Of a DNA stretch of 64,000 nucleotides, positions 1-64,000 are shown piece after piece. The position numbers and the translations under genes were made by a program. Source of the DNA: Desulfomicrobium orale DSM 12838 (GTDB taxonomy: Bacteria > Desulfobacterota > Desulfovibrionia > Desulfovibrionales > Desulfomicrobiaceae); assembly GCF_001553625.1 (NCBI RefSeq), contig NZ_CP014230.1, positions 930,001 to 994,000 on the forward strand, given 5' to 3'. The notes under the pieces are model-generated. The model saw nothing but the letters and a program-made list of their open reading frames with translations. It ran no database searches and was not told where the DNA came from. Each line of letters begins with the position of its first letter. Positions within the stretch are counted from its first letter, which is position 1.

Positions 1-272
1 ACGAGAACTTCGCCAAGGCCTTCAAGGAGGCCGGAGTGACCCAGTTCGGCAGCGGCTGGGCCTGGCTGGTGGAAAAGAACGGCAAGCTCGAAATCATGAA
101 GACCCCCAACGCCGACACGCCCATGGCTCACGGCGCCAAGGCCCTGCTTACGGCTGACGTCTGGGAACATGCCTACTATCTGGACTACCAGAACAGGCGG
201 CCCGATTACCTGCAGGATTTCCTGGAAAAGCTGGTCAACTGGGAATTCGTGAATCAGCAGCTGAAAAAGTAA
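1..272 (+). CDS. sodB: Superoxide dismutase (Fe/Mn family), C-terminal part
   Basis: This is the last 89 codons of an iron/manganese superoxide dismutase, which converts superoxide to oxygen and peroxide in the cytoplasm. The reading frame is open from base 3, so the gene begins outside the window. Visible family landmarks are the FGSGWAWLV stretch and the metal-ligand region [13 protein letters not shown], where Asp and His are ligands, followed by a tail ending in two lysines. The family assignment is firm. Whether the metal is Fe or Mn cannot be decided from this fragment, so sodB is the conventional choice for an anaerobe. A strong terminator follows. Confidence 0.95.
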
Positions 273-293
273 CCGCATCGTCTCTCCCTCAGA

Positions 294-332
294 GGGTCTT
301 TGCCGCGCCTGCGGCGGCAAAGGCCCTTTTTT
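294..332 (+). terminator. Rho-independent terminator after sodB
   Basis: A 13-base arm (294-306) pairs with 314-326, with one G-T wobble, around a short loop. Six T residues follow (327-332). It closes the sodB transcript. Confidence 0.9.
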
Positions 333-443
333 GAAAAGCTCCGGGCCTCCGTTCACGGCGGCCGGAACTCCACGGACCCGCTTCCCGGCGGGATTTCATG
401 AATTCTTCCGCGAGGGTCTTCCCCTGTTTCCAAAGAGATGACC

Positions 444-1262
444 ATGATCACACTGTACACCGCGCCGGATTGCCTGCGCTGCAAGATCGTCAAGGATTTT
501 CTGGCCGAACGCGGTCAGGAGTACACGGCTTACGACTTCAAGGCGGACAAGGATACTTTCAACGCCTTTTACCGCGCCCGCCGCGCGTCCATTTACCGCA
601 ATCCCGAAGGAGTGGAGTTCCCCATTTTCGATGACGGGGCGGTCATCCGGCAGGGCACAGGAGAAATTCTGGCCTATCTGCTGGCCGGGCAGGCCCTGGA
701 AGGATGCGCGAAACGCAGCGGCCTGCTGCACGGCTGGATTTCCGGCCTGTGCGTTTCCGCCTGCCCCGAGGGCCAGGAGGAAAATTTCATTACTCTGGTC
801 CGCCTTCTGGCCGGGGGCGGCCTGAATGTGGAACTGCGCTCGGACGGCCGCCGCGCCGGGCTGTTGCGGCAGGTGCTGGACACGGGGGCGGTCCGCCGCG
901 TGATTCTGGACATCGTTGCTCCGGCCCGTCTGTATCCGGCTGTTGCCGGGGGCGGGCTGGACATGCAGGATCTGGAACAGAGCATCACTCTGGTCAAAGG
1001 CCATGCAGAGCACATGATCCGCATGCTTGTGACCGCCTGGCCCGGCGAAGAGGGGACGCTCACGCGCCTTGCTCCCGCGGAGGCCGGCGAGGCCGCGAAA
1101 ATGGTCCTCGACGCCTGCGGTGACCGCATGCTGCCTGTATTCATCGAGGCGCAGCCGGTCGAAGGACTGGAAGCACTGGAGGATCAGGCTTTGCTGCCGT
1201 ACCGGTCCAAAATCAGGATGTCGCTGGTCAAGGCCGAAATCCGCAAGCCGGATGCACGCTAG
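444..1262 (+). CDS. Glutaredoxin domain fused to a radical-SAM-like domain lacking the cluster cysteines
   Basis: A 272-residue protein. The first ~80 residues form a glutaredoxin-like thioredoxin fold: a CLRC redox motif near residue 12, a FPIF cis-proline segment, and a GTGEILAYL helix. The rest resembles the later strands of the anaerobic ribonucleotide-reductase activase type (NrdG2/PFL-activase-like): a KRSGLLHGWISG segment, then NVELRSDG in the place of the usual DTNG, then LDIVAPARLYP in the place of MDIKAPL, and a following SITLV helix. The N-terminal strand with the CX3CX2C cysteines is absent; the glutaredoxin occupies that place. ATG 444 has AAGAGA upstream at usable distance; ATG 438 is the alternative. 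It lies 42 bases before gcvH. Function unknown; the homology to the activase is my reading by eye. Confidence 0.75.
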   Translation: MITLYTAPDCLRCKIVKDFLAERGQEYTAYDFKADKDTFNAFYRARRASIYRNPEGVEFPIFDDGAVIRQGTGEILAYLLAGQALEGCAKRSGLLHGWISGLCVSACPEGQEENFITLVRLLAGGGLNVELRSDGRRAGLLRQVLDTGAVRRVILDIVAPARLYPAVAGGGLDMQDLEQSITLVKGHAEHMIRMLVTAWPGEEGTLTRLAPAEAGEAAKMVLDACGDRMLPVFIEAQPVEGLEALEDQALLPYRSKIRMSLVKAEIRKPDAR

Positions 1263-1304
1263 AGGCCGTTTTCGGCCATTGCTTTGCAGCCATCAGGAGG
1301 CACC

Positions 1305-1691
1305 ATGTCCGCACTGACCTACCCCGAGGATCGCCGCTACCATGCGGAGCATCTCTGGGCCATGCAGGCCGGAGACGGCACCTGGCTCATAGGCGTCACC
1401 GATTACGCCCAGAACCAGCTGGGTGATGTCATCTTCATCGATCTGCCCGAAACCGGCGCACATTTCGGCCAGGGTGAGTCCTGTGCGGAGATCGAGTCGG
1501 CCAAGGTCGTGTCCCCGGCGTGCATGCCCCTTTCCGGCACCATCGTGGAAGTGAACGGCGCTCTGGCCGATACGCCGGAACTGCTCAATTCCGACCCTTA
1601 CGGCGCGGGCTGGCTGGCGCGTATCGCCGCTGACGACGAGGCCGAGGCAACCCTGAACGGCGCCGAGTACAGGGCTCTGGTCGAAGGCTAG
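1305..1691 (+). CDS. gcvH: Glycine cleavage system H-like lipoyl carrier protein
   Basis: A 128-residue H-protein, the usual length. It carries the lipoyl arm that shuttles aminomethyl or acyl groups between glycine-cleavage subunits and is reoxidised by dihydrolipoamide dehydrogenase. The lipoylation site is visible as ESAKVVS with Lys67. The conserved IGVTDYAQ and LGDVIFIDLPE segments precede it. ATG 1305 is chosen because AGGAGG (1295-1300) sits four bases upstream; an in-frame start at 1284 lacks this. lpd follows 54 bases later, so the two likely act together. No gcvT or gcvP is in the window, so it may serve either glycine cleavage encoded elsewhere or another lipoyl-dependent process. 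Confidence 0.92.
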   Translation: MSALTYPEDRRYHAEHLWAMQAGDGTWLIGVTDYAQNQLGDVIFIDLPETGAHFGQGESCAEIESAKVVSPACMPLSGTIVEVNGALADTPELLNSDPYGAGWLARIAADDEAEATLNGAEYRALVEG

Positions 1692-1745
1692 GCTCGGCCG
1701 AAAAGATGTCTGAGCGCGGCTGCGGGCCGCTATAAGGAGCGATTC

Positions 1746-3164
1746 ATGTCCCAGCGCATCACCGTCATCGGCGGAGGCCCCGGCGGTTACACGGCCGCTT
1801 TTGCTGCAGCCAGGGCCGGAGCGCAGGTCACTCTGGTGGAGGCTGGTTCCCTGGGCGGCACCTGCCTGAACAGGGGGTGCATCCCGACCAAGACTATCAA
1901 GGCCTCGGCCGATGCGCTGGAAACCGCCCGGCGTCTGGCCGAGTTCGGCATTTCCGGCGGCGACGGCGTCAGGCCCGACATGCCGGCCATTCTCGCGCGC
2001 AAAGACAAGGTCGTGGGTATCCTGCGGGGCGGGCTGGAAAAAACCTGCGCCCGGCTCAAGGTCAATCTTCTGCAGGGGCGCGGAGAAGTGGTTCACGCCG
2101 GACTGGTCCGGATGCACGGCCGGGACGGCACGATCCGGGAGATCGAGGGCGACAGGGTCGTCATCGCCACCGGCTCCCGGTGCCTCGACCTGCCGGATCT
2201 GCCCGTGGATCATAAGCGCATCATCAACAGCGACGACGCCTTGGAACTTGCGGCCGTGCCCGGCCGGTTGGTGGTGGCGGGCGGCGGAGTCATCGGCTGC
2301 GAGCTGGCCTTCATTTTTCAGGCTCTGGGCTCCGCGGTCACCGTTGTGGAAGGGCTGGACCGCATTCTGCCTGTTCCATCCATTGACGCGGACCTGAGCA
2401 AGCTGATTCAGCGCGAAATGAAGAAGCGCCGCATCGGCTGCGAACTGGCCCGCATGGTCCGGGGGGTGGACGCCTCCGGCCCGGCTCTGCGCGTCACACT
2501 GGGGCCGTCTCCCTTTGTCGAAGAGGCGGCCGTTCCGGCGCGCCCGGAAAGCGTGATGGAGGCCGACATGGTCTTGGTGGCCGTGGGGCGTGCGCCCAAC
2601 ACCGAGGCTTTGGGGCTGTCCCTGGCCGGAGTGGAAACGGACCGGCGCGGATGGATCAGAGTGAACCGGAGGATGGAGACTTCCGCGCCCGGCATCTACG
2701 CCATCGGCGACGTGCTGGGACCGGAGCGGATCATGCTCGCGCACGTGGCCGCCATGGAGGGAATGGTCGCAGCCCGGAACTGTCTGGGCGGTGCGGAAGA
2801 AATGGATTATTCCGCCGTGCCGGCCGCGGTCTTCACCACGCCGGAGGTGGCTACCGTGGGCCTGACCGAGGCCCAGGCCAGGGAAAAGGGCCTGAATGTG
2901 GCCTGCTCCCAGAGCCAGTTCCGCGAGTTGGGCAAGGCCCAGGCCATGGGCGAACTGGCCGGGCTGTTCAAGCTGGTGACGGACGCGGACACGGGCAGGC
3001 TGCTTGGGGCGCATCTGGCCGGGGCTCATGTTTCCGACATCATTGCCGAGCCGACCCTGGCCCTGAAGCTTAAAGCCACGGCAAAGGATCTGGCCGGGAC
3101 CATTCACGCTCATCCCACTCTGGCTGAAGGCATTTTCGAGACGGTCCATCTTTTCGAGGACTAG
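1746..3164 (+). CDS. lpdA: Dihydrolipoamide dehydrogenase (E3)
   Basis: A 472-residue flavoprotein of normal length. It reoxidises dihydrolipoyl groups with NAD+. Residues 8-14 give the FAD-binding GGGPGGY motif. The redox disulfide is GGTCLNRGC (Cys40 and Cys45). A second GGGVIGCE dinucleotide motif is in the middle, a YAIGDV FAD motif is near residue 320, and the C-terminal HAHPTLAE holds the catalytic His-Glu dyad. AAGGAG lies six bases before the ATG. Position directly after gcvH argues that its partner is that lipoyl protein rather than a 2-oxoacid dehydrogenase complex, whose E1 and E2 genes are not here. Confidence 0.95.
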   Translation: MSQRITVIGGGPGGYTAAFAAARAGAQVTLVEAGSLGGTCLNRGCIPTKTIKASADALETARRLAEFGISGGDGVRPDMPAILARKDKVVGILRGGLEKTCARLKVNLLQGRGEVVHAGLVRMHGRDGTIREIEGDRVVIATGSRCLDLPDLPVDHKRIINSDDALELAAVPGRLVVAGGGVIGCELAFIFQALGSAVTVVEGLDRILPVPSIDADLSKLIQREMKKRRIGCELARMVRGVDASGPALRVTLGPSPFVEEAAVPARPESVMEADMVLVAVGRAPNTEALGLSLAGVETDRRGWIRVNRRMETSAPGIYAIGDVLGPERIMLAHVAAMEGMVAARNCLGGAEEMDYSAVPAAVFTTPEVATVGLTEAQAREKGLNVACSQSQFRELGKAQAMGELAGLFKLVTDADTGRLLGAHLAGAHVSDIIAEPTLALKLKATAKDLAGTIHAHPTLAEGIFETVHLFED

Positions 3165-3236
3165 GCCAGCACCCGCCTCGGCCCGGAAACCGGACACGCC
3201 GGGGCGTTTTTCCGTCCTTTTCCGCATGCTCCGACA

Positions 3237-3271
3237 GCCCGGCCATATTCCCGACGGCGGAATGGCCGGGC
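3237..3271. promoter_or_regulatory. Inverted repeat in the recA leader
   Basis: Ten-base perfect arms GCCCGGCCAT (3237-3246) and ATGGCCGGGC (3262-3271) enclose a 15-base loop, about 80 bases before recA. No T-run follows, so it is not a standard terminator. It could be a transcript hairpin or a protein-binding site. I saw no recognisable SOS box beside it. Confidence 0.35.
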
Positions 3272-3352
3272 CGGTCTTCAATTGTCTTCCAGCGTCGTAT
3301 TTGTTAGGGGCGGACATTCATTCGCAACCTGAAATACCGCATGGAGCACTTC

Positions 3353-4414
3353 ATGGCCCGACCCAAAACCGCCCCTCCCGCAGACGCCCGCCGCGAGGCT
3401 CTGGAAACCGCGCTGGCCACCATCGAGCGCCGCTATGGCCAGGGCTCGGTCATGCGCCTGTCCGACTCGTCCCATCAGGTGGTGCAGGTCATTCCCACGG
3501 GATCCATCGGCCTGGATCTGGCTCTTGGTGTGGGCGGCATTCCGCGTGGTCGGGTCACGGAAATTTTCGGCCCGGAATCTTCGGGCAAAACCACCCAGGC
3601 CCTGCACATCATCGCCGAGGCCCAGAAGCAGGGCGGGGTAGCCGCCTTTATCGACGCCGAACACGCTCTTGATGTGAACTACGCCCGCAGGCTCGGAGTC
3701 AGAACCGAAGACCTGCTCATCTCCCAGCCCGACTACGGCGAACAGGCCCTGGAAATCGCGGATATGCTGGTCCGCTCCGGCGCCGTGGACGTGGTCGTGG
3801 TGGACTCTGTGGCGGCCCTCATCCCGCAGGCCGAACTGGACGGCAACATGGGCGAAACCCAGGTGGGCTCCCAGGCCCGGCTCATGTCCCACGCCATGCG
3901 CAAGCTGACGGGTACCATCCACAAATCGCGCACGGCCATCATCTTCATCAACCAGTTGCGCATGAAGATCGGCATGACCGGATACGGCAGCCCCGAAACC
4001 ACCACCGGCGGCAACGCCCTCAAGTTCTACGCTTCCGTGCGGCTGGATCTGCGCCGCATCCAGACTCTGAAGGACAAGGAAGAGTCCTACGGCAACCGGG
4101 TCCGGGCCAAGGTGGTCAAGAATAAGATGGCCCCGCCCTTTCGCGAGGCCGAGTACGACGTGCTGTTCGGCACGGGCATCTCCCGCGTGGGCGAACTGCT
4201 CGATCTGGGCGTGGAGCACGGCGTGGTGGACAAGAGCGGCGCGTGGTACGCCTTCGGCTCCGAGCGTCTGGGCCAGGGCAAGGAAAATGTGCGGGCCTTT
4301 CTGCAGGACAACGACGAATTGCGCATGCAGATCGAGCGCGCCCTGCTGGAACAGCTGGGCATGCCCGCTCCGGAACAGGAAGCGGCCGAGGACGAAAAGC
4401 TTCCGCAGGATTGA
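3353..4414 (+). CDS. recA: Recombinase RecA
   Basis: A 353-residue RecA, which forms ATP-dependent filaments on single-stranded DNA for strand exchange and SOS induction. The Walker A motif GPESSGKT is at residues 73-80. VVVDSVAAL forms Walker B. Further family signatures are [10 protein letters not shown] and [18 protein letters not shown]. The C-terminus is short and acidic, as usual. ATG 3353 is preferred over 3341 because TGGAG (3342-3346) is spaced correctly only for the inner start. alaS follows after 89 bases. A LexA site could not be recognised upstream. Confidence 0.97.
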
Positions 4415-4503
4415 TCTCCGGGCCGTTCCGGGTAGACGGCCTCCTTGCCGCGGATGCCACGCTGTCGGCATCCCTTCCATGAGCAACCCTGACGAGGTGC
4501 AAT

Positions 4504-7137
4504 GTGATCAGCGCTGGTGAAATTCGCAAACGTTTTCTGGAATACTTCCGGGCTCACGGACACAGCGTGCAGCCCAGTTCCTCTCTGGTGCCCCAGGACG
4601 ACCCCACCCTGCTCTTCACCAACGCAGGCATGGTGCAGTTCAAGAAAATTTTTCAGGGTCAGGAAAAGCGGGACTATACCCGTGCGACCACTTCGCAGAA
4701 ATGCCTGCGCGTGGGCGGCAAGCACAACGACCTGGAAAATGTGGGGCGCACGGCCCGGCATCACACCTTCTTCGAGATGCTCGGTAATTTTTCTTTCGGC
4801 GACTACTTCAAGGAAGAAGCCATCCGTCTGGCCTGGAACTTCGTCACCGGCGAGCTCGGTCTGGACAAGGATAAACTGTCCATCTCCGTGTTCCGGGAGG
4901 ACGACGAGGCCGAGGCCTTGTGGCGGCAGGTGGCCGGAGTCCCGGCGGAACGCATCTACCGTCTGGACGAGAAGGACAATTTCTGGGCCATGGGCGACAC
5001 CGGCCCCTGCGGCCCCTGTTCCGAGATTTACGTGGATCAGGGCGCGGACATGGCCTGCGGGCCGGAATGCGGCATCGGCAAATGTGACTGCGACCGCTTT
5101 CTGGAAATCTGGAACCTGGTTTTCATGCAGTTCAACCGCTTCGAGGACGGACGCATGGAGCCATTGCCCAAGCCCAGCATCGACACGGGCATGGGCCTGG
5201 AGCGGATCACCGCCATCTGTCAGGGCAAGCGTTCCAACTTCGATACAGACCTGTTTCAGGGTTTGATTCAGGCCATGGCCCGGAAAGCGGGTGTCGCTTA
5301 CGGCCGGGATGCGGACACGGACACGGCCCTGCGGGTCATCGCCGACCACAGCCGGGCCATTGCCTTTCTGCTGGCCGACGGCATGCTTCCTTCCAACGAA
5401 GGGCGGGGCTATGTGCTGCGCCGCCTGATCCGCCGGGCCTGCCGTTTCGGCAAACTGCTGGGCTTTACCGAGCCCTTCCTGTACGAGACCGCCGCCCAGG
5501 TGGTGCGGGAAATGGGCGAGACCTTCCCGGAACTGGCCGCCAGCCGGGACTTCATGATCCGTGTGGTGCGACAGGAGGAAGAGCGCTTCGGGGAGACCTT
5601 GGACAAGGGCCTGCGCATTCTCGAAGAGGAAATGGCCGCCCTGAAGACAGCGGGAAAGACGGCTATCAGCGGGGAAACGGCGTTCAGGCTTTACGACACG
5701 TATGGCTTTCCGCTGGATATCGTGAACGATGTGGCCGAAAAACAGGGCTTTTCCGTGGATGAACCAGGTTTTCTGGAGCATATGGCGGTACAGAAGAAGA
5801 AATCCAAGGAAGCCTGGGCGGGCTCCGGCGACAAGGGCCTGGCCGGGCGGTTCGCGGCCCTGCTGGGCGGCGGCCTGGAGTCGGAGTTTGTGGGCTACGA
5901 CTGTCTGAATGCATCCAGCCGTGTCGTGGCTCTGCTGGGTTCCGGCGGAGAGCCTGTGGACCGGCTGGAAGGTGACGGATTCATGGTCACCCTGAGAACG
6001 CCCTTTTACGGCGAATCCGGCGGTCAGGCGGGGGATCGGGGGCGGGTCGTTTCGCCCACTGGAACCGCCCGCGTGCTGGATACCTTGAAGCCTGCTCCGT
6101 CCCTGAGCGTGCACAAGGTTGAGATGAGCGAAGGCTGTCTGCTGGCTGACCAGGAAGTGGAACTGTCTGTGGAAGAGGGCGAACGCATGGACACGGCCCG
6201 CAACCATTCGGCCACTCACCTGCTGCACGCGGCCCTGCGCCGGGTGCTGGGCGAGCACGTCAAGCAGGCCGGTTCGCTGGTCACGCCGTCCAGGCTGCGT
6301 TTTGATTTCACGCACATCGCGCCCCTGTCCGCCGAAGAACTGCGCCAGATTGAAAACGAGGTGAATCGCGCCATTCTGGCCGATACGCCTATCACCACCG
6401 AAATCATGCCCTACGACCGGGCTGTGGGCGAAAAACAGGCCATGGCTCTGTTCGGCGAAAAATATGAGGCCGATGTGCGGGTGGTGGAAATGGCTGGTGA
6501 ATCCGTCGAGCTGTGCGGGGGCACGCATCTGTCGGCCACGGGCCAGGCCGGAACTTTCTGTATTCTGTCTGAAGCGGGTATTGCCGCGGGCGTGCGCCGC
6601 ATCGAGGCTCTGACGGGCTGGGAAGCTCTGCGCTACTGGCAGGGGCTGCGCGACGAAGTGCGTGAAGCCGGGCATATGCTCAAGGCCGCTCCGGGAGATC
6701 TGGCAGCGAAGATCGCCTCCATGCAGGAGCAGAACAAGACGCTGAGCCGGAACGTGCAGGCGTTGCAGGACAGAGCCATGTCCGAAAGCGGAAAGAATCT
6801 GATGGCCGAGGTAAAGCAGATTGGCGGAGTGAACCTTCTGGCCCGGCAGGTGGATGCCCCGGATATGGACGCGTTGCGGCGGCTCATGGACGACCTGCGT
6901 TCCAAAATGCCCAGCGGCGTTATCGCCCTGGCGGCCGAGGTGGACGGGAAGGCCCTGCTGGTGTTGTCCGTGAGCAAGGATTTGCACAAGCGCTGCACCG
7001 CTCCGGCGCTCATGAGGAATATTTCCGAAGAAATCGGCGGAGGCGGTGGTGGGCGGCCCGACCTGGCTCAGGCCGGAGGAAACAGGCCCAAGGGTATCCA
7101 GGCGGCCTTGGCTAGGCTGGAAGTATTGCTGGGATGA
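4504..7137 (+). CDS. alaS: Alanine-tRNA ligase
   Basis: An 877-residue alanyl-tRNA synthetase of full length, GTG start, with GAGGTG (4494-4499) four bases upstream. The class II catalytic core occupies the first ~450 residues, including [10 protein letters not shown] and [11 protein letters not shown]. The editing domain shows [11 protein letters not shown] and the zinc-binding CGGTHL. The C-Ala domain ends with a glycine-rich [15 protein letters not shown] stretch, a hallmark of the family. The recA-alaS order is common in bacteria. Confidence 0.98.
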
Positions 7138-7181
7138 TGGAAGAGCTGTAGAGCCGTTTCCAGCCCCGGATGTGATCAGAC

Positions 7182-7217
7182 TAAAGCCCTCGCCGTTGGT
7201 GGGGGCTTTACTTTTCT
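7182..7217 (+). terminator. Terminator after alaS
   Basis: TAAAGCCC (7182-7189) pairs with GGGCTTTA (7203-7210), followed by a pyrimidine-rich, T-containing run. It lies 45 bases after the alaS stop. Confidence 0.75.
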
Positions 7218-7247
7218 CTTCGGGTCTCGCCTTGACCGCATATCCCC

Positions 7248-7859
7248 ATGTCACTACGTTTCACGCTCATGACGACTCTTTCCATCACAGCCAAAAAGCA
7301 GGACATTCTCGACCACGAAAGAAAGATGGCCCATGAAGTGGCCCTCGGAGTATTGGAGAAGCCCAAACCTCCTCTGTGGATGATCTTTGTCCCTGTGTTT
7401 TTTGTTTTTTTCGCCCAGAAAATGGGGCAGTACAAAAGCGGGCTCGCCAGTTTCGTGGAAAACTACCTGAAAATGCGCCACTGCGCTCTGGAAGCATGTC
7501 TGGAGTTCAGCAAAGAGGAAGACGACGCACGCGGAGAGAAGCTGATCAATGCCGTCGGCCCGATTCCTGAAGAGGCCAGAGAGCCGTTCGAGCGGTGGAT
7601 GCGCCTTCTGACGGAACATTACGACCTTCTCTTTCAGGCCCGGGGTGAGGATCTGGCCGCCATGATTCGTCATGGATACGGCAGCAGGACGAATTATCTG
7701 CTCTTCTGCAACAGTCTGAACAAGGCGGAAAACGCTTATAATCTGGCTTTACTGCCCAAGATGCAGGGCGAGCGCGACGATCTGCTGTATGTCATCGAAA
7801 AAATGCATACCTGCGTCACGAATCTGCGGCGCAAGGAAGCGGACAGAGTATTTCCCTAG
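7248..7859 (+). CDS. Unknown protein with one membrane helix
   Basis: A 203-residue protein I do not assign to a function. A short basic N-terminus is followed by one clear hydrophobic segment at about residues 43-58 (PLWMIFVPVFFVFFAQ). The rest is a soluble, charged, helical region rich in Glu, Lys and Arg, so it is probably anchored with a large C-terminal domain. No good ribosome site precedes either ATG 7248 or ATG 7269, so the start is uncertain. It stands alone between two terminators and converges on the atp operon. Codon use looks native and the helix-rich pattern is protein-like, so I believe it is real. Confidence 0.7.
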   Translation: MSLRFTLMTTLSITAKKQDILDHERKMAHEVALGVLEKPKPPLWMIFVPVFFVFFAQKMGQYKSGLASFVENYLKMRHCALEACLEFSKEEDDARGEKLINAVGPIPEEAREPFERWMRLLTEHYDLLFQARGEDLAAMIRHGYGSRTNYLLFCNSLNKAENAYNLALLPKMQGERDDLLYVIEKMHTCVTNLRRKEADRVFP

Positions 7860-7895
7860 GCTGCCGCCATTTTTCAAAAGAGTTTGCGACCGTAC

Positions 7896-7933
7896 AAACA
7901 AAAACGGACCCCGTTGAGGGCCCGTTTTTGTTT
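7896..7933. terminator. Bidirectional terminator between the unknown gene and atpC
   Basis: AAACAAAAACGG (7896-7907) pairs perfectly with CCGTTTTTGTTT (7922-7933). Because the arm has A-rich and T-rich ends it can end transcripts from both sides: the plus-strand gene ending at 7859 and the atp operon ending at 7959. Confidence 0.88.
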
Positions 7934-7958
7934 CATTTTTCCAAGATGATGCACTCAA

Positions 7959-8384
7959 TCAGTGCAGCGAGCCTTCGCCTGAAGCATACTGGCGGCATCT
8001 CATACGGTGAATGGCTCTGGACAGGGCCGCCTGTGTCGCGGCGTATTCCACCTTCTCCTGCTGCTGCCTGATTCTCTGCTCGGCTCTCTCCTGGGCGCGG
8101 CGGGCGCGTTCAAGATCAATGTCCTCGGCCCTCTCGGCGACCTCGGCGAGCACCGACACCTTTGTCGGGGTAATCTCGGCAAAACCTCCGGCAACAAACA
8201 CATAATACTTCTTGCCGTTGACCTTGTAATACAGCCCCCCGATACCGAGGGCGGAGAGAAACGGGATATGATTGGGCAGAACGCCGAACTCGCCGTTGAT
8301 GCCCGGAGCGCCGACATATTCGACCTCTTCCCTGAGCACCATCTTGTCCGGCGTCACGATTTCAAGCGTAAGTGTGTTGGCCAT
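7959..8384 (-). CDS. atpC: ATP synthase F1 subunit epsilon
   Basis: A 141-residue epsilon subunit, part of the rotor stalk, which couples gamma to the c-ring and restrains ATP hydrolysis. The N-terminal beta-sandwich is recognised by [10 protein letters not shown] and GEFGVLPNH. The C-terminal helical pair is the Arg/Glu-rich stretch from about residue 88. The C-terminal ~25 residues run past the usual end and are poorly conserved. It is the last gene of the atp operon, 20 bases after atpD. Confidence 0.95.
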
Positions 8385-8404
8385 ATCGATACCCCACGGA
8401 CAGC

Positions 8405-9817
<1,413 letters not shown>

Positions 9818-9827
9818 TTATGCCCCC

Positions 9828-10697
9828 TTATCCTTTCAGTGCTTCGGCACCGCCGACGATATCCATTAACTGGGTGGTGATGCTGGCCTGTCTGGCTTTG
9901 TTGTAGATCAGCGTCAGACTGCAGACCATTTCATCGCAGTTCTTGGTCGCATTATCCATGGCCGACATCCGCGCCGCATGCTCGCTGGCCGACGTGTCGA
10001 GCAGGCCGCGATACATCTGCACTTTCACGTAGCGCGGCAGAAGTTCCGCCAGCAGGCCCTCCACCGACGGCTCGAACACGTACTCGCTGGATGCCCCGGC
10101 CACAGGCTCCTCCGGCGTTTCCGCAGGAAGAATCTGCACGGTGGCCGCTTCCTGTCTGGCGATGTTCACGAACTTCCCGTAGACGATGTGCACCTCGTCG
10201 AATTGCGTGGTCAGATAACCGTCAATGACGAGATCGCCCGCGTCCCCGGCCAGCTGAAAATCGAAGCTGGACATGTGTTCGGTGTACTGCGCCACGATTT
10301 CGAACGTTGTCTTGCGGATGAAGTCCCAGCCTTTTCTCCCGATGCAGATGAACTTGACCGTCTTGCCTTCCGCTTCCTTCTGCCTGGCCAGCCTGTAGGC
10401 CGCGCCGCACAGGTTCGCGTTGAAGCTGCCGCACAGACCCTTGTCCGAAGTGACCAGAATGATACCCACATTCTGGATGACCTCGCGCTTTTCGAGCAGC
10501 GGATGCGCGCTGGCATCGGAGCGGGAGGCCAGATCGACAAGAATGTCGTGGAACTTGTCAGCATAGGGACGGAAGCGTTCGATCCGGCTCTGGGCGCCGC
10601 GCAGCTTGGCCGAGGCGACCATGTTCATCGCCTTGGTGATCTGCTTGGTCTTCTTTACGCCGACGATTTTGTTCTGAATGTCCCTGAGTGATGGCAT
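9828..10697 (-). CDS. atpG: ATP synthase F1 subunit gamma
   Basis: The 289-residue central shaft. The N-terminal coiled coil starts with the typical MPSLRDIQNKI and the TKQITKAMNMVASAKLR helix. The Rossmann-like middle includes SDKGLCGSFN. The C-terminal helix contains ATKNCDEM and the ARQASITTQLMDIVGGAEAL ending. Length is normal. It follows atpA by 20 bases. Confidence 0.97.
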   Translation of the reverse strand: MPSLRDIQNKIVGVKKTKQITKAMNMVASAKLRGAQSRIERFRPYADKFHDILVDLASRSDASAHPLLEKREVIQNVGIILVTSDKGLCGSFNANLCGAAYRLARQKEAEGKTVKFICIGRKGWDFIRKTTFEIVAQYTEHMSSFDFQLAGDAGDLVIDGYLTTQFDEVHIVYGKFVNIARQEAATVQILPAETPEEPVAGASSEYVFEPSVEGLLAELLPRYVKVQMYRGLLDTSASEHAARMSAMDNATKNCDEMVCSLTLIYNKARQASITTQLMDIVGGAEALKG

Positions 10698-10717
10698 TGA
10701 CGACTCCTTCGGCGACT

Positions 10718-12226
10718 CTAGGCCTTAAAGCCGGTCTTGAATTCCTCAATCGCGGCAGCCAGTTTCTTTTCGGTCTCCGCGCCCAGGTCTTTGGTCTGGA
10801 CGATTTCAGCCAGCACATTGGACTTCTGGTTGCGCATGAAGTCGACCAGCTCGCTGCCGAACCGGATGGCGTCTGCCACGGCCACGTCATCAAGGTATCC
10901 GCGCGTGCCCGCGTACAGCACGGCCACCTGCTCTTCCACCGGCATGGGCTGGTACTGCGGCTGCTTGAGCAGCTCCACCAGTCGTTCGCCGCGGGTCAGC
11001 TTGGTCTTGGTGGCCTTGTCCAGATCGGAGCCGAACTGGGCAAAAGCCGCCAGTTCGCGGTACTGCGCCAAGTCCAGGCGCAGGGTTCCGGCCACCTTCT
11101 TCATGGCCTTGATCTGGGCCGCGCCGCCGACGCGGGAAACGGACAGGCCGACGTTGATGGCGGGGCGGATGCCGGCCATGAACAGGTTGGGTTCAAGGTA
11201 GACCTGCCCGTCGGTAATGGAGATGACGTTCGTGGGAATGTACGCCGACACGTCGCCAGCCTGGGTTTCGATGATGGGCAGAGCCGTCAGGGAGCCCGCG
11301 CCGAGGTCGTCATTCAGTTTGCAGGCGCGCTCCAGCAGGCGGGAGTGCAGATAGAAAACGTCGCCGGGGAAGGCCTCACGTCCCGGAGGACGGCGCAGCA
11401 GCAGGGACATCTGGCGGTAGGCCACGGCCTGCTTGGAAAGGTCGTCGTAGATGATGAGAGCGTGTTTGCCGTTGTCGCGGTAAAATTCGGCCATGGTGCA
11501 GCCGCAGTAGGCGGCGATGAATTGCAGCGGGGCCGGCTCGGACGCGGTGGCGGAAATGACCGTGGTGTATTCCAGAGCGCCGTTCTGGCGCAGGGCTTCG
11601 ACCACCTGGGCCACTGTGGAGCGTTTCTGGCCGATGGCCACATAGAAGCAATGGATGTCGCTGTTTTTCTGGGCCAGAATGGCGTCGACGCCCACGGCCG
11701 TCTTACCGACCTGGCGGTCGCCGATGATCAGCTCGCGCTGACCGCGCCCGATGGGCGTCATGGCGTCAACGGCCTTGAGTCCCGTGTACATGGGCTCGTG
11801 CACGGATTTACGGGCAATGATGCCGGGAGCCTTGATCTCGACGTTCCGGTAGGTGTCCGTCTGGATCGGTCCAAGGCCGTCGATAGGGTTGCCGAGGGGG
11901 TCGATGACCCGGCCCATAACCGCGTCGCCCACGGGTACCTGGAAAATCCGGCCCGTGCGCTTGACCACATCTCCTTCCTTGATGTGCTCGGTTTCACCGA
12001 GAAGAGCCACGCCCACCGAGTCTTCTTCCAGGTTCAGGACCATGCCCATGACGCCGCCCGGAAATTCGAGGAGTTCCATGGCCATGGCATTGTCACAGCC
12101 ATAGACCCGGGCAATGCCGTCACCCACCGACAGGACCACGCCAGTTTCGCTCATCTCGACCTTTTTCTCGTAATTCTTGATCTGGCCTTCGATGATCTGG
12201 CTGATTTCTTCTGCTTTGATCTGCAT
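10718..12226 (-). CDS. atpA: ATP synthase F1 subunit alpha
   Basis: The 502-residue non-catalytic nucleotide-binding subunit. The N-terminal crown begins [12 protein letters not shown]. The P-loop is GDRQVGKT near residue 170. The arginine-finger region is recognised in the [10 protein letters not shown] segment. Length and position are standard. It starts five bases after atpH. Confidence 0.98.
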
Positions 12227-12231
12227 AGCCG

Positions 12232-12786
12232 CTACTCACCTCTTTTGATATTTTCCTTCAAAATTTGCAGTTGAGCCCGAATGCTGGCGTCGAGAACCCT
12301 GTCTCCGATCTTGAGCATGAGTCCGCCGATGATGTCCTGATCCACCTCATAGTCGAGGACGATCTTGCGTCCCGATTCCTTTGCCAGTTTGTCGACGACG
12401 CTTTTCTGCACGGCTTCGGAAAGCTTCACCGCCGTGACCAGTTTGCCGCGCAGTACGCCCTGCTCGACATCCAGCAGCGCTCCGTACGCAGCACTGATTT
12501 CCGGCAGGAAGGCCAAGCGGTCCTTGTCCGCCAAGAGCAGGCAGAAGTTGCGGATCATGGGGCTTAGGGCCGCTTTCTCCAACACTTTAAGGATAACCCC
12601 TCTCTTTTCTTCCACAGTGAAAACAGGGTTGCGGAAGATTTTCATAAGATCCGGGGCATTCTCCAGAAGATCAGCCAGCCTGGACAGGTCCTCGCCGTAT
12701 TGCGCCGGCGCGTCCTTGCCGGACTGCTCCTGCGCGACGGCGAACAGCGCCTTGGCATACCGTCTTGCTACGATGTTCCCTGTCAA
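12232..12786 (-). CDS. atpH: ATP synthase F1 subunit delta
   Basis: The 184-residue delta (OSCP) subunit that fixes the peripheral stalk to the top of the alpha/beta ring. Family features are the N-terminal RRYAKALF helix and the C-terminal [26 protein letters not shown] segment in two parts. Its start overlaps the atpF stop by four bases, indicating translational coupling. Confidence 0.95.
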
Positions 12787-13349
12787 TTGAGCACCACCTT
12801 TTTAAGATATTCGTTGACCAACTCCTCGTGATCCTTCTTCTTGAGCTGCTTCTTCACCAGCTCCTCGGCGGCGGAAGTGATTTTCTCCGCCAGTTCGGCC
12901 CGGATGGCGTCGATGGCCTGCTTCGCCTCCTGAGCAGCGGCGATTTCGGCCTGCGCCTTGATCTGAAGAGCCTGGGCCTCAGCCTTATCGATGATGGCCC
13001 GCCGCCTGGCCTCGCCCTGCGCGGTAGCCTCGGCGAGAATCCGGGAGCGTTCGGCTTCCAGATCGGCGATGCTCTCTTCCACTTCCCGCAGACGATCCTG
13101 GGCTTCCGTCCGGCGTTCATCCAGATCGGCAAGCTCCACCTCGATCTGTCTGCTGCGGCCGGTGAACAGGGCGACAATGCGTTTGCCCGCGAACTTGTAC
13201 ACCAGAAAGGCGACAATGGCGAAGGTGATAACGCGATAGAGCAAATCCGGCAGCTTGCTGCCGCTGGACGCATCTTCGCTGGCAAACGCCATCACCGCAC
13301 AGAAAACCAGCGTCACCGTCAGCAATCCGGCAGTCCTGAACTTTTTCAA
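12783..13349 (-). CDS. atpF: ATP synthase Fo subunit b
   Basis: A 188-residue peripheral-stalk subunit. I choose a TTG start at 13349 because AAGGAGGG (13364-13357) lies seven bases upstream. The frame stays open to a GTG at 13403 overlapping the previous gene, but that would add a Cys-rich leader unlike the family. From TTG the protein begins with a basic, hydrophobic, signal-like segment ending AFASED, then a second hydrophobic segment (LLYRVITFAIVAFLVYKFAG), then a long charged coiled coil. A cleavable-looking N-terminus followed by a membrane helix fits one half of a b/b' pair. Confidence 0.93.
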   Translation of the reverse strand: MKKFRTAGLLTVTLVFCAVMAFASEDASSGSKLPDLLYRVITFAIVAFLVYKFAGKRIVALFTGRSRQIEVELADLDERRTEAQDRLREVEESIADLEAERSRILAEATAQGEARRRAIIDKAEAQALQIKAQAEIAAAQEAKQAIDAIRAELAEKITSAAEELVKKQLKKKDHEELVNEYLKKVVLN

Positions 13350-13399
13350 AATTCCGCCCTCCTTATGGATACAGCTTGCACCACACCCGAAACCATTCA

Positions 13400-13822
13400 T
13401 CACGCCCTGTTCAGCACTTTTTCGGCGACTTCCTTCGCGTATGTAGTCACTGTCCCGCGCAGAGACTTGAGAGCAGCCTGTTTCTGATGCTCAATGTCCT
13501 TCCTGGCCGCAGCGATCTTCTCGGCAGCTTCGGTTCCGGCGGCGCTCAGCACAGAACTCTCCGTGGCCATGCCCTCCTCTTTCAGGGAATGGCGGATCCC
13601 CTGGGCTTCTGTGCGGGCCTCGGCCAAGGCGGCCCGGTAATTTTTCAGTTTGATCTCGGCCTCGGCAGTGAAGTCTTCGATGGAGCGCAGCTTCTGGTCC
13701 ATGACTTCCGCCCGCTTTTTGATGATCCCGCGGATGGGGCGGTACAGCACAAGATTCAGGACCATTAGAGTAATCACGAAGTTCGCGAACTGAACAAAAA
13801 ACGTCCAATTGAGTTCGATCAT
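13400..13822 (-). CDS. atpF': ATP synthase Fo subunit b'
   Basis: A 140-residue second b-type subunit. The N-terminal helix (WTFFVQFANFVITLMVLNLVLY) spans the membrane and is followed by RPIRGIIKKR and a continuous coiled coil. It pairs with the neighbouring AtpF to form a heterodimeric stalk, as in photosynthetic bacteria and many deltaproteobacteria. It is the first gene of the operon. No subunit a or c gene is adjacent. Confidence 0.94.
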   Translation of the reverse strand: MIELNWTFFVQFANFVITLMVLNLVLYRPIRGIIKKRAEVMDQKLRSIEDFTAEAEIKLKNYRAALAEARTEAQGIRHSLKEEGMATESSVLSAAGTEAAEKIAAARKDIEHQKQAALKSLRGTVTTYAKEVAEKVLNRA

Positions 13823-13867
13823 GCTGCCCCCTGACGAGTATGTGAATTTTTGTCCAAAGTCGGTGCA

Positions 13868-13896
13868 CCTTTACCCGATTGCCAGCTTCGTGTCAA
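13868..13896 (-). promoter_or_regulatory. Candidate sigma-70 promoter of the atp operon
   Basis: On the minus strand TTGACA (13896-13891) is followed by a 17-base spacer and TAAAGG (13873-13868), about 45 bases before atpF'. The -35 is perfect, the -10 partial. The rest of the 270-base gap to rodA is AT-richer than its surroundings and holds no convincing gene. Confidence 0.55.
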
Positions 13897-14091
13897 AATC
13901 TTTTTCTTTTTTCATGGGATAAAAAGGCTGTCGGTTCAAAAAGAATAAGTCGTCCGAAATTTCACGAGAATATCTGGCTCATCTTGACTCTGGCCAGAAT
14001 CATTGGAGGCAGACACTTGTTCATATCGAATGCAATAGCCGTGGGTTCAGGAGTCGGGATCCTGGGAAAGTGATACACAAGTCTGCAAGGT

Positions 14092-15201
14092 TCAGTTTTT
14101 TTTGAACACAAAGCGGCGCATGGCCACGTTGAGCACAATGCCGATCATGCAGAAATTCACCACGGAAGCACTGCCGCCGTAACTGATGAAAGGCAGTGGG
14201 ATGCCCACCACCGGCATGATGCCCAGAACCATGCCCATATTGATCAGCACTTGCCAGAAAAAATAGAAAAACACTCCCGCGCAGAGGCAACTGCCAAATT
14301 CATCCTTGGCTTCCAGAGCCACGACATAAATCTGGTAAAGGAAGGAGCAGAACAGGATGAGAAGAACCATGGTGCCGGAAAATCCCCATTCCTCGCCGAA
14401 AACGGCGAAAGCGAAGTCCGTGTGCTTTTCCGGGAGAAACCGGAGCTGACTCTGGGTGCCTTCCAGAAACCCTTTACCCCAGAATCCGCCGGAGCCGATG
14501 GCGATCTGGGACTGAATGATATGGTAGCCCGCGCCCAGAGGGTCGTTGCCCGGGTCCAGAAAGGTCAAGATTCTTTGTTTCTGGTAGTCATGCAGAAAAA
14601 ACCAGCCAAATGGCAGGCAAAGGGGAGCGAGCACGAGCAGTATACGGAATACGCCGGTCTGGAGGCCCTTGAAAAATACCATGCCCCCCAGGATGAGCAG
14701 GATACTGAGGGCCGAGCCCAGATCCGGCTGTTTGACGATCAGGGCCGCCGGAATCAGTCCTACCAGCAGCACCTTGGCCAAGCTCATCCACCCGAGCCGG
14801 ATCTCCATTCTGGACAGTAGATGAGCAGCCAGAATGAGCACAGCTATCTTGGCCAGTTCCGTGGGTTGCAGGTTGAAAAAACCGAGATCCAGCCAGCGTT
14901 TGGCGCCGTAGATGGTTTTGCCGGCCACGGCCACGCCCAGCAGCAGGAACAGCGAAAGAATGAAAAGGGGCCAGGCTGTTCCCCGGAAATGCCGGTAATC
15001 GACAGTCACGCAGAGCATCATGACGCAGAAGCTCGCGCCGCCCCACAGCATTTGCTTGTTGAAGTAGGAATCCAGCTCCAGTCCGGCGGCACCGCGCAGT
15101 GTACTGGCGGAATAAAGGTTGACGGCGCCGATAAGGAAAAGAAGGACTACCAGCCCGAGCAATCCCCAGTTGATATGGGAAAAAACTCTCCGGTCGATCA
15201 T
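14092..15201 (-). CDS. rodA: Rod-shape SEDS glycosyltransferase RodA
   Basis: A 369-residue polytopic membrane protein of the SEDS family, the peptidoglycan polymerase of the elongasome, paired with PBP2. About ten hydrophobic segments are visible. Family signatures include KRWLDLGFFNLQPTELAK and VGIPLPFISYGGSA near the C-terminus. Its ATG overlaps the mrdA stop by four bases, so the two partners are coupled. It is the last gene of the mre operon. Confidence 0.97.
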   Translation of the reverse strand: MIDRRVFSHINWGLLGLVVLLFLIGAVNLYSASTLRGAAGLELDSYFNKQMLWGGASFCVMMLCVTVDYRHFRGTAWPLFILSLFLLLGVAVAGKTIYGAKRWLDLGFFNLQPTELAKIAVLILAAHLLSRMEIRLGWMSLAKVLLVGLIPAALIVKQPDLGSALSILLILGGMVFFKGLQTGVFRILLVLAPLCLPFGWFFLHDYQKQRILTFLDPGNDPLGAGYHIIQSQIAIGSGGFWGKGFLEGTQSQLRFLPEKHTDFAFAVFGEEWGFSGTMVLLILFCSFLYQIYVVALEAKDEFGSCLCAGVFFYFFWQVLINMGMVLGIMPVVGIPLPFISYGGSASVVNFCMIGIVLNVAMRRFVFKKN

Positions 15202-17006
15202 GATTCCTCCGCCGGTTCCGGAAATTCCGGGGGAAAAAGTGCGTCGATCACGGCCCCTACCACTGGGCCGGCTTCAGCTCCGCCCTGGCCGCCGTGTTCT
15301 ATCATGGCCACGATGGCGTAACGCTTGTCGTCCTTTTCCGCGAACGCGGCCATCCAGGCGTGATCCCGGTATTTGTAGGGGATTTCCCGGGTCTTTTTCT
15401 TGGCGTACTTGTCCAGCAGCTTCACCACCTGCGAGGTACCCGTCTTGCCCCCCACCCTGATGCCCGGACGGCGAAGCATGCGGGCCGTGCCTTTGGGGTC
15501 TTCCACCGTGGCGACCATGGCGTCGACAGTCTGCTTCCGTGTGGCCGGGCTCATGGGCAGCGTTCCGGCCACATCCGGCTTGTCCGCGAGCAGCAGCGTC
15601 GGACGCAACAGCGTGCCTCCGTTGACCAGGGCCGATACGAACTTGGCTACCTGGAGCGGCGTGGCCAGCGTATGGCCCTGCCCGATGGAAAAATTCAGCG
15701 TTTCGCCTTTCTGCCAGCGCTCGCCGAAGCGTTTGAATTTCCACTCCGGAGTGGGGATGTTTCCTGAACGCTCATGGGGCAGTTCCACGCCCGTCTTTTC
15801 CCCGAAGCCACAACGCATGGCGTAATCGCCGATGGCACTCACGCCCAGCCGCTCTCCCACCTGATAGTAGTAGACGTCGCAGGATTCCACGAGAGATTTG
15901 CGAAAATCCGTAATCCCATGCCCGCCCCAACGCCAGCAGCGGAAGTCCCGGTTGCCCAGCGTGTACTTCCCCGGGCAGAAAACCGTGCTCCGATGAGTCA
16001 TGAGTCCGCTGTCCAGGCCCAGAGCCCCCACCACCAGCTTGAAAACGGAGCCCGGCGGATAGGCGCTCTGGATAGGTCTGTTCTGCAGAGGGTGCAGCGG
16101 GTCGTCCAGCAGCTCTTTCCATTTGGAATGGCTGATGCCGACCACGAATTCGTTGGGATCATACGTGGGCAGGCTGACCTGCGCCAGAATCTGGCCCGTT
16201 CCGGCGTCCATGACCACAATGGCCCCAGCCTTCCCCTCCAGTGCGCGGGTAGCGGCCTCCTGCAGCCGCAGGGAAACGCTCAGCGTCAGATCCTCGCCCA
16301 TGACGGGCTGGGAGACGATACGCGAGGACAGCACCCGGCCCGAGGCGTCCACCTCGAACTCCTCGAGCCCCTTGGTGCCACGCAACCTGCGTTCCAGCAC
16401 GAGCTCGATGCCCTGTTTGCCCACGTCGTCGCCCAGCTGCAGATCCGGATCGTTGGCCAGTTCTTCCTCGTTGGCCCTGGCCACATAGCCGAGCAGATGG
16501 GCCAGGGTTTTCCCGTGAGCGTAGTATCTTTTGGGCCGGACGACGATGCTCAGTCCCGGCCAATCCTGGAGGTGGGCCTCCACCACCGCCACCAGATCAA
16601 AAGGAATGTTGGGGACGATGACCTGCTCGTCAAAATGTTTGACGCGCTTGCGGCCTATTTCGAAAGCCTTCTGCAAATCCTCCCGGGGTATCCCCGTCCA
16701 TCTGCAGATCTGGTCCAGAGTGCCGGGAATATCCGGGCATTCCTCGCGTACCAGCGCCAGTGCGTATGCCGGAGCGTTTTCAGCCAGAAGCACTCCATCC
16801 CGGTCGTGAATGATGCCGCGCGGAGAAAAAAGGGTGCTCTGTCTGGTTCTGTTCTGTTGCGCCCGGCTCTGGTAGAATTCGGTCTTGTAAACCTGCAGAT
16901 ACCACAGCCGGATTCCAAAGACGCAGAAAAGCCCCGCGATCAGAATCAGCAGAAAAAGCGGCCCGGAAAAAATGGGCGGCCTCTCGGGCGGATCAAATGT
17001 ACCCAC
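15198..17006 (-). CDS. mrdA: Penicillin-binding protein 2 (elongasome transpeptidase)
   Basis: A 602-residue class B PBP from a GTG start at 17006, which overlaps the mreD end by 14 bases. The open frame continues upstream but reads through mreD in another phase. A single N-terminal anchor (residues ~15-32) precedes the pedestal domain. The active-site serine is in SVFK (Ser320), with SCD at 375-377 and KTGT at 521-524. It cross-links peptidoglycan made by RodA. Confidence 0.95.
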   Translation of the reverse strand: MGTFDPPERPPIFSGPLFLLILIAGLFCVFGIRLWYLQVYKTEFYQSRAQQNRTRQSTLFSPRGIIHDRDGVLLAENAPAYALALVREECPDIPGTLDQICRWTGIPREDLQKAFEIGRKRVKHFDEQVIVPNIPFDLVAVVEAHLQDWPGLSIVVRPKRYYAHGKTLAHLLGYVARANEEELANDPDLQLGDDVGKQGIELVLERRLRGTKGLEEFEVDASGRVLSSRIVSQPVMGEDLTLSVSLRLQEAATRALEGKAGAIVVMDAGTGQILAQVSLPTYDPNEFVVGISHSKWKELLDDPLHPLQNRPIQSAYPPGSVFKLVVGALGLDSGLMTHRSTVFCPGKYTLGNRDFRCWRWGGHGITDFRKSLVESCDVYYYQVGERLGVSAIGDYAMRCGFGEKTGVELPHERSGNIPTPEWKFKRFGERWQKGETLNFSIGQGHTLATPLQVAKFVSALVNGGTLLRPTLLLADKPDVAGTLPMSPATRKQTVDAMVATVEDPKGTARMLRRPGIRVGGKTGTSQVVKLLDKYAKKKTREIPYKYRDHAWMAAFAEKDDKRYAIVAMIEHGGQGGAEAGPVVGAVIDALFPPEFPEPAEES

Positions 17007-17487
17007 GCCGGACCCACCGCCGATATGCCCAGAACGCACCGCCCCAGAAAATTCCGTAAAAAAGCCACTGCCGCAGAATCCAGTTCCACGGGGCGGGCAT
17101 GCGTACGGGGATTTCCTGAAACTGCACGGCCCCTGACAGTACAAGCCAGTGCCACACGGAAAGAAGCAGGGAAAAGAAGAGAATGAAGAATGGATTACGG
17201 GGCTCGAGCAGCCAGCGCGAAAACAGGAAGGCCAGATACATGCCCGCATAGAACAGGAGCGAAGAGCCAAATACCAGATCGCCCATGCCTTCCTGCATGA
17301 ATATGACAAACCAGGTCATCCAGATGAGCGACCACCATTGCCCGATCTGCAGGCAAACCAGAAGGCCGGGGGCGAGGAAGTCAAAGCCGCCGGACAACTC
17401 CTGCGCCCAGAGGGCCACGACAAAATACACGATCCACCATAGTACGGGGGAAATCCCCTCGCCTTTGCCCTCATGCCGACGGAACAT
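16993..17487 (-). CDS. mreD: Rod shape-determining protein MreD-like
   Basis: A 164-residue, very hydrophobic protein with five or so membrane segments and many tryptophans. Sequence alone is weakly diagnostic, as is typical of MreD; the assignment rests mainly on its place between mreC and mrdA and on size. It follows mreC by five bases. Confidence 0.8.
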   Translation of the reverse strand: MFRRHEGKGEGISPVLWWIVYFVVALWAQELSGGFDFLAPGLLVCLQIGQWWSLIWMTWFVIFMQEGMGDLVFGSSLLFYAGMYLAFLFSRWLLEPRNPFFILFFSLLLSVWHWLVLSGAVQFQEIPVRMPAPWNWILRQWLFYGIFWGGAFWAYRRWVRRGYI

Positions 17488-17492
17488 GTTCT

Positions 17493-18476
17493 CTACCGTT
17501 TTTTACGCGCCTTCTGCCGGACTCCGGAGCCGTCCGTCGCCTGAGTATCCGCGGCAGAGGTGCCGTTGGAGTTTTCCTTCGCGGCAGAAGCATTGCCCGA
17601 GTCCTGCGTGGCGTTCTCATCTCCGGTAGTGGTATTGCCAGCCTCGTCCGGTATCTCGTTTCGGCGGCTCAGAATGAGCAGTTCTTCGTAGTAGCGCAGG
17701 GCCAGCAGCGGCTCCGCGTACACGTTCTGAAAGAGGGAGACGTCGGCGGGTGTGACTTCCACCACGCGTGCCACGGGAATGCCTTTGGGAAAAACGCCTC
17801 CCTGTCCCGATGTGATCAGGATTTCGCCGGGAGAGACCTCGTCGTTGCGCGGGATGAACTTCACTTCCAGAAATGCCCCAAAACCCCGCCCCTGCACGAT
17901 TGCGGGCACACGTCCCTCGCTGGTGAGCACGGGGATTCTGCTGGTGGGGTCCGAAAGCAGCAGTACGGAGGAAAAATGCGCCCCGGGCCGGACGATGCGG
18001 CCCACCGCGCCTTTGGTCGAGATGACCGGGTCGTTGGCCCGCACGCCGTGGACGGAACCTGCATCCACCAGCATGGATTCCAGAATGGCGTTGGGGCCGA
18101 GCTTCTGGCCGATGACCCGGCAGCCACGCATGTCCCATGAAATCTCGGGAGAGAACCGCAGCAGGGCGGCCATGCGGTCGGCGGACTTGGCCTTTTCCGA
18201 AAGGCGGGTCAGGTCGCGTTCCACCTCGTGCAGTCTGATGGAGAGGTCTTCATTTTCCTGGCGTACGCCGACCAGATATATGTACCTGGACCAGAAAGCG
18301 GTCACATGGTGTTGCACCAGACGTCCGGGAGTCAGGATCCACCCGGCGAGATCGAGCCCCATGAATGTTGACAGCCTGTCCAGATACCCCGTTTTCCAGT
18401 TCCAAGTATATATGGAAAAATAGAGAAAGAGCGGCAGGAAGAAAAAAAGAACGAGGTGCCGGAAGCGGGGAAACAT
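17493..18476 (-). CDS. mreC: Rod shape-determining protein MreC
   Basis: A 327-residue protein with one N-terminal membrane helix, a coiled coil (~65-105) and a periplasmic beta-domain recognised by ISTKGAVGRIV and GEILITSGQGGVFPKGIPVARV. It links MreB to PBP2. The C-terminal ~50 residues are a low-complexity Asn/Ala/Thr/Gly tail ending in RQKARKKR, beyond the conserved core. It starts three bases after mreB. Confidence 0.95.
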   Translation of the reverse strand: MFPRFRHLVLFFFLPLFLYFSIYTWNWKTGYLDRLSTFMGLDLAGWILTPGRLVQHHVTAFWSRYIYLVGVRQENEDLSIRLHEVERDLTRLSEKAKSADRMAALLRFSPEISWDMRGCRVIGQKLGPNAILESMLVDAGSVHGVRANDPVISTKGAVGRIVRPGAHFSSVLLLSDPTSRIPVLTSEGRVPAIVQGRGFGAFLEVKFIPRNDEVSPGEILITSGQGGVFPKGIPVARVVEVTPADVSLFQNVYAEPLLALRYYEELLILSRRNEIPDEAGNTTTGDENATQDSGNASAAKENSNGTSAADTQATDGSGVRQKARKKR

Positions 18477-18479
18477 ATG

Positions 18480-19532
<1,053 letters not shown>

Positions 19533-19655
19533 TTATCATGTTCAAACGGGTTCACCCGGCAAGCGGCGGGGATGCGCTTCATGTCCGGCAAACACGACCG
19601 GCAGGGCGTTTCGCGTACCAGAACAAATTTGTGCAGGCAACCTCATCCTCCGGCC

Positions 19656-20639
19656 ATGACCGTCAACAGATACTACCCTCTGTCCGTCCATTTCCGGCAG
19701 CGTTTCGGCCGGCGGGTGCAGAAAATTTCTCTGGACGCCGGAAGCACCTGCCCCAACCGGGACGGCGCTCTGTCCACGCGCGGCTGTGCCTTCTGCAATG
19801 AACGCGGCTCCGGCACGGATCAGGCCAAGCTGGGCAAATCCCTGACCGGACAATACCTGGAAGGTCGGGAGAAATACCGGCGGCGTATGCCGAAGGCGCT
19901 GTTCATGGCCTATGTCCAGTCTTTCTCCAACACCTACGGACCGGCGGATCGTCTGCGGAGCATGATCTCCGAGGTGGCTTGCCTGCCCGACATGGCCGGT
20001 CTGGCCATCGGCACCCGCCCCGACTGTCTGGACGAGGAAAAGCTGGATATCCTTAGGGCCGCTCCCTTGGAGGAAATCTGGCTCGACATCGGGCTTCAGT
20101 CGGCTCGTGACGCCACGCTGCAACGCATCAACCGGGGGCACGACGCCGCCTGTTTCGCGGTCTGGGCACGCCGGTCCGCAGCGAAGGGTCTCAAGGTCTG
20201 CGCCCATGTCATCACCGGCCTGCCCGGAGAATCCCTGGAACATTTCGAGGCCACCATGGCCTTTGTCAGCGCCTTGCCCGTGGCCGGAGTCAAAATTCAC
20301 AATCTCTGCGTCTGCCATGGCTCTTCTCTGGCGGAGGAATGGCGGCGGGGGACCTTGCGCCTTCTCAGCCGGGAGGATTCCATAGTCTGGGCCGTGCGGG
20401 GCCTGGAGCTGCTGCGTCCGGACATCGTGGTTCACCGCATGAACGGCGACCCTGACGGAGACGAGCTTGTGGCTCCAGACTGGGCCGGGGATAAAAGAGG
20501 GTTCCTCGAAGATATCCGCCGCCGTCTTGAAGCGCTGGATACCTGGCAGGGCAAGGCCCTGGGATACCCTCTGGACGCCCGGTTCAATCCGCCGCCGGGT
20601 CAGGAAGGCCATGCTTCCGGCCGGCCCGCCAAACGGTGA
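19656..20639 (+). CDS. Radical SAM protein, YhcC family
   Basis: A 327-residue radical SAM enzyme of the YhcC/TIGR01212 type. The start region MTVNRYYPLS and the cluster-binding segment CPNRDG...GCAFC, with the spacing characteristic of this family rather than plain CX3CX2C, identify it. Later signatures are LDIGLQSARD and HVITGLPGES. Function in this family is not settled. The frame is open from ATG 19572; I prefer 19656 because the family begins there, though no clear ribosome site precedes it. It is divergent from mreB and leads into the repair gene 51 bases downstream. Confidence 0.85.
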   Translation: MTVNRYYPLSVHFRQRFGRRVQKISLDAGSTCPNRDGALSTRGCAFCNERGSGTDQAKLGKSLTGQYLEGREKYRRRMPKALFMAYVQSFSNTYGPADRLRSMISEVACLPDMAGLAIGTRPDCLDEEKLDILRAAPLEEIWLDIGLQSARDATLQRINRGHDAACFAVWARRSAAKGLKVCAHVITGLPGESLEHFEATMAFVSALPVAGVKIHNLCVCHGSSLAEEWRRGTLRLLSREDSIVWAVRGLELLRPDIVVHRMNGDPDGDELVAPDWAGDKRGFLEDIRRRLEALDTWQGKALGYPLDARFNPPPGQEGHASGRPAKR

Positions 20640-20690
20640 TCCGCGCCGCTTTTATCCCGAAAACAGGAAAACACATCCGGAAGGCTCGCC

Positions 20691-21176
20691 ATGCTCCTTA
20701 CCGAAACCTTTGCCAACCAGTGGTTTTCCGTCAGTTTCTTCTGGCGGGACGGGCTGCTCGTCCAGACGGAACTGAGCCCGGACATACTGCCCGCAACGCC
20801 GCCCAAGTCCGCCTACGGCCGTGAACTGGAGCGGCTCGTCGCCGGTTACGACCGGCTCACGCGGGACATGTGGCCGGAACTTCCCCTGGATACCCGCAGT
20901 CTGACGCCCTTTGCCCTGAATGTACTGCGGCGGCTGCGGCAGGACACCCCGCGCGGCTCCTGGACGACTTACGGCCGGCTCGCGGCGGCCTGCGGGTCGC
21001 CCAGGGCGGCCAGAGCCGTGGGTTCGGTCATGGCCAGAAATCCATGGGCCCTGATCTGTCCATGCCACAGGGTATTGGCCGGAGATGGCGGCATCGGCGG
21101 GTTCGGCCCCGGCACCGCACTGAAGCGCACCCTGCTCACTTTGGAGAAGGCGTGGCCGGAGCAAAAGCCGGAGTGA
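20691..21176 (+). CDS. ogt: Methylated-DNA-protein cysteine methyltransferase
   Basis: A 161-residue suicide repair protein that removes alkyl groups from O6-alkylguanine. The acceptor motif PCHRV has Cys125, preceded by ICP, and the DNA-binding helix-turn-helix is the TPRGSWTTYGRLAAACGSP region. The N-terminal domain is short. Its last 41 bases overlap the convergent PilZ gene. Confidence 0.92.
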   Translation: MLLTETFANQWFSVSFFWRDGLLVQTELSPDILPATPPKSAYGRELERLVAGYDRLTRDMWPELPLDTRSLTPFALNVLRRLRQDTPRGSWTTYGRLAAACGSPRAARAVGSVMARNPWALICPCHRVLAGDGGIGGFGPGTALKRTLLTLEKAWPEQKPE

Positions 21177-21507
21177 GCATTTCGTCGTCCACCGCATCGG
21201 CATCGTCGGCATACAGGCGGATCAGGTTGCGCAGATGCCCGAAGCTGGTCTCGTCCATATTCAAAAAGTCAATGGCTCCATCCTCTCCGGAGCGTACAAT
21301 GCGGCCGTGAATCCTGATGCGGACATCGGCATTCAGCTCCATCTCGACGTCACATTCCCAACCCGGAAGGAGCCAGTCGGCGGTGGAGCAGGAGAGCCCC
21401 TTGAGACTCAGATCCCGAACCTGTCCACTCACCGCTTCTCCCGCGAATATGATGGTCAGCGGCAATTCGAGATTGACCCGGGTCCTTCTGCGTCGCTCCT
21501 GTCCCAT
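21136..21507 (-). CDS. PilZ-domain protein (c-di-GMP effector candidate)
   Basis: A 123-residue single-domain PilZ protein. The ligand-binding motifs are both visible: an RRRRTR arginine patch at residues 5-10 and DLSLKG near residue 32. ATG 21507 is chosen for the GGAGGA five bases upstream; an upstream ATG at 21525 exists. The target is unknown. It lies downstream of the helicase gene, across a 60-base gap with a GC-rich hairpin. Confidence 0.85.
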   Translation of the reverse strand: MGQERRRRTRVNLELPLTIIFAGEAVSGQVRDLSLKGLSCSTADWLLPGWECDVEMELNADVRIRIHGRIVRSGEDGAIDFLNMDETSFGHLRNLIRLYADDADAVDDEMLTPAFAPATPSPK

Positions 21508-21537
21508 ATCGTCCTCCGCGAACATGCAATGAATTTT

Positions 21538-21561
21538 CGGGCGGCAAGCTGTAGCCGCCCG
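21538..21561. terminator. GC-rich hairpin between the helicase and PilZ genes
   Basis: CGGGCGGC (21538-21545) pairs with GCCGCCCG (21554-21561) over an eight-base loop. No proper T-run follows on the minus strand, so termination would be weak or attenuating. Confidence 0.35.
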
Positions 21562-21567
21562 GCCGCC

Positions 21568-23577
21568 TTACTCCAGGAAGATCTTCTTTTTCGGCTTGGG
21601 CGCGGCTTCTTCCCCGGATTTGGGGGCCTCCCGGCGGGGCTCCTTGCGCGATCCTGACCGGGAATGCCTGCCGGACCGAGAAACGGGAGTCTCATCCTTT
21701 GCCAACACGGCCGGTCTGGCGGAGGCATTGCCGGAAGCCTGATCCTTTCCGCCCGCGTCAGCGGGTTCTGCCGTGATGGAGGCTTCTCCCGCCTCCGGCT
21801 GTTCCGGAGAGGTCATCCCGTCCGCCTGCACCGCATCGGCCTTGGGCTTTCTCGATCTGCGGCGGCGGCGCTTCTTGGGCACGGCCTGTTCATCCGGGTT
21901 CTCGGGCTGCTCCGGAACGGGCTGCAGGGCGGAATCAGAACCCGCTCCCTGCTCCGCCGTATCCACGGCATCCGGCGCGGCGGGCGAACAGTCAGAGCTT
22001 TCTCCGGTATCCGCCGGAACGGGGGCGTCTGCTACTCTGGGCTCTGCTGGAGTATCCTGCGGCGTATCAGGACGTCCGGCCTGCTGATCGCCGTGCTCCG
22101 TAGTGCTTCCATTCTTCTTGCGCCGTTTACGCTTGCGCTTCTCCCCTTCGGTTTTTTCCGCCGGGGCCTGTCCGGGATGGGCCAGAGGCAGCAGTTTTTC
22201 CGAAGGCTGCGCCAGGGGCGCGTGGAAGGTTTTCTGGTAGAATTCATCCACCAGCATGGCCAGCAGGGTCAGGGAATCCTCATTGCCCGCCAGATCCGCC
22301 GCAATGCGCGTGAATCGCTGCAGCCGCTCTTTCTGGATGTTGTCCGCCTCCCGCAGATGAGCTTCCAGAAGAAACACGGCCCGCTGCGAGATGAGTGTCT
22401 CCAGTTCTTCGTCGGTGGGCACCTGCCGCTCTTCCAAGGGAATGGAAAATTTTTTGGCGATCTGTTCCAGTTCCAGTTCTTCCATGCCCGAAACCAGGGA
22501 AATGGCCATACCCGCGGCGCCCGCCCGACCCGTGCGTCCCGTGCGGTGGACATAGGCCTCGTGATCTTGGGGCGGCTGATACTGGAATACATGGGACAGC
22601 TCGTGAATATCGATGCCCCGCGCGGCCACATCCGTGGCCACCAGAAACTTGAGTCTGTTCAGACGCAGTTTTTCCAGTACCTCCTCGCGGGCGGCCTGTG
22701 ACAGATCCGCGCTGATCTCGCCCACATCATAGCCGAAACGTCGCAGCACCACGGATACGAAATGCACATCGGCCTTGGTGTTGCAGAAAATGATGGCCGA
22801 GGCGGGATTTTCCTGTTCGATGATTTTCACCAGCACGCGGCTCTTCTGCATGGCCGGGACCTTATATACCACATGCAGTACGTCTGTGGCGTGCACCTGG
22901 GTCTGACTCAGGGAGACGAAACGCGGCTCGCGCAGAAACTGCTGGGCCAGACGTTTGACGTGCCCCGGATAGGTGGCCGAAAACATGGCCGATTGCAGCC
23001 CGCGCGGCAGGTAGCGCTGCAACTGCTTCATGTCCGGATAAAAGCCCATGGACAGCATCCGGTCGGCCTCGTCGAAAACGAGCATCTTCAGCCAGTCCAG
23101 AGTCAGCGTGCCCTTGAGCAGATGATCGAGGATGCGGCCCGGCGTGCCGATAATGAGCTGCGCCCCGGCTTCGAGGCCCTGAATCTGGGCCGCATAGCCC
23201 ACGCCGCCGTAAATGGGCAGCGAACGTATCCCCATGCTCCGCCCCAGTTCCTCGGCGTCCCGGGCTACCTGTACAGCCAGTTCGCGCGTGGGGGCCAGCA
23301 CCAGGGCCTGCGGCGCGCCCAGGGCCGGATCGATGCGATGCAGCATGGGCAGCAGAAAAGCCCCGGTCTTTCCGCTTCCCGTCTGGGACTGGACCATGAC
23401 GTCCTCACCGGACAGCATGGGCGGGATGGCTTGGGCCTGCACCGGCATGAGTTCGGTCCAGTTCAGACGCAGGGCCGCTTCCCGGAGTGCCTGCGGCAGG
23501 TCGGCCATGGCGATGGAAGCTTGGTTTGGTTCACTATCCGATGCTCCGGCCGCGCCGGTTTCAATAATGTCTGTCAT
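21568..23577 (-). CDS. DEAD-box ATP-dependent RNA helicase (RhlE/CsdA-like)
   Basis: A 669-residue RNA helicase. Core motifs in order: LMPVQAQAIP (Q-like), QTGSGKT (motif I), PTRELA (Ia), GTPGR (Ib), DEAD (II), SAT (III), ATDVAARGID (V) and HRTGRTGR (VI). Beyond about residue 430 comes an extension with an acidic/Ala-Pro-rich region and two basic clusters, including KRKRKRRKKN and KKRRRRRSRKPK, likely a nonspecific RNA-binding tail. Its ATG overlaps the hemW stop by four bases. Confidence 0.95.
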   Translation of the reverse strand: MTDIIETGAAGASDSEPNQASIAMADLPQALREAALRLNWTELMPVQAQAIPPMLSGEDVMVQSQTGSGKTGAFLLPMLHRIDPALGAPQALVLAPTRELAVQVARDAEELGRSMGIRSLPIYGGVGYAAQIQGLEAGAQLIIGTPGRILDHLLKGTLTLDWLKMLVFDEADRMLSMGFYPDMKQLQRYLPRGLQSAMFSATYPGHVKRLAQQFLREPRFVSLSQTQVHATDVLHVVYKVPAMQKSRVLVKIIEQENPASAIIFCNTKADVHFVSVVLRRFGYDVGEISADLSQAAREEVLEKLRLNRLKFLVATDVAARGIDIHELSHVFQYQPPQDHEAYVHRTGRTGRAGAAGMAISLVSGMEELELEQIAKKFSIPLEERQVPTDEELETLISQRAVFLLEAHLREADNIQKERLQRFTRIAADLAGNEDSLTLLAMLVDEFYQKTFHAPLAQPSEKLLPLAHPGQAPAEKTEGEKRKRKRRKKNGSTTEHGDQQAGRPDTPQDTPAEPRVADAPVPADTGESSDCSPAAPDAVDTAEQGAGSDSALQPVPEQPENPDEQAVPKKRRRRRSRKPKADAVQADGMTSPEQPEAGEASITAEPADAGGKDQASGNASARPAVLAKDETPVSRSGRHSRSGSRKEPRREAPKSGEEAAPKPKKKIFLE

Positions 23578-24725
23578 ACCGTTCCTGTGTTCGTGTGCGG
23601 GCCTTCCACAAGGTCCAGCACGAATTCGATGATGGAATTGCTGACCAGCATTCCGGTGCGGGTCAGACTGAGGCGGCCGTTTTCCAGACGGACCCGCCCG
23701 CCCGAGCGCAGTGGCTCCAGGGCGGTGCGCAATTCCGGCTCCACGGCCGATGCCAATGTCTTCAGATCGAGCCCTTCCCTGGTGCGCAGGGCGAGCATGA
23801 TCCGTTCACGCCGGGCAATGGTCTCCGAAAGACGCTCTTCCGTATCCGCCCCGGCGGTTCCGGACACGAAGGCGGCGTATCTGTCGAGCCCGGAAGGAGC
23901 CGTCCAGCGCCGGCTGTCCATGGTGGATACGGCCGAAGGGCCGAATCCGAGATATTCCTCGCCAGCCCAATATCCCCGGTTATGGCGGCTTTCCCTTCCC
24001 GGGCGGGCGAAATTGGACACCTCGTACTGCGAAAAACCGCACCCGGCCAGATACTCCGCCCCCCGGACATACATATCCGCTCCGGCGTCCTCGTCCGGCA
24101 GAGCCATCGCCCCGCGTTCCACCGCGTGGGCCAGAGGAACGCCTTCTTCCAGCGTCAGGCCGTAGCAGGACAGATGCTCCGGCGCCATGTCCGCAGCCGC
24201 GGCCAGATCGTCCAGCCACATGGCGGGCGTCTGTCCCGGAATGCCCCAGATGAAATCCAGGCTCAGATTGTCAAAGCCGCTGTCCCGGACAGCATGTACG
24301 GCCCGGCGCGCCAAACAGGCGTCGTGCGGGCGGCCCAGCGTCCGCAATGTCCCGTCATGCAGGCTCTGCACGCCGAGGCTTATGCGGTTCACGCCAAGCC
24401 GGCGGATATCCCGCAGAAATCCCGGCCGGACTGCGGACTCCGGATTGGCCTCCAGAGTGATTTCCGCGTCACCGGCCAGTCCGAAAAATTTTCCCGCGGC
24501 CTGGATCAGGGTGTCCATCTGCCCCGGCTCCAGAAGAGAGGGTGTGCCGCCGCCGAAATACAAAGTCCGCGCAGCACGTCTGTCCACAAGTTCGGCCCGG
24601 GCGCGCATGTCCCGCAGAACCAGCCGCACATACCGGTCCATGGCCTCCGGGTCGTACGCCGTCGAATGGAACGCGCAGTAGGCGCATTTGCGCCCGCAAA
24701 AGGGCACATGAATGTACAGGAGCAT
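23574..24725 (-). CDS. hemW: HemW-like radical SAM protein
   Basis: A 383-residue radical SAM protein of the HemW/CPO-III-like family. The CX3CX2C cluster motif is CGRKCAYC at residues ~10-17, followed by FGGGTPS, EANPES and a LGVQS motif. HemW proteins are haem chaperones; older annotations call them oxygen-independent coproporphyrinogen oxidase. ATG 24725 overlaps the queH stop by one base (TGATG). The frame continues upstream within queH but the family starts here. Confidence 0.93.
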   Translation of the reverse strand: MLLYIHVPFCGRKCAYCAFHSTAYDPEAMDRYVRLVLRDMRARAELVDRRAARTLYFGGGTPSLLEPGQMDTLIQAAGKFFGLAGDAEITLEANPESAVRPGFLRDIRRLGVNRISLGVQSLHDGTLRTLGRPHDACLARRAVHAVRDSGFDNLSLDFIWGIPGQTPAMWLDDLAAAADMAPEHLSCYGLTLEEGVPLAHAVERGAMALPDEDAGADMYVRGAEYLAGCGFSQYEVSNFARPGRESRHNRGYWAGEEYLGFGPSAVSTMDSRRWTAPSGLDRYAAFVSGTAGADTEERLSETIARRERIMLALRTREGLDLKTLASAVEPELRTALEPLRSGGRVRLENGRLSLTRTGMLVSNSIIEFVLDLVEGPHTNTGTV

Positions 24726-25282
24726 CAGGCCGGTCCGGTCAGGGCGCGCAGTTCCGATGCGTAACGCTCCATTTCGGAATACAGACAGCCGCAATACTGT
24801 TGCCGGTAAATGTCCCACTCTTTGGAGAGAGCGATGCCCTCGGCCCAGCCGGAGCGGAAATCCTCATAATAAAATTCCGGACCGGCGCTCCCGGCCATGT
24901 CCCGGCCCAGAGTCCGGATTTCCTCGTGCTTCTGGAACTTGCTGTACAAAAGCGTGGTGGTGAAGCAGTCGAAACGTCCGCGCCGGGCCACAGCCTGGGT
25001 CCGCTCCAGGCGAAGGGCGTAACAGGCCAGACAGCGGCTGGCTTCGCGAAAAGCCACGGCCCGGAAGTATGTTTTGGGATCGTATTCGTCATCCTTGAAT
25101 ATCACCGGAATCCCGAGCTTTCCGGCCACCTGGGCCGCCCCTTCCCTCCGGCGCAGATATTCCTTCAGCGGATGGATGTTCGGGTTGTAGAAAAGACCGG
25201 TCACCTGGTGGCCTTCCGCGAGCATGGCCCGCACGGATGTGATGGAGCACGGCCCGCAACAGATGTGTGCCAGAATTTTCAT
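24725..25282 (-). CDS. queH: Epoxyqueuosine reductase QueH
   Basis: A 185-residue QueH protein (former DUF208), the last step of queuosine synthesis in tRNA wobble position 34. Metal and cluster cysteines are visible in HICCGPC near the start and in RCLACYALRLE, and QQYCGC near residue 160. It is the non-cobalamin alternative to QueG. queA, the step before it, lies in the same window at 60.7 kb. Confidence 0.93.
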   Translation of the reverse strand: MKILAHICCGPCSITSVRAMLAEGHQVTGLFYNPNIHPLKEYLRRREGAAQVAGKLGIPVIFKDDEYDPKTYFRAVAFREASRCLACYALRLERTQAVARRGRFDCFTTTLLYSKFQKHEEIRTLGRDMAGSAGPEFYYEDFRSGWAEGIALSKEWDIYRQQYCGCLYSEMERYASELRALTGPA

Positions 25283-25328
25283 GATGCCGTCTTCAGACTA
25301 GCCCCGATCCGGGACGCTCGCGCCGGTT

Positions 25329-25982
25329 TCAGGCATTCTCGCACAGGGTCCTGCGGCCGGCCGGGACATGAGCCCGTGAATGGTTGGAATATGTCTCCCA
25401 CGTCGGAGCGTATTCCTCCGCCTGATTGCCCCAGCCAATCCATCCTTTTCTCTGTCCCCGCGCAAAAAGTTCGATAAACGGCCCTTCGCTGCATGACTCT
25501 ATGATGTCGTACTGTTCGTCCGGTTTGCGGCTGTGCTCGCGCTTCCGGGATGTGATGATGTTGGCCTGGCTTCTTCCCGGCTGCAATGTCCGTGCGTTTT
25601 TCCCCCGGACTCCGAACAAGATCATTTCCGTGACGTTTCTGAAATAGAAGCCAACGCCTCTTCTGTCCGGGCCGCCGTCCTTTCTGATCTTGTACCAGAT
25701 CAGATTCGTCTTGTACGTGAATCCCCAGCTTTCCATGACCAGCAGGCCGTCATGCAACAGGGCATTGGGCGCCCACAGGTAAAGATGCGCCGTGTCCCTG
25801 ATGATGGACTGCACGGGAAGTTCCCGGATTTCCTGCAGCGTCATGGTCGGATAGCGGGAAAGCCGGTGATGTTCCGGAGCCATCTTGCCCGTGCGGTTCT
25901 GAAACTGCCACGGGGGATCCGCCAGCACGGTCGCGAATTTCCTTGGCCCCACTTCCTTCAGGAGATCTTCAGCCGCGCTCAT
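25329..25982 (-). CDS. MT-A70-type adenine-N6 DNA methyltransferase (restriction-modification)
   Basis: A 217-residue methylase. The catalytic DPPW motif is at residues 22-25. The family's LYLWAPNALL and MESWGFTYKTNLIWYK segments follow, then the SEGPFIELFARG motif for AdoMet binding near the end. ATG 25982 overlaps the stop of the nuclease gene by four bases, so both are co-translated. The frame is open further upstream but inside the nuclease gene. Likely role: protection of the sites cut by the adjacent nuclease. The recognition sequence cannot be read from this. Confidence 0.88.
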   Translation of the reverse strand: MSAAEDLLKEVGPRKFATVLADPPWQFQNRTGKMAPEHHRLSRYPTMTLQEIRELPVQSIIRDTAHLYLWAPNALLHDGLLVMESWGFTYKTNLIWYKIRKDGGPDRRGVGFYFRNVTEMILFGVRGKNARTLQPGRSQANIITSRKREHSRKPDEQYDIIESCSEGPFIELFARGQRKGWIGWGNQAEEYAPTWETYSNHSRAHVPAGRRTLCENA

Positions 25983-26575
25983 ATTCCCGCGTCCTCTACA
26001 TATGACTGTTTTGTTATGCCGATGACGATAATGGGGCATCCGGCGCCGCTGCCGCCCGCAATGCGAGGCAGCAGCTTGGACATATGTGTTGTGGAATTTC
26101 CGTAGGATTTCCCTCTCCTCAGGGCATCGAAAATTTCCTGCAACTCGTCGCTCCGGGTCATTATAATTCCGACACTGATCGCCCGCAGATCGAACAACAG
26201 ACGAAAGTTGTTCAAATCCCTGTCATAAAACGGGTCCTTATTGTTCCATTCCAGCTCAAGAGCGATCCTGTTCTTATAGCAATCAACCTTGTGGGTCGGT
26301 GAATCCATGCTCGTCTTGTCCACGATAACGGATGTAGCGAACTGTTTTTCCGTCCATCCGCGTGCTCCCAGAAACTCATCCACCCATTTTGCCAGTTCGC
26401 TCTTATTTCCTCCGCCTTTCTCAATCCATGATTTACGCAGTCTGAACTCACGCAGCATGGCCATCAAGTCGGTCCACTCAGAGGGAAAATCATACTTCAG
26501 GATTGCCGAAGCATGCTTCCATTCATGAATTTCATATCTTGAACAGATATCAGAGGGAAAATGCCCTGTGTTCAT
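25979..26575 (-). CDS. BglII/BstYI-family type II restriction endonuclease
   Basis: A 198-residue nuclease. The catalytic pattern is Asp98, eight residues, Glu107-Leu-Glu109 within THKVDCYKNRIALELEW, followed by NNKDPFYDRDLNNFRLL. This matches the BglII/BstYI branch, where the third residue is Gln in BglII and, as I recall, acidic in BstYI. The gene is distinctly AT-richer than its neighbours, a sign of transfer. The start has no clear ribosome site. It is translationally coupled to the methylase and is inserted between rng and queH. Confidence 0.85.
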   Translation of the reverse strand: MNTGHFPSDICSRYEIHEWKHASAILKYDFPSEWTDLMAMLREFRLRKSWIEKGGGNKSELAKWVDEFLGARGWTEKQFATSVIVDKTSMDSPTHKVDCYKNRIALELEWNNKDPFYDRDLNNFRLLFDLRAISVGIIMTRSDELQEIFDALRRGKSYGNSTTHMSKLLPRIAGGSGAGCPIIVIGITKQSYVEDAGI

Positions 26576-26628
26576 GGTTGTCCATTCTGAATTGCAGCCG
26601 TCTCCGCTATCTCACAACTCCACGCTCT

Positions 26629-28101
26629 TCAGCAGAAAGAGCAGGACAGGTTTGCTGCGGGCACGATGTCGATCCGCCGCGCGAAAGTCTTTTCGTACTC
26701 CATGAGCTTCTCGCGCTTGCGGTTCAGCAGATACTGCATGAGCTCGGCGTCGGTCTGGTACGCAAAGGGCTCCGTCAGTTTGTCCTTGCGCAGTTCCCGG
26801 TAGATGTCCTTCAGGGCCTGCATGGAACGCCACTCCAGATTCCTGCGGGTGCCCGCCCCGGCGCAATGCGGGCAGGCTTCGAGGCTGGCCGAGAGGGCCG
26901 ACGTGCCCAGACGCTGGCGTACGATCTCCAGCAGGCCGAATTTGGAGATGCGCCCGATGTCCGTGCGCGCCCGGTCCACCTTGAGAGCCTGGCGGAGCAC
27001 CTTCTCCACTTCACGGATGTGCTTGCCGTCCTTCATTTCAATGAAATCCACCACAACCTGGCCGCCGATGTCCCGAAGCATGAGCTGGTGGGGAATTTCC
27101 CGGGCCGCCTCGACATTGGTACGCAGGGCCATTTCCTTGAAATTCTTCTCCCCGCCGATTTTCCCGGAGTTGATGTCGATGGCTGTCAGGGCCTCGGTAT
27201 GGTCGATGACCAGTTGGCCGCCGCTGGGCAGAGTCACCTGGCGGCTGAAAATCTTCTGCAGCTGGGCCTCGATACGGAAACGTTCGAACAGGGTCCGGTC
27301 CGTTTCCGTGTGAACCTTGATGAAGGTCTTGCGGCGGGGGAAAATCAGTGCGGCGAAATCCGTGATCTGCCGGGCGGTTTCGTCGTCGTCCACCCAGCAC
27401 TCGGCGATATCCGGGGTCAGGTAGTCGCGGATGGCCCGGAAGGCCAGATCCTTCTCTTCGTAAACCAGCGCCGGAGATTCGGAAGCAATGGCTTTCTTGC
27501 GGATGTCCTTCCACAGGCGCTTCAGAAATTGCAGGTCGCGGGACAGACTGGTTTTGCTCTGGGCTTCGCTGACCGTGCGCACGATGACGCCCAGTCCCTC
27601 GTCCAGCTTGAGCTCTTCGACCACCTCTTTCAGGCGGTCGCGCTCTTTTTCATCTTCGATCTTGCGGGAAATTCCGAGCTGCTCCCGGCCCGGCGTGAGC
27701 ACAAAATAGCGGCCCGGAATGGACAGGTAGGTGGTCAGAAACGCTCCCTTGGAGCCCGTGGGCTCCTTTACCACCTGGACCATGACTTCCTGGCCGGGTT
27801 TCAGCACCTTTTGCAGCGGCGGATACTTGCCCCGGCCGGGCACATCGGTCAGATAGTATTCCGGATGCACCTCGTCCACCTGAAGAAAACCGTTCTTATC
27901 TGAACCGTAATTTATGAAGGCCGCCTGCAGGGCCTGATCCACGTTGTGGATGCGGCCCTTGTAGATGTTGCCCTTGGTTTTGCTCTGGTGCAGCATCTCC
28001 ACATAATACTCCACCACCGTGCCGTCCTCCATGATGGCCACTTCGACCATCTCGCCCGGCAGCACGCTGATGAACATCTTGCGCTTGAGTTTTTCGCTCA
28101 T
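26629..28101 (-). CDS. rng: Ribonuclease E/G family protein
   Basis: A 490-residue endoribonuclease for rRNA and mRNA processing. An S1 domain lies near residues 35-120. The catalytic DNase I-like core shows the metal-binding Asp in TAIDINSGK and in VVVDFIEM. The zinc-link CPHC follows. It lacks the long C-terminal scaffold of RNase E, so RNase G is the better name, though the gap between S1 and core is longer than in E. coli RNase G. ATG 28101 is the family start; the frame runs further upstream. Confidence 0.93.
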   Translation of the reverse strand: MSEKLKRKMFISVLPGEMVEVAIMEDGTVVEYYVEMLHQSKTKGNIYKGRIHNVDQALQAAFINYGSDKNGFLQVDEVHPEYYLTDVPGRGKYPPLQKVLKPGQEVMVQVVKEPTGSKGAFLTTYLSIPGRYFVLTPGREQLGISRKIEDEKERDRLKEVVEELKLDEGLGVIVRTVSEAQSKTSLSRDLQFLKRLWKDIRKKAIASESPALVYEEKDLAFRAIRDYLTPDIAECWVDDDETARQITDFAALIFPRRKTFIKVHTETDRTLFERFRIEAQLQKIFSRQVTLPSGGQLVIDHTEALTAIDINSGKIGGEKNFKEMALRTNVEAAREIPHQLMLRDIGGQVVVDFIEMKDGKHIREVEKVLRQALKVDRARTDIGRISKFGLLEIVRQRLGTSALSASLEACPHCAGAGTRRNLEWRSMQALKDIYRELRKDKLTEPFAYQTDAELMQYLLNRKREKLMEYEKTFARRIDIVPAANLSCSFC

Positions 28102-28535
28102 GAAAAGTCCTTGTCGTAAAATTGTTTCCGGCCGGAGCCGGGTAAAATCATGATCCGGAAGTCCGGGAAATTTCTGGGTGTGCTGGCGGACGCTTCGGTA
28201 CGGAAAACGGCGCATCCGCCATGGGGCTCCGCATAGGGCATGTAACAATTAAAATGCCCGTTCCGCGGCCGGCAAAGCCCGCCGATGCGCATTTCACGGC
28301 AAGGCGTTGCGGAAGATTCCTGCAGGGCAGTTGACTCGTTTCATTCAAGCACTGCTCTGAAATCCGCGCCGCGCGGATTCTTCCGGTGCGAAAGCCCGGA
28401 GCCTGTCAGACACCGCCCGTGTTACCTAACCGCGCAAAGTCCTCATAGCAAGAGAAACCCTGCTCCCGGGCCCCCGGACGGCTTGACACGGTCTGACACG
28501 CTCACTACTCCCACCTGCCACACTCAGGAGGCCGT
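28102..28535. other. Intergenic region between divergent rng and trmI
   Basis: A 434-base gap with no convincing gene. It must hold both promoters. I see only a candidate trmI promoter near its right end. Confidence 0.5.
28483..28511 (+). promoter_or_regulatory. Candidate promoter of trmI
   Basis: TTGACA (28483-28488) with a 17-base spacer to TACTCC (28506-28511). The -35 is perfect, the -10 poor. It lies 25 bases before the ATG at 28536, leaving a leader of about 18 bases that holds AGGAGG (28525-28530). Confidence 0.35.
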
Positions 28536-29366
28536 ATGCTTGAACCCGGACAGCTGGTCATGCTGCTCAACGCCAAGGACAAACGCTACTTCGTTTCCGC
28601 GCGGGAAGGCGAGGTGATGCACACCAACGAGGGCATTTTGCACCTCGACGAAGTCCGCGCCGCGGGATGGGGCAGACAGGTGTGCACGCACAAAGGCTAT
28701 CCGTTCACGGTCATGCGGCCCACCCTTTACGATCTGATCAAATCCGTGAAGCGCCGCACCCAGATCATCTATCCCAAGGAGATCGGCTACATTGCCATGA
28801 AGCTGGGTATTGGTCCGGGCTGCCGCATTGTGGAGGCGGGCTGCGGCTCAGGCGGTCTGACCACGGCTCTGGCCTGGCTGGTGGGCGACACGGGCAAGGT
28901 CTACACTTATGAACGCCGTGAGGAATTCTACACCCTGTGCCGGGAAAACCTGGAGCGCATCGGCCTGGCTCACCGGGTGGAGCAGTTTCATCACGACATC
29001 GCCGACGGCTTTCACCCCCATGCCGCCGACGCTCTGTTTCTGGATGTGCGCACTCCCTGCGACTACGTGCGCCACATTCCCGGCGCGGTGGCTCCCGGCT
29101 CGCCCGTAGGCTTTCTGCTGCCCACCACCAATCAGGTCCAGGATCTGCTCGCCGCCATGCAGGACGGGCCTTTCAGGCAGATCGAGGTGCTGGAAATCCT
29201 TCTGCGCCGCTACAAGCCCGTGCCCGAACGGCTGCGCCCCGATGACCGCATGGTGGCCCACACCGGCTTTCTGGTTTTCGCCCGCACCTTCACCAGTCTG
29301 GACGCGGAGTCCGAGAGCACGCCGGACGCGGAAAACGCCACTGACACGCTGACTGACGAAAACTGA
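28536..29366 (+). CDS. trmI: tRNA (adenine-N1)-methyltransferase TrmI
   Basis: A 276-residue enzyme making m1A58 in the T-loop of tRNAs. The N-terminal beta domain is followed by the AdoMet-binding VEAGCGSGGLT motif near residue 107 and by KVYTYERREEF. Later landmarks are LFLDVRTP and LPTTNQV. The C-terminal ~25 residues are an acidic Ser/Thr-rich tail. AGGAGG lies five bases before the start. Confidence 0.92.
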   Translation: MLEPGQLVMLLNAKDKRYFVSAREGEVMHTNEGILHLDEVRAAGWGRQVCTHKGYPFTVMRPTLYDLIKSVKRRTQIIYPKEIGYIAMKLGIGPGCRIVEAGCGSGGLTTALAWLVGDTGKVYTYERREEFYTLCRENLERIGLAHRVEQFHHDIADGFHPHAADALFLDVRTPCDYVRHIPGAVAPGSPVGFLLPTTNQVQDLLAAMQDGPFRQIEVLEILLRRYKPVPERLRPDDRMVAHTGFLVFARTFTSLDAESESTPDAENATDTLTDEN

Positions 29367-29411
29367 TTTTGGAAATTATTTTCCGTTATTTCAGAGAGTT
29401 GTATTTTTATC

Positions 29412-29441
29412 TTGCAAATTCTTTTTCTTTTCCTGTACATT
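29412..29441 (+). promoter_or_regulatory. Candidate promoter of the PaaK-like gene
   Basis: TTGCAA (29412-29417), 18-base T-rich spacer, TACATT (29436-29441), in a markedly AT-rich 130-base gap. It lies 55 bases upstream of the start at 29497. Confidence 0.4.
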
Positions 29442-29496
29442 TGACTCCTTTAACCGCATCCGTCGCATCATCTCATATAGTCAAAGGAGAAGGGGC

Positions 29497-30762
29497 ATGA
29501 CCCGCAAAGACCGCACCGAAGGCATCTTCAGCCGGCGCGAAGTGCTGGATTCCACCGAGCGCCAGAAATACCACCAGATTCATCTCAAGGAATTGCTTTC
29601 CTACGCATACAGGTATTCCGAGGACGTGAAGAAGCGCTTTGACCGCGCCCAGTTTTCCGTGGAAAAATTCCGGGATCTCATCGATCTCAAGCACGTGCCC
29701 ATCCTGAAGAAGAAGGAACTGATCTTTCTTCAGTCCATGGGGCCGCGTCTCGGCGGCCTTCTGACCAAGGATCTGGGTGAGCTGCGCCGCGTCTTTCTGT
29801 CTCCCGGGCCCATTTTCGACCCCGAGGACCGCAGCGAGGACTACTGGGGCTGGACCGAAAGCTTTTACGCGGCGGGCTTCCGTTCCGGAGATCTGGTCCA
29901 GAACACCTTCAGCTACCACATGGCCCCGGCCGGGCTCATGTTCGAGGAGCCCCTGCGCCAGTTGAACTGCGCCGTGGTCCCCGCGGGGACGGACAATACG
30001 GAAAACCAGCTGGACATCATGAAAAAGCTGCGCGTCACGGGCTATGTGGGCACGCCGAGTTTCCTCATGCATCTGGCCCAGAGGGGAGAGGAGCGGGGGC
30101 TCAACCTGCGCAAGGATCTGTATCTGGAAGTGGCCTTTGTCACGGGTGAAAAGTTCTCGGAGAAGATGCGCTCCAATCTGGAAAAGAAATTCGATCTGCT
30201 CATGCGTCAGGGCTACGGCACTGCCGACGTGGGTTGCATCGGCTATGAATGCTTCCACAAAAACGGTCTGCATATCGCCAACCGCTCCTATGTGGAAATC
30301 TGCCATCCGGACACGGGCATTCCCCTCAAGGACGGCGAGGTCGGCGAAATCGTGGTCACGGTCTTCAACAAGACCTACCCGCTGATCCGGCTGGCCACGG
30401 GCGATCTGTCCTACATCGACCGCGCGCCCTGCCCCTGCGGCCGCACGTCGCCCCGTCTGGGCAACATTGTGGGCCGGGTGGACACCACCGCCCGGATCAA
30501 GGGCATGTTCGTGTACCCGCACCAGGTGGAGCAGGTCATCTCGGTTTTCGAGGAGATCAAGAGATGGCAGATCGAAGTCACCAACCCCGGAGGCATCGAC
30601 GAAATGCGCCTGCTCATCGAGGCTTCCAGCTTCAAGCGGGAAGAAGAGCTGCTACACATGTTCCGTGAGAAGATAAAAATCCGCCCGACCCTGCAGGTGC
30701 TCACGCCCGGTACCCTGCCTCCGCAAATCCGGTTCATCGAGGACAAACGCAATTGGGACTGA
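29497..30762 (+). CDS. Phenylacetate-CoA ligase-like AMP-forming enzyme
   Basis: A 421-residue member of the PaaK/CoA-ligase (ANL) family, which activates carboxylates as adenylates. Visible features are YGTADVG, EICHPDTG, the LIRLATGDLS motif holding the ribose-binding Asp, and GRVDTTARIKGMFVYP near the hinge. A CPCGRTSPR motif is typical of the PaaK branch. The N-terminal Ser/Thr/Gly-rich phosphate loop is poorly kept, so its activity and substrate are uncertain. A strong AAGGAGAAGG precedes the start. The ChaN gene starts inside its last codons. Confidence 0.85.
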   Translation: MTRKDRTEGIFSRREVLDSTERQKYHQIHLKELLSYAYRYSEDVKKRFDRAQFSVEKFRDLIDLKHVPILKKKELIFLQSMGPRLGGLLTKDLGELRRVFLSPGPIFDPEDRSEDYWGWTESFYAAGFRSGDLVQNTFSYHMAPAGLMFEEPLRQLNCAVVPAGTDNTENQLDIMKKLRVTGYVGTPSFLMHLAQRGEERGLNLRKDLYLEVAFVTGEKFSEKMRSNLEKKFDLLMRQGYGTADVGCIGYECFHKNGLHIANRSYVEICHPDTGIPLKDGEVGEIVVTVFNKTYPLIRLATGDLSYIDRAPCPCGRTSPRLGNIVGRVDTTARIKGMFVYPHQVEQVISVFEEIKRWQIEVTNPGGIDEMRLLIEASSFKREEELLHMFREKIKIRPTLQVLTPGTLPPQIRFIEDKRNWD

Positions 30763-31943
30763 CCATCCGCCTGATCCTGCTGCTCGCGGTGCTTCTTGCC
30801 GGCTGCGCCGGGCGGGCTCCCGAACGTCCGGCGGCCCTGACCGTGCCACCGGGTTCTTTTCTCTCGCAAAACGGAACTGTCCTGCCTGACGCTGAAATTG
30901 CCCGGCTGGCCCGAAGCTGCGATTTCATCCTGATGGGTGAAAGCCATACCAACCCTTGCGACCACGCCGTCCAGGCCAGACTGGTGGAAGTTCTGGGACA
31001 GACCGGTATGCGCTTTATCATCGGGCTGGAGATGCTGCCCGTCACGGTCCAGCCCGCGCTGGATGCCTTCAATGCCCGGCAGACGGATGCCGACGAGCTG
31101 GAACACAAAACGCAATGGGAAAAGCACTGGGGGCATGCGTACAGCATGTACAGGCCCGTGCTGGAGACCGCCCGGCGCTTCGATCTGCCCGTGGCCGCCC
31201 TGAACATCCCGCGCGAGACGCTGCTCCGCTTTCGGGACGGCAAACCCCTCACCGCTGCGGAACAGGCCATGCTCCCGCGGGTCATCCCGGTCAGTCCGGC
31301 TCAGGAAAAATCTCTGTCCGAACAGGTGGCCATGCATCAGGCCATGCGGGCCATGCAGGAAGGCTCCGGTAATTCCAACGCCACGAAAAAGGGCGCTGAC
31401 GAGCGCACCCGGAAATTCTTCCTGGTGCAGTCCCTGTGGGACTCCATGATGGCCGGGCAGGCTCTCAAATGGCGCAAAGCGACAGGACAGCCCGTACTCA
31501 TCCTGGCCGGATCAGGGCACGTGGAGCAGGGTTGGGGCATCGAACACCGCCTGCGCGCCCTTGAGCCGGGCGTACGCTGCCTGCGCATCATGCCCGCCCG
31601 CGACAAGGGGGACTTGAAACCCGCTCCCGGAGCATCCGTGCCCGAAGCGGCCGCATTCTTCGCCTGCGCCGCCCGGAACAAGAGCCGTCTGGGCATGACC
31701 ATCATCTTCGAGGGCGGGAGTGCCCGCCTCGAAAGCATCGAACCAGGCTCCACCGCCGCGGAGGCAGGACTCATGCCCGGCGACGTCATCCTGCGGGCCG
31801 GCGACAAGCCCCTCAAGGACGCTTCGAATTTGCATTTCGCGGCCATGGCCGCCGCACGGAAGAATGCTCCGCTGGCTTTGACCGTCCGGCGCGCCGGAAA
31901 GACCGTAGAAGCCCGCCTGCCCCTGGGCTCCGGGAAGGAATGA
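30753..31943 (+). CDS. ChaN-family lipoprotein with C-terminal PDZ domain
   Basis: A 396-residue lipoprotein. A TTG start at 30753 overlaps the ligase stop by ten bases. The signal ends in the lipobox LLAGC (Cys18). Residues ~55-285 are the ChaN domain (haem-binding, DUF399): LMGESHTNPCDH, IIGLEML, and LILAGSGHVEQGWGI. From ~300 comes a PDZ-like domain with GMTIIFEGGSARLESIEPGST and GLMPGDVILRAGDKPL. A lipid-anchored cell-surface or periplasmic haem or metal handler is the usual inference for ChaN; the PDZ suggests protein binding. Confidence 0.87.
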   Translation: MGLTIRLILLLAVLLAGCAGRAPERPAALTVPPGSFLSQNGTVLPDAEIARLARSCDFILMGESHTNPCDHAVQARLVEVLGQTGMRFIIGLEMLPVTVQPALDAFNARQTDADELEHKTQWEKHWGHAYSMYRPVLETARRFDLPVAALNIPRETLLRFRDGKPLTAAEQAMLPRVIPVSPAQEKSLSEQVAMHQAMRAMQEGSGNSNATKKGADERTRKFFLVQSLWDSMMAGQALKWRKATGQPVLILAGSGHVEQGWGIEHRLRALEPGVRCLRIMPARDKGDLKPAPGASVPEAAAFFACAARNKSRLGMTIIFEGGSARLESIEPGSTAAEAGLMPGDVILRAGDKPLKDASNLHFAAMAAARKNAPLALTVRRAGKTVEARLPLGSGKE

Positions 31944-32142
31944 GTCTCCCGGCCGGTAGGCAGCATGGCCGGTTGACTGGCGGTGATGACCATCTGAGCG
32001 GCCGGGCAGAAACCGCGTCCATGATGTTCAAATTCCTCGCTCCGGCAGGAAACCGGCCCCGGAAAGACCGAAGAAAAACTTAAGAGTTTTGTCAGAGCGC
32101 CCAGCGGCCACCCGCAAAACACCCTCTGCACAGGAAGTCCCG

Positions 32143-32961
32143 ATGCCAGAACTGCCGGAAGTGGAAACCATCGCCCGGGGCCTGGATGCCCAGGCCAGCG
32201 GCCAGCGCATCGTCAAGGCGCGCCTGATCACGCCGAAGGTCCTGCTCAGGGGAAAGCCGGAAATGCTGGAAGGCCGGAGCATCCGCCGCGTCGTGCGGCG
32301 GGCCAAGCTGCTCATGGCCATGCTGGACAATGAAGACGCCCTGATTTTTCATCTGAAAATGACCGGCCGGGTCTGGCTGGCCGCCGCGCGCCAGCCGTTG
32401 CCCAAGCACACCCATCTGGTGCTGGAACTGGAAAGCGGGGACCGCGTGATCTTCGAGGACCAGCGCCGTTTCGGCTATTTCGGCCTGTTCAGCCCGGCCG
32501 AGCTGGAAACATGGGATTTCCATGTAAGCCTCGGCCCCGAGCCGCTCTCCATCAGCCCGGAGGAACTGGCCGCCCGGCTGAAAGGACGGCGGAGTGCCAT
32601 CAAAAGCCTGCTCCTGAATCAGACCGTCGTGGCCGGTGTCGGCAACATCTACGCCGACGAGTCCCTGTTCGCGGCCCGAATCCATCCGGCCAGCACGGCT
32701 TCAGCCATTCCGGAAAAACGGCTGCTCCTGCTGTGCGCGGAACTGCAGCGCATCCTGCTGGCGGCCATCGAGGCGGGCGGCAGCACCTTCAGCGACTACC
32801 GCAATGCCTACGGGAAAAGCGGCATCTTTCAGGAATTCTTCCAGGTTTACGGCAAGAAGGGCGAACCCTGCCCGGCCTGCCGCCGCCCGCTGGTCGCAGC
32901 CACCGTGGCCGGGCGCACATCCACCCACTGTTCCCGCTGCCAGCGCCGGTATCACGGCTGA
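32143..32961 (+). CDS. mutM: Formamidopyrimidine-DNA glycosylase (Fpg/MutM)
   Basis: A 272-residue base-excision repair glycosylase for oxidised purines. ATG 32143 is certain because the mature N-terminus must be PELPEVE with catalytic Pro2 and Glu3. The helix-two-turn-helix is VAGVGNIYADE, and the C-terminal zinc finger is CPAC...CSRC. A TTG at 32089 in frame is rejected. It starts 200 bases after the lipoprotein gene. Confidence 0.97.
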   Translation: MPELPEVETIARGLDAQASGQRIVKARLITPKVLLRGKPEMLEGRSIRRVVRRAKLLMAMLDNEDALIFHLKMTGRVWLAAARQPLPKHTHLVLELESGDRVIFEDQRRFGYFGLFSPAELETWDFHVSLGPEPLSISPEELAARLKGRRSAIKSLLLNQTVVAGVGNIYADESLFAARIHPASTASAIPEKRLLLLCAELQRILLAAIEAGGSTFSDYRNAYGKSGIFQEFFQVYGKKGEPCPACRRPLVAATVAGRTSTHCSRCQRRYHG

Positions 32962-33001
32962 CGGCCTCGGGATGCATGTCTTTTGAGCTGAATTTCGAAA
33001 C

Positions 33002-33886
33002 TCAGTTCTTTTTCGGCTCCGGCACATCGCCTGCCGGGCAGATGCACTGTTCCAGTTCCAGATCGTAACCGGAGCGTTCGCGCACGGTACGGCGACACAG
33101 GTCGATCAGTTCCAGCACATCCCGGCAGGTGGCTCCGCCCGTATTGACGATGAATCCGGCGTGCTTTTCCGAAACCTGCGCGCCGCCCACGCGGGCGCCC
33201 TTCAATCCGGCCTCATCGATCAGCCGGGAAGCGAAGGCCCCTTCGGGGCGCTTGAACACGCTCCCGGCGGAGGGAAACTCCAGAGGCTGCTTCTCCTTGC
33301 GCCGGGCCAGAATTTCCTTGCGTCTGGCCAGAGCCGGAGCGGAATCCGCCGGGGGCAGCTCCCAGGTTCCGGCCAGGATGACCTTGTCCCGCAGGGCATC
33401 GGCCCGGCGGTATCCGAATCCGCACTGTTCCGCGGGGATTTCGATGACGAGTCCGTTCCGGTCCAGAACCGTCACCGAGCGCAGATGATCGGAAATTTCC
33501 TGTCCGTAAGCCCCCGCGTTCATGAACAGCGCGCCGCCCAGAGTGCCGGGAATGCCTGACAGGCACTCCACCCCGCCCAGGCCCGCACGCAGGGCCTCCA
33601 GCACCCACGCATCCATGACTTTGCCGCTTTCGGCGAAAACAAGGCCGTCCTCCCGGCGGAGAGCCGTCATGAAAGAGGTGGAGACGATGGGAAGATGGAC
33701 CTCGCCGTCGGGAAACAGAGTATTGGCCCCGCCGCCGTGGAGCCAGAAGGATGCGCGCCGGGCCCGCAGATCGCGCACCAGGGCAACCATTTCCTCCATG
33801 TTTTCAGGAGCATAAAAATCTCTGGCCGTGCCGCCGATGCGATACGTGCAGTAATCTTTCAAAGAGACGTTACGGAGATGTTTCAT
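33002..33886 (-). CDS. murB: UDP-N-acetylenolpyruvoylglucosamine reductase
   Basis: A 294-residue type II MurB, second step of peptidoglycan precursor synthesis. The FAD-binding region shows TYRIGG and LHGGGANTLFPD. Catalytic features are SAGSVFKRP, LIDEAGLKG, and SEKHAGFIVN. ATG 33886 matches the family; the open frame upstream is longer but not family-like. The gene converges on mutM with a 40-base gap. Confidence 0.95.
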   Translation of the reverse strand: MKHLRNVSLKDYCTYRIGGTARDFYAPENMEEMVALVRDLRARRASFWLHGGGANTLFPDGEVHLPIVSTSFMTALRREDGLVFAESGKVMDAWVLEALRAGLGGVECLSGIPGTLGGALFMNAGAYGQEISDHLRSVTVLDRNGLVIEIPAEQCGFGYRRADALRDKVILAGTWELPPADSAPALARRKEILARRKEKQPLEFPSAGSVFKRPEGAFASRLIDEAGLKGARVGGAQVSEKHAGFIVNTGGATCRDVLELIDLCRRTVRERSGYDLELEQCICPAGDVPEPKKN

Positions 33887-34053
33887 GGCTGAAGCGGATA
33901 GCCGTCCGCCGCGGAGGGCGCAAGACGGGCGGCGGATGTTCCGGGGTGGTGATCCGGATTCTGTTGCGGCCGCCCGCGATGACGCGGGGAATTGTTGACG
34001 CGGGGCCTCCCGGAGGACCATGGTGCGGCAACACAGCACACAGGAGCGTTTTC

Positions 34054-35265
34054 ATGCAGCACCTCATCGATGTGAACATTCTGAAGATATTCGTCCCGGA
34101 AAGCGGTGTCCGTGAAGACCGGCGGATTTACGAAGCCATCACGGACGCGGCCAGGGCTCATGGCCTGGCCCAGATCGCGGTGTCGCGCGGCATGGCGGGT
34201 TCCGGCCCGGATGCCCTGATATACGGGACCGGAGGCCGCCTTTCGGAAGCGCCGGTGATCGTAGAAATCGTGGACACACCGCCGCGCATCGCCGCCTTTC
34301 TGCCCTTTGCACGCGATCTGGCCGGAGACGGCTGCGTGACGGTGCAGGAAGGCCGGGCGTCCTTTCTGCTGCCCCTTGCGGCACAGGACATCATGACCCG
34401 GAACGTGGCCACCGTGGAGACGCATACGCCGCTGGAAGACGTGGTCCGGGTGCTGCTGCGCCGGAACATCAAGGCCGTGCCGGTCATGGACGGCTCCCGC
34501 GTGGCGGGCATCATCACCGGCGGGGATCTGCTCTCCCGTGGCGGGCTGCCCCTGCGTCTGGACATGCACGGGCGGCTGCCCGTGGAGTGCCGTTCCATCC
34601 TGGACCACACTCTCCTGGCTGAAAACATCATGACCACCCCGGTGCGCACCCTGCGTCCGCAAAGCCCCCTCCGCGAGGCTCTGGACATCATGACCGGTAG
34701 CCGCATCAAACGCCTGCCCGTAACCGGCGATGACGGCATCCTTCTGGGCATGGTCAGCCGCACGGACGTGCTGGCGGCCGTATCCCGGACATGGGCCGCG
34801 GCCGCACGCCTGCACGTTCTGCCTCCGGGCATTCACGCCTTTGCCTGCGATATTCTGCACACCGCTGTGCCCACCTGCGGCCCGGACGATCTTCTGGCGG
34901 AAATCCTGCCCCGCGTGGCCGCGTCTTCTTTCCGGCAGATCGTGGTGACCGGCGAAAGGAAAACCGTCCTGGGGGTCGTCCACGACTGGAATCTGCTGGA
35001 GCGCTGCAGCGGACGGCCCGATCTGGTGAATTCCGTTCTGGCCGGTCTGACCAGGGGCGCTCCGGCTCCGGAGGGGTTCTCCGGCTGCGCCCGGGACGTC
35101 ATGGAGAGTGATTACCCCCGCGCGGCCCCGGAAACCCCTCTGGCGGAAGTTATCCGGATTCTGGTGGAGAGGAAGAGAACGCGCATCGTCATCGCAGACG
35201 AAAACGGCTGTCTGTCGGGCATGGTGGACCGGAACATGATCCTGCGCAAACTGGCGGAAAGGTGA
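34054..35265 (+). CDS. DUF190 (PII-like) protein with four CBS domains
   Basis: A 403-residue protein. Residues 1-105 form a DUF190 PII-like fold (KIFVPESGVREDRRIYEAI, GLAQIAVSRGM). CBS domains follow at about 109-165, 188-250, 266-325 and 345-402, each with a typical VATVETHTPLEDVVRVL-type strand-helix. Two Bateman modules suggest adenine-nucleotide sensing. The third CBS has lost several signature residues. AGGAG (34042-34046) sets the start. The stop overlaps the next gene's start. Family members accompany fluoride or ion transporters, but no crcB is seen here. Confidence 0.85.
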   Translation: MQHLIDVNILKIFVPESGVREDRRIYEAITDAARAHGLAQIAVSRGMAGSGPDALIYGTGGRLSEAPVIVEIVDTPPRIAAFLPFARDLAGDGCVTVQEGRASFLLPLAAQDIMTRNVATVETHTPLEDVVRVLLRRNIKAVPVMDGSRVAGIITGGDLLSRGGLPLRLDMHGRLPVECRSILDHTLLAENIMTTPVRTLRPQSPLREALDIMTGSRIKRLPVTGDDGILLGMVSRTDVLAAVSRTWAAAARLHVLPPGIHAFACDILHTAVPTCGPDDLLAEILPRVAASSFRQIVVTGERKTVLGVVHDWNLLERCSGRPDLVNSVLAGLTRGAPAPEGFSGCARDVMESDYPRAAPETPLAEVIRILVERKRTRIVIADENGCLSGMVDRNMILRKLAER

Positions 35266-35540
35266 AAACTCTGGCGGCTCTGGCGGCCTGGGGCCTCGCC
35301 GTCTGTCTGGGCGCATATGCGTGGCTGCTGCGGCGGGCGGCGCTGGAGGCCGCCGATTTGGCGGTGAAGCAGGGCGTGCTCAAGGTGATGCTTTTCTATG
35401 GATCCCTTTCCTGTATCGCGCTGGCCGTTTTTCTGGGACTGGGCAGGGAACGCCTGCGGCTTCTGGTTTTCGTGCCGGCCGTGATCGTGGCCGCGGCGGG
35501 ATGGGAGATTCAGCGGATATGGACGGAGGCCTTCCCGTAA
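35262..35540 (+). CDS. Small membrane protein coupled to the DUF190-CBS protein
   Basis: A 92-residue protein with three likely membrane helices (residues ~3-22, ~43-60, ~67-82) separated by basic loops. Its GTG start overlaps the previous stop (GTGA), so translation is coupled and the pair likely acts together. I recognise no family. It could be a small channel or anchor sensed by the CBS protein; that is inference. Confidence 0.65.
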   Translation: MKTLAALAAWGLAVCLGAYAWLLRRAALEAADLAVKQGVLKVMLFYGSLSCIALAVFLGLGRERLRLLVFVPAVIVAAAGWEIQRIWTEAFP

Positions 35541-35552
35541 CGGCTCTCCGGC

Positions 35553-36275
35553 TCAGGTCGGTTCGGTGTTCCAGGCCATGAGCGGGGTCCGGGCCGCAGG
35601 CGAAACCAGGTCCGCGCGTACTGCGGTCACGGCTCCGCACCAGGGAAAAAGCTCCAGACCGTTCACGTACCGCAGGCCGGGCAAGGGTTTCCAGGTCATG
35701 GGCGGCCCCGGCAGCACCGAGCGGGCTGTCATGTGGCCGGGATGAACATTTCTGTGGATGAGTCCGCGCATTTCGGGCCATCCGAACCAGCGGGCCTGGG
35801 ACAGGGCGGATTTGCGGCCGGAAAGCCTCACGGACAGGCGGTACAGGGAAAAGCGGTTCAGGAAGGTGATCAGTACGCCCTTGCGGCTCACTCTCGCGGC
35901 CTCGCGCAGAACCAGGGCCGGGTCGTCCACGAACTCCAGCACGGTCATGAGGCTCGTGTAATCGAACTCCCGGTCGTCAAAGGGCAGATGGCCTGCCTCG
36001 CCCAGATGTAGATGGGCCCGGTCCCCCATTTTTTCCCTGGTTCTGGACAGCATGTCCGGGCTTTTGTCCAGGCCGCTGACATCGAATCCGCAGGACCAGA
36101 AAAATTCCAGGAAAATTCCCGTTCCGCAGCCGATATCGAGGAACTTCTGCCTTTGTCTGGGCCAGCACGCCAGCAGCCTCTGCAGCAGTTCTTCCTGCCG
36201 CCGCAGGGCGAAGTTTCCCTTCGGGCTCTCGGCCCATTCGTCATACCGACGCGCGCTGTCCGCATCCCAGAGCAT
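35553..36275 (-). CDS. Class I SAM-dependent methyltransferase
   Basis: A 240-residue methyltransferase. The AdoMet motif is FLDIGCGTGIFLEF near residue 45, then VSGLDKSPDML and YTSLMTVLEFVDDP. Substrate unknown. ATG 36275 overlaps the ilvD stop (TGATG). Confidence 0.85.
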   Translation of the reverse strand: MLWDADSARRYDEWAESPKGNFALRRQEELLQRLLACWPRQRQKFLDIGCGTGIFLEFFWSCGFDVSGLDKSPDMLSRTREKMGDRAHLHLGEAGHLPFDDREFDYTSLMTVLEFVDDPALVLREAARVSRKGVLITFLNRFSLYRLSVRLSGRKSALSQARWFGWPEMRGLIHRNVHPGHMTARSVLPGPPMTWKPLPGLRYVNGLELFPWCGAVTAVRADLVSPAARTPLMAWNTEPT

Positions 36276-37945
36276 CACATTTCCGTCACGGCCCCTTTCG
36301 CCGCCGACGAGGCCATCCGGGCGTAGCGGCGCAGAACCGGAGATTTGATATCCTTTACATAGGGCTTCCAGTCCGCGCGGCGGCGGGCCAGTTCGGCGTC
36401 GTCCACCAGAAGTTCGAGTTCCCGTCCGGGAATGTCGATACGGATTCTGTCGCCTTCCCGGACCAGACCGATGACGCCGCCTTCAGCCGCCTCGGGGCTG
36501 ATGTGCCCGATGGCCGCGCCGCGGGTGCCGCCGCTGAAACGGCCGTCTGTCAGCAGAGCCACGTCCGCGCCGAGTCCCATTCCCGAAATGGCCGAGGTGG
36601 GCGTGAGCATCTCGCGCATGCCGGGGCCGCCTCTGGGGCCTTCGTTGCGGATGACCACCACATCGCCCGCAGCGATTTTTCCGCCGAGAATGGCCTCCAC
36701 GGCTTCCTCTTCGCCTTCGAAAACCCGCGCGGTCCCGGTACGGCGCATCATTTCCGGGGCCACGGCCGACTGTTTGACCACTGCGCCGTCCAGGGCGAGA
36801 TTGCCCTTCAATATGGCGATGCCGCCTTCAGGAGAATAGGCTTCGGCCAGAGGACGAATCACGTCCGGGCGCAGAATGCGCGGACGCAGTTCCGCCAGGT
36901 TCTGTCCCAGAGTTCTGCCGGTCACGGTCGGCACATCGGTGTTCAGAAGCCCCCCCTCGGCCAGCTCCCGCATGACCGCCGGAATGCCCCCGGCCTCGTG
37001 CAGATCGGAGATATGATGCGGCCCGGCCGGGGAAAGGCGGCACAGGTTGGGCGTCCTGCGGCTCACGGCGTCGAAGATGTCCAGAGTGAGATCGAGCTCC
37101 GCCTCGCGGAAGATGGCCGGGAGATGGAGCACCGTATTGGTGGAACAGCCCAGGGCCATGTCCACGGTCACGCCGTTGGCCACGCTTTTTTCCGTGACGA
37201 TATCCCGGGGCCGGATATTTTCCTTCACCAGATGCATGACTTGCATGCCGGCCTTTTTGGCCAGGCGGATGCGCGCGCTTTCCGGGGCGGGGACAGTGCC
37301 GTTTCCGGGCAGGGCCAAGCCGAGAGCCTCGGCCAGACAGTTCATGGAGTTGGCCGTGAACATGCCCGCGCAGGAACCGCAGCCCGGACAGGCGGACTCT
37401 TCCATGCGCTCCAGGTCTTCCTCGGTCATGTGCCGGTTTTTGACCTTGCCCACGCCTTCGAAAACCGTGATCAGATCGACTTTCCGTCCCTCGAAGCGCC
37501 CGGCCAGCATGGGGCCGCCGCTCACCATGATGGACGGGATATTGAGGCGCAGCATGGCCATGAGCATGCCCGGCACGATCTTGTCGCAGTTGGGGATGAA
37601 GACCAGACCGTCAAAGGGTACGGCCGTGGCCGAAATTTCTATGGAATCGGCGATGAGCTCCCGGCTGGGCAGGCTCATCTTCATGCCCTCGTGATTCATG
37701 GCCAGGCCGTCGCACACGCCGATGACCGGAAATTCCATGGGCGTTCCTCCGGCCATGCGCACGCCGTCCTTCACGGCCCGGGCGACAATATCCAGATGCA
37801 TGTGCCCCGGAATGATCTCGTTGGCGGAGTTGACCACGCCGATGAGCGGCCGGGCCATTTCCTCCCTGGTCATGCCCAGGGCGAAGAGAAGGGAGCGGTG
37901 CGGTGCTTTTTCCAGCCCCTGGGTCATCTTATGGCTTCGATTCAC
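36275..37945 (-). CDS. ilvD: Dihydroxy-acid dehydratase
   Basis: A 556-residue enzyme, third step of valine and isoleucine synthesis. Iron-sulfur cysteines are in [12 protein letters not shown] and [17 protein letters not shown], with a third region around [14 protein letters not shown]-terminal [12 protein letters not shown] is a signature. GTG 37945 has GGGGA six bases upstream and gives the family start (NRSHKM); the open frame continues through ftsX in another phase. It lies 17 bases after ftsX. Confidence 0.96.
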
Positions 37946-37962
37946 GATAATTCCCCGGATGT

Positions 37963-38835
37963 TTAATTGCGAAGAGCGACAAAGGAACTGAGCATGCCCA
38001 CGGCCGCCAGAACGCCGAGCATGAGCAGAATGTGGATGTCCGGCAGAAAGGAGATGGTAATCCACAGCGGCGGGACATTCAGGATGTCTCTGATGGCGTG
38101 ATGCGCGCCGAAAAGCAGAAGAAGGGCCAGTCCGGCGCCCAGAAAACCCTGGAAGGCCCCGCCCACCAGCAGGGGAAAACGGATGTACGCCCTGCTGGCG
38201 CCCACGAAACGCAGAATTTCCAGCTCCTCCCGCCGCGTCAGCAGGGCCAGCTTGATGGTGTTGCCGACCACCAGACCCACCACGAGCAGCAGAAACCCGG
38301 CCACCGGCCAGAAGGCCGCTTTGGCGAAGCCCGCCCAGGAAGAAAGCAGATCCACCTGCAAGGGGTTGAAACTGACTTTTTGCACCTTGGGCATGGCCCG
38401 CAGCCGGGACACGAAGGCGCCCGTCCACTTTTTCTGGTCCTCGGCGGGCAGCCGGCACTGGATGAGGGCCGTGGGCGGAAGAGGGCTCCTGCCTTTCATC
38501 CATTCCAGATCAACCGTTTTCCGGAAGGATTCCTCCAGTACGCCGAGAGCCTGGTCGGGCGTGTAGGTCCGCACGTTGGTCACGCTGTCCAGCCTGGACA
38601 GTCCGGCCCAGACTTCTTTCAATTCCGCCGGGGTGGCCTCGGAGTTCCAGAAAACCTGAAACTGCACATTGCCGTGCCGCTCCCCGATCTGCAGATTCAG
38701 GTTATGAACCAGAAGAAGAAATGCCCCGCCCAGAAAACAGACCAGAACAATGGCCGCCATGGTCATGCACAGGGACCACGGCATGCGGAACAGATCCCGG
38801 ATGCCCTGAAAAAGCAGACGGAAAAAAACGCTCAT
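37963..38835 (-). CDS. ftsX: Cell division permease FtsX
   Basis: A 290-residue membrane protein, partner of FtsE, with four helices: one near residues 23-44, then three after ~175. The periplasmic loop between them is the site that regulates cell-wall hydrolases. Its ATG overlaps the ftsE stop by four bases. Confidence 0.93.
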
Positions 38836-39506
38836 GTTGCTGCTCCGGCGCGGCCGTCGTGCATTATCCCATTCTCCAGGGTGACCACACGCGCTTCGGG
38901 CATGCGCTCCATGATTTCCCGATTGTGCGTGGCGATCATGATGGATGTACCGAATTTATGGAACTGCTGAAAAATGTCCATCATGCGAAAAGCTAGCTCC
39001 CGGTCCAGATTGCCTGTGGGTTCGTCGGCCAGAAGCAGTTTGGGCTTGACCACGATGGCTCTGGCCACGGCCACGCGCTGCTGTTCTCCGCCCGAAAGCT
39101 CCTCGCAGCGCACTCCGGCCTTCCGGTCCAGATGCATGCTGCGCAGCACCGCCCGTACCCGCTTGTCGATGATGTGCCGGGCGATGCCGCGCACTCTGAG
39201 CGGCAGTTCCACATTGGCGAAGACCGTCTGGTCCGGGAGTATCTTGAAGTCCTGAAAAACCACGCTCACGTCCCGGCGCAGCAGATGCTTGCGGCTTTCG
39301 GACAGCCTGTTCAGATCGTGCCCCGCCACATCGGCCTTGCCCCGCTGCACGGGCAGCGATCCGTGCAGGATTCTCATGAAGGTGGTTTTTCCCGCTCCGG
39401 ACGGGCCGCACAGAAAAACGAACTCTCCCTGTTTCATGGAGAAGTTCACGTCCTTCAGGGCTATCTGCCGCCCGAAGGAATAGGACAGTCTTGAAATGGT
39501 GATCAT
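38832..39506 (-). CDS. ftsE: Cell division ATP-binding protein FtsE
   Basis: A 224-residue ABC ATPase. Walker A is GPSGAGKT, signature LSGGEQQR, Walker B LLLADEPTGNLD, and the H-loop ATHNREI. ATG 39506 matches the FtsE start MITISRL; the longer open frame upstream is not family-like. No strong ribosome site. It energises septal peptidoglycan hydrolysis through FtsX. Confidence 0.94.
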   Translation of the reverse strand: MITISRLSYSFGRQIALKDVNFSMKQGEFVFLCGPSGAGKTTFMRILHGSLPVQRGKADVAGHDLNRLSESRKHLLRRDVSVVFQDFKILPDQTVFANVELPLRVRGIARHIIDKRVRAVLRSMHLDRKAGVRCEELSGGEQQRVAVARAIVVKPKLLLADEPTGNLDRELAFRMMDIFQQFHKFGTSIMIATHNREIMERMPEARVVTLENGIMHDGRAGAAT

Positions 39507-39972
39507 GGTTTTTCTTACAGAGCCGTCAGTAAAATCCGCTATGATCCGCAGCCGGAAAGAAGGCCGTGTTTCCGGCATACCGCGCGGCGATGGACCGTCA
39601 TCGTCCGGAGAAACGCTCGCGGCGGGAGGCCGAAGATGACGGTGCTCGCCTCTTTCAGCCCTATGATTGCACCAGATGGCCCTTGTCCGCAATCAGACAA
39701 TTTCTGGTTGCCTTTCGGCCGGAAAGGCGAGCTTTGCTCCCCGCTCCTCCATGCCGTGGCGGAACCCGCATCGCGGTTGCCCTTCCATCCTGTTCCCTAT
39801 GAATGCGCGATCATGTCGAAAGGCCGGGGAAAACTGAATTCCGGATTTTATTTGTCCGGAACAATCTGGTACAGGACGCTGCACAGAGTATGAAAGACTT
39901 CCCGGAAAACGGCCGGAAGGCGGAGCCCTGCTTCGACTTTTCGCGGAACCGGCGTCACGCCAAGGAAAAAAC
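39507..39972. other. Intergenic region between divergent ftsE and the branching enzyme
   Basis: A 466-base gap with no convincing gene. One feature stands out: TTCCGGA (39840-39846) and TCCGGAA (39856-39862) form a seven-base inverted repeat around a T-rich loop. It may be an operator or a hairpin. Confidence 0.4.
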
Positions 39973-41784
39973 ATGGTACAGACATCACGGGACGATGCGG
40001 GCAGGATCAGAGGTATGGGCGCGGTACTCCATGAGGAGGGCGCGGCCTTCCGGGTGTGGGCTCCCCATGCGGACAGGGTTTTTGTCATGGGCGATTTCAA
40101 CGGCTGGTCCAAGACGGACTCGCCCATGGAAAACGAGGGGAGCGGCTACTGGTATGCGGACATAGGGGGGGCCAAGGCCGGACAGGAATACAAATTTCTC
40201 GTCCAGAACGGGGAGCTGGATCTCGAACGCATTGATCCCTACGCCCGCCAGGTCACCAATTCCGTGGGGAGCGGCATTATCTACGATCCGGACGGATTCG
40301 ACTGGCAGGGAGACGACTTCGTCATTCCGGCCCACAATGAGCTCATCATCTACGAGATGCACATCGGCTCCTTTTTCACCACGGAGGACGGGCAGCCCGG
40401 AAGTTTCGACACGGCCCTGGAGAAGCTCGACCACTTGGTCCGTCTGGGAGTCAACGCCGTGCAGGTGATGCCTATCGCTGAATTCGCCGGGGATTACTCT
40501 TGGGGTTACAACCCGGCCCATATCTTTGCCGTGGAAAGCGCTTACGGCGGGCCGGACGGATTCAAGAACTTCGTGCGAGAGGCGCACCGCCGGGGTTTGG
40601 CCGTAATTCTCGACGTGGTCTACAATCATTTCGGTCCGAGCGATCTGGATCTGTGGCAGTTCGATGGCTGGCAGGAGAACGACAAGGGCGGCATCTATTT
40701 TTACAACGATCACCGCTCGGAAACTCCGTGGGGGGATACCCGCCCCGACTACGGGCGGCCCGAGGTGCGGCAGTTCATTCTGGACAACGCACTCATGTGG
40801 CTTGAGGAGTACCATATCGACGGGCTGCGCTACGACATGATTCTCTATATCCGCAGCGTCCACGGCGGAGACGAGGAAATTCCCGAAGGCTGGAGCCTGA
40901 TGCAGTGGATCAACCAGACCATCCACGAACGCTTTCCGGAGCGGATTCTCATCGCCGAAGATCTGCGGGACAACAGCGCCGTCACCGCTGATGTCGAACA
41001 TGGCGGCGCTGGTTTCCACAGCCAGTGGGACGCCCGGTTCGTGCACCCGATCCGGGAGGCGGTGATCGTGGCCGAGGATGCCCTGCGTTCCATGGAAGCG
41101 GTCAGCGGGGCCATCACCTTCGGATACGAGGGCGACGCCTTCCACCGGGTGGTGTACAGCGAGTCCCACGACGAGGTGGCCAACGGCAAGGCCCGGGTGC
41201 CGCAGGAAGTGAGTCCGGACGATCCCACGGGCTGGTATGCGCAGAAGCGGTCCACGCTGGCCGCTGGTCTGGTCTTCACCGTGCCGGGCATCCCCATGCT
41301 TTTTCAGGGGCAGGAGTTCCTGCAGGGCGAATGGTTCCGCGACGACGTGCCGCTGGATTGGGATCTGAAGGAGGATTTCCACGGTCTGGTCCGTCTGTAC
41401 CGCGATCTGGCCCGTCTCCGTCTGAACCGCGGCGGCGTGACCAGAGGGCTCTGCGGCCAGCACGTGAGGGTGTTTCACCTGAACGAGGACGAGAAGGTGA
41501 TCGCTTTCCAGCGCTGGGACGAACACGGCCCCGGAGATGACGTCGTGGTGGTGGCCAACTTCGGCAACGCGTTCAAGGAGGATTACGTCATCGGTCTGCC
41601 CGGCCAGGGAGTCTGGCGTCTGCGCTGCAACAGCGACGCCGTGGTCTACAGCGACGACTTCGGCGACAGTCCCGCCGGAGATATCGACGCGCGGGAGGGG
41701 GAATTCGACGGCCTGCCCGCCAGCGGGGCATTGTCCATCGGCCCCTACACGGTGTTGATATACAGTCAGGACAGGCCGGAATAG
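39973..41784 (+). CDS. glgB: 1,4-alpha-glucan branching enzyme (GH13)
   Basis: A 603-residue glycoside hydrolase family 13 protein. An N-terminal CBM48 domain (~20-105; FRVWAPHADRVFVMGDFNGW) precedes the barrel. Catalytic residues are the nucleophile Asp288 in GLRYDM, the acid Glu329 in ILIAEDL, and the transition-state Asp400 in SESHDE. Region I is DVVYNH. This fits branching enzymes or a related trehalohydrolase; I favour branching enzyme. No glgA, glgC or glgP accompanies it. Confidence 0.82.
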   Translation: MVQTSRDDAGRIRGMGAVLHEEGAAFRVWAPHADRVFVMGDFNGWSKTDSPMENEGSGYWYADIGGAKAGQEYKFLVQNGELDLERIDPYARQVTNSVGSGIIYDPDGFDWQGDDFVIPAHNELIIYEMHIGSFFTTEDGQPGSFDTALEKLDHLVRLGVNAVQVMPIAEFAGDYSWGYNPAHIFAVESAYGGPDGFKNFVREAHRRGLAVILDVVYNHFGPSDLDLWQFDGWQENDKGGIYFYNDHRSETPWGDTRPDYGRPEVRQFILDNALMWLEEYHIDGLRYDMILYIRSVHGGDEEIPEGWSLMQWINQTIHERFPERILIAEDLRDNSAVTADVEHGGAGFHSQWDARFVHPIREAVIVAEDALRSMEAVSGAITFGYEGDAFHRVVYSESHDEVANGKARVPQEVSPDDPTGWYAQKRSTLAAGLVFTVPGIPMLFQGQEFLQGEWFRDDVPLDWDLKEDFHGLVRLYRDLARLRLNRGGVTRGLCGQHVRVFHLNEDEKVIAFQRWDEHGPGDDVVVVANFGNAFKEDYVIGLPGQGVWRLRCNSDAVVYSDDFGDSPAGDIDAREGEFDGLPASGALSIGPYTVLIYSQDRPE

Positions 41785-41802
41785 ACGTTCATCGATGTGC
41801 TG

Positions 41803-41837
41803 TCGTGGCGGAACAGAATTTCACAGTTCCGCCACGA
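41803..41837. terminator. Perfect hairpin between glgB and the convergent regulator
   Basis: Twelve-base arms (41803-41814 and 41826-41837) with an 11-base loop. It covers the regulator's stop codon and last codons. No T-run follows on either strand, so it is a hairpin that could stop or protect both transcripts rather than a textbook terminator. Confidence 0.5.
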
Positions 41838-42933
41838 TCCGTCCCGTTTCCCGGGCCTCGTAGCCGGGCAGGGACGCCAGATCCTCCCGCAGTTTGCGCG
41901 TTTGCAGGGTGTCCAGCAGGGCGGCCGCCTCGGGCAGAGCTTGCAGGTCCTTGGGTACGACCAGATCGCAGCGCACGGTTTCCAGCGGGATGAAGTCCAG
42001 GCCGTAGAATGCGGCGATGGCCCGAAATCCAAGCCCCACGTCGGCCTTGCCGAACAGGATGTGCAGGGCGCTTTCATGGTGGGTGCGGGCCTCCTGCCCG
42101 TAGCCGCTGATATCCTCCCCGCGCAGACCGTGCCGGAACAGATACTCGTCCAGCAGGCTGCGCAGGGCCGCGCCCGGCTCGCGGTTCACAAGCCGCGCCT
42201 GGCCGCCGGCCAGATCGGATATGGCCCGGAGCTTCAAGGGGTTGCCCGGCGCGACCATCAATCCCTCCTCGATATGCGAAAAAGTCACCACCGTGGCGGG
42301 CGTGCCTTCCAGCAGGCTTCTGGCCAGCAGGAGGTTGCCGGGACCGTGGGCTGTGTCGTGCATGTGCGTGCCCGCGAAATGGGCCTGTCCGGCGGCGAGT
42401 CTGACCAGGGCGTCGCGGCTGGAGGCGAAAAAGCAGTGCGCCCGGACCTGGGGGGCATGGCGCATGGTGTGCGTGCCCAGAATGGAAAAGGCCGGGTCGC
42501 AGCCGAAAATGATGAGGGTCTGGTCCAGGGTGCCCGCCGGGCTGAGCAGGCGGGCCGGGCCTCCTCCGGCGGCCATGACGCCGTCGGCCGGCTCGAAGCC
42601 GTTCAGAAAAAGCTGCCTGCCCGTGAGCGGATAGGCCATGACCCGGCCACGCATACGGGCCAGAGCCACGCGCGTGGGGCCCGTTTCCGCTTGGCCGATC
42701 AGGGTGGCGTCCGCTTCCGCGCCTATTTCTTCCGTGAACAGGTCTTCCACCGTGCAGCCCAGGCATTTGGCCAGCTTGAGGGCCAGGGCCGTGTTGGGCG
42801 TGTATTTCTCCGTTTCAATATCGTAGATGGCCTGGCGTTTGACGCCGGTCAGTTCCGCCAGATGAGCCTGGGACAGCCCCCTGTCCTGACGGATGGTCTT
42901 CAGGTTGCAGATCAGCTTGATGTCGGGGTTCAC
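41821..42933 (-). CDS. XRE-family regulator with molybdate-associated PBP-like domain
   Basis: A 370-residue regulator. The helix-turn-helix occupies residues ~10-67 (IRQDRGLSQAHLAELTGVKRQAIYDIE, in two parts). From ~95 comes a periplasmic-binding-protein-like domain, as found in molybdate-responsive proteins (PBP_like, PF12727 type): SGYGQEARTHHESALHILFGKADVGLGFRAIA in two parts is the signature. It likely senses a small anion. It is divergent from tonB, with a 205-base shared gap, so it probably controls the uptake cluster; direct evidence is absent. Confidence 0.82.
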   Translation of the reverse strand: MNPDIKLICNLKTIRQDRGLSQAHLAELTGVKRQAIYDIETEKYTPNTALALKLAKCLGCTVEDLFTEEIGAEADATLIGQAETGPTRVALARMRGRVMAYPLTGRQLFLNGFEPADGVMAAGGGPARLLSPAGTLDQTLIIFGCDPAFSILGTHTMRHAPQVRAHCFFASSRDALVRLAAGQAHFAGTHMHDTAHGPGNLLLARSLLEGTPATVVTFSHIEEGLMVAPGNPLKLRAISDLAGGQARLVNREPGAALRSLLDEYLFRHGLRGEDISGYGQEARTHHESALHILFGKADVGLGFRAIAAFYGLDFIPLETVRCDLVVPKDLQALPEAAALLDTLQTRKLREDLASLPGYEARETGRIVAEL

Positions 42934-43138
42934 CTTTCGCCTCCCTTTCGCCCGGCCGGGAGATTCCGGGACAGCGCATTGGCAGGGCCTGCGGGTTTCG
43001 GTTCGCGATGGTCCGGGGCTCCCATTGTCTTGACGGGAATGACGTGTATAAAATGAAAAGCGGATTTCATTGTGAGCTTTTCCGCTTTGCGGAAGTTTTT
43101 CGGGGTCACGTCGTCATATGGGTGCCAGCGGAGCGCTT
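42934..43138. promoter_or_regulatory. Shared regulatory region, regulator / tonB
   Basis: The gap contains a TGACGTGTATA element (43040-43050) also found before the receptor gene, immediately followed by AATGAAA-N6-TTTCATT (43052-43058, 43065-43071), and an overlapping AAAGCGGA/TCCGCTTT hairpin (43057-43064, 43081-43088). TTGTCT with TATAAA at 43047 could be a promoter with a short 15-base spacer. These are the best candidates for operator sites. Confidence 0.45.
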
Positions 43139-44143
43139 ATGACACAGCTTCCTGTTCCGGGAATCGAGGCCGAGGGCAAGCCTTTTTCGGCAGCCGGGCC
43201 CGGCAGTTTCGCCTTCGTTCAGCCGGGGGACTGCTCCAGTCCGGGGGAAAATGACGGCCAGCGGGTTTTTCCGGCGGGAAATTTCACTCTGCCCCGGATT
43301 TTATACATCATTTTGTCTCTGCTTGTGCATCTTGCTCTGATCGCCATGCCAGGCCCGCCGTCTGTATCCCGTTCTCAGGTCGTCATGGAACTTTCTCTGG
43401 TGGCAGGCCCACCCGGGCCGGAGCCCCAGGCTTCGGCACAAGGCGGAACCGGCAGCAATGCGCCTGCGCCGGAAATCGGACGGAAAGCCCCGGCTCAACC
43501 TCCCACAGTGAAGCAGGCGGTGGGAAAACTCGCTCCACAGCGGAGCCGGACAGCCGCTCCCAGCCGGGAAACCAATCAGGACCGGCAAAGAAGTAAGCCA
43601 CTCTCGCCGGCTCCCGTGACCCGGCCCGTTCGCCCTGTGCCTTCGGAAGAAGTCCGCCCCGCGCGGCTCATGGCGCCGCCCGTTGCTGAGCCACCCGCAC
43701 CGGCCGAAGCTGCTTCCGCCGATTCTTCCACATCTTCTACCGATGGTTCCGGCAATGCCCCGGTCGCCGCGATGAATGCTTCGGGCGTTCAGTCGTCCGG
43801 AAACGGAGCTTCCGGCTCCGGTTTAAGCCGTTTTGGAGGTCCAGGCGGCGGTCCGGCGTATGTCTTTGGCGAGGCGGGGGCGCCGGCCTTCCTGCGCCGG
43901 GTGGCGCCGAAATATCCGCGTTCATCCCTGGCCAGGCGGGAGCAGGGCGTGGTCATGCTGCTGCTCAGCCTGGACAGGCATGGCACCCTGCTGGATGTTT
44001 CCGTCATGCAAAGCGCCGGACCCAGGCTGGACGAGGCGGCCATCCAGGCCGCGCGGGCATCGAGCTATCTTCCGGCCACACGAAACGGCGAACCGCACGC
44101 CTGCACGGTCACTCTGCCCATTCGTTTCACCCTGCGGCAGTGA
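43139..44143 (+). CDS. tonB: TonB-family energy transducer
   Basis: A 334-residue TonB-like protein. Unusually, ~50 polar residues precede the membrane helix (about residues 53-72). A long Pro/Ala/Ser linker follows, then the C-terminal TonB domain from ~255: RVAPKYPRSSLARREQGVVML and an ending PIRFTLRQ. ATG 43139 has GGAG upstream; 43118 is an in-frame alternative. No exbB or exbD is nearby. It most likely energises the downstream receptor. Confidence 0.85.
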   Translation: MTQLPVPGIEAEGKPFSAAGPGSFAFVQPGDCSSPGENDGQRVFPAGNFTLPRILYIILSLLVHLALIAMPGPPSVSRSQVVMELSLVAGPPGPEPQASAQGGTGSNAPAPEIGRKAPAQPPTVKQAVGKLAPQRSRTAAPSRETNQDRQRSKPLSPAPVTRPVRPVPSEEVRPARLMAPPVAEPPAPAEAASADSSTSSTDGSGNAPVAAMNASGVQSSGNGASGSGLSRFGGPGGGPAYVFGEAGAPAFLRRVAPKYPRSSLARREQGVVMLLLSLDRHGTLLDVSVMQSAGPRLDEAAIQAARASSYLPATRNGEPHACTVTLPIRFTLRQ

Positions 44144-44164
44144 GCCCCGCCGGGTGCCCGATAT

Positions 44165-44202
44165 GTTTTTCCTGTAAGGGAAAGACATACCGTATTTTTT
44201 AA
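44165..44202 (+). terminator. Possible terminator between tonB and the receptor gene
   Basis: ATGTTTTTCC and GGAAAGACAT form a ten-base stem with one G-T pair around a short loop. A TATTTTTTAA stretch follows a few bases later. It would separate the tonB transcript from the receptor's own promoter region. Confidence 0.4.
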
Positions 44203-44210
44203 AATGTAAT

Positions 44211-44221
44211 TGACGTGTATA
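44211..44221 (+). promoter_or_regulatory. TGACGTGTATA element before the receptor gene
   Basis: Identical 11 bases to 43040-43050 before tonB. TTGACG at 44210-44215 could be a -35 element. The receptor start is 64 bases downstream. Candidate operator or promoter element for both units. Confidence 0.45.
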
Positions 44222-44285
44222 GATTATAGCTCTAGCGTACGCCCATTCAGACAACGCCGTTTGGACACAGACAAAGGAGGGGGAA

Positions 44286-46277
44286 ATGCGGAGCTTCTGG
44301 TTGTGCGGCGCATGTGTATTGCTGGCGGTCCTGTTCGGAGGTCCTGCTTTTGCCGCCGAAAAAGCGGGGGAAGGAGCCTTCAGGCTCGGCGAGATCGAGG
44401 TGGTGGAGCAGGCCGACGGCTCGCCCAATGTTTCGGTCCAGCGCGTGACTGAAGAAACCATGCGCACTTTCAACACCGACACCGTGGACAGGGCCGTGAA
44501 TCTGCTGCCGGGCGTGACCGTTTCCCATGTGGGTGCCCGCAACGAAAAAATGGTCTATGTACGCGGTTTCGACCTGAAGCATGTGCCTATCTACATGGAC
44601 GGCATTCCCATCTACGTGCCCTACGACGGCTATCCGGATCTGGGCCGCTTCACGACTTTCGATCTGGCCAACATCACCGTTTCCAAGGGTTTTGCCTCGG
44701 TGCTGCACGGCCCCAATACCATGGGCGGCGCCATCAACATGGTCTCCAAACGGCCGTCGGAAAAATTCGAGGCCGTCACCGGCCTGGGCGTGGGCTCATA
44801 CACGTACAACGGCTATCTGAACATGGGCACCAATCTGGGCCTGTGGTACGTGCAGGCCGGGCTGTCCCACCTGAACAGCGACGGCTTTCCCCTGTCCCGC
44901 TCCTTTGACTCCGTGCCCACGGAAAACGGCGGGCGGCGCAATAATTCATACCATCAGGACAGCAAGGGCAGCCTGAAGGTGGGTTTTACCCCCAACAGCA
45001 AGGACGAATACGCCCTGACCTACGCCAAGCAGCACGGTAAAAAGGGCACCCCGCCCTATGCCGGGGAGAGCGAGTCCATCTCGCCGCGTTACTGGAAATG
45101 GCCGTACTGGGACAGGGAGAGCGTGTATTTCAACTCCGAAACATGGTTCGGCGAGGACGTGTACGCCAAGACGCGTCTTTATTACGACGTGTTTGAAAAC
45201 GCCCTCGAAAGCTACGACGACGCTTCTTACTCCACCATGCGGAAGCGTTCATCCTTCAAGAGCGCCTACGATGACCATACTTACGGCGGCTCCGTGGAAC
45301 TCGGCCTGCTGGCCATCCCCCACAACGAACTCCGGCTGGCCGTGCATTTCAAGCGCGATTTCCACAAGGAGCTGGCTCCGAAGACCCCGGATGTCCATTT
45401 TCAGGAGGACATCTTCTCCGTGGGGCTGGAGGATACCATCAATTTCACGGACAGTTTCTACGCCATTGCCGGGGTAGGCTATGACCGCGTCAAAACCCGG
45501 GAGGCCGAAAATCTGGTGGGCAAGACGGTGACGGATTTTTCCAGGGGCAGCGCCGATGCCGTCAATCCGCAGCTGGGCCTTTTCTACAAGGTCGGCGAGG
45601 CGGGTCTGGCGCACGCCAGCGTGGCCCTGAAGTCGCGCATGCCGTCCATCAAGGACAAGTTCTCCTACCGCATGGGCCGGGCCATCCCCAATCCGGATCT
45701 CGATCCGGAACGGGCCGTCAACTACGAAATCGGCTACAAGCATTCCTTTGAGGAGCGCGTCACCGTGGAGGGCAATCTGTTCTACAGCGATGTGCGCGAC
45801 TACATTCTGTTCAAGACCGTGCCCGACCCGGACAACCCCGGAAAGCGCATCAGCCAGAACCAGAACATCGGCGAAGTGGACATGTACGGGCTGGAGCTGG
45901 GCGTGACCGCCCGCATTTTCGATCCCCTGCGGGGCGGTATCAACTACACTTGGCTGGAATACGAGAACCACACCAATGACGACGAACTGCTGGACACGCC
46001 CAGGCACAAGATTTTCGCCTTCCTCGAATACAGTCCCATGGAGCGGCTCTCGCTGCTGGCGGACATGGAATACAATTCCAAGCGCTACAGCTCCACGGAC
46101 GGCGAGCGGGTGGCCGACGGCTTCACGGTTTTCGGCCTCAAGGGCACATATGAGTTTCTGGACAAGAAATATCTGGAGCTGGGTCTCAACAACGCCTTCG
46201 ACGCCGATTACGAACTAAGCGAAGGCTATCCGCAGGCCGGGCGGACCTGGTTCGCCAACCTGCGCATGGAGTTTTAG
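44286..46277 (+). CDS. TonB-dependent outer-membrane receptor
   Basis: A 663-residue receptor. A signal peptide ends near GPAFAAEK. The likely TonB box is GEIEVVEQ. The plug domain spans ~45-160, with LLPGVTVSHVG, VYVRGFD and PIYMDGIPIYVPYDG. The rest is a 22-strand-type beta barrel ending in F. AAAGGAGGGGG precedes the start. The substrate is not evident: plug sequences resemble siderophore or metal receptors. Its neighbours (FmdE, class III binding protein) point to a metal complex. Confidence 0.92.
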   Translation: MRSFWLCGACVLLAVLFGGPAFAAEKAGEGAFRLGEIEVVEQADGSPNVSVQRVTEETMRTFNTDTVDRAVNLLPGVTVSHVGARNEKMVYVRGFDLKHVPIYMDGIPIYVPYDGYPDLGRFTTFDLANITVSKGFASVLHGPNTMGGAINMVSKRPSEKFEAVTGLGVGSYTYNGYLNMGTNLGLWYVQAGLSHLNSDGFPLSRSFDSVPTENGGRRNNSYHQDSKGSLKVGFTPNSKDEYALTYAKQHGKKGTPPYAGESESISPRYWKWPYWDRESVYFNSETWFGEDVYAKTRLYYDVFENALESYDDASYSTMRKRSSFKSAYDDHTYGGSVELGLLAIPHNELRLAVHFKRDFHKELAPKTPDVHFQEDIFSVGLEDTINFTDSFYAIAGVGYDRVKTREAENLVGKTVTDFSRGSADAVNPQLGLFYKVGEAGLAHASVALKSRMPSIKDKFSYRMGRAIPNPDLDPERAVNYEIGYKHSFEERVTVEGNLFYSDVRDYILFKTVPDPDNPGKRISQNQNIGEVDMYGLELGVTARIFDPLRGGINYTWLEYENHTNDDELLDTPRHKIFAFLEYSPMERLSLLADMEYNSKRYSSTDGERVADGFTVFGLKGTYEFLDKKYLELGLNNAFDADYELSEGYPQAGRTWFANLRMEF

Positions 46278-46412
46278 GCTGTGGCCCGGGCTTTCCGCTT
46301 ATCGTGCCCTCGCGGCGGCGCCGGTGTTTGTACGGCCGCCGCAGTGGTCCGGCCCTGTTCCACATTGCCGGAATTTTCCTTGCTTCACGGCGTGTTCCGG
46401 CGGGCGGATTAA

Positions 46413-47036
46413 ATGTACGATCATCCGGACAGTTTCGAGCGGTGCCTGGAAGACGCGGTGCGTTTTCACGGGCACCTTTGCGGAGGACAGATCATCGGCG
46501 TGCGCATGGCCCTGGCCGGTCTGCGGGAACTGGGCCTGCGCGATCCCAGAGGCGCGGACCGCAAAAAGCTGCTGGCCGTAGTGGAGATAGACCGCTGCGC
46601 CACGGACGCCATCATCTCCGTGACCGGACTTTCTCCGGGCAAGCGCAACCTGAAGATCAGGGATTTCGGTAAAATGGCCGCCACGTTTGTGGATTTGGAG
46701 GGGGATCGGGCCGTGCGGATCTGCGTGCGGGAGAGCTCCCGCCGCAAGGCCGACGAACTGGCCGCATCCCTCGCCGATGAGGACGACGCGGGAGACATGA
46801 AGGAGGCGCGGTTCAGAGCTCTGGAGGTCATGGATGAGGCGGATCTGCTGGAAATCCGGAAAGTGCGGGTCAGCTTGCACCCGAGCGACCTGCCGGGGCC
46901 GCCCTCGCGGAGCGTGGTCTGCGCCCGCTGCGGAGAGTCCGTACTGGACCAGCGCGAGGAGACGCATGGCGGGCAGACACTCTGCCGTCCCTGTGCCGCC
47001 GGAAAAACCTACTATGAACCGTGCCCGGCTCCGTGA
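46413..47036 (+). CDS. FmdE-family metal-binding protein
   Basis: A 207-residue protein of the formylmethanofuran-dehydrogenase subunit E-like family. The conserved FHGHLCGG motif holds His19, His21 and Cys23. EIDRCATDAI and GLSPGKRNLKIRDFGK follow. A C-terminal zinc ribbon has CARC (170-173) and CRPC (191-194). It lacks a signal, so it is cytoplasmic. The family sits beside molybdenum/tungsten or TonB uptake genes in anaerobes; its role is not proven. The 135 bases before it show no promoter, so it is likely read with the receptor. Confidence 0.88.
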   Translation: MYDHPDSFERCLEDAVRFHGHLCGGQIIGVRMALAGLRELGLRDPRGADRKKLLAVVEIDRCATDAIISVTGLSPGKRNLKIRDFGKMAATFVDLEGDRAVRICVRESSRRKADELAASLADEDDAGDMKEARFRALEVMDEADLLEIRKVRVSLHPSDLPGPPSRSVVCARCGESVLDQREETHGGQTLCRPCAAGKTYYEPCPAP

Positions 47037-47045
47037 GGTAGGCGC

Positions 47046-47921
47046 ATGAGTTTCAAAGCCGGGGCGGAACTCCGCGAAAGGACGGAGAACATGGATTATC
47101 AGCATCTTGACTGGAATCAGATCTGGCGCACGCACCATGCGCGGAAAATGCTGCATGAGCGGCGCGGTCCCGGCCACTGGGACAAGCGGGCCAAGGATTT
47201 CACCAGGGCCGTGGCCCGTGGCGACTATGTGGAGCAGTTTCTGGACATCTGCCGGATTCTGCCCGGAGAGACGGTGCTGGATGTCGGTGCGGCCGCCGGG
47301 ACCTTGGCCGTGCCTCTGGCGTCGCGTGCCGCTTCCGTCACCGCCCTGGAGCCCTCGAAGGTCATGCGGGAACTGCTGGCGGAACGCTGCCGGGACGGCG
47401 GCATCGGGAACGTGCGCATCGTCAACGGCCGCTGGGAGGACGACTGGCCGGCTCTGGACATTGAAGCGCACGACGTGACCATCGCCTCGCGGTCCCTCAT
47501 TGTGGACGATCTGGCCATGGCTGTGGACAAGCTGCGGCGCCATACCCGCCGCCGGGCGTACATCACCACGCTGGTTGGCGACGGCCCCTTTGACCGCGGC
47601 CTGATCGCCGGAGCCGGACGGGAGTTCACGCCCGGCCTCGATTACATCGTGGTACTCAATTACCTGCGCCAGATCGGCATCTTCGCCCAGCTGACCTTCA
47701 CCACGCATCACGAAGCCCGGATTTTTCCCACGCTGGACGAGGCCGTGGAGGGTCTGTCCTGGATGGTGCACGACATTACCGCGGAAGAAAAAATCCGCCT
47801 GCGGGAATATCTGGACGGCGCGCTGGTCCGGGAAAACGGAATGCTGCGGCTGCCCACGCGGCCCGTGCGCTGGGCCGTGCTGTGGTGGGACGAGGAGGGA
47901 CCATGCGGACAGGAGGCCTGA
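47046..47921 (+). CDS. Class I SAM-dependent methyltransferase in the uptake cluster
   Basis: A 291-residue methyltransferase. The AdoMet motif is VLDVGAAAGTLAVPL near residue 80, then VTALEPSKVMRELL. The first ~40 residues are a charged extension. GAGGTAGG precedes ATG 47046; ATG 47091 is a reasonable alternative. Its end overlaps the next gene by 19 bases. Substrate unknown. It might modify a metallophore or cofactor. Confidence 0.8.
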   Translation: MSFKAGAELRERTENMDYQHLDWNQIWRTHHARKMLHERRGPGHWDKRAKDFTRAVARGDYVEQFLDICRILPGETVLDVGAAAGTLAVPLASRAASVTALEPSKVMRELLAERCRDGGIGNVRIVNGRWEDDWPALDIEAHDVTIASRSLIVDDLAMAVDKLRRHTRRRAYITTLVGDGPFDRGLIAGAGREFTPGLDYIVVLNYLRQIGIFAQLTFTTHHEARIFPTLDEAVEGLSWMVHDITAEEKIRLREYLDGALVRENGMLRLPTRPVRWAVLWWDEEGPCGQEA

Positions 47922-48946
47922 GGACCTGCGGGCTGCTTTTTTTCGTGCTTCTGTTCTGGGGCGGGCCGTTGTCCGTTCCGGCGGCGGAAATCACGGACAT
48001 GGCCGGGCGTACGGTGCTTCTGCCGGACAGAGAACCCAGGATATTCTGTGCCTCGCCTCCGTCTCTCTACCTGCTCTACTCTCTGGACCCGTCCCTTGCC
48101 GCCGGGCTCAATTTTCCCCTGAACGAGCGCGAAAAAAAGTACCTGCGCCCGGATTTCGCCCGGTTGCCCGTGCTGGGCGGATGGTTCGGCCAGGGCCGGA
48201 CGCCGAATCTGGAGACGCTTCTGACCGTGCGCCCAGATTTCATCCTGGCTTGGTATTCGGTGCGCGGCGCTGCCAACGACGTCATCGAGAACATGGGGCG
48301 GACCTTGGGCATTCCCGTGGTCTATGTGCGGCTGGATACGCTCAGGCAATATGCCGAAGCCTTCGAGTTTCTGGGGCGCGTCCTGAAGCGGGAGGAACGG
48401 GGCGCGGCTCTGGCCAGGGAAACCCGGCGCATACTGGACGAGGTGGAGCCCGTGCTGGCGGGCATCCCGGAAGAGGGGCGCGTTTCCGTTTATTACGCCC
48501 AGGGGCTGGACGGCCTGAAGACCGAGTGCGACACGTCGGTGCACGCGGAGCTGATCAATCTGGCCGGAGGCCGCAACATTCATTCCTGCCAGGCCCGAAG
48601 CGGCTTCGGTATGGAGCCTGTGACCCTGGAGGAAGTGCTTCTGGGCGAGCCCGAAGTCATCCTGGCCAAGGAGGAGGCGTTTTTCCGCTCCGTGCGGGAA
48701 AACCCGGCCTGGAGCCAGGTCCGGGCCGTGCGCGACGGACGGGTGCTGCTCATTCCGTCCTCGCCCTTCAACTGGTTCGACCGGCCGCCGTCTTTCATGC
48801 GCATTCTGGGTCTGTGCTGGCTGACAAAGGAGCTTCATCCCGGCCGCTACTCCAAGGACTTGGTGGCGGAAACAAAATCTTTCTACCGTCTGTTTCTGGG
48901 CGTGGAGCTGGATGACGACGCGGCCTGGGCGGTGATCGGCCCATGA
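47903..48946 (+). CDS. Class III (FecB/BtuF-like) periplasmic binding protein
   Basis: A 347-residue binding protein of the ABC metal/cofactor uptake type. A signal peptide ends near VPAAEI. ITDMAGRTVLLP begins the mature lobe, and TLLTVRPDFILAW and GFGMEPVTLEEVLLGEPEVIL are family segments. The C-terminal FNWFDRPPSFMRILGLCWL is common in iron-complex or molybdate (MolA-like) members. ATG 47903 has GAGGAGGG upstream. It overlaps the methyltransferase and the permease. Confidence 0.88.
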   Translation: MRTGGLRTCGLLFFVLLFWGGPLSVPAAEITDMAGRTVLLPDREPRIFCASPPSLYLLYSLDPSLAAGLNFPLNEREKKYLRPDFARLPVLGGWFGQGRTPNLETLLTVRPDFILAWYSVRGAANDVIENMGRTLGIPVVYVRLDTLRQYAEAFEFLGRVLKREERGAALARETRRILDEVEPVLAGIPEEGRVSVYYAQGLDGLKTECDTSVHAELINLAGGRNIHSCQARSGFGMEPVTLEEVLLGEPEVILAKEEAFFRSVRENPAWSQVRAVRDGRVLLIPSSPFNWFDRPPSFMRILGLCWLTKELHPGRYSKDLVAETKSFYRLFLGVELDDDAAWAVIGP

Positions 48947-49944
48947 GAGCGCGGGCGTATGTGTCGGCGCTGTTTTTTCTGCTTTGCGCCGCAGCTCTGG
49001 GCTCGCTGACCCTGGGCCGCTATCCTGTCGGCATGGCCGATCTGGCCGGATTTCTGGGCCTTGGTCCGGACATGGACCCGGACCGGATGCGCCTGACCCG
49101 CACCCTCATCCTGGATATCCGTCTGCCGCGCATTCTGGCGGCCGTTTGTGTCGGGGCCTCTCTGGCCGCTTCAGGAAGCGCGTTTCAGGCCATGTTCGTC
49201 AATCCGCTGGTATCCCCCGGCCTGCTGGGTGTCCTTTCCGGCGCGTCGCTGGGCGCGGCCCTGGGGATGCTCTTTTCCATCCGCTGGTTCGTGGTGCAGT
49301 TCAGCACTTTCGTCTTCGGCCTGCTGGCCGTGGGGCTGGCCATGCTCATGGCTCGCATGTACCGGGGCGACCGCCTGCTTCTGCTGGTCTTGAGCGGCAT
49401 CGTGGTCTCGGCCCTGTTCACGGCCCTGCTGTCTCTGGTCAAATACATGGCCGATCCGTATGATCAGCTTCCGGCCATCACCTACTGGCTCATGGGCGGT
49501 TTTTCCCTGATCGACCGGGAATCCATACTGCTCATGGGGCCCCTCATGCTGCTTGGCATCGGCGTGATGCTGAGCCTTTCGGGTTATCTGAACGTCCTGA
49601 CCATGGGTGACGAGGAGGCCCGGGCTCTGGGCGTGCGGGTGACGCTGGTCAGGACCGTGCTCATCCTCGCGGCCACGCTGGTCAGCAGTCTGACCGTGGC
49701 GGCGGGCGGGGTCATCGGCTGGGTGGGGCTCATCATACCACATGTGGGGCGCATGCTGGTGGGGCCGGACAACCGCGTGCTCCTGCCCGTTTCGGTTCTG
49801 CTCGGAGCCATTTATCTCCTTGTCATGGACAATCTGTCCCGGCTGATTTTTCCGGTGGAAATTCCTCTGGGCATCCTGACCGCCATTCTGGGCATCCCGG
49901 TGTTCGCCGCGGCCCTGCGTTCCAGCCGGGGCGGGTGGAGCTGA
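48943..49944 (+). CDS. FecCD/BtuC-type ABC permease
   Basis: A 333-residue permease with about ten membrane helices. Signatures are GASLAASGSAFQAMFVNPLVSPGLLG (in parts) and VAAGGVIGWVGLIIPHVGRMLVG, with the ATPase-contact helix. ATGA overlap with the binding-protein stop; TGATG overlap with the ATPase. Confidence 0.94.
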   Translation: MRARAYVSALFFLLCAAALGSLTLGRYPVGMADLAGFLGLGPDMDPDRMRLTRTLILDIRLPRILAAVCVGASLAASGSAFQAMFVNPLVSPGLLGVLSGASLGAALGMLFSIRWFVVQFSTFVFGLLAVGLAMLMARMYRGDRLLLLVLSGIVVSALFTALLSLVKYMADPYDQLPAITYWLMGGFSLIDRESILLMGPLMLLGIGVMLSLSGYLNVLTMGDEEARALGVRVTLVRTVLILAATLVSSLTVAAGGVIGWVGLIIPHVGRMLVGPDNRVLLPVSVLLGAIYLLVMDNLSRLIFPVEIPLGILTAILGIPVFAAALRSSRGGWS

Positions 49945-50768
49945 TGGAGAAGCTTTCCGCCCGGTCCGTGCATTTCGGCTATGCCGCCCATGCCGTGCTG
50001 CACGATGTGTCTTTGGCCGTGCATGAAGGGGAAGTCTTTTGCCTGCTGGGACCCAACGGCAGTGGAAAAACATCGCTGCTCAAGATTTTTCTGGGCCTGC
50101 TCCGGCCCCGGTCCGGCTTTGTGCTGGCGGAAGGCAGGCCCGTGGAAGTCTGGAGTCCGAAGGAACTGGCCCGGCAGGTGGCCTATGTTCCGCAACTGCA
50201 CCGCATGGCCTTTGCCTACCGCGTGCTGGACGTGGTGCTCATGGGCCGCATGGCCCACAGCGGGCTGTTCGGCAGGATGCGCGGAGAAGATGAGACTGCG
50301 GCGCGGGAGGCTCTGGAGCGGCTGGATATCGGGCATCTGGCGGCGAAGAGTTACGCGGAGATAAGCGGCGGGGAGCGGCAGCTGACCCTCATCGCCCGGG
50401 CTCTGGCCCAGGGGGCCAAAACCCTGGTCATGGACGAGCCCCTGAACGGACTGGATTACGGCAATCAGCTCCGCGTGCTGGAGCGCATCACTCATCTCGC
50501 CGCCGAAGGCTACGCCATCCTCAAGACCACCCACTTTCCCGACCACGCCCTGTGGATGGCCTCGAAGGTCGCACTGTTGCGCCAGGGCCGTATCGCCGCC
50601 TGCGGCCCGCCCGCCGAGGTCATGACCTCGCGTATGCTGAGCGAACTCTACCAGGCCGACATCCGCCTCGCTCCGGTGAGTCCAGAACTTCGCGTCTGTC
50701 TGCCCCTGTCCGTGCTGGAGCAGGAAACCTCTCTGGTTTCGCCGGGGCGGAACCTGTGTGCAGGATAG
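49944..50768 (+). CDS. FecE/BtuD-type ABC ATPase
   Basis: A 274-residue ATPase that powers the permease. Walker A is GPNGSGKT, signature ISGGERQ, Walker B TLVMDEPLNGLD, H-loop TTHFPDHA. ATG 49944 overlaps the permease stop by one base. Last gene of the cluster. The last ~35 residues after LYQADI are an extension. Confidence 0.94.
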   Translation: MEKLSARSVHFGYAAHAVLHDVSLAVHEGEVFCLLGPNGSGKTSLLKIFLGLLRPRSGFVLAEGRPVEVWSPKELARQVAYVPQLHRMAFAYRVLDVVLMGRMAHSGLFGRMRGEDETAAREALERLDIGHLAAKSYAEISGGERQLTLIARALAQGAKTLVMDEPLNGLDYGNQLRVLERITHLAAEGYAILKTTHFPDHALWMASKVALLRQGRIAACGPPAEVMTSRMLSELYQADIRLAPVSPELRVCLPLSVLEQETSLVSPGRNLCAG

Positions 50769-51008
50769 AAGGTTCCTCCCAGAATTTGGCAGCAGCCATA
50801 AAAACAGCTTCCGCCGCCGGGAGTTCGAGGCGCATCTCCCGATACCCTCTGTCTCGCCAGCGGCGGAATTTACGTGTTCCTCTTATGATCCGAAGCTGAA
50901 AAGAAATGAATCGTCAGATGCTGTTCTGTCCAAATATCACTGCGACAATATCTGTCAGCTTGAATCTGCGTCCGGCCTTCCCGCATTGCATGCGGAACCA
51001 GTCCGGCA

Positions 51009-51713
51009 TTAATCCCGGGAAGCGCCGAAAAAGCGGAGCAGAAACAGGAACAGGTTGATGAAATCCAGATACAGGGTCAGAGCGCCCAGAATGGTGCCGC
51101 GCCGGACGGCCAGCGCATCGTCCATGGGTGCGGATTCGCCCATGATTTTGAGCTTCTGGGTGTCATAGGCCGTGAGGCCGATGAAAACCAGTACGCCCAC
51201 GCCGCTGATGACGAAATCCAGAGCCGAGCTGGCCATGAAGATATTAACAAGAGAGGCTATGATAATGCCGATGAGTCCCATGAACAGAAAGGAACCCCAG
51301 GAGGTCAGGTCTTTTTTGGTGGTGGCCCCATAGACGCTCATGGCTGCGAACATGCCCGTGCACACGATAAAGGCCTTGAAAATGGAGGCCGTGGTGTACA
51401 CCAGAAGAATAGAAGACAGGGTGGCTCCGTTCAGGGCGCTGTACAATAGAAAAAGGCCCGTGGCCGTTCCTGCGGACATGCGGTGTATGGCTCCGGAGAT
51501 GGCGAACACCAGACCGATCTGGCCCAGAAGAAGCCCCCAGAGCAAGATGGGATTGGTGAAAATGGTTTGGGCCACAGCCGGAGTGGCGGCCACCAGATAC
51601 GCCACCAGGGCGGTCAGTCCCAGGCCCAGGGTCATCCAGTTGTACACGCCGCGCAGAAAAAGATTGGTGACCTGTACGTCGGTGCGCGGCTGGGAAATGG
51701 TCCTGTGGGTCAT
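51009..51713 (-). CDS. Bax inhibitor-1/YccA-family membrane protein
   Basis: A 234-residue protein with seven membrane helices. Family features: NWMTLGLGLTALVA near the start, GATTKKDLTSWGSFLFMGLIG and GLTAYDTQKLK near the C-terminus. GGAGGA lies four bases before ATG 51713. The family includes YccA, which modulates FtsH, and calcium-leak channels. Function here is unknown. Confidence 0.92.
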   Translation of the reverse strand: MTHRTISQPRTDVQVTNLFLRGVYNWMTLGLGLTALVAYLVAATPAVAQTIFTNPILLWGLLLGQIGLVFAISGAIHRMSAGTATGLFLLYSALNGATLSSILLVYTTASIFKAFIVCTGMFAAMSVYGATTKKDLTSWGSFLFMGLIGIIIASLVNIFMASSALDFVISGVGVLVFIGLTAYDTQKLKIMGESAPMDDALAVRRGTILGALTLYLDFINLFLFLLRFFGASRD

Positions 51714-52059
51714 GGTTCCTCCGAGGATGGGTTGATTTTGTCGAAGTTGAAAGAAAGTAATAAGAGAGATTGCTGGATCTGTGGGGCCCGTATGAGATCC
51801 CACACAATGACGGGCCTTACGGGCTTTTCAAATTCAGAACTTTTAGGATATCGGGCCCGTAAGTCAAGGCTGGACGCGAAATGGTTGCCTTCTGGAGGGG
51901 CGTGGACAAAATTTGGCGATCAATTTCTCGGAGAATTGCGAGATACACGGCGTTCATTGGGATCGGGGGGTCTGACTTTTTTGGCATGATTCATGATAGT
52001 CCTTTTCCGACTTTGAATTACCGGTCGAAACATTTAAACTTATTTTTACGGAGGAAGTT
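51714..52059. other. AT-richer gap with GGGCCCGTA repeats, upstream of the pilin
   Basis: A 346-base gap. GGGCCCGTA occurs at 51784-51792 and 51853-51861. CTTACGGGC (51816-51824) is the reverse complement of GCCCGTAAG (51855-51863), giving a nine-base inverted repeat, and GGCCCGT/ACGGGCC (51785-51791, 51810-51816) gives another. No gene was found. Base composition drops here and in the pilin. Confidence 0.5.
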
Positions 52060-52440
52060 ATGAATCGTTTTCGTAAATCCGAGCAGGGCTTTACTCTGGT
52101 CGAACTGTTGATCGTTGTGGCCATCATCGGTATTCTGGCCGCCATTGCTATCCCGCAGTATGCCAAGTATAAACGAAATGCTGCTATTGCCAGTTGCCAA
52201 GGAGCTATTAAATCTTGCGTTAGTGATGCGGCGTCTCGTTATGCGGAAAATAGCTCCAAGATTCAGTTGAAGTGCCCCATAGATGGTAAGGCAGATGCTG
52301 TTACAATTGATATTGATGGGGCTACAGGTATCATGAAAAATGCGACGGTTGCTGAATTCACTGGCCAGAGTGGTTACAAAATTAAGGGTGCCTTTAATTC
52401 TGAGATAGGCAATGTTACGTGCGAAGCTAAGAGCAACTAG
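52060..52440 (+). CDS. Type IV pilin-like protein
   Basis: A 126-residue prepilin. The leader is ten residues and cleaved after Gly10 before FTLVELLIVV, with Glu at +5. The hydrophobic N-helix (~11-32) leads into a short globular domain. Cysteines are at 46, 53, 72 and 121, which is unusual for a small pilin and suggests two disulfides. GGAGGA precedes the start. AT-rich compared with the flanking genes. No pilus assembly genes are nearby. Confidence 0.9.
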   Translation: MNRFRKSEQGFTLVELLIVVAIIGILAAIAIPQYAKYKRNAAIASCQGAIKSCVSDAASRYAENSSKIQLKCPIDGKADAVTIDIDGATGIMKNATVAEFTGQSGYKIKGAFNSEIGNVTCEAKSN

Positions 52441-52457
52441 TTAGTTGAGTGGGAAAC

Positions 52458-52495
52458 AAAAAGTCTCCACAGAGTTTTCTTTGTGGAGACTTTTT
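52458..52495 (+). terminator. Terminator after the pilin gene
   Basis: A perfect 14-base stem: arms 52458-52471 and 52482-52495, ending in TTTTT. It could also act on the reverse strand. It separates the pilin from the VKOR gene. Confidence 0.93.
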
Positions 52496-52533
52496 ATATT
52501 AATAAATAGAATATTTTTTGGAGAAAGTCCGCT

Positions 52534-53523
52534 TTGGAAGCGCCTCTGCCCAAGTATACCAAGTACCCTCTACTTGGTTTTCTTTTTCTTTCCGCTCTTT
52601 TTCTTTCCGCTGAAGTTTGGATGCAGGCCGTACAGCACACATCTTTCTGCACCACTTCATCCTGCGCTGTGGTCGGCGAATACATCCGCTTCGGGGAAGG
52701 CAATCTGATCAAGCTGGGAGCTATGTTCTTCTGGCTTCTGTGGGCGCTGGTCTTTTTCGGCGGCCGCTATGATAAACGCTGGATATGGGGGCTGGTCTGC
52801 CTGATTTTGCTGGGGGCTCTGGCCTTTGACGGTGCCCTGCTGGGCTTTCAGTTTGTGGGGCTCAAGGAAAAATGCGCGCTGTGCATCGGCGTGGCCTCCG
52901 CCCTGTTTGTCCAGCTCGGTCTTCTGGTCTGGGTGCGACGGTCTGTACTGATACTTTTTCTCGGCGCGTCAGTATGGATCGGCGGTTTCACTGCCAACAG
53001 CGTTCTGGATCTGGGGGTGACAGCTCCGGCCGTGACGGATACTGACTTTCTGAACACTGCGCCGGACGGTAACGCTTCGGCCCATTATCCGCAGCATGTT
53101 CTTTTCTTCAGCCTGCACTGCGACCACTGCTCCAAAGTTCTGGGCAACCTGTCCATCAACAAGGAACATCTGCCCGAAACGTGGCTTTTCAGCTGCATCG
53201 ACAACAAGGAAGACGATCTGTTCCGCTTGAGCCATATTCTGGCATCCAATGCCACCAAGGAAAACCCATTCCTAGAAATATTGCGCTTGGAAAACCTGGA
53301 AACAGTGGAGCCTGTTCCCATTTCCGAAAACTTACGGCGCACGGTACGCGAAGCCCGGGCTTACTTCAAAATGAAGGAATTTGGCGGCATCCCCGTGCTT
53401 GTGGTGGTGGAACGTCCGGGACGCGAACTGATTTTGCGTGGAGAAAATACGATCATGGACTATCTCCGCGAACGGGAATTTGTGCGGAGAGAGCTTTCTT
53501 TTGTTTTTCCTGCTTCGGAATAA
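52534..53523 (+). CDS. VKOR-thioredoxin fusion (disulfide bond formation)
   Basis: A 329-residue membrane protein. Four helices form a VKOR-like domain: a loop pair Cys39/Cys44, and the quinone-proximal CALC (114-117) at the top of the fourth helix. A fifth helix (~136-155) leads to a periplasmic thioredoxin-like domain with CDHC (196-199) and a cis-proline GGIPVLV. It would oxidise secreted proteins and pass electrons to quinone. TTG start with GGAG 10 bases upstream. It follows a cysteine-rich pilin. Confidence 0.87.
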   Translation: MEAPLPKYTKYPLLGFLFLSALFLSAEVWMQAVQHTSFCTTSSCAVVGEYIRFGEGNLIKLGAMFFWLLWALVFFGGRYDKRWIWGLVCLILLGALAFDGALLGFQFVGLKEKCALCIGVASALFVQLGLLVWVRRSVLILFLGASVWIGGFTANSVLDLGVTAPAVTDTDFLNTAPDGNASAHYPQHVLFFSLHCDHCSKVLGNLSINKEHLPETWLFSCIDNKEDDLFRLSHILASNATKENPFLEILRLENLETVEPVPISENLRRTVREARAYFKMKEFGGIPVLVVVERPGRELILRGENTIMDYLREREFVRRELSFVFPASE

Positions 53524-53529
53524 CTTGAT

Positions 53530-55764
53530 TTATCCGCACTTCGTGAACCCGCAAGACGGGCACACAAAGCATCCTTCCTGAAAGACAAGCTCCCCGAAAC
53601 ATTCGGGACAATCGGCTTTGGACAGGGATTTCGCAAGATTCCGCAGTGAATTGTCCTGAAGGTATCTGTTTTCAAAAACCCAGGACACGGCGTCAGGGAT
53701 GGAGAGAAGCATATCCTTCTTCTGAAAGACCGGGTGTTCTCCGCCGATGCCTTTGAGCTGCTTGACGATCTCCCGCACATGCACGCCCGAGCGCAAGGCC
53801 AGGGAAACCAGACGGCCGATGGCTTCGGCCTTGGCGGTGATGGATCTGCCGGACCGGCCAATGGTCGCGAAAACCTCGAAAGGCTTGCCGTCCACTTCGT
53901 TTACCGTCAGGTAGAGGTCGCCAAGGCCCGTGCGGACTTTCTGGGTAAAGCCGTAGACAATGTCCGGACGGTCCATGGGCCTGGATTCCTCGGCCTTCTT
54001 TTCCTCTTTCTTGCCGTCGCCGGTACACAGCACCTGCACGCTCTTGCAGCCGTCCCGGTATACCGTCACACCCTTGCATCCTTCTTCATAGGCCATCCAG
54101 TAGATTTTATAGATGTCTTCCTGGGTGGAAGAATTGGGTAGGTTCACTGTTTTGGATACGGCGTTGTCTGTATGCTTCTGAAAAGCGGCCTGCATTTTGA
54201 GATGCCATTGCGGCTCGATGTCCATGGCTGTGACGAATACGGATCGCAGTTCTTCCGGCAGAAACTCCATTTGCTGGATGGAGCCTTTTTCCACCACTTC
54301 CTGCATCAGCTTTTCCGAATGGCAACCCGCTTCATGCAGGGCCTGGACAAAGAAGCTGTTGGCTTCGGCCAGCTTTTCTCCATCCATGACCTGACGCACG
54401 AAACACAGGGCAAAGAGAGGCTCGATGCCCGAAGAGCAGCCCGCTATGATGGACAGGGTGCCGGTGGGCGCAATGGTCGTGGTGGTGGCGTTACGGTACG
54501 GGCCGAGATTCTGTTTCTTGAACACGGAGGTTTCATAGGCCGGAAAAGGCGTGCGCTCAGTGGCCAAGGCCTTGGATGCACTCCTTGATTCCTTCTGGAT
54601 GAAATCCATGAGTTTTTCGGCCAGACTGGTGGCCCGACGGCTGTCGTAGGGAAGTCTCAGCTGGTAGAGCAGATCGGCCCAACCCATGATGCCAAGGCCG
54701 ATTTTGCGGTTCCGGCGTACGGTCTGACTGATGCGCTCCAGCGGGTATTCCGAGGCGTCGATCACGTTGTCCAGAAAACGCACGCTCAGGTGTACGGTCT
54801 GGCGCAGACGATCCCAGTCCACCCCACGCACGTCGTCCACTTCCGTGACGAATCTGGCCAGATTGATGGAGCCCAGATTACACGCTTCATAGGGCAAAAG
54901 AGGTTGCTCGCCGCACGGATTGGTGCTTTCCATTTCGCCCTGATCCGGCGTGGGGTTGTCCCGGTTGATGCGGTCCAGAAAAATAATGCCCGGATCGCCG
55001 CTCTCCCAGGCTTTGCGCACCAGGAGCTCGAATACTTCCCGCGCCTTCAGGTATTCGACGATCTCGCCGGTATGGGGAGCTACAAGCGGGTATTCTTCGT
55101 CGTTCTCCACGGAATTCATGAATTTTTCCGTGAGCGCTACAGACAGGTTGAAATTATTCAGGTCGCCTTCGCGTTCCTTGGCGCGGATAAACTCCAAAAT
55201 ATCCGGATGGTCCACGCGCAGGATGCCCATATTGGCCCCGCGTCTGGTTCCTCCCTGTTTGACCTGCTCCGTGGCGGTGTTGAAAATTTTCAGAAAGGAA
55301 ATGGGGCCGGAGGCTACGCCGCCGGTGGAGCCCACCCGGCTGTCCTTGGGCCGCAGCCGGGTAAAGGAAAAACCCGTGCCTCCGCCGGATTTATGGATGA
55401 GAGCGGCGTGCTTCACCGCGTCAAAAATTTCGTCCATGGAGTCGCCCACCGGCAACACGAAGCAGGCCGCCAGCTGACCCAGTTCCGTCCCCGCGTTCAT
55501 GAGCGTGGGAGAATTGGGCAGAAAATCATACTGGGTCATCATGGTGTAAAACGTCCGGGCCAGCTCCTCTGCCTTCCAGGACGAGTTGGGATAGTTTTCC
55601 TCCATGGACGCAATGCCGGATGCCACCCGCCAGAACATTTCCTTCGGACTTTCAATGGGTTTCCCGTCCAGTCCCTTTTTCAGATAACGTTTTTGCAGCA
55701 CGACCTCTGCATTGGGATTGAGGATGGCTTCCGGCAGATCGGCGGGCATTTTCAGGATGTTCAT
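53530..55764 (-). CDS. nrdJ: Adenosylcobalamin-dependent (class II) ribonucleotide reductase
   Basis: A 744-residue class II reductase, which makes deoxynucleotides with or without oxygen. Catalytic motifs include STNPCGEQPLLPYEACNLG (Cys and Glu) and GCKGVTVYRDG. The glycyl/thiyl loop region is TIAPTGTLSIIAGCSSGIEP. The C-terminus has a zinc-binding tail with CPEC and CPSCGFTKC. Converges on the VKOR gene with a six-base gap. No B12 riboswitch was recognised upstream. Confidence 0.96.
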   Translation of the reverse strand: MNILKMPADLPEAILNPNAEVVLQKRYLKKGLDGKPIESPKEMFWRVASGIASMEENYPNSSWKAEELARTFYTMMTQYDFLPNSPTLMNAGTELGQLAACFVLPVGDSMDEIFDAVKHAALIHKSGGGTGFSFTRLRPKDSRVGSTGGVASGPISFLKIFNTATEQVKQGGTRRGANMGILRVDHPDILEFIRAKEREGDLNNFNLSVALTEKFMNSVENDEEYPLVAPHTGEIVEYLKAREVFELLVRKAWESGDPGIIFLDRINRDNPTPDQGEMESTNPCGEQPLLPYEACNLGSINLARFVTEVDDVRGVDWDRLRQTVHLSVRFLDNVIDASEYPLERISQTVRRNRKIGLGIMGWADLLYQLRLPYDSRRATSLAEKLMDFIQKESRSASKALATERTPFPAYETSVFKKQNLGPYRNATTTTIAPTGTLSIIAGCSSGIEPLFALCFVRQVMDGEKLAEANSFFVQALHEAGCHSEKLMQEVVEKGSIQQMEFLPEELRSVFVTAMDIEPQWHLKMQAAFQKHTDNAVSKTVNLPNSSTQEDIYKIYWMAYEEGCKGVTVYRDGCKSVQVLCTGDGKKEEKKAEESRPMDRPDIVYGFTQKVRTGLGDLYLTVNEVDGKPFEVFATIGRSGRSITAKAEAIGRLVSLALRSGVHVREIVKQLKGIGGEHPVFQKKDMLLSIPDAVSWVFENRYLQDNSLRNLAKSLSKADCPECFGELVFQEGCFVCPSCGFTKCG

Positions 55765-55863
55765 GGAGTCCCCGTTTTCTAACGATATCTATCTGATCGT
55801 ATTAATTTTAGTTATGTCTGGATACGAAAAAAGGCAGTTACGTTTGTAACTACCTTGATTTTT

Positions 55864-55950
55864 TGGTGCCGGAGGGGAGACTCGAACTCCCAAGGGGTTG
55901 CCCCCGGTGGATTTTGAGTCCACTGCGTCTACCAATTCCACCACTCCGGC
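55864..55950 (-). tRNA. tRNA-Leu (anticodon CAA)
   Basis: An 87-base gene on the minus strand, with encoded CCA (55866-55864). The acceptor stem begins GCCGGAG and ends CTCCGGC, the anticodon stem GTGGA/TCCAC encloses the loop CTCAAAA giving anticodon CAA. A long variable arm and GTTCGAGTC T-loop are typical of leucine tRNAs. Confidence 0.95.
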
Positions 55951-56047
55951 TTGCGAAAAAATCCCGTAGTTAAGCCTGTTCTGAAAGTCAAACAAAGGAT
56001 TATTTTGGCGGGCCGAGAAAAAACGGCACCCATTCAGCATTCGCCCG

Positions 56048-57163
56048 TCATCGGTGTAAAACGTCCAGAACAATCCGCGCGGCCCGCAGGGCAGCCCCGC
56101 CATTTCCTAACAAGTCCGGGAGCCGCTTCAGCCGATCCAGCATGGCCGCTCTGACCCGCGTTTCAGGAATCCAGCGGCTCATGTGGGTGGCGATGGCGGC
56201 CGCGGTGGCGTCGTCTTGCAGCAGTTCGGGAAAGACCGGCGCATTCAGGATCAGATTGGGCAGGGATACGTACGGCGTTCTGACCAAGCGTTTGCCCAGG
56301 GCGAAACTTATATTCGAGACCTTGTAGGCGACAGCTGTCGGCGTCTCCAGCAATGCCGTTTCCAGTGTCGCCGTGCCTGAAGCGGCCATGATCGCCCGGC
56401 AGGAGCGCATGGTCTCATACCGCCGGGCGCTGTCCGTGAAGGATACGGGGACTTGCGCCGTCCAGAAACGGGTGAGAAGCTCCGGGCTCATACCGGGTGC
56501 CACAGGGAGGACGAACTTCAGGTCCGGGAAAACGCCGGATAAAAGGTCTGCCGCTCGGGAAAAAATCGGCAGGAGTCGTGTAATCTCGCTGGTCCGGCTG
56601 CCCGGCAGAATGCCGATCCGGTGATCCTGCCGGGGCGTGTCCAGAATGTGTGCGGAGCGTACCGTATCCAGCAGGGGGTGCCCCACATAGTCGATCTTCA
56701 TGCCGTGGCGGGCGTAGAAATCCACCTCGAAAGGCAGGATGGAGATGAGCCGGTCCACATGCTCGCGCAGAAAGCGCACCCGGCCTTCGCGCCAGGCCCA
56801 GAGCTTGGGGCTTATGTAATAGATGACGGGAATGCCCAGAGAGCGGGCGATACGGGCCATCCGGAAATGGAACTCCGGAGCGTCGATGAGCACCACTGCG
56901 CCGGGCCGGCGGGAGGAGAGTTCCTCCCGGATGCGGTGCAGCATGGAAAATATGCCGGGCAGCCGGGTGAGTACCTCGGTCAGACCCATGACGGAAAGAG
57001 CTTCTGTGTGCAGCGGACTGACCATTCCCTCGGCCCGCATGGCCGGACCCGCCATGCCTGCGATGGACAGATCCGGACACAGTTGGCGCAGGGCGCGGAT
57101 CAGAAGCTGGCCGTGCAGATCGCCGGATGCTTCTCCCGCGTTGATCCAGAGAGAATCAGTCAT
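56048..57163 (-). CDS. lpxB: Lipid-A-disaccharide synthase
   Basis: A 371-residue GT19 glycosyltransferase that joins two glucosamine units in lipid A. Landmarks: NAGEASGDLHG at the start, VLIDAPEFHFRMA, YYISPKLWAW, LPGSRTSEI and ASGTATLE. It confirms an LPS-bearing outer membrane. Its lone position, away from lpxD/lpxA, is unremarkable. Confidence 0.96.
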   Translation of the reverse strand: MTDSLWINAGEASGDLHGQLLIRALRQLCPDLSIAGMAGPAMRAEGMVSPLHTEALSVMGLTEVLTRLPGIFSMLHRIREELSSRRPGAVVLIDAPEFHFRMARIARSLGIPVIYYISPKLWAWREGRVRFLREHVDRLISILPFEVDFYARHGMKIDYVGHPLLDTVRSAHILDTPRQDHRIGILPGSRTSEITRLLPIFSRAADLLSGVFPDLKFVLPVAPGMSPELLTRFWTAQVPVSFTDSARRYETMRSCRAIMAASGTATLETALLETPTAVAYKVSNISFALGKRLVRTPYVSLPNLILNAPVFPELLQDDATAAAIATHMSRWIPETRVRAAMLDRLKRLPDLLGNGGAALRAARIVLDVLHR

Positions 57164-57226
57164 GGTCCGCGCATAGTCTCATGCCGGAGAAATAACAAGA
57201 AAGTTGCGGGCGGCTTCCAGACGCCA

Positions 57227-57260
57227 GAAAAAATCCCCCACCGTTCACACGGCAGGGGAT
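57227..57260 (-). terminator. Terminator of the universal stress protein gene
   Basis: ATCCCC (57233-57238) pairs with GGGGAT (57255-57260), with inner CCG/CGG (57241-57243, 57250-57252). Read on the minus strand it is followed by six T. It lies about 30 bases after the stop. Confidence 0.8.
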
Positions 57261-57287
57261 CAGTTTTTTCTTCTGGAGCCGGTGCGA

Positions 57288-57758
57288 TTACAGACCGGTT
57301 GCTTCTTCCAGATATCTGCCGCGCAGGTTGCGCGTGACCAGCACGGGGCAGGTGGCTTCTTCCAGCACTCCGGTGACCACGCTGCCCATGACCACATTCT
57401 CCAGGGCGGACTGGCCTCGCGAGCCGATGATGATCATGTCGCAGTCCAGCTCTTCCTGGGTGTTCAGGATGACATAGTCGGGCCGGCGGCCGCTGCGCGC
57501 GAGGAGCTCGGTATTCTTAAATCCGCAGGCCTCCACCATTTTCCTGTATTCTTCGAGCAGGGCCATGGCCTTGGCCTCGTTCGCCTTGCGCAGTTCTTCG
57601 GCGCTTTCCCCGCCGATGGCCATGTTTACCGCTTCCACCACATGCAGCAGGTAGAGCGTGGGGTTTCTGGCGTTCAGCAGATGCGCGGCGTATTTGGCCG
57701 CGTTCTTGGATGAGTCGGAGCCGTCCACCGGAACCAGTACACGTTCAATTTTGACCAT
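57288..57758 (-). CDS. Universal stress protein
   Basis: A 156-residue UspA-type protein. The ATP-binding GSRGQSALENVVMGSV motif is present near the end, so it likely binds nucleotide. ATG 57758 is chosen because AGGAG is eight bases before it, and only two before the ATG at 57764. It follows the antiporter gene by 39 bases, so they are likely co-transcribed. Confidence 0.92.
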   Translation of the reverse strand: MVKIERVLVPVDGSDSSKNAAKYAAHLLNARNPTLYLLHVVEAVNMAIGGESAEELRKANEAKAMALLEEYRKMVEACGFKNTELLARSGRRPDYVILNTQEELDCDMIIIGSRGQSALENVVMGSVVTGVLEEATCPVLVTRNLRGRYLEEATGL

Positions 57759-57797
57759 ATGCATATCTCCTGACGGATGTTCCGCCGCTGATGGTTG

Positions 57798-59240
57798 TTA
57801 GTGGAAAAAGAGCACGGTCATCAGAATGAAGGAAGGAATCAGAATGCCCACGGACCAGGCCATGTAGCCGAAGAAGCTGGGCATCTTGATGCCGCCCGAT
57901 TCGGCGATGGACCGGACCATGAAGTTCGGGGCGTTGCCGATGTAGGTATTGGCACCCATGAACACCGCGCCGGCGGAAATGGCCAGCAGGGTGCCCGCCT
58001 CGCTCATGAGACGGTGAGCATCGCCGCCCGCGGTGTTGAAGAACACCAGATAGGTGGGGGCGTTGTCCAGAAAGCTCGACAGCAATCCGGTGAGCCAGAA
58101 GAACATGGTGTGATTGTCCAGACCGTCGGCGGTTCTGACCATGGAGATGAGGCCGCTCAACGCGCCGTCCATGCCAGCGCGCAAAATGGCGATGGCCGGG
58201 ATCATGGAGATGAAGATGCCCGAGAAGAGCTTGGCCACTTCGCGGATGGGTTCCCAGTCGAACTCGTTTCTGCGCCGGATTTCGTGCGGCGTGGTCTTCA
58301 GGCTGATGACGGCCAGAATGAGCAGCAGCACGTCGCGCACGATGTTCTGCAATTCCACATGTACGTGGTAGATGGTCACGCCGCCTTCGGGCTGCCACAC
58401 GCCGCTCATGAGCACACCGGCCACCACGCCGCCAAGGAGCAGCAGGTTGTGCGTGCCTTCCAGGCGAAGCTTGCCGTCCTTGCCCGCGTCGGGAGATTCG
58501 GGCCAGCCTTCCTTGTTGAAGAAGAAGGTGTCGATGGCGAAATAAAGAGCCAGCAGGATGGCGGCCAGCAGGGTGAAGGGGATGAACATGTGCACCGTGG
58601 TCCAGAAGAAGGACACGCCCTTCAGAAAGCCCAGAAACAGGGGCGGATCGCCAAGCGGCGTGAGGCTGCCGCCGATATTGGCCACCAGAAAGATGAAAAA
58701 GACGATGGTGTGCACCTTGTACTTGCGGTAGGAGATGGCCCTCATCAGGGGCCGGATGAGGAGCATGGCCGCCCCCGTGGTGCCCATCCAGCTGGCCAGT
58801 AGGGTGCCGATCAGCAGAATGACCGTGTTCACCATGGGCCGTCCCACCAGCGAGCCGCGCAGACAAACGCCCCCGGCGATGGTGAACAGTGAAAAGAGCA
58901 GAACGATGAACGAGATGTATTCCAGAAAAAGAGTGTGCACCACGGAATAAAGAGCTAGTTCGAAGCCGTGGACAATGGCGAAGGGGGCGAGGAAGGCGAT
59001 CCCCCAGAAGGCGGCCACTTTGCCGTAATGATGATGCCAGAAATGGGGAGCGGCCAGTGGCATGATGGCGATGGACAGAAGCATGCACGCAAAAGGCACG
59101 ACCCAGAGCACGCCGAGCTGCTTGCCGATTTCCTCGGCTTCGTGATGCAGGTCTCCCGCGGCGAACGCTTCGGGCAGCAGGGCGAACAGCATCAGCCCCG
59201 CAGCGGCCAGACAAGAAAACAACACAACGCTTTTCCGCAT
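57798..59240 (-). CDS. Sodium/proton antiporter-like ion transporter (ArsB/NhaD/CitM superfamily)
   Basis: A 480-residue polytopic protein. A signal-like segment (residues 3-25, ending EAFAAG) is followed by ~12 helices. NIGGSLTPLGDPPLFLG and SSFLDNAPTYLVFFN are the superfamily's paired motifs, and ANTYIGNAPNFMV lies in the second. Annotated relatives are called Na+/H+ antiporters; the true substrate is uncertain. ATG 59240 has AAGGAG upstream. Co-directional with bioA upstream and usp downstream. Confidence 0.83.
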   Translation of the reverse strand: MRKSVVLFSCLAAAGLMLFALLPEAFAAGDLHHEAEEIGKQLGVLWVVPFACMLLSIAIMPLAAPHFWHHHYGKVAAFWGIAFLAPFAIVHGFELALYSVVHTLFLEYISFIVLLFSLFTIAGGVCLRGSLVGRPMVNTVILLIGTLLASWMGTTGAAMLLIRPLMRAISYRKYKVHTIVFFIFLVANIGGSLTPLGDPPLFLGFLKGVSFFWTTVHMFIPFTLLAAILLALYFAIDTFFFNKEGWPESPDAGKDGKLRLEGTHNLLLLGGVVAGVLMSGVWQPEGGVTIYHVHVELQNIVRDVLLLILAVISLKTTPHEIRRRNEFDWEPIREVAKLFSGIFISMIPAIAILRAGMDGALSGLISMVRTADGLDNHTMFFWLTGLLSSFLDNAPTYLVFFNTAGGDAHRLMSEAGTLLAISAGAVFMGANTYIGNAPNFMVRSIAESGGIKMPSFFGYMAWSVGILIPSFILMTVLFFH

Positions 59241-59299
59241 CCGATGCACTCCTTGTTGAGCGGCCTCCGGGCGGCCATCTCGTTTGCAGGTTGAAGGGG

Positions 59300-60577
59300 T
59301 CAGCGGCAATGCTCCGTCACCACCCGCACCACGGCTCCGGTCAGAAAGTCCAAGTCCTGGTCGCTCATGACATAGGGAGGCATGACATAGACCAGCCGTC
59401 CGAAGGGGCGGACCCAGACGCCCGCCGCCACAAACGCGTCCTGAATTTCGGCCATGCGCACGGGCTGACGCAGTTCCACCACTCCGATGGCTCCAAGTAC
59501 ACGTACATCATAAACGTATGCCAATTCCCGGCACGGAGCAAGGCCGTTTCGCAAGCCCGCTTCTATCCGGGGGATATCCGTTCGCCATCCGCCCCGCCGC
59601 AACAGCGAAAGGGAAGCCCTAGCCGCCGCACAGGCCAGAGGATTGCCCATGAAGGTCGGGCCGTGCATGAACACGCCTTCCGCGCACGCTCCCCGGGCCA
59701 CTTTTTCCGTGGTCAGAGTGGCGGCCAGAGTCATGTACCCGCCGGTCAGGGCCTTGCCCAGGCACAGGATGTCCGGCGCCACTCCCGCGTGTTCGCAGGC
59801 GAAAAGGCGTCCGGTGCGGCCGAAGCCCGTGGCGATTTCGTCGGCAATGAACAGCGTGTCGAACTCGCCGCACAGTTCGCGCACCCGCCGCACATACCGG
59901 GGATGGTAAAAATGCATGCCGCCCGCGCCCTGCACCACGGGCTCCAGAATGACCGCCGCCACGCGGCCGTGATTTTGCTCCAGCATCCGGCATAAGGCGG
60001 CCGTGTCCGTCTCGTCCCAGTCGTCGCCGAAGCGGCACTCCGGCCTCGGGGCAAAGATATGCCGGGGCAGCACACCCGCGAAGCGCTCGTGCATGCCGTT
60101 CACCGGATCGCACACGCTCATGGCGGCGAAAGTGTCCCCGTGATAGCCGCCGCGGATGGTCAGCAGCCGGTTCTTTTCGGGACGGCCCAGGCCGATCCAG
60201 TACTGGAAGGCCATTTTGACGGCCACCTCCACGGATACGGAGCCGGAGTCGCACAGGAAAACCTTGTCCAGCGGAGCGGGCGTCATCTCCACCAGCTCTC
60301 GGCACAGCTCCACCGCCGGTTCATGGGTCAGCCCGCCGAACATGACATGGGCCATGCGGCCGAGCTGCTCCGTCACCGCCGCATTCAGGACCGGATGACT
60401 GTATCCGTGGATGGCCGCCCACCACGAAGACATGCCGTCCACCAGCTCACGGCCGTCGGCCAGCCGCAGACGCACGCCCGAAGCCGAGACCACCTCTCGC
60501 ACGGGCAGGGGATTGACGGTCGAGGTGTACGGGTGCCAGACGTGGGCGCGATCGAAACGCAGCAGAGCACCGTTCAT
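59300..60577 (-). CDS. bioA: Adenosylmethionine-8-amino-7-oxononanoate aminotransferase
   Basis: A 425-residue class III aminotransferase, biotin pathway. The start [12 protein letters not shown] and the [12 protein letters not shown] segment are diagnostic of BioA. The PLP lysine is in [10 protein letters not shown]; the [13 protein letters not shown] motif carries the cofactor Asp. AAGGA precedes the ATG. No other bio gene is in the window. It is divergent from queA across an 81-base gap. Confidence 0.95.
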
Positions 60578-60658
60578 GGAAATATCCTTCTGTTCTTTGC
60601 GAAACGCCGCGCCGAGGCACGACTATTTTCAGATATTGCAGACTCGAAACGAGGTACC

Positions 60659-61744
60659 ATGACCGCTATTCCCCCTGAATTCAATCTGCAATCCTACGAT
60701 TTTGAACTGCCCGAAGAGCTGATCGCCCAAACGCCTCCGGCGGAGCATGGCGCGTCCCGTCTGCTGGTGCTGGACCGGGCCACCGGCGCGACGCACGAAG
60801 CCCGGTTCGCGGATATCGTGGAATTTCTGCCCCCCGGCGCTCTGCTCGTAGCCAACAACACCAAGGTGCTGCCCGCGCGCCTGACGGGCCGTCGCGCGTC
60901 CGGCGGACGGGTGGAATTTCTGCTGCTCACTCCCCTGCCGCTGATCGCCGTCCGGGACCGGGAAGGCGGCGGGCACGAGGCCGAAGCCGAAGGACTCGTG
61001 AAGATGTCCAAAAGTGTCCGCATCGGAGAAACGCTGCATTTTCCGAGTATGGATATCCTTGTGCTGGAAAAGGGGGATTTCGGGCGGATTCGAGGCCGTC
61101 TGTCCTGGCAGGGAGACCTGGGTGCACATTTTTTGTCCACGGGGCGGATTCCCCTGCCGCCCTACATCCGCCGTGCCGACGACGGGCAGGACCGACTCCG
61201 TTACCAGACCGTCTATGCGCGGGAGGACCGGCTGGGATCCGTGGCCGCACCCACGGCCGGTCTGCATTTCACCCCGGAAATCCTGGAAGCCCTGAGCCGG
61301 CGGGGCATGGTCCGGGCCGAGGTGAGTCTGTACGTGGGCTATGGCACCTTCAGTCCCGTGCGCGTGGAAGACATCCGGGAACATGCCATGCACGCCGAGT
61401 ATGTCGAGGTGCCGGAACGGACGGCCCGCCTCATCCGGCAGGCCAGGGACGAGGGGCGGCCCATAGTGGCCGTGGGGACCACCACGGTCCGCGCCCTGGA
61501 GAGTATGGCCGCCCGTCTGGACGGCATCGGCCCCTTCGCCGGATGGACGGATATTTTCATCCGCCCGGGCCATCGCTTCAAGATAGTGGACCAGCTCATC
61601 ACCAACTTCCACTTGCCCCGCTCATCCCTAATCATTATGGTCGGCACCTTCGCGGGCAGACAAAAGATTATCGATGCTTACCGGCATGCCATAAGCCGGG
61701 GCTTCCGCTTTTTCTCTTACGGCGACGCCATGTTCATCCGCTGA
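60659..61744 (+). CDS. queA: S-adenosylmethionine:tRNA ribosyltransferase-isomerase
   Basis: A 361-residue QueA that adds the epoxycyclopentane ring to preQ1 in tRNA. Landmarks: SYDFELPEELIAQTP, NNTKVLPARL, PTAGLHFTPEIL, and the C-terminal TNFHLPRSSL. ATG 60659 has GAGG five bases upstream; the frame continues across bioA on the other strand but that is not coding here. Works directly before QueH. Confidence 0.97.
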   Translation: MTAIPPEFNLQSYDFELPEELIAQTPPAEHGASRLLVLDRATGATHEARFADIVEFLPPGALLVANNTKVLPARLTGRRASGGRVEFLLLTPLPLIAVRDREGGGHEAEAEGLVKMSKSVRIGETLHFPSMDILVLEKGDFGRIRGRLSWQGDLGAHFLSTGRIPLPPYIRRADDGQDRLRYQTVYAREDRLGSVAAPTAGLHFTPEILEALSRRGMVRAEVSLYVGYGTFSPVRVEDIREHAMHAEYVEVPERTARLIRQARDEGRPIVAVGTTTVRALESMAARLDGIGPFAGWTDIFIRPGHRFKIVDQLITNFHLPRSSLIIMVGTFAGRQKIIDAYRHAISRGFRFFSYGDAMFIR

Positions 61745-61802
61745 TCCGCTGTTTCCCGCTCTTTCCACACAGCCGCAACGTCAACATCACCGAGGTATTC
61801 CC

Positions 61803-62033
61803 ATGCCAAGCAGAGTCGAATTCCGGGAAGACCGCTGCAAGGGCTGTCTGCTCTGCACCGAGGCCTGTCCCACGGGCATCATCCAGCAGTCGGGACGGTT
61901 CAACCGGAAAGGATACAAGGTGGCCGAAATCACTGAGGACATGATGAGCGAGTGCAAGGGCTGCGCCTTCTGCGCCATGATCTGTCCGGACTACGCCATC
62001 AACGTGTTCAGGACCAAAGGGGAGGGCGCATGA
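61803..62033 (+). CDS. 2-oxoacid:ferredoxin oxidoreductase, 4Fe-4S delta subunit
   Basis: A 76-residue ferredoxin-type subunit with two cluster motifs, CKGCLLCTEACP and CKGCAFCAMICP. It passes electrons from the TPP subunit to ferredoxin. ATGA overlap with the next gene. GAGG lies upstream of the start. Confidence 0.92.
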   Translation: MPSRVEFREDRCKGCLLCTEACPTGIIQQSGRFNRKGYKVAEITEDMMSECKGCAFCAMICPDYAINVFRTKGEGA

Positions 62034-63094
62034 GCGAGCCCCGCATCTTCATCAAGGGAAACGAAGCCATCGCCCGGGGCGCTCTGGCCGCCGGGGTGCA
62101 GTGTTATTTCGGCTACCCCATTACTCCGCAGAATGACATTCCAGAGTTCATGTCCTCGGCTATCGTGGAGGCGGGCGGGCAGTTCGTCCAGGCCGAGAGC
62201 GAGGTGGCCGCGGCCAACATGCTCATGGGCGCGGCGGCCTGCGGCGTGCGTGCGTTGACCTCTTCGTCCAGCCCTGGCGTGTCCCTGAAGCAGGAAGCCA
62301 TTTCCTACATGGCCGGCAGCGAGATTCCCGGCGTCATCGTGAACATGAGCCGCGGCGGCCCCGGTCTGGGAGACATCGGGCCGTCCCAGGGCGACTATTT
62401 CCAGGCCGTCAAGGGCGGCGGCCACGGCGACTACCACCTGCTGGTGCTGGCTCCGGGCACAGTCCAGGAAGCCTACGACCTGACCATCAAGGCCTTCGAG
62501 CTGGCCTTCGCCTACCGTAATCCGGTCATGATTCTGGGCGACGCCATCATCGGCCAGATGAAGGAGCCCGTGGTGCCCTGGAAGCCCGAAAATCTGGACC
62601 AGGCCGAAGGGCAGAGCTGGGGGCTCTGCGGAGCCAGGGGACGTGAGCCGCGGCTTTTGAAGTCCCTGTTTCTGGACGACGGGGCCCTGGCCGGGCAGAA
62701 CCTGAAGCTGGCCGCCAAGTATGAGGCCATGCAGGCCGAGTCCGACCAGGAAATGTTTCTGACCGACGACGCCGAACTCGTCGTGGTGGCCTTCGGATCC
62801 ATCGGCCGCATTGTCAAAAGCGCCGTGCGCAAGCTCCGCGCCCGGGGACACAGAGTCGGGCTGGTTCGCCCCATCACCCTGTTTCCCTTTCCTTCGGCCG
62901 TACTGCTGGATCTGGCCCGTCAGGGCAAACGCTTCCTGACCATCGAGCACAACATGGGGCAGATGGTGGAAGACGTGCGTCTGGCCATCCGCACCGTGGC
63001 CGACTCGGCCTTCCACGGCCAGCTGCCCGGCAATCTGCCCACCCCGGACGATTTCGAGGAACCCATTCTGAAGGCTCTGGAGGAAAGAGCATGA
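62030..63094 (+). CDS. vorB: 2-oxoacid:ferredoxin oxidoreductase subunit alpha (VorB/KorA)
   Basis: A 354-residue alpha subunit. FGYPITPQNDIPEF near residue 28 and SSSSPGVSLKQEAISYMAG with NMSRGGPGLGD are typical. The domain II region (~240-330) ends in IEHNMGQMVEDVR. Vor versus Kor specificity cannot be read from sequence; the VorB name follows close family resemblance. Overlaps both neighbours by four bases. Confidence 0.9.
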   Translation: MSEPRIFIKGNEAIARGALAAGVQCYFGYPITPQNDIPEFMSSAIVEAGGQFVQAESEVAAANMLMGAAACGVRALTSSSSPGVSLKQEAISYMAGSEIPGVIVNMSRGGPGLGDIGPSQGDYFQAVKGGGHGDYHLLVLAPGTVQEAYDLTIKAFELAFAYRNPVMILGDAIIGQMKEPVVPWKPENLDQAEGQSWGLCGARGREPRLLKSLFLDDGALAGQNLKLAAKYEAMQAESDQEMFLTDDAELVVVAFGSIGRIVKSAVRKLRARGHRVGLVRPITLFPFPSAVLLDLARQGKRFLTIEHNMGQMVEDVRLAIRTVADSAFHGQLPGNLPTPDDFEEPILKALEERA

Positions 63095-63852
63095 GCCAGG
63101 AAACCCGCGTCACCAATTATCCCGAGGTTCTCACGGACCGGCCCACCCACTACTGTCCGGGCTGCCACCACGGCACGGCCCATCGTCTGGTGGCCGAGGC
63201 CCTGACGGATCTGGGACTGGTCGAGGACACCATTCTCATCGGCTCCATCGGCTGTTCGGTGTTCATCTACAATTATCTGTCTCTGGACGCCATAGAAGCC
63301 CCCCACGGCCGGGCTCCGGCGGTGGCCACGGGAGTCAAGCGCGCCCGGCCGGATAAAACCGTGTTCACCTACCAGGGCGACGGCGATCTGGCCTCCATCG
63401 GCATGGCTGAGATCATGCACTGTGCCAACCGGGGGGAGAACATCACCACCATTTTCGTCAACAACACCGTGTACGGCATGACCGGCGGACAGATGGCTCC
63501 CACCACCCTGGTCGGGCAGAAAACCACCACCTGTCCCGGCGGGCGCTGCCGCGAGAACGAAGGCATGCCCATCCGCATGACCGAAATCATCGCCTCTCTG
63601 GGCGGCGTGGCCTACGCCGAACGCGTGGCTGTGAACAACGTGAAGAACATCCGCAAGGCGCGCAAAGCAGTGGCCAGGGCCTTTGAATGCCAGACAAAAA
63701 ATCTGGGTTTTTCTTTCGTCGAAATTCTGGCGACCTGTCCCACCAACTGGCATATGACGCCTCTGGCGGCCAACAAGCGGGTGGAAACGGAGATGATACC
63801 CTATTTTCCGCTGGGCGTTTACAAGGACGTGCTGGCCGGGGAGGAAAAATGA
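63091..63852 (+). CDS. 2-oxoacid:ferredoxin oxidoreductase subunit beta (TPP-binding)
   Basis: A 253-residue catalytic subunit. CPGCHHG near residue 22 and GSIGC carry cysteines, and the TPP/Mg2+ motif is YQGDGDLASIG...NNTVYGMTGGQ. Overlaps neighbours by four bases. It forms the complex with the alpha, gamma and delta subunits. Confidence 0.93.
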   Translation: MSQETRVTNYPEVLTDRPTHYCPGCHHGTAHRLVAEALTDLGLVEDTILIGSIGCSVFIYNYLSLDAIEAPHGRAPAVATGVKRARPDKTVFTYQGDGDLASIGMAEIMHCANRGENITTIFVNNTVYGMTGGQMAPTTLVGQKTTTCPGGRCRENEGMPIRMTEIIASLGGVAYAERVAVNNVKNIRKARKAVARAFECQTKNLGFSFVEILATCPTNWHMTPLAANKRVETEMIPYFPLGVYKDVLAGEEK

Positions 63853-64000
63853 GCGTGTATCAGGATGCCATCATCGCCGGATTCGGCGGACAGGGAGTCA
63901 TGCTCATCGGGAACCTGCTGGCCTGCGCGGGCATGGATGCCGGGCTCAACGTGACCTACATCCCGGTTTACGGCCCGGAAATGCGCGGGGGCACGGCCAA
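63849..64000 (+). CDS. 2-oxoacid:ferredoxin oxidoreductase subunit gamma, N-terminal part
   Basis: The first 50 codons of the gamma subunit, cut by the window end. AGFGGQGVMLIGNLL is the diagnostic motif, and YGPEMRGGTA follows. The gene completes the delta-alpha-beta-gamma operon. Confidence 0.92.
   Translation, partial: MSVYQDAIIAGFGGQGVMLIGNLLACAGMDAGLNVTYIPVYGPEMRGGTA

Follow-up and report, generated by a model that had tools for sequence, protein, structure and literature searches.

The DNA analysed here, referred to as the window, is a stretch of 64,000 nucleotides from Desulfomicrobium orale DSM 12838 (contig NZ_CP014230.1, positions 930,001 to 994,000). In order, it carries a superoxide-dismutase-like gene, a probable terminator, a fusion gene followed by gcvH and lpd, and then recA and alaS (Table 1). 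The fusion gene, gcvH, and lpd share a strand and are separated by gaps of 42 and 54 bases. The terminator is absent from the listing of a consensus scan, and its position upstream suggests that the fusion gene is the start of its own transcription unit. The start of the fusion reading frame is ambiguous, as a second ATG lies in frame, and the downstream start is favored because a weak GAG-type ribosome-binding site fits it better. The encoded protein is, close to certainly, a dithiol glutaredoxin joined to a homolog of NrdG2 that lacks the iron-sulfur cluster site of radical-SAM enzymes.

Table 1. Features of the fusion locus, with positions counted in the window.
Feature	Positions	Strand	Basis or remark
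Probable terminator of the superoxide-dismutase-like gene, upstream of the fusion	300..335	+	direct reading of the sequence
Glutaredoxin / cluster-less NrdG2 fusion protein	444..1262	+	272 aa; 274 aa from the alternative start at 438
Glutaredoxin domain, residues 1 to about 85	444..700	+	profile matches and ortholog alignment
CLRC active-site motif, Cys10 and Cys13	471-482	+	
NrdG2-like domain without beta-1 and cluster loop, about residues 95-224	726..1115	+	TIGR02495, hhalign, predicted fold
SACP, GGEP equivalent	756-767	+	
Family-specific C-terminal tail, conserved LLPYRSKxR...KAEI	1116..1259	+	ortholog alignment
GcvH-type lipoyl carrier, second copy in the genome, lipoyl-lysine motif ESAK	1305..1691	+	profile and motif
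Dihydrolipoyl dehydrogenase Lpd, redox motif CLNRGC	1746..3164	+	TIGR01350, 463.5 bits, above cut-off

The N-terminal half is assigned to the glutaredoxins from its sequence. Residues 1-44 match the glutaredoxin-like models TIGR02196 (1.5e-6), TIGR02194 (2.7e-5), and Pfam Glutaredoxin (1.1e-3); TIGR02194 is matched by 24 of 24 orthologs, at best with 5.6e-9, and solved NrdH and glutaredoxin structures are matched by the sequence profile at values up to 3.9e-8. The CxxC (or CxxS) site that follows beta-1 in glutaredoxins is present and is kept as CxRC in all 36 orthologs. Residues Cys10, Arg12, Cys13, and Pro60 are invariant in the ortholog alignment (A1), where Pro60 is the candidate cis-proline of a VEFP stretch that aligns before beta-3, as in glutaredoxin. 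The thioredoxin-fold part is predicted at low confidence, both within the whole protein and for residues 1-92 alone. With the glutaredoxin, NrdH-redoxin, YruB-type, and UXX-star families (TIGR02194, TIGR02196, NF041212), the protein has in common the N-terminal beta-alpha-beta unit, the CxxC, and the VEFP, and it differs from them in that its scores fall below the family cut-offs, the match is limited to the first 37-44 residues, and a second domain is fused on.

That second domain is related to NrdG2, the activase of the anaerobic ribonucleotide reductase (RNR). Residues 118-198 match positions 82-165 of the NrdG2 profile TIGR02495 with an E of 4.3e-5, at a score for the window protein of 22.9 bits that is below the curated cut-off of 131.15, and Pfam holds no match to the C-terminal part. 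Profile-profile comparison with hhalign, in which residues 86-272 of 36 orthologs were set against 24 NrdG2 proteins, gives a probability of 98.9, an E of 1.5e-17, and a score of 114.2 over 119 columns. By comparison, 60 column-shuffled NrdG2 decoys peak at 22.3 and a reversed NrdG2 profile reaches 15.2, controls by which a chance similarity to NrdG2 was ruled out. The fusion-family profile also matches loci elsewhere over its C-terminal region only (E 1e-8 to 6e-14), and several of these are NrdG2 genes found by TIGR02495, such as those on G047:C93 and G010:C1.

The hhalign match starts at NrdG2 column 76, in the strand leading to GGEP, and covers columns 76-199 of 216. Strand beta-1 and the cluster loop are missing, and the glutaredoxin occupies their place. 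The CX3CX2C motif occurs in none of the 36 orthologs, window protein included. With neither beta-1 nor the CX3CX2C loop there is no site for the radical-SAM cluster. The fusion descends from a radical-SAM enzyme but fails to qualify as one. A hidden cluster motif was considered in the CX3C formed by C103 and C107 and was rejected, as C103 is unconserved and a third cysteine is absent. Homology to NrdG2 extends from strand beta-2 to about beta-6, with the TNG and DIKGPxxxY stretches recognizable; besides the missing strand and loop, the fusion differs from NrdG2 in its degraded GGEP and in having no adjacent NrdD, the class III reductase.

The remaining motifs are degraded to different extents across the family. 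At the GGEP site, where NrdG2 has SGGEP, distant orthologs have SGGDP or SGGSP and the subfamily of the window has SACP; at the TNG site, TNGSNP in NrdG2 corresponds to TDGRNP or TNGANP in distant orthologs and to SDGRRA in the window subfamily. The step from SGGDP or SGGSP to SACP shows that the decay is graded. This pattern of residues suggests that the cluster was lost first and the SAM-contacting motif later. The C-terminal tail is among the best-conserved parts of the protein (loci L001-L034 and the window) and has no counterpart in NrdG2; a database match to it was not found. In-frame stops listed in some orthologs were rejected as C-terminal stops or artefacts of read-through matches.

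A preliminary description of the locus, made by eye, had read a glutaredoxin with CLRC at the N-terminus and the later half of an NrdG2-type activase behind it, with SDG in place of TNG, LDIVAPARLY for the DIKGPxxxY-type stretch, and the first strand and CX3CX2C absent. Its alignment agrees with the profile alignment, and the profiles show the architecture it proposed, a radical-SAM activase scaffold minus the cluster half plus a glutaredoxin; the comparison of the C-terminal region with NrdG2 profiles, which it had named as a check, is significant. In the structure prediction it also named, radical-SAM structures lead the search, with a model whose mean pLDDT is only 57.6. This AlphaFold2 model was built from an alignment of five rows, with residues 100-160 at 69-91 per ten-residue block, and has predicted strands at 97-103, 127-133, 150-159, 190-196, and 232-236 with helices between. 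The best solved matches in Foldseek are radical-SAM epimerase structures (E 8e-5), and VIA-align places 3can, a pyruvate formate-lyase activating enzyme domain, first (Z 9.6, rmsd 3.7, 147 residues), with many radical-SAM enzymes ranking after it. The predicted fold agrees with the sequence result and, because confidence in the model is low, is not independent proof of it.

Relatives of the fusion were sought by a tblastn-type search in 199 genomes of the order and then by a profile search in two samples of 297 genomes each, one from the class and one from the phylum. Of the class genomes, 52 carry a full-length relative. Four genomes belonging to other orders or families also have one, at 31-35% identity. 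The fusion forms a conserved family in bacteria that respire sulfate and sulfite. In genus g12 (e.g., G011, G016, and G045), where the fusion is common, no NrdG2 match exceeds the cut-off, and another activase is presumably used.

The genes around the fusion recur. In 35 neighbourhoods from this and other genomes, counted within six genes of the fusion and with several contigs ending nearby, a gene for an arylsulfotransferase-like (ASST-like) protein is found in 26, GcvH in 25, an anion transporter (DASS, MFS, or TRAP) in 25, and Lpd in 24. The lipoyl lysine motif ES[AVIS]K is kept in 25 of 25 neighbouring GcvH proteins and the CxxxxC in 24 of 24 neighbouring Lpd proteins. Regulators (Crp, GntR, TetR) and a porin are also found near the fusion, as is in some cases a lipoyl synthase gene, which at L119:10721-11584 lies between the fusion and lpd, or a lipoate-ligase-like gene, which at L110 (about 2.9-4.0 kb) is close to the module. 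The survey sustains the thiol link with the lipoyl genes that had been suggested from their adjacency in the window, and adds ASST as a partner.

Two roles, glycine cleavage and RNR activation, were considered for the locus. The other GcvH of the host adjoins gcvP at 2.06 Mb, in the one gcvP region of the genome, and the window GcvH is not beside gcvP. The canonical NrdG2 of the host adjoins an NrdD-like gene at 1.394 Mb, and the fusion adjoins gcvH and lpd. These separate gcvH-gcvP and NrdG2-NrdD loci indicate that both functions are independent of the fusion locus, and both were rejected as its main role.

The near-perfect co-occurrence of the fusion with ASST is the strongest functional clue, and in this genome it comes from outside the window: ASST is found at 814 kb, where a DASS-like transporter gene immediately precedes it, about 116 kb from the fusion. 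Among the 297 class genomes, 50 have both the fusion and a close ASST, 2 the fusion only, 3 ASST only, and 242 neither (Fisher p 1.7e-50, a value that ignores kinship among the genomes). The two fusion-only genomes are assemblies about 80% complete. Within genera g1 and g12, fusion and ASST are lost jointly. In G165 (L133, G165:C1:140001-160000) the fusion gene is without its glutaredoxin portion, and the ASST gene close by is divided between two reading frames; with both genes broken, the module appears to decay together. The fusion probably belongs to a module of ASST, lipoyl carrier, and Lpd.

The ASST-like partner belongs to PF05935 by profile (83.6 bits against a cut-off of 24.2). It differs from other ASSTs of that family in having no signal peptide by eye and in the NADH and lipoyl partners encoded nearby; its N-terminus, MGHPTIYPTG, suggests a cytosolic protein. 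Of its histidines, one of which would be the catalytic, transiently sulfated residue, many are invariant; the E. coli enzyme was left unaligned in the sequence search, and among solved structures only 9kf4/9kf6 were matched. In genus g29 (e.g., G207, G253, and G254), some genomes without an ATP sulfurylase match have an abundance of ASST-like genes, with as many as 19 candidates at first look, which hints at an expansion of organosulfate enzymes.

An ATP sulfurylase match is absent in 19 of 58 fusion-bearing genomes, including the single-contig G119 and G249 and two assemblies of about 80% completeness (G077 and G284). The dsrA gene is present in 54 of the 58 and is kept in most of the 19; no dsrA match was found in G254, G276, and G277, also negative for ATP sulfurylase, where an assembly gap is possible. 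Cells without ATP sulfurylase that mostly keep dsrA would need ready-made sulfite. Such a physiology is known for Taurinivorans muris, an organism devoid of Sat whose respired sulfite is produced intracellularly (PMC10507020).

For both direction and chemistry, we infer that the module converts imported organosulfates to sulfite by way of thiols, a reading to which a probability of roughly 0.4 is given. Sulfate esters would enter the cell by the anion importer, and ASST would take the sulfuryl group off the ester and hand it to a thiol, either on dihydrolipoyl-GcvH or on the glutaredoxin. A neighbouring thiol would then attack the S-sulfonate, freeing sulfite and leaving a disulfide, and the lipoyl disulfide would be reduced by Lpd with NADH. 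The freed sulfite would pass to dissimilatory sulfite reductase, with no ATP spent. The fusion itself may mediate between the lipoyl arm and ASST, carrying either electrons or the sulfuryl group, with the NrdG2 remnant serving as a docking or ligand-binding scaffold. Counting against the proposal are the 116 kb between ASST and the fusion in this genome and the three genomes with a match neither to ATP sulfurylase nor to dsrA. The full form of this proposal, an ATP-independent organosulfate reductase that uses a dedicated lipoyl carrier or a glutaredoxin built on a burnt-out radical-SAM scaffold and bypasses ATP sulfurylase and APS reductase at the expense of NADH, is more doubtful.

Two lines of known chemistry bear on the proposal. 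In APS reductase an enzyme thiosulfonate arises, and its sulfite is set free by thioredoxin or, in plants, by a fused domain that functions as a glutaredoxin (PMC6827007). ASST forms a sulfo-histidine before passing the group to an acceptor (PMC10932419). A lipoyl dithiol, able to capture a sulfuryl group and drive out sulfite by its second thiol, could join ASST to thiosulfonate chemistry, which would explain the shared retention of lipoyl carrier, Lpd, glutaredoxin, ASST, and importers in sulfite-respiring bacteria. The known acceptors of ASST are phenols and alcohols, and the literature found has no record of ASST transferring a sulfuryl group to thiols. In plant APS reductase, too, a domain of thiol-redox function is attached to a second domain within a sulfur pathway, and sulfite release from a thiosulfonate is the proposed analogy; in the fusion module an organosulfate, by way of ASST, would be the donor instead of APS, and no relation in sequence is claimed. 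A GcvH-like lipoyl carrier and Lpd also serve sulfur metabolism rather than glycine cleavage in lipoate-dependent sulfur oxidation, where the carrier LbpA works with sHdr. Unlike that system, the direction of the fusion module would be reductive, and no sHdr genes were recognized among the recurrent neighbours of the fusion.

A less probable reading, though the closest competitor, limits the fusion to redox exchange with the lipoyl carrier and Lpd, with electrons running from NADH through Lpd, lipoyl-GcvH, and glutaredoxin to target disulfides; the link to ASST would then stem from a common substrate or habitat and not from sulfuryl transfer to a thiol. The fusion does adjoin GcvH and Lpd in several genomes with no ASST near, the window among them (L109, L121, L122, L139, and L140). 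However, genomes with no ASST near the fusion still carry it elsewhere, and GcvH or Lpd is missing beside the fusion where ASST is adjacent (L114, L118, L127, L128, L134, and L141). Retention of ASST genome-wide together with these gaps makes ASST the tighter genome-wide partner of the fusion. A role for ASST in sulfating phenols, or in shuttling sulfuryl groups between them during uptake or detoxification of aromatics, with the thiol proteins protecting or regulating it, would fit the phenols and alcohols sulfated by characterized ASSTs (PMC11576661, PMC10932419) and the nearby MFS importers and protein of the MetA-pathway-of-phenol-degradation family. Such a role is improbable, as it leaves unexplained both the dedicated lipoyl carrier and Lpd and the retention of the module where ATP sulfurylase is absent.

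The two other explanations concern the NrdG2-like domain, and both are less probable still. That it still contributes to radical reactions, for instance by binding SAM or a partner activase in an accessory role (compare split activases), is very unlikely: the SGGDP or SGGSP and TDG or TNG of distant orthologs do stand at SAM-contacting positions, but these residues are degraded in Desulfovibrionales (SACP, SDG), the cluster cysteines occur in no ortholog, and no glycyl-radical enzyme was recognized among the recurrent clusters of annotated neighbours. That the radical-SAM similarity is a chance resemblance is hardly credible. The single-sequence match, so far under the NrdG2 cut-off, would allow it, whereas the profile-profile score of 114 against at most 22 in the shuffles, and the lead of radical-SAM structures in the fold search, speak against it.

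Both halves of the protein belong to known families. In the open-licence literature on such a fusion, on ASST with lipoyl genes, and on organosulfate respiration by way of ASST, neither the fusion with its lost cluster half nor the surrounding module was found described, and novelty at the level of the pathway is possible. It is unusual for a radical-SAM domain to remain under selection once its cluster half is gone, and in this protein the missing half is exactly what the glutaredoxin replaces. If the conversion of organosulfates to sulfite is true, sulfidogenic bacteria, including lineages unable to activate sulfate, would obtain respirable sulfite from sulfate esters without ATP. Organosulfates would then be tied directly to the production of H2S, and lipoyl-GcvH would have a function other than glycine cleavage.

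Follow-up and report, generated by a model that had tools for sequence, protein, structure and literature searches.

The question raised by this locus was which substrate is imported where a TonB-dependent receptor and a class III ABC transporter are encoded beside an FmdE-family protein, a methyltransferase and a divergent regulator. The evidence presented here indicates that the cluster is probably a metal-regulated route by which molybdenum and/or tungsten are taken up across both membranes. The window analysed is a 64-kb stretch (bases 930001–994000) of the 2.78-Mb, single-contig genome of Desulfomicrobium orale DSM 12838, an oral bacterium whose gene content resembles that of sulfate reducers. 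Within it the cluster consists of eight open reading frames with Pfam matches, numbered from the first base of the window:

41821–42933, minus strand: regulator with an HTH_3 (Cro/C1-type helix-turn-helix) domain and a PBP_like (PF12727) sensor-like domain
43118–44143, plus strand: tonB, energy transducer (TonB_C, 69 bits); translation may in fact begin 3' of the ATG given here
44286–46277, plus strand: TonB-dependent outer-membrane receptor with plug and barrel
46413–47036, plus strand: FmdE-family protein with an FHGHLC (FHGHxC) motif and a C-terminal CxxC...CxxC zinc finger
47046–47921, plus strand: class I SAM-dependent methyltransferase of a cluster-specific family
47882–48946, plus strand: periplasmic substrate-binding protein (SBP), Peripla_BP_2 / TroA-like, probably starting at the ATG at 47903
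48943–49944, plus strand: FecCD/BtuC-type permease
49935–50768, plus strand: ABC transporter ATPase, FecE/BtuD-like

The gene content reported by the first-pass annotation was confirmed in full, all eight frames being found in place and on the expected strand with matches past curated cut-offs. The regulator, which is divergent from tonB, matched PBP_like at 182 bits (cut-off 27) and HTH_3 at 48 bits (cut-off 23), and the receptor matched the TonB_dep_Rec barrel at 139 bits and the Plug domain at 68 bits. The description of an FmdE-like zinc protein proved apt (FmdE, 114 bits; DksA/TraR-type zinc finger, 31 bits), as did that of a class III transporter; scores for the remaining proteins were 36 bits for Methyltransf_25, 60 for Peripla_BP_2, 263 for FecCD and 103 for ABC_tran. 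The components of TonB-dependent uptake (a receptor with plug and barrel, and an encoded TonB) were therefore present, together with those of a class III (FecBCD/BtuCDF-type) importer in one operon, i.e., a Peripla_BP_2 SBP, a FecCD permease and an ATPase. Gaps of 142 bp and 135 bp separate tonB from the receptor and the receptor from fmdE; from fmdE to the ATPase gene (46413–50768) neighbouring genes overlap or almost abut, and so look like a single transcription unit.

Chance grouping of these genes, an objection that the first-pass annotation had raised against its own reading, was excluded by their distribution in relatives. Genome G129 (L069), from another family of the same taxonomic order, carried the complete set: a divergent regulator, then receptor, FmdE, methyltransferase, SBP, permease, ATPase and TonB, followed by ExbB and ExbD. 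These proteins were 48–60% identical to those of D. orale, and TonB was 41% identical. The cluster was also present, split over two contigs, in a near relative (G039), and more distant versions occurred in several genomes of the Desulfovibrionaceae genus g12. A phylum-wide search with the SBP added 22 further genomes, three of them from the same taxonomic order; in these neighbourhoods the receptor, FmdE, methyltransferase, permease and ATPase recurred in changing gene order, often with DUF364 proteins. The grouping is kept across the Desulfovibrionales and in other families of the phylum.

Several observations concerned individual members of the cluster. A MAG contig labelled 'Pseudomonadota bacterium isolate S15M_Sa_55' encoded a protein with 97% identity to the cluster methyltransferase. 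Close methyltransferase homologues (47–48%) were found in genus g33 (L071:9031-9864, L072:9694-10509 and L070:766-1605) with no adjoining ABC transporter; one adjoined a CdhD-like corrinoid-protein fragment and two adjoined MFS transporters. A fold search with the methyltransferase did not point to a substrate: its top matches, TmtA/GtmA (thiol S-methyltransferases; Z about 18), were level with UbiG, ChlM and further proteins. The idea that in-frame TGA codons near FmdE homologues encode selenocysteine was discarded, the stops falling behind the gene at the one locus inspected. The cluster in G581 contained, between FmdE and TonB, a 163-aa protein with a marginal PF00174 molybdopterin-binding oxidoreductase domain (L207:6858-7346), and a short protein resembling it was present in the G543 cluster (L206:5417-5908).

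Among the relatives, the cluster was repeatedly linked to molybdate transport genes. In G644 the receptor, FmdE, SBP, permease, ATPase, ModE, ModD, ModA, ModB and ModC were all encoded on the same strand (ModE-ModD-ModABC at L208:11400-15714). In G398 modCBA was divergent from the cluster receptor; modCBA was likewise divergent in G498, where it occurred with the regulator, an SBP and a permease; a ModB fragment was divergent from the cluster at a contig end in G582; and G129, G543 and G581 had a regulator homologue inside the cluster. When ModA, ModB, ModE or the regulator was counted as a molybdenum marker, 8 of 22 loci had one beside the cluster, compared with 0 of 21 control loci, these being other loci fetched identically (Fisher, p = 0.0036); roughly two in three cluster loci had no marker within the fetched stretch. 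In the SBP tree the marker-positive loci were scattered over several distinct branches, and the mod linkage is therefore not a single inherited accident.

The regulator provided a second connection to molybdate transport. Its 'molybdate-associated domain', as it had been called, was fairly named: PF12727 is found fused to MoeA and in TaoR-type regulators, and is a putative sensor here. The nearest homologues outside its own cluster type were full-length proteins (44–46% identity) encoded divergently from modABC in G291, G247 and G209, with NCBIfam equivalog cut-offs passed; a further homologue, in G255, was divergent from a modABC assigned by similarity, and in G019 a 72% homologue adjoined a ModB-like gene and a ModC-like ATPase (ModC match below cut-off). 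The TOBE/Mop domain of ModE was absent from the regulator (Pfam, E 0.01). A combination of helix-turn-helix and PBP-like domain, and linkage to molybdate transport genes, is shared with the TaoR family of Mo/W regulators, reportedly described by Rajeev et al. in 2019 (doi 10.1111/1462-2920.14500, as cited in PMC11980592). However, TaoR-like proteins carry an HTH_17 (excisionase-type) DNA-binding domain, according to the available part of PMC11980592, whereas that of the regulator is HTH_3. The protein is consequently not a TaoR member, being alike only in layout, and its domain content suggests that HTH_3 plus PBP_like constitutes a separate type of regulator.

A candidate operator connected the regulator with both sets of promoters. 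The modA promoters of G291 and G209 contained the perfect palindromes TGACGTGTTTACACGTCA and TGACGTTTTTAAACGTCA, with the general form TGACGTKTTTAMACGTCA. The 11-mer TGACGTGTATA is a related half-site, and its exact sequence occurred only twice in the D. orale genome, both times inside the cluster:

43040–43050, plus strand: candidate operator TGACGTGTATA, exact 11-mer, between the regulator and tonB
44211–44221, plus strand: second exact copy of TGACGTGTATA, 5' of the receptor, overlapping a TTGACG -35-like element

A consensus was built from the G291 and G209 modA sites alone and scored against dinucleotide shuffles. It identified sites before receptors or tonB in D. orale, G129, G543 and G019 (combined p = 8e-6, or 3e-5 after dropping related cases), while six control promoters gave a combined p of 0.17. 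The two D. orale operators had a degenerate right half (single-site p = 0.018 and 0.156). Conservation of operator sites, suggested earlier as a check, was seen in part: it held for the receptor or tonB promoters of G129, G543 and G019, but G498, G247 and G255 yielded no convincing site. Direct reading of the G543 and G129 sequences placed the site at, or between, well-formed -35 and -10 boxes (TTGACT-17-TATGAT and TTGACG-17-TATGAT), a position suited to a repressor. A search of eight genomes for further operators (18-mer, up to three mismatches) produced matches no commoner than those of a reversed control pattern, and the inspected matches outside the cluster and modA promoters fell inside genes. 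The motif is common to modA and receptor promoters and is the candidate binding site of the regulator. The original proposal, that Mo/W or a metal complex enters by a TonB-dependent route, had drawn on family names alone; regulators adjoining modABC, the operator common to modA and receptor promoters, and linkage to mod genes and modE in several families support it independently of those names.

Some doubt on the metal came from the transporter, because the nearest folds of the SBP were mixed and the genome has no strong FecCD permease other than the one in the cluster. The SBP model matched the molybdate-binding MolA (3psa) with Z 27.5 over 296 residues (rmsd 2.9, 23% identity). MolA was its fourth structural neighbour, preceded by two proteins without proven ligand and by the 39%-identical Sulfurospirillum protein 4pag, which has no assigned ligand. 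Other close folds were YiuA (iron/siderophore; Z 25.6), CeuE (nickel-binding; Z 24) and TM0189. Resemblance to these three as well as to MolA would suit a system in which the receptor and FecBCD-type importer take up iron-siderophore or haem and the link to molybdenum genes is secondary; the sole strong permease is a reason to retain iron, haem and cobalamin as options. Weak matches of the receptor to siderophore, haem and B12 subfamily models also fit such a system, but every one was below cut-off. In a Geobacteraceae MAG (L038:2218-3930), the methyltransferase and two SBP copies flanked a 570-aa protein whose C-terminal part is an esterase domain of PF00756; siderophore esterases are among the members of this family, which counts towards iron, and the esterase may be a hint of an organic ligand. 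Across three intergenic stretches, however, the best Fur box reached 11/19, and a second scoring gave 11/18, a value equalled by 8 of 100 shuffles. With this result, and with modABC, ModE, ModD and the modA-linked regulator recurring beside the cluster, iron or haem uptake is improbable.

Import of cobalamin or another corrinoid, or of cobalt or nickel, appears more improbable still. BtuC and corrinoid ATPase models were among the best matches of the permease and ATPase, and the methyltransferase weakly matched CbiT and CpaM, but all of these scores were far below curated cut-offs. No cobalamin riboswitch was found in the 64-kb window, where only a tRNA reached the Rfam gathering score, and NikR, Zur and ModE boxes did not exceed chance in the three intergenic stretches; the same mod linkage argues against these substrates also. 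On balance, iron, haem and cobalamin are less likely substrates than molybdenum or tungsten.

The host encodes ModABC components elsewhere. The sole copy of modA lies about 550 bp past the window end, on the minus strand (genome 994532-995358; L162:9531-10358), with no adjoining modB or modC; modB and an adjoining ATPase gene (ModC) are found at about 1.982–1.984 Mb (L177), about 1 Mb from modA. ModA itself is assigned to genome positions 994546-995190. The genome has three molybdopterin oxidoreductases, one of which has a TGA codon within its frame, the arrangement known from selenocysteine formate dehydrogenases. A second FmdE domain was observed in a 569-aa open frame (L001, genome 2433496-2433873), outside any recognised transporter cluster. 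The cluster is probably an extra Mo/W route beside ModA, ModB and ModC. Similarity of the SBP to MolA, and the occurrence of ModE and ModABC in the same gene run in G644, could indicate that this route takes up free molybdate or tungstate redundantly, in the manner of MolBCA, with an accessory receptor and no complexing ligand. This was considered unlikely: free oxyanions normally cross the outer membrane through porins, and it would be wasteful to keep a TonB and receptor specially for them; the conserved presence of a methyltransferase, FmdE and DUF364 as partners also suggests that a ligand is handled.

A complexed metal, organic or thio-ligated, would be the more likely substrate, because ModABC already serves free molybdate, which can do without TonB; only scarce or bulky ligands call for TonB-driven import. 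Thiomolybdate, to which molybdate converts, is expected in sulfidic habitats. The proposed mechanism, for which the gene content and promoters are the guide, is as follows. The receptor (44286–46277), energised by its own TonB, would carry a Mo/W species over the outer membrane, and the TroA-like SBP would pass it to the FecCD/ATPase importer. FmdE and the methyltransferase would act in the cytoplasm on the complex or the released metal. The divergent regulator would most likely sense intracellular Mo/W, as oxyanion or Mo-pterin, and when metal is plentiful would act through TGACGT-type operators overlapping the promoters to repress tonB and the receptor operon, and perhaps its own gene. The fullest form of this model, put forward tentatively and at slightly less than an even chance, is a dedicated TonB-dependent import of a metallophore-bound or thiomolybdate-like Mo/W complex, released or modified by FmdE, the methyltransferase and (in relatives) DUF364, under an HTH_3 plus PBP_like repressor that would control modABC in other genera. 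Most FmdE (PF02663) genes lie next to transporters of metal ions (PMC2954224), and an association of DUF364 with ABC transporters and with Mo/W/V/Fe genes has been noted (PMC2954201); this agrees, short of proof, with roles in Mo/W handling, and the available parts of these papers define no TonB-receptor system, regulator or operator.

To our knowledge, hardly anything is known of how scarce Mo/W passes the outer membrane. The one route found in the literature consulted is that of secreted ModA in Pseudomonas aeruginosa (T6SS-ModA-IcmP; PMC8602904), which likewise provides an outer-membrane step for molybdate, but IcmP is a metalloproteinase of the outer membrane that partners ModA, with no TonB receptor or FecBCD system. 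MolBCA (HI1470-1472) of Haemophilus influenzae, a FecBCD-type molybdate/tungstate importer, shares the transporter class, and the SBP model aligns to its MolA; the present cluster differs in adding its own TonB, receptor, FmdE, methyltransferase and HTH_3 plus PBP_like regulator, and its SBP ligand is predicted. The ModE regulons of delta-proteobacteria (PMC545781) similarly place modABC under a Mo-linked regulator, but the operator TGACGTKTTTAMACGTCA is unlike both ModE motifs of that study (CGGTCACG-N14-CGTGACCG and the E. coli type), neither of which was found in the cluster promoters, and its table of ModE sites lists no receptor or FecBCD operon. No TonB-dependent molybdenum system was found in openly licensed literature, and a 2024 review of TonB-dependent transporters mentions neither molybdenum nor tungsten. 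Each protein family, FecBCD-type molybdate import and PBP_like Mo/W regulators are already known; within the literature searched, the new elements are a putative TonB-receptor Mo/W system conserved as a unit, its HTH_3 plus PBP_like regulator and the operator shared with modA.

For mod operons without a ModE signal, a point raised in PMC545781, these results offer a candidate regulator together with a candidate binding site. FmdE and DUF364, families without assigned function, would gain a testable role in Mo/W acquisition. The greatest benefit of such a route would fall to anaerobes of sulfidic places, where molybdate becomes thiomolybdate.
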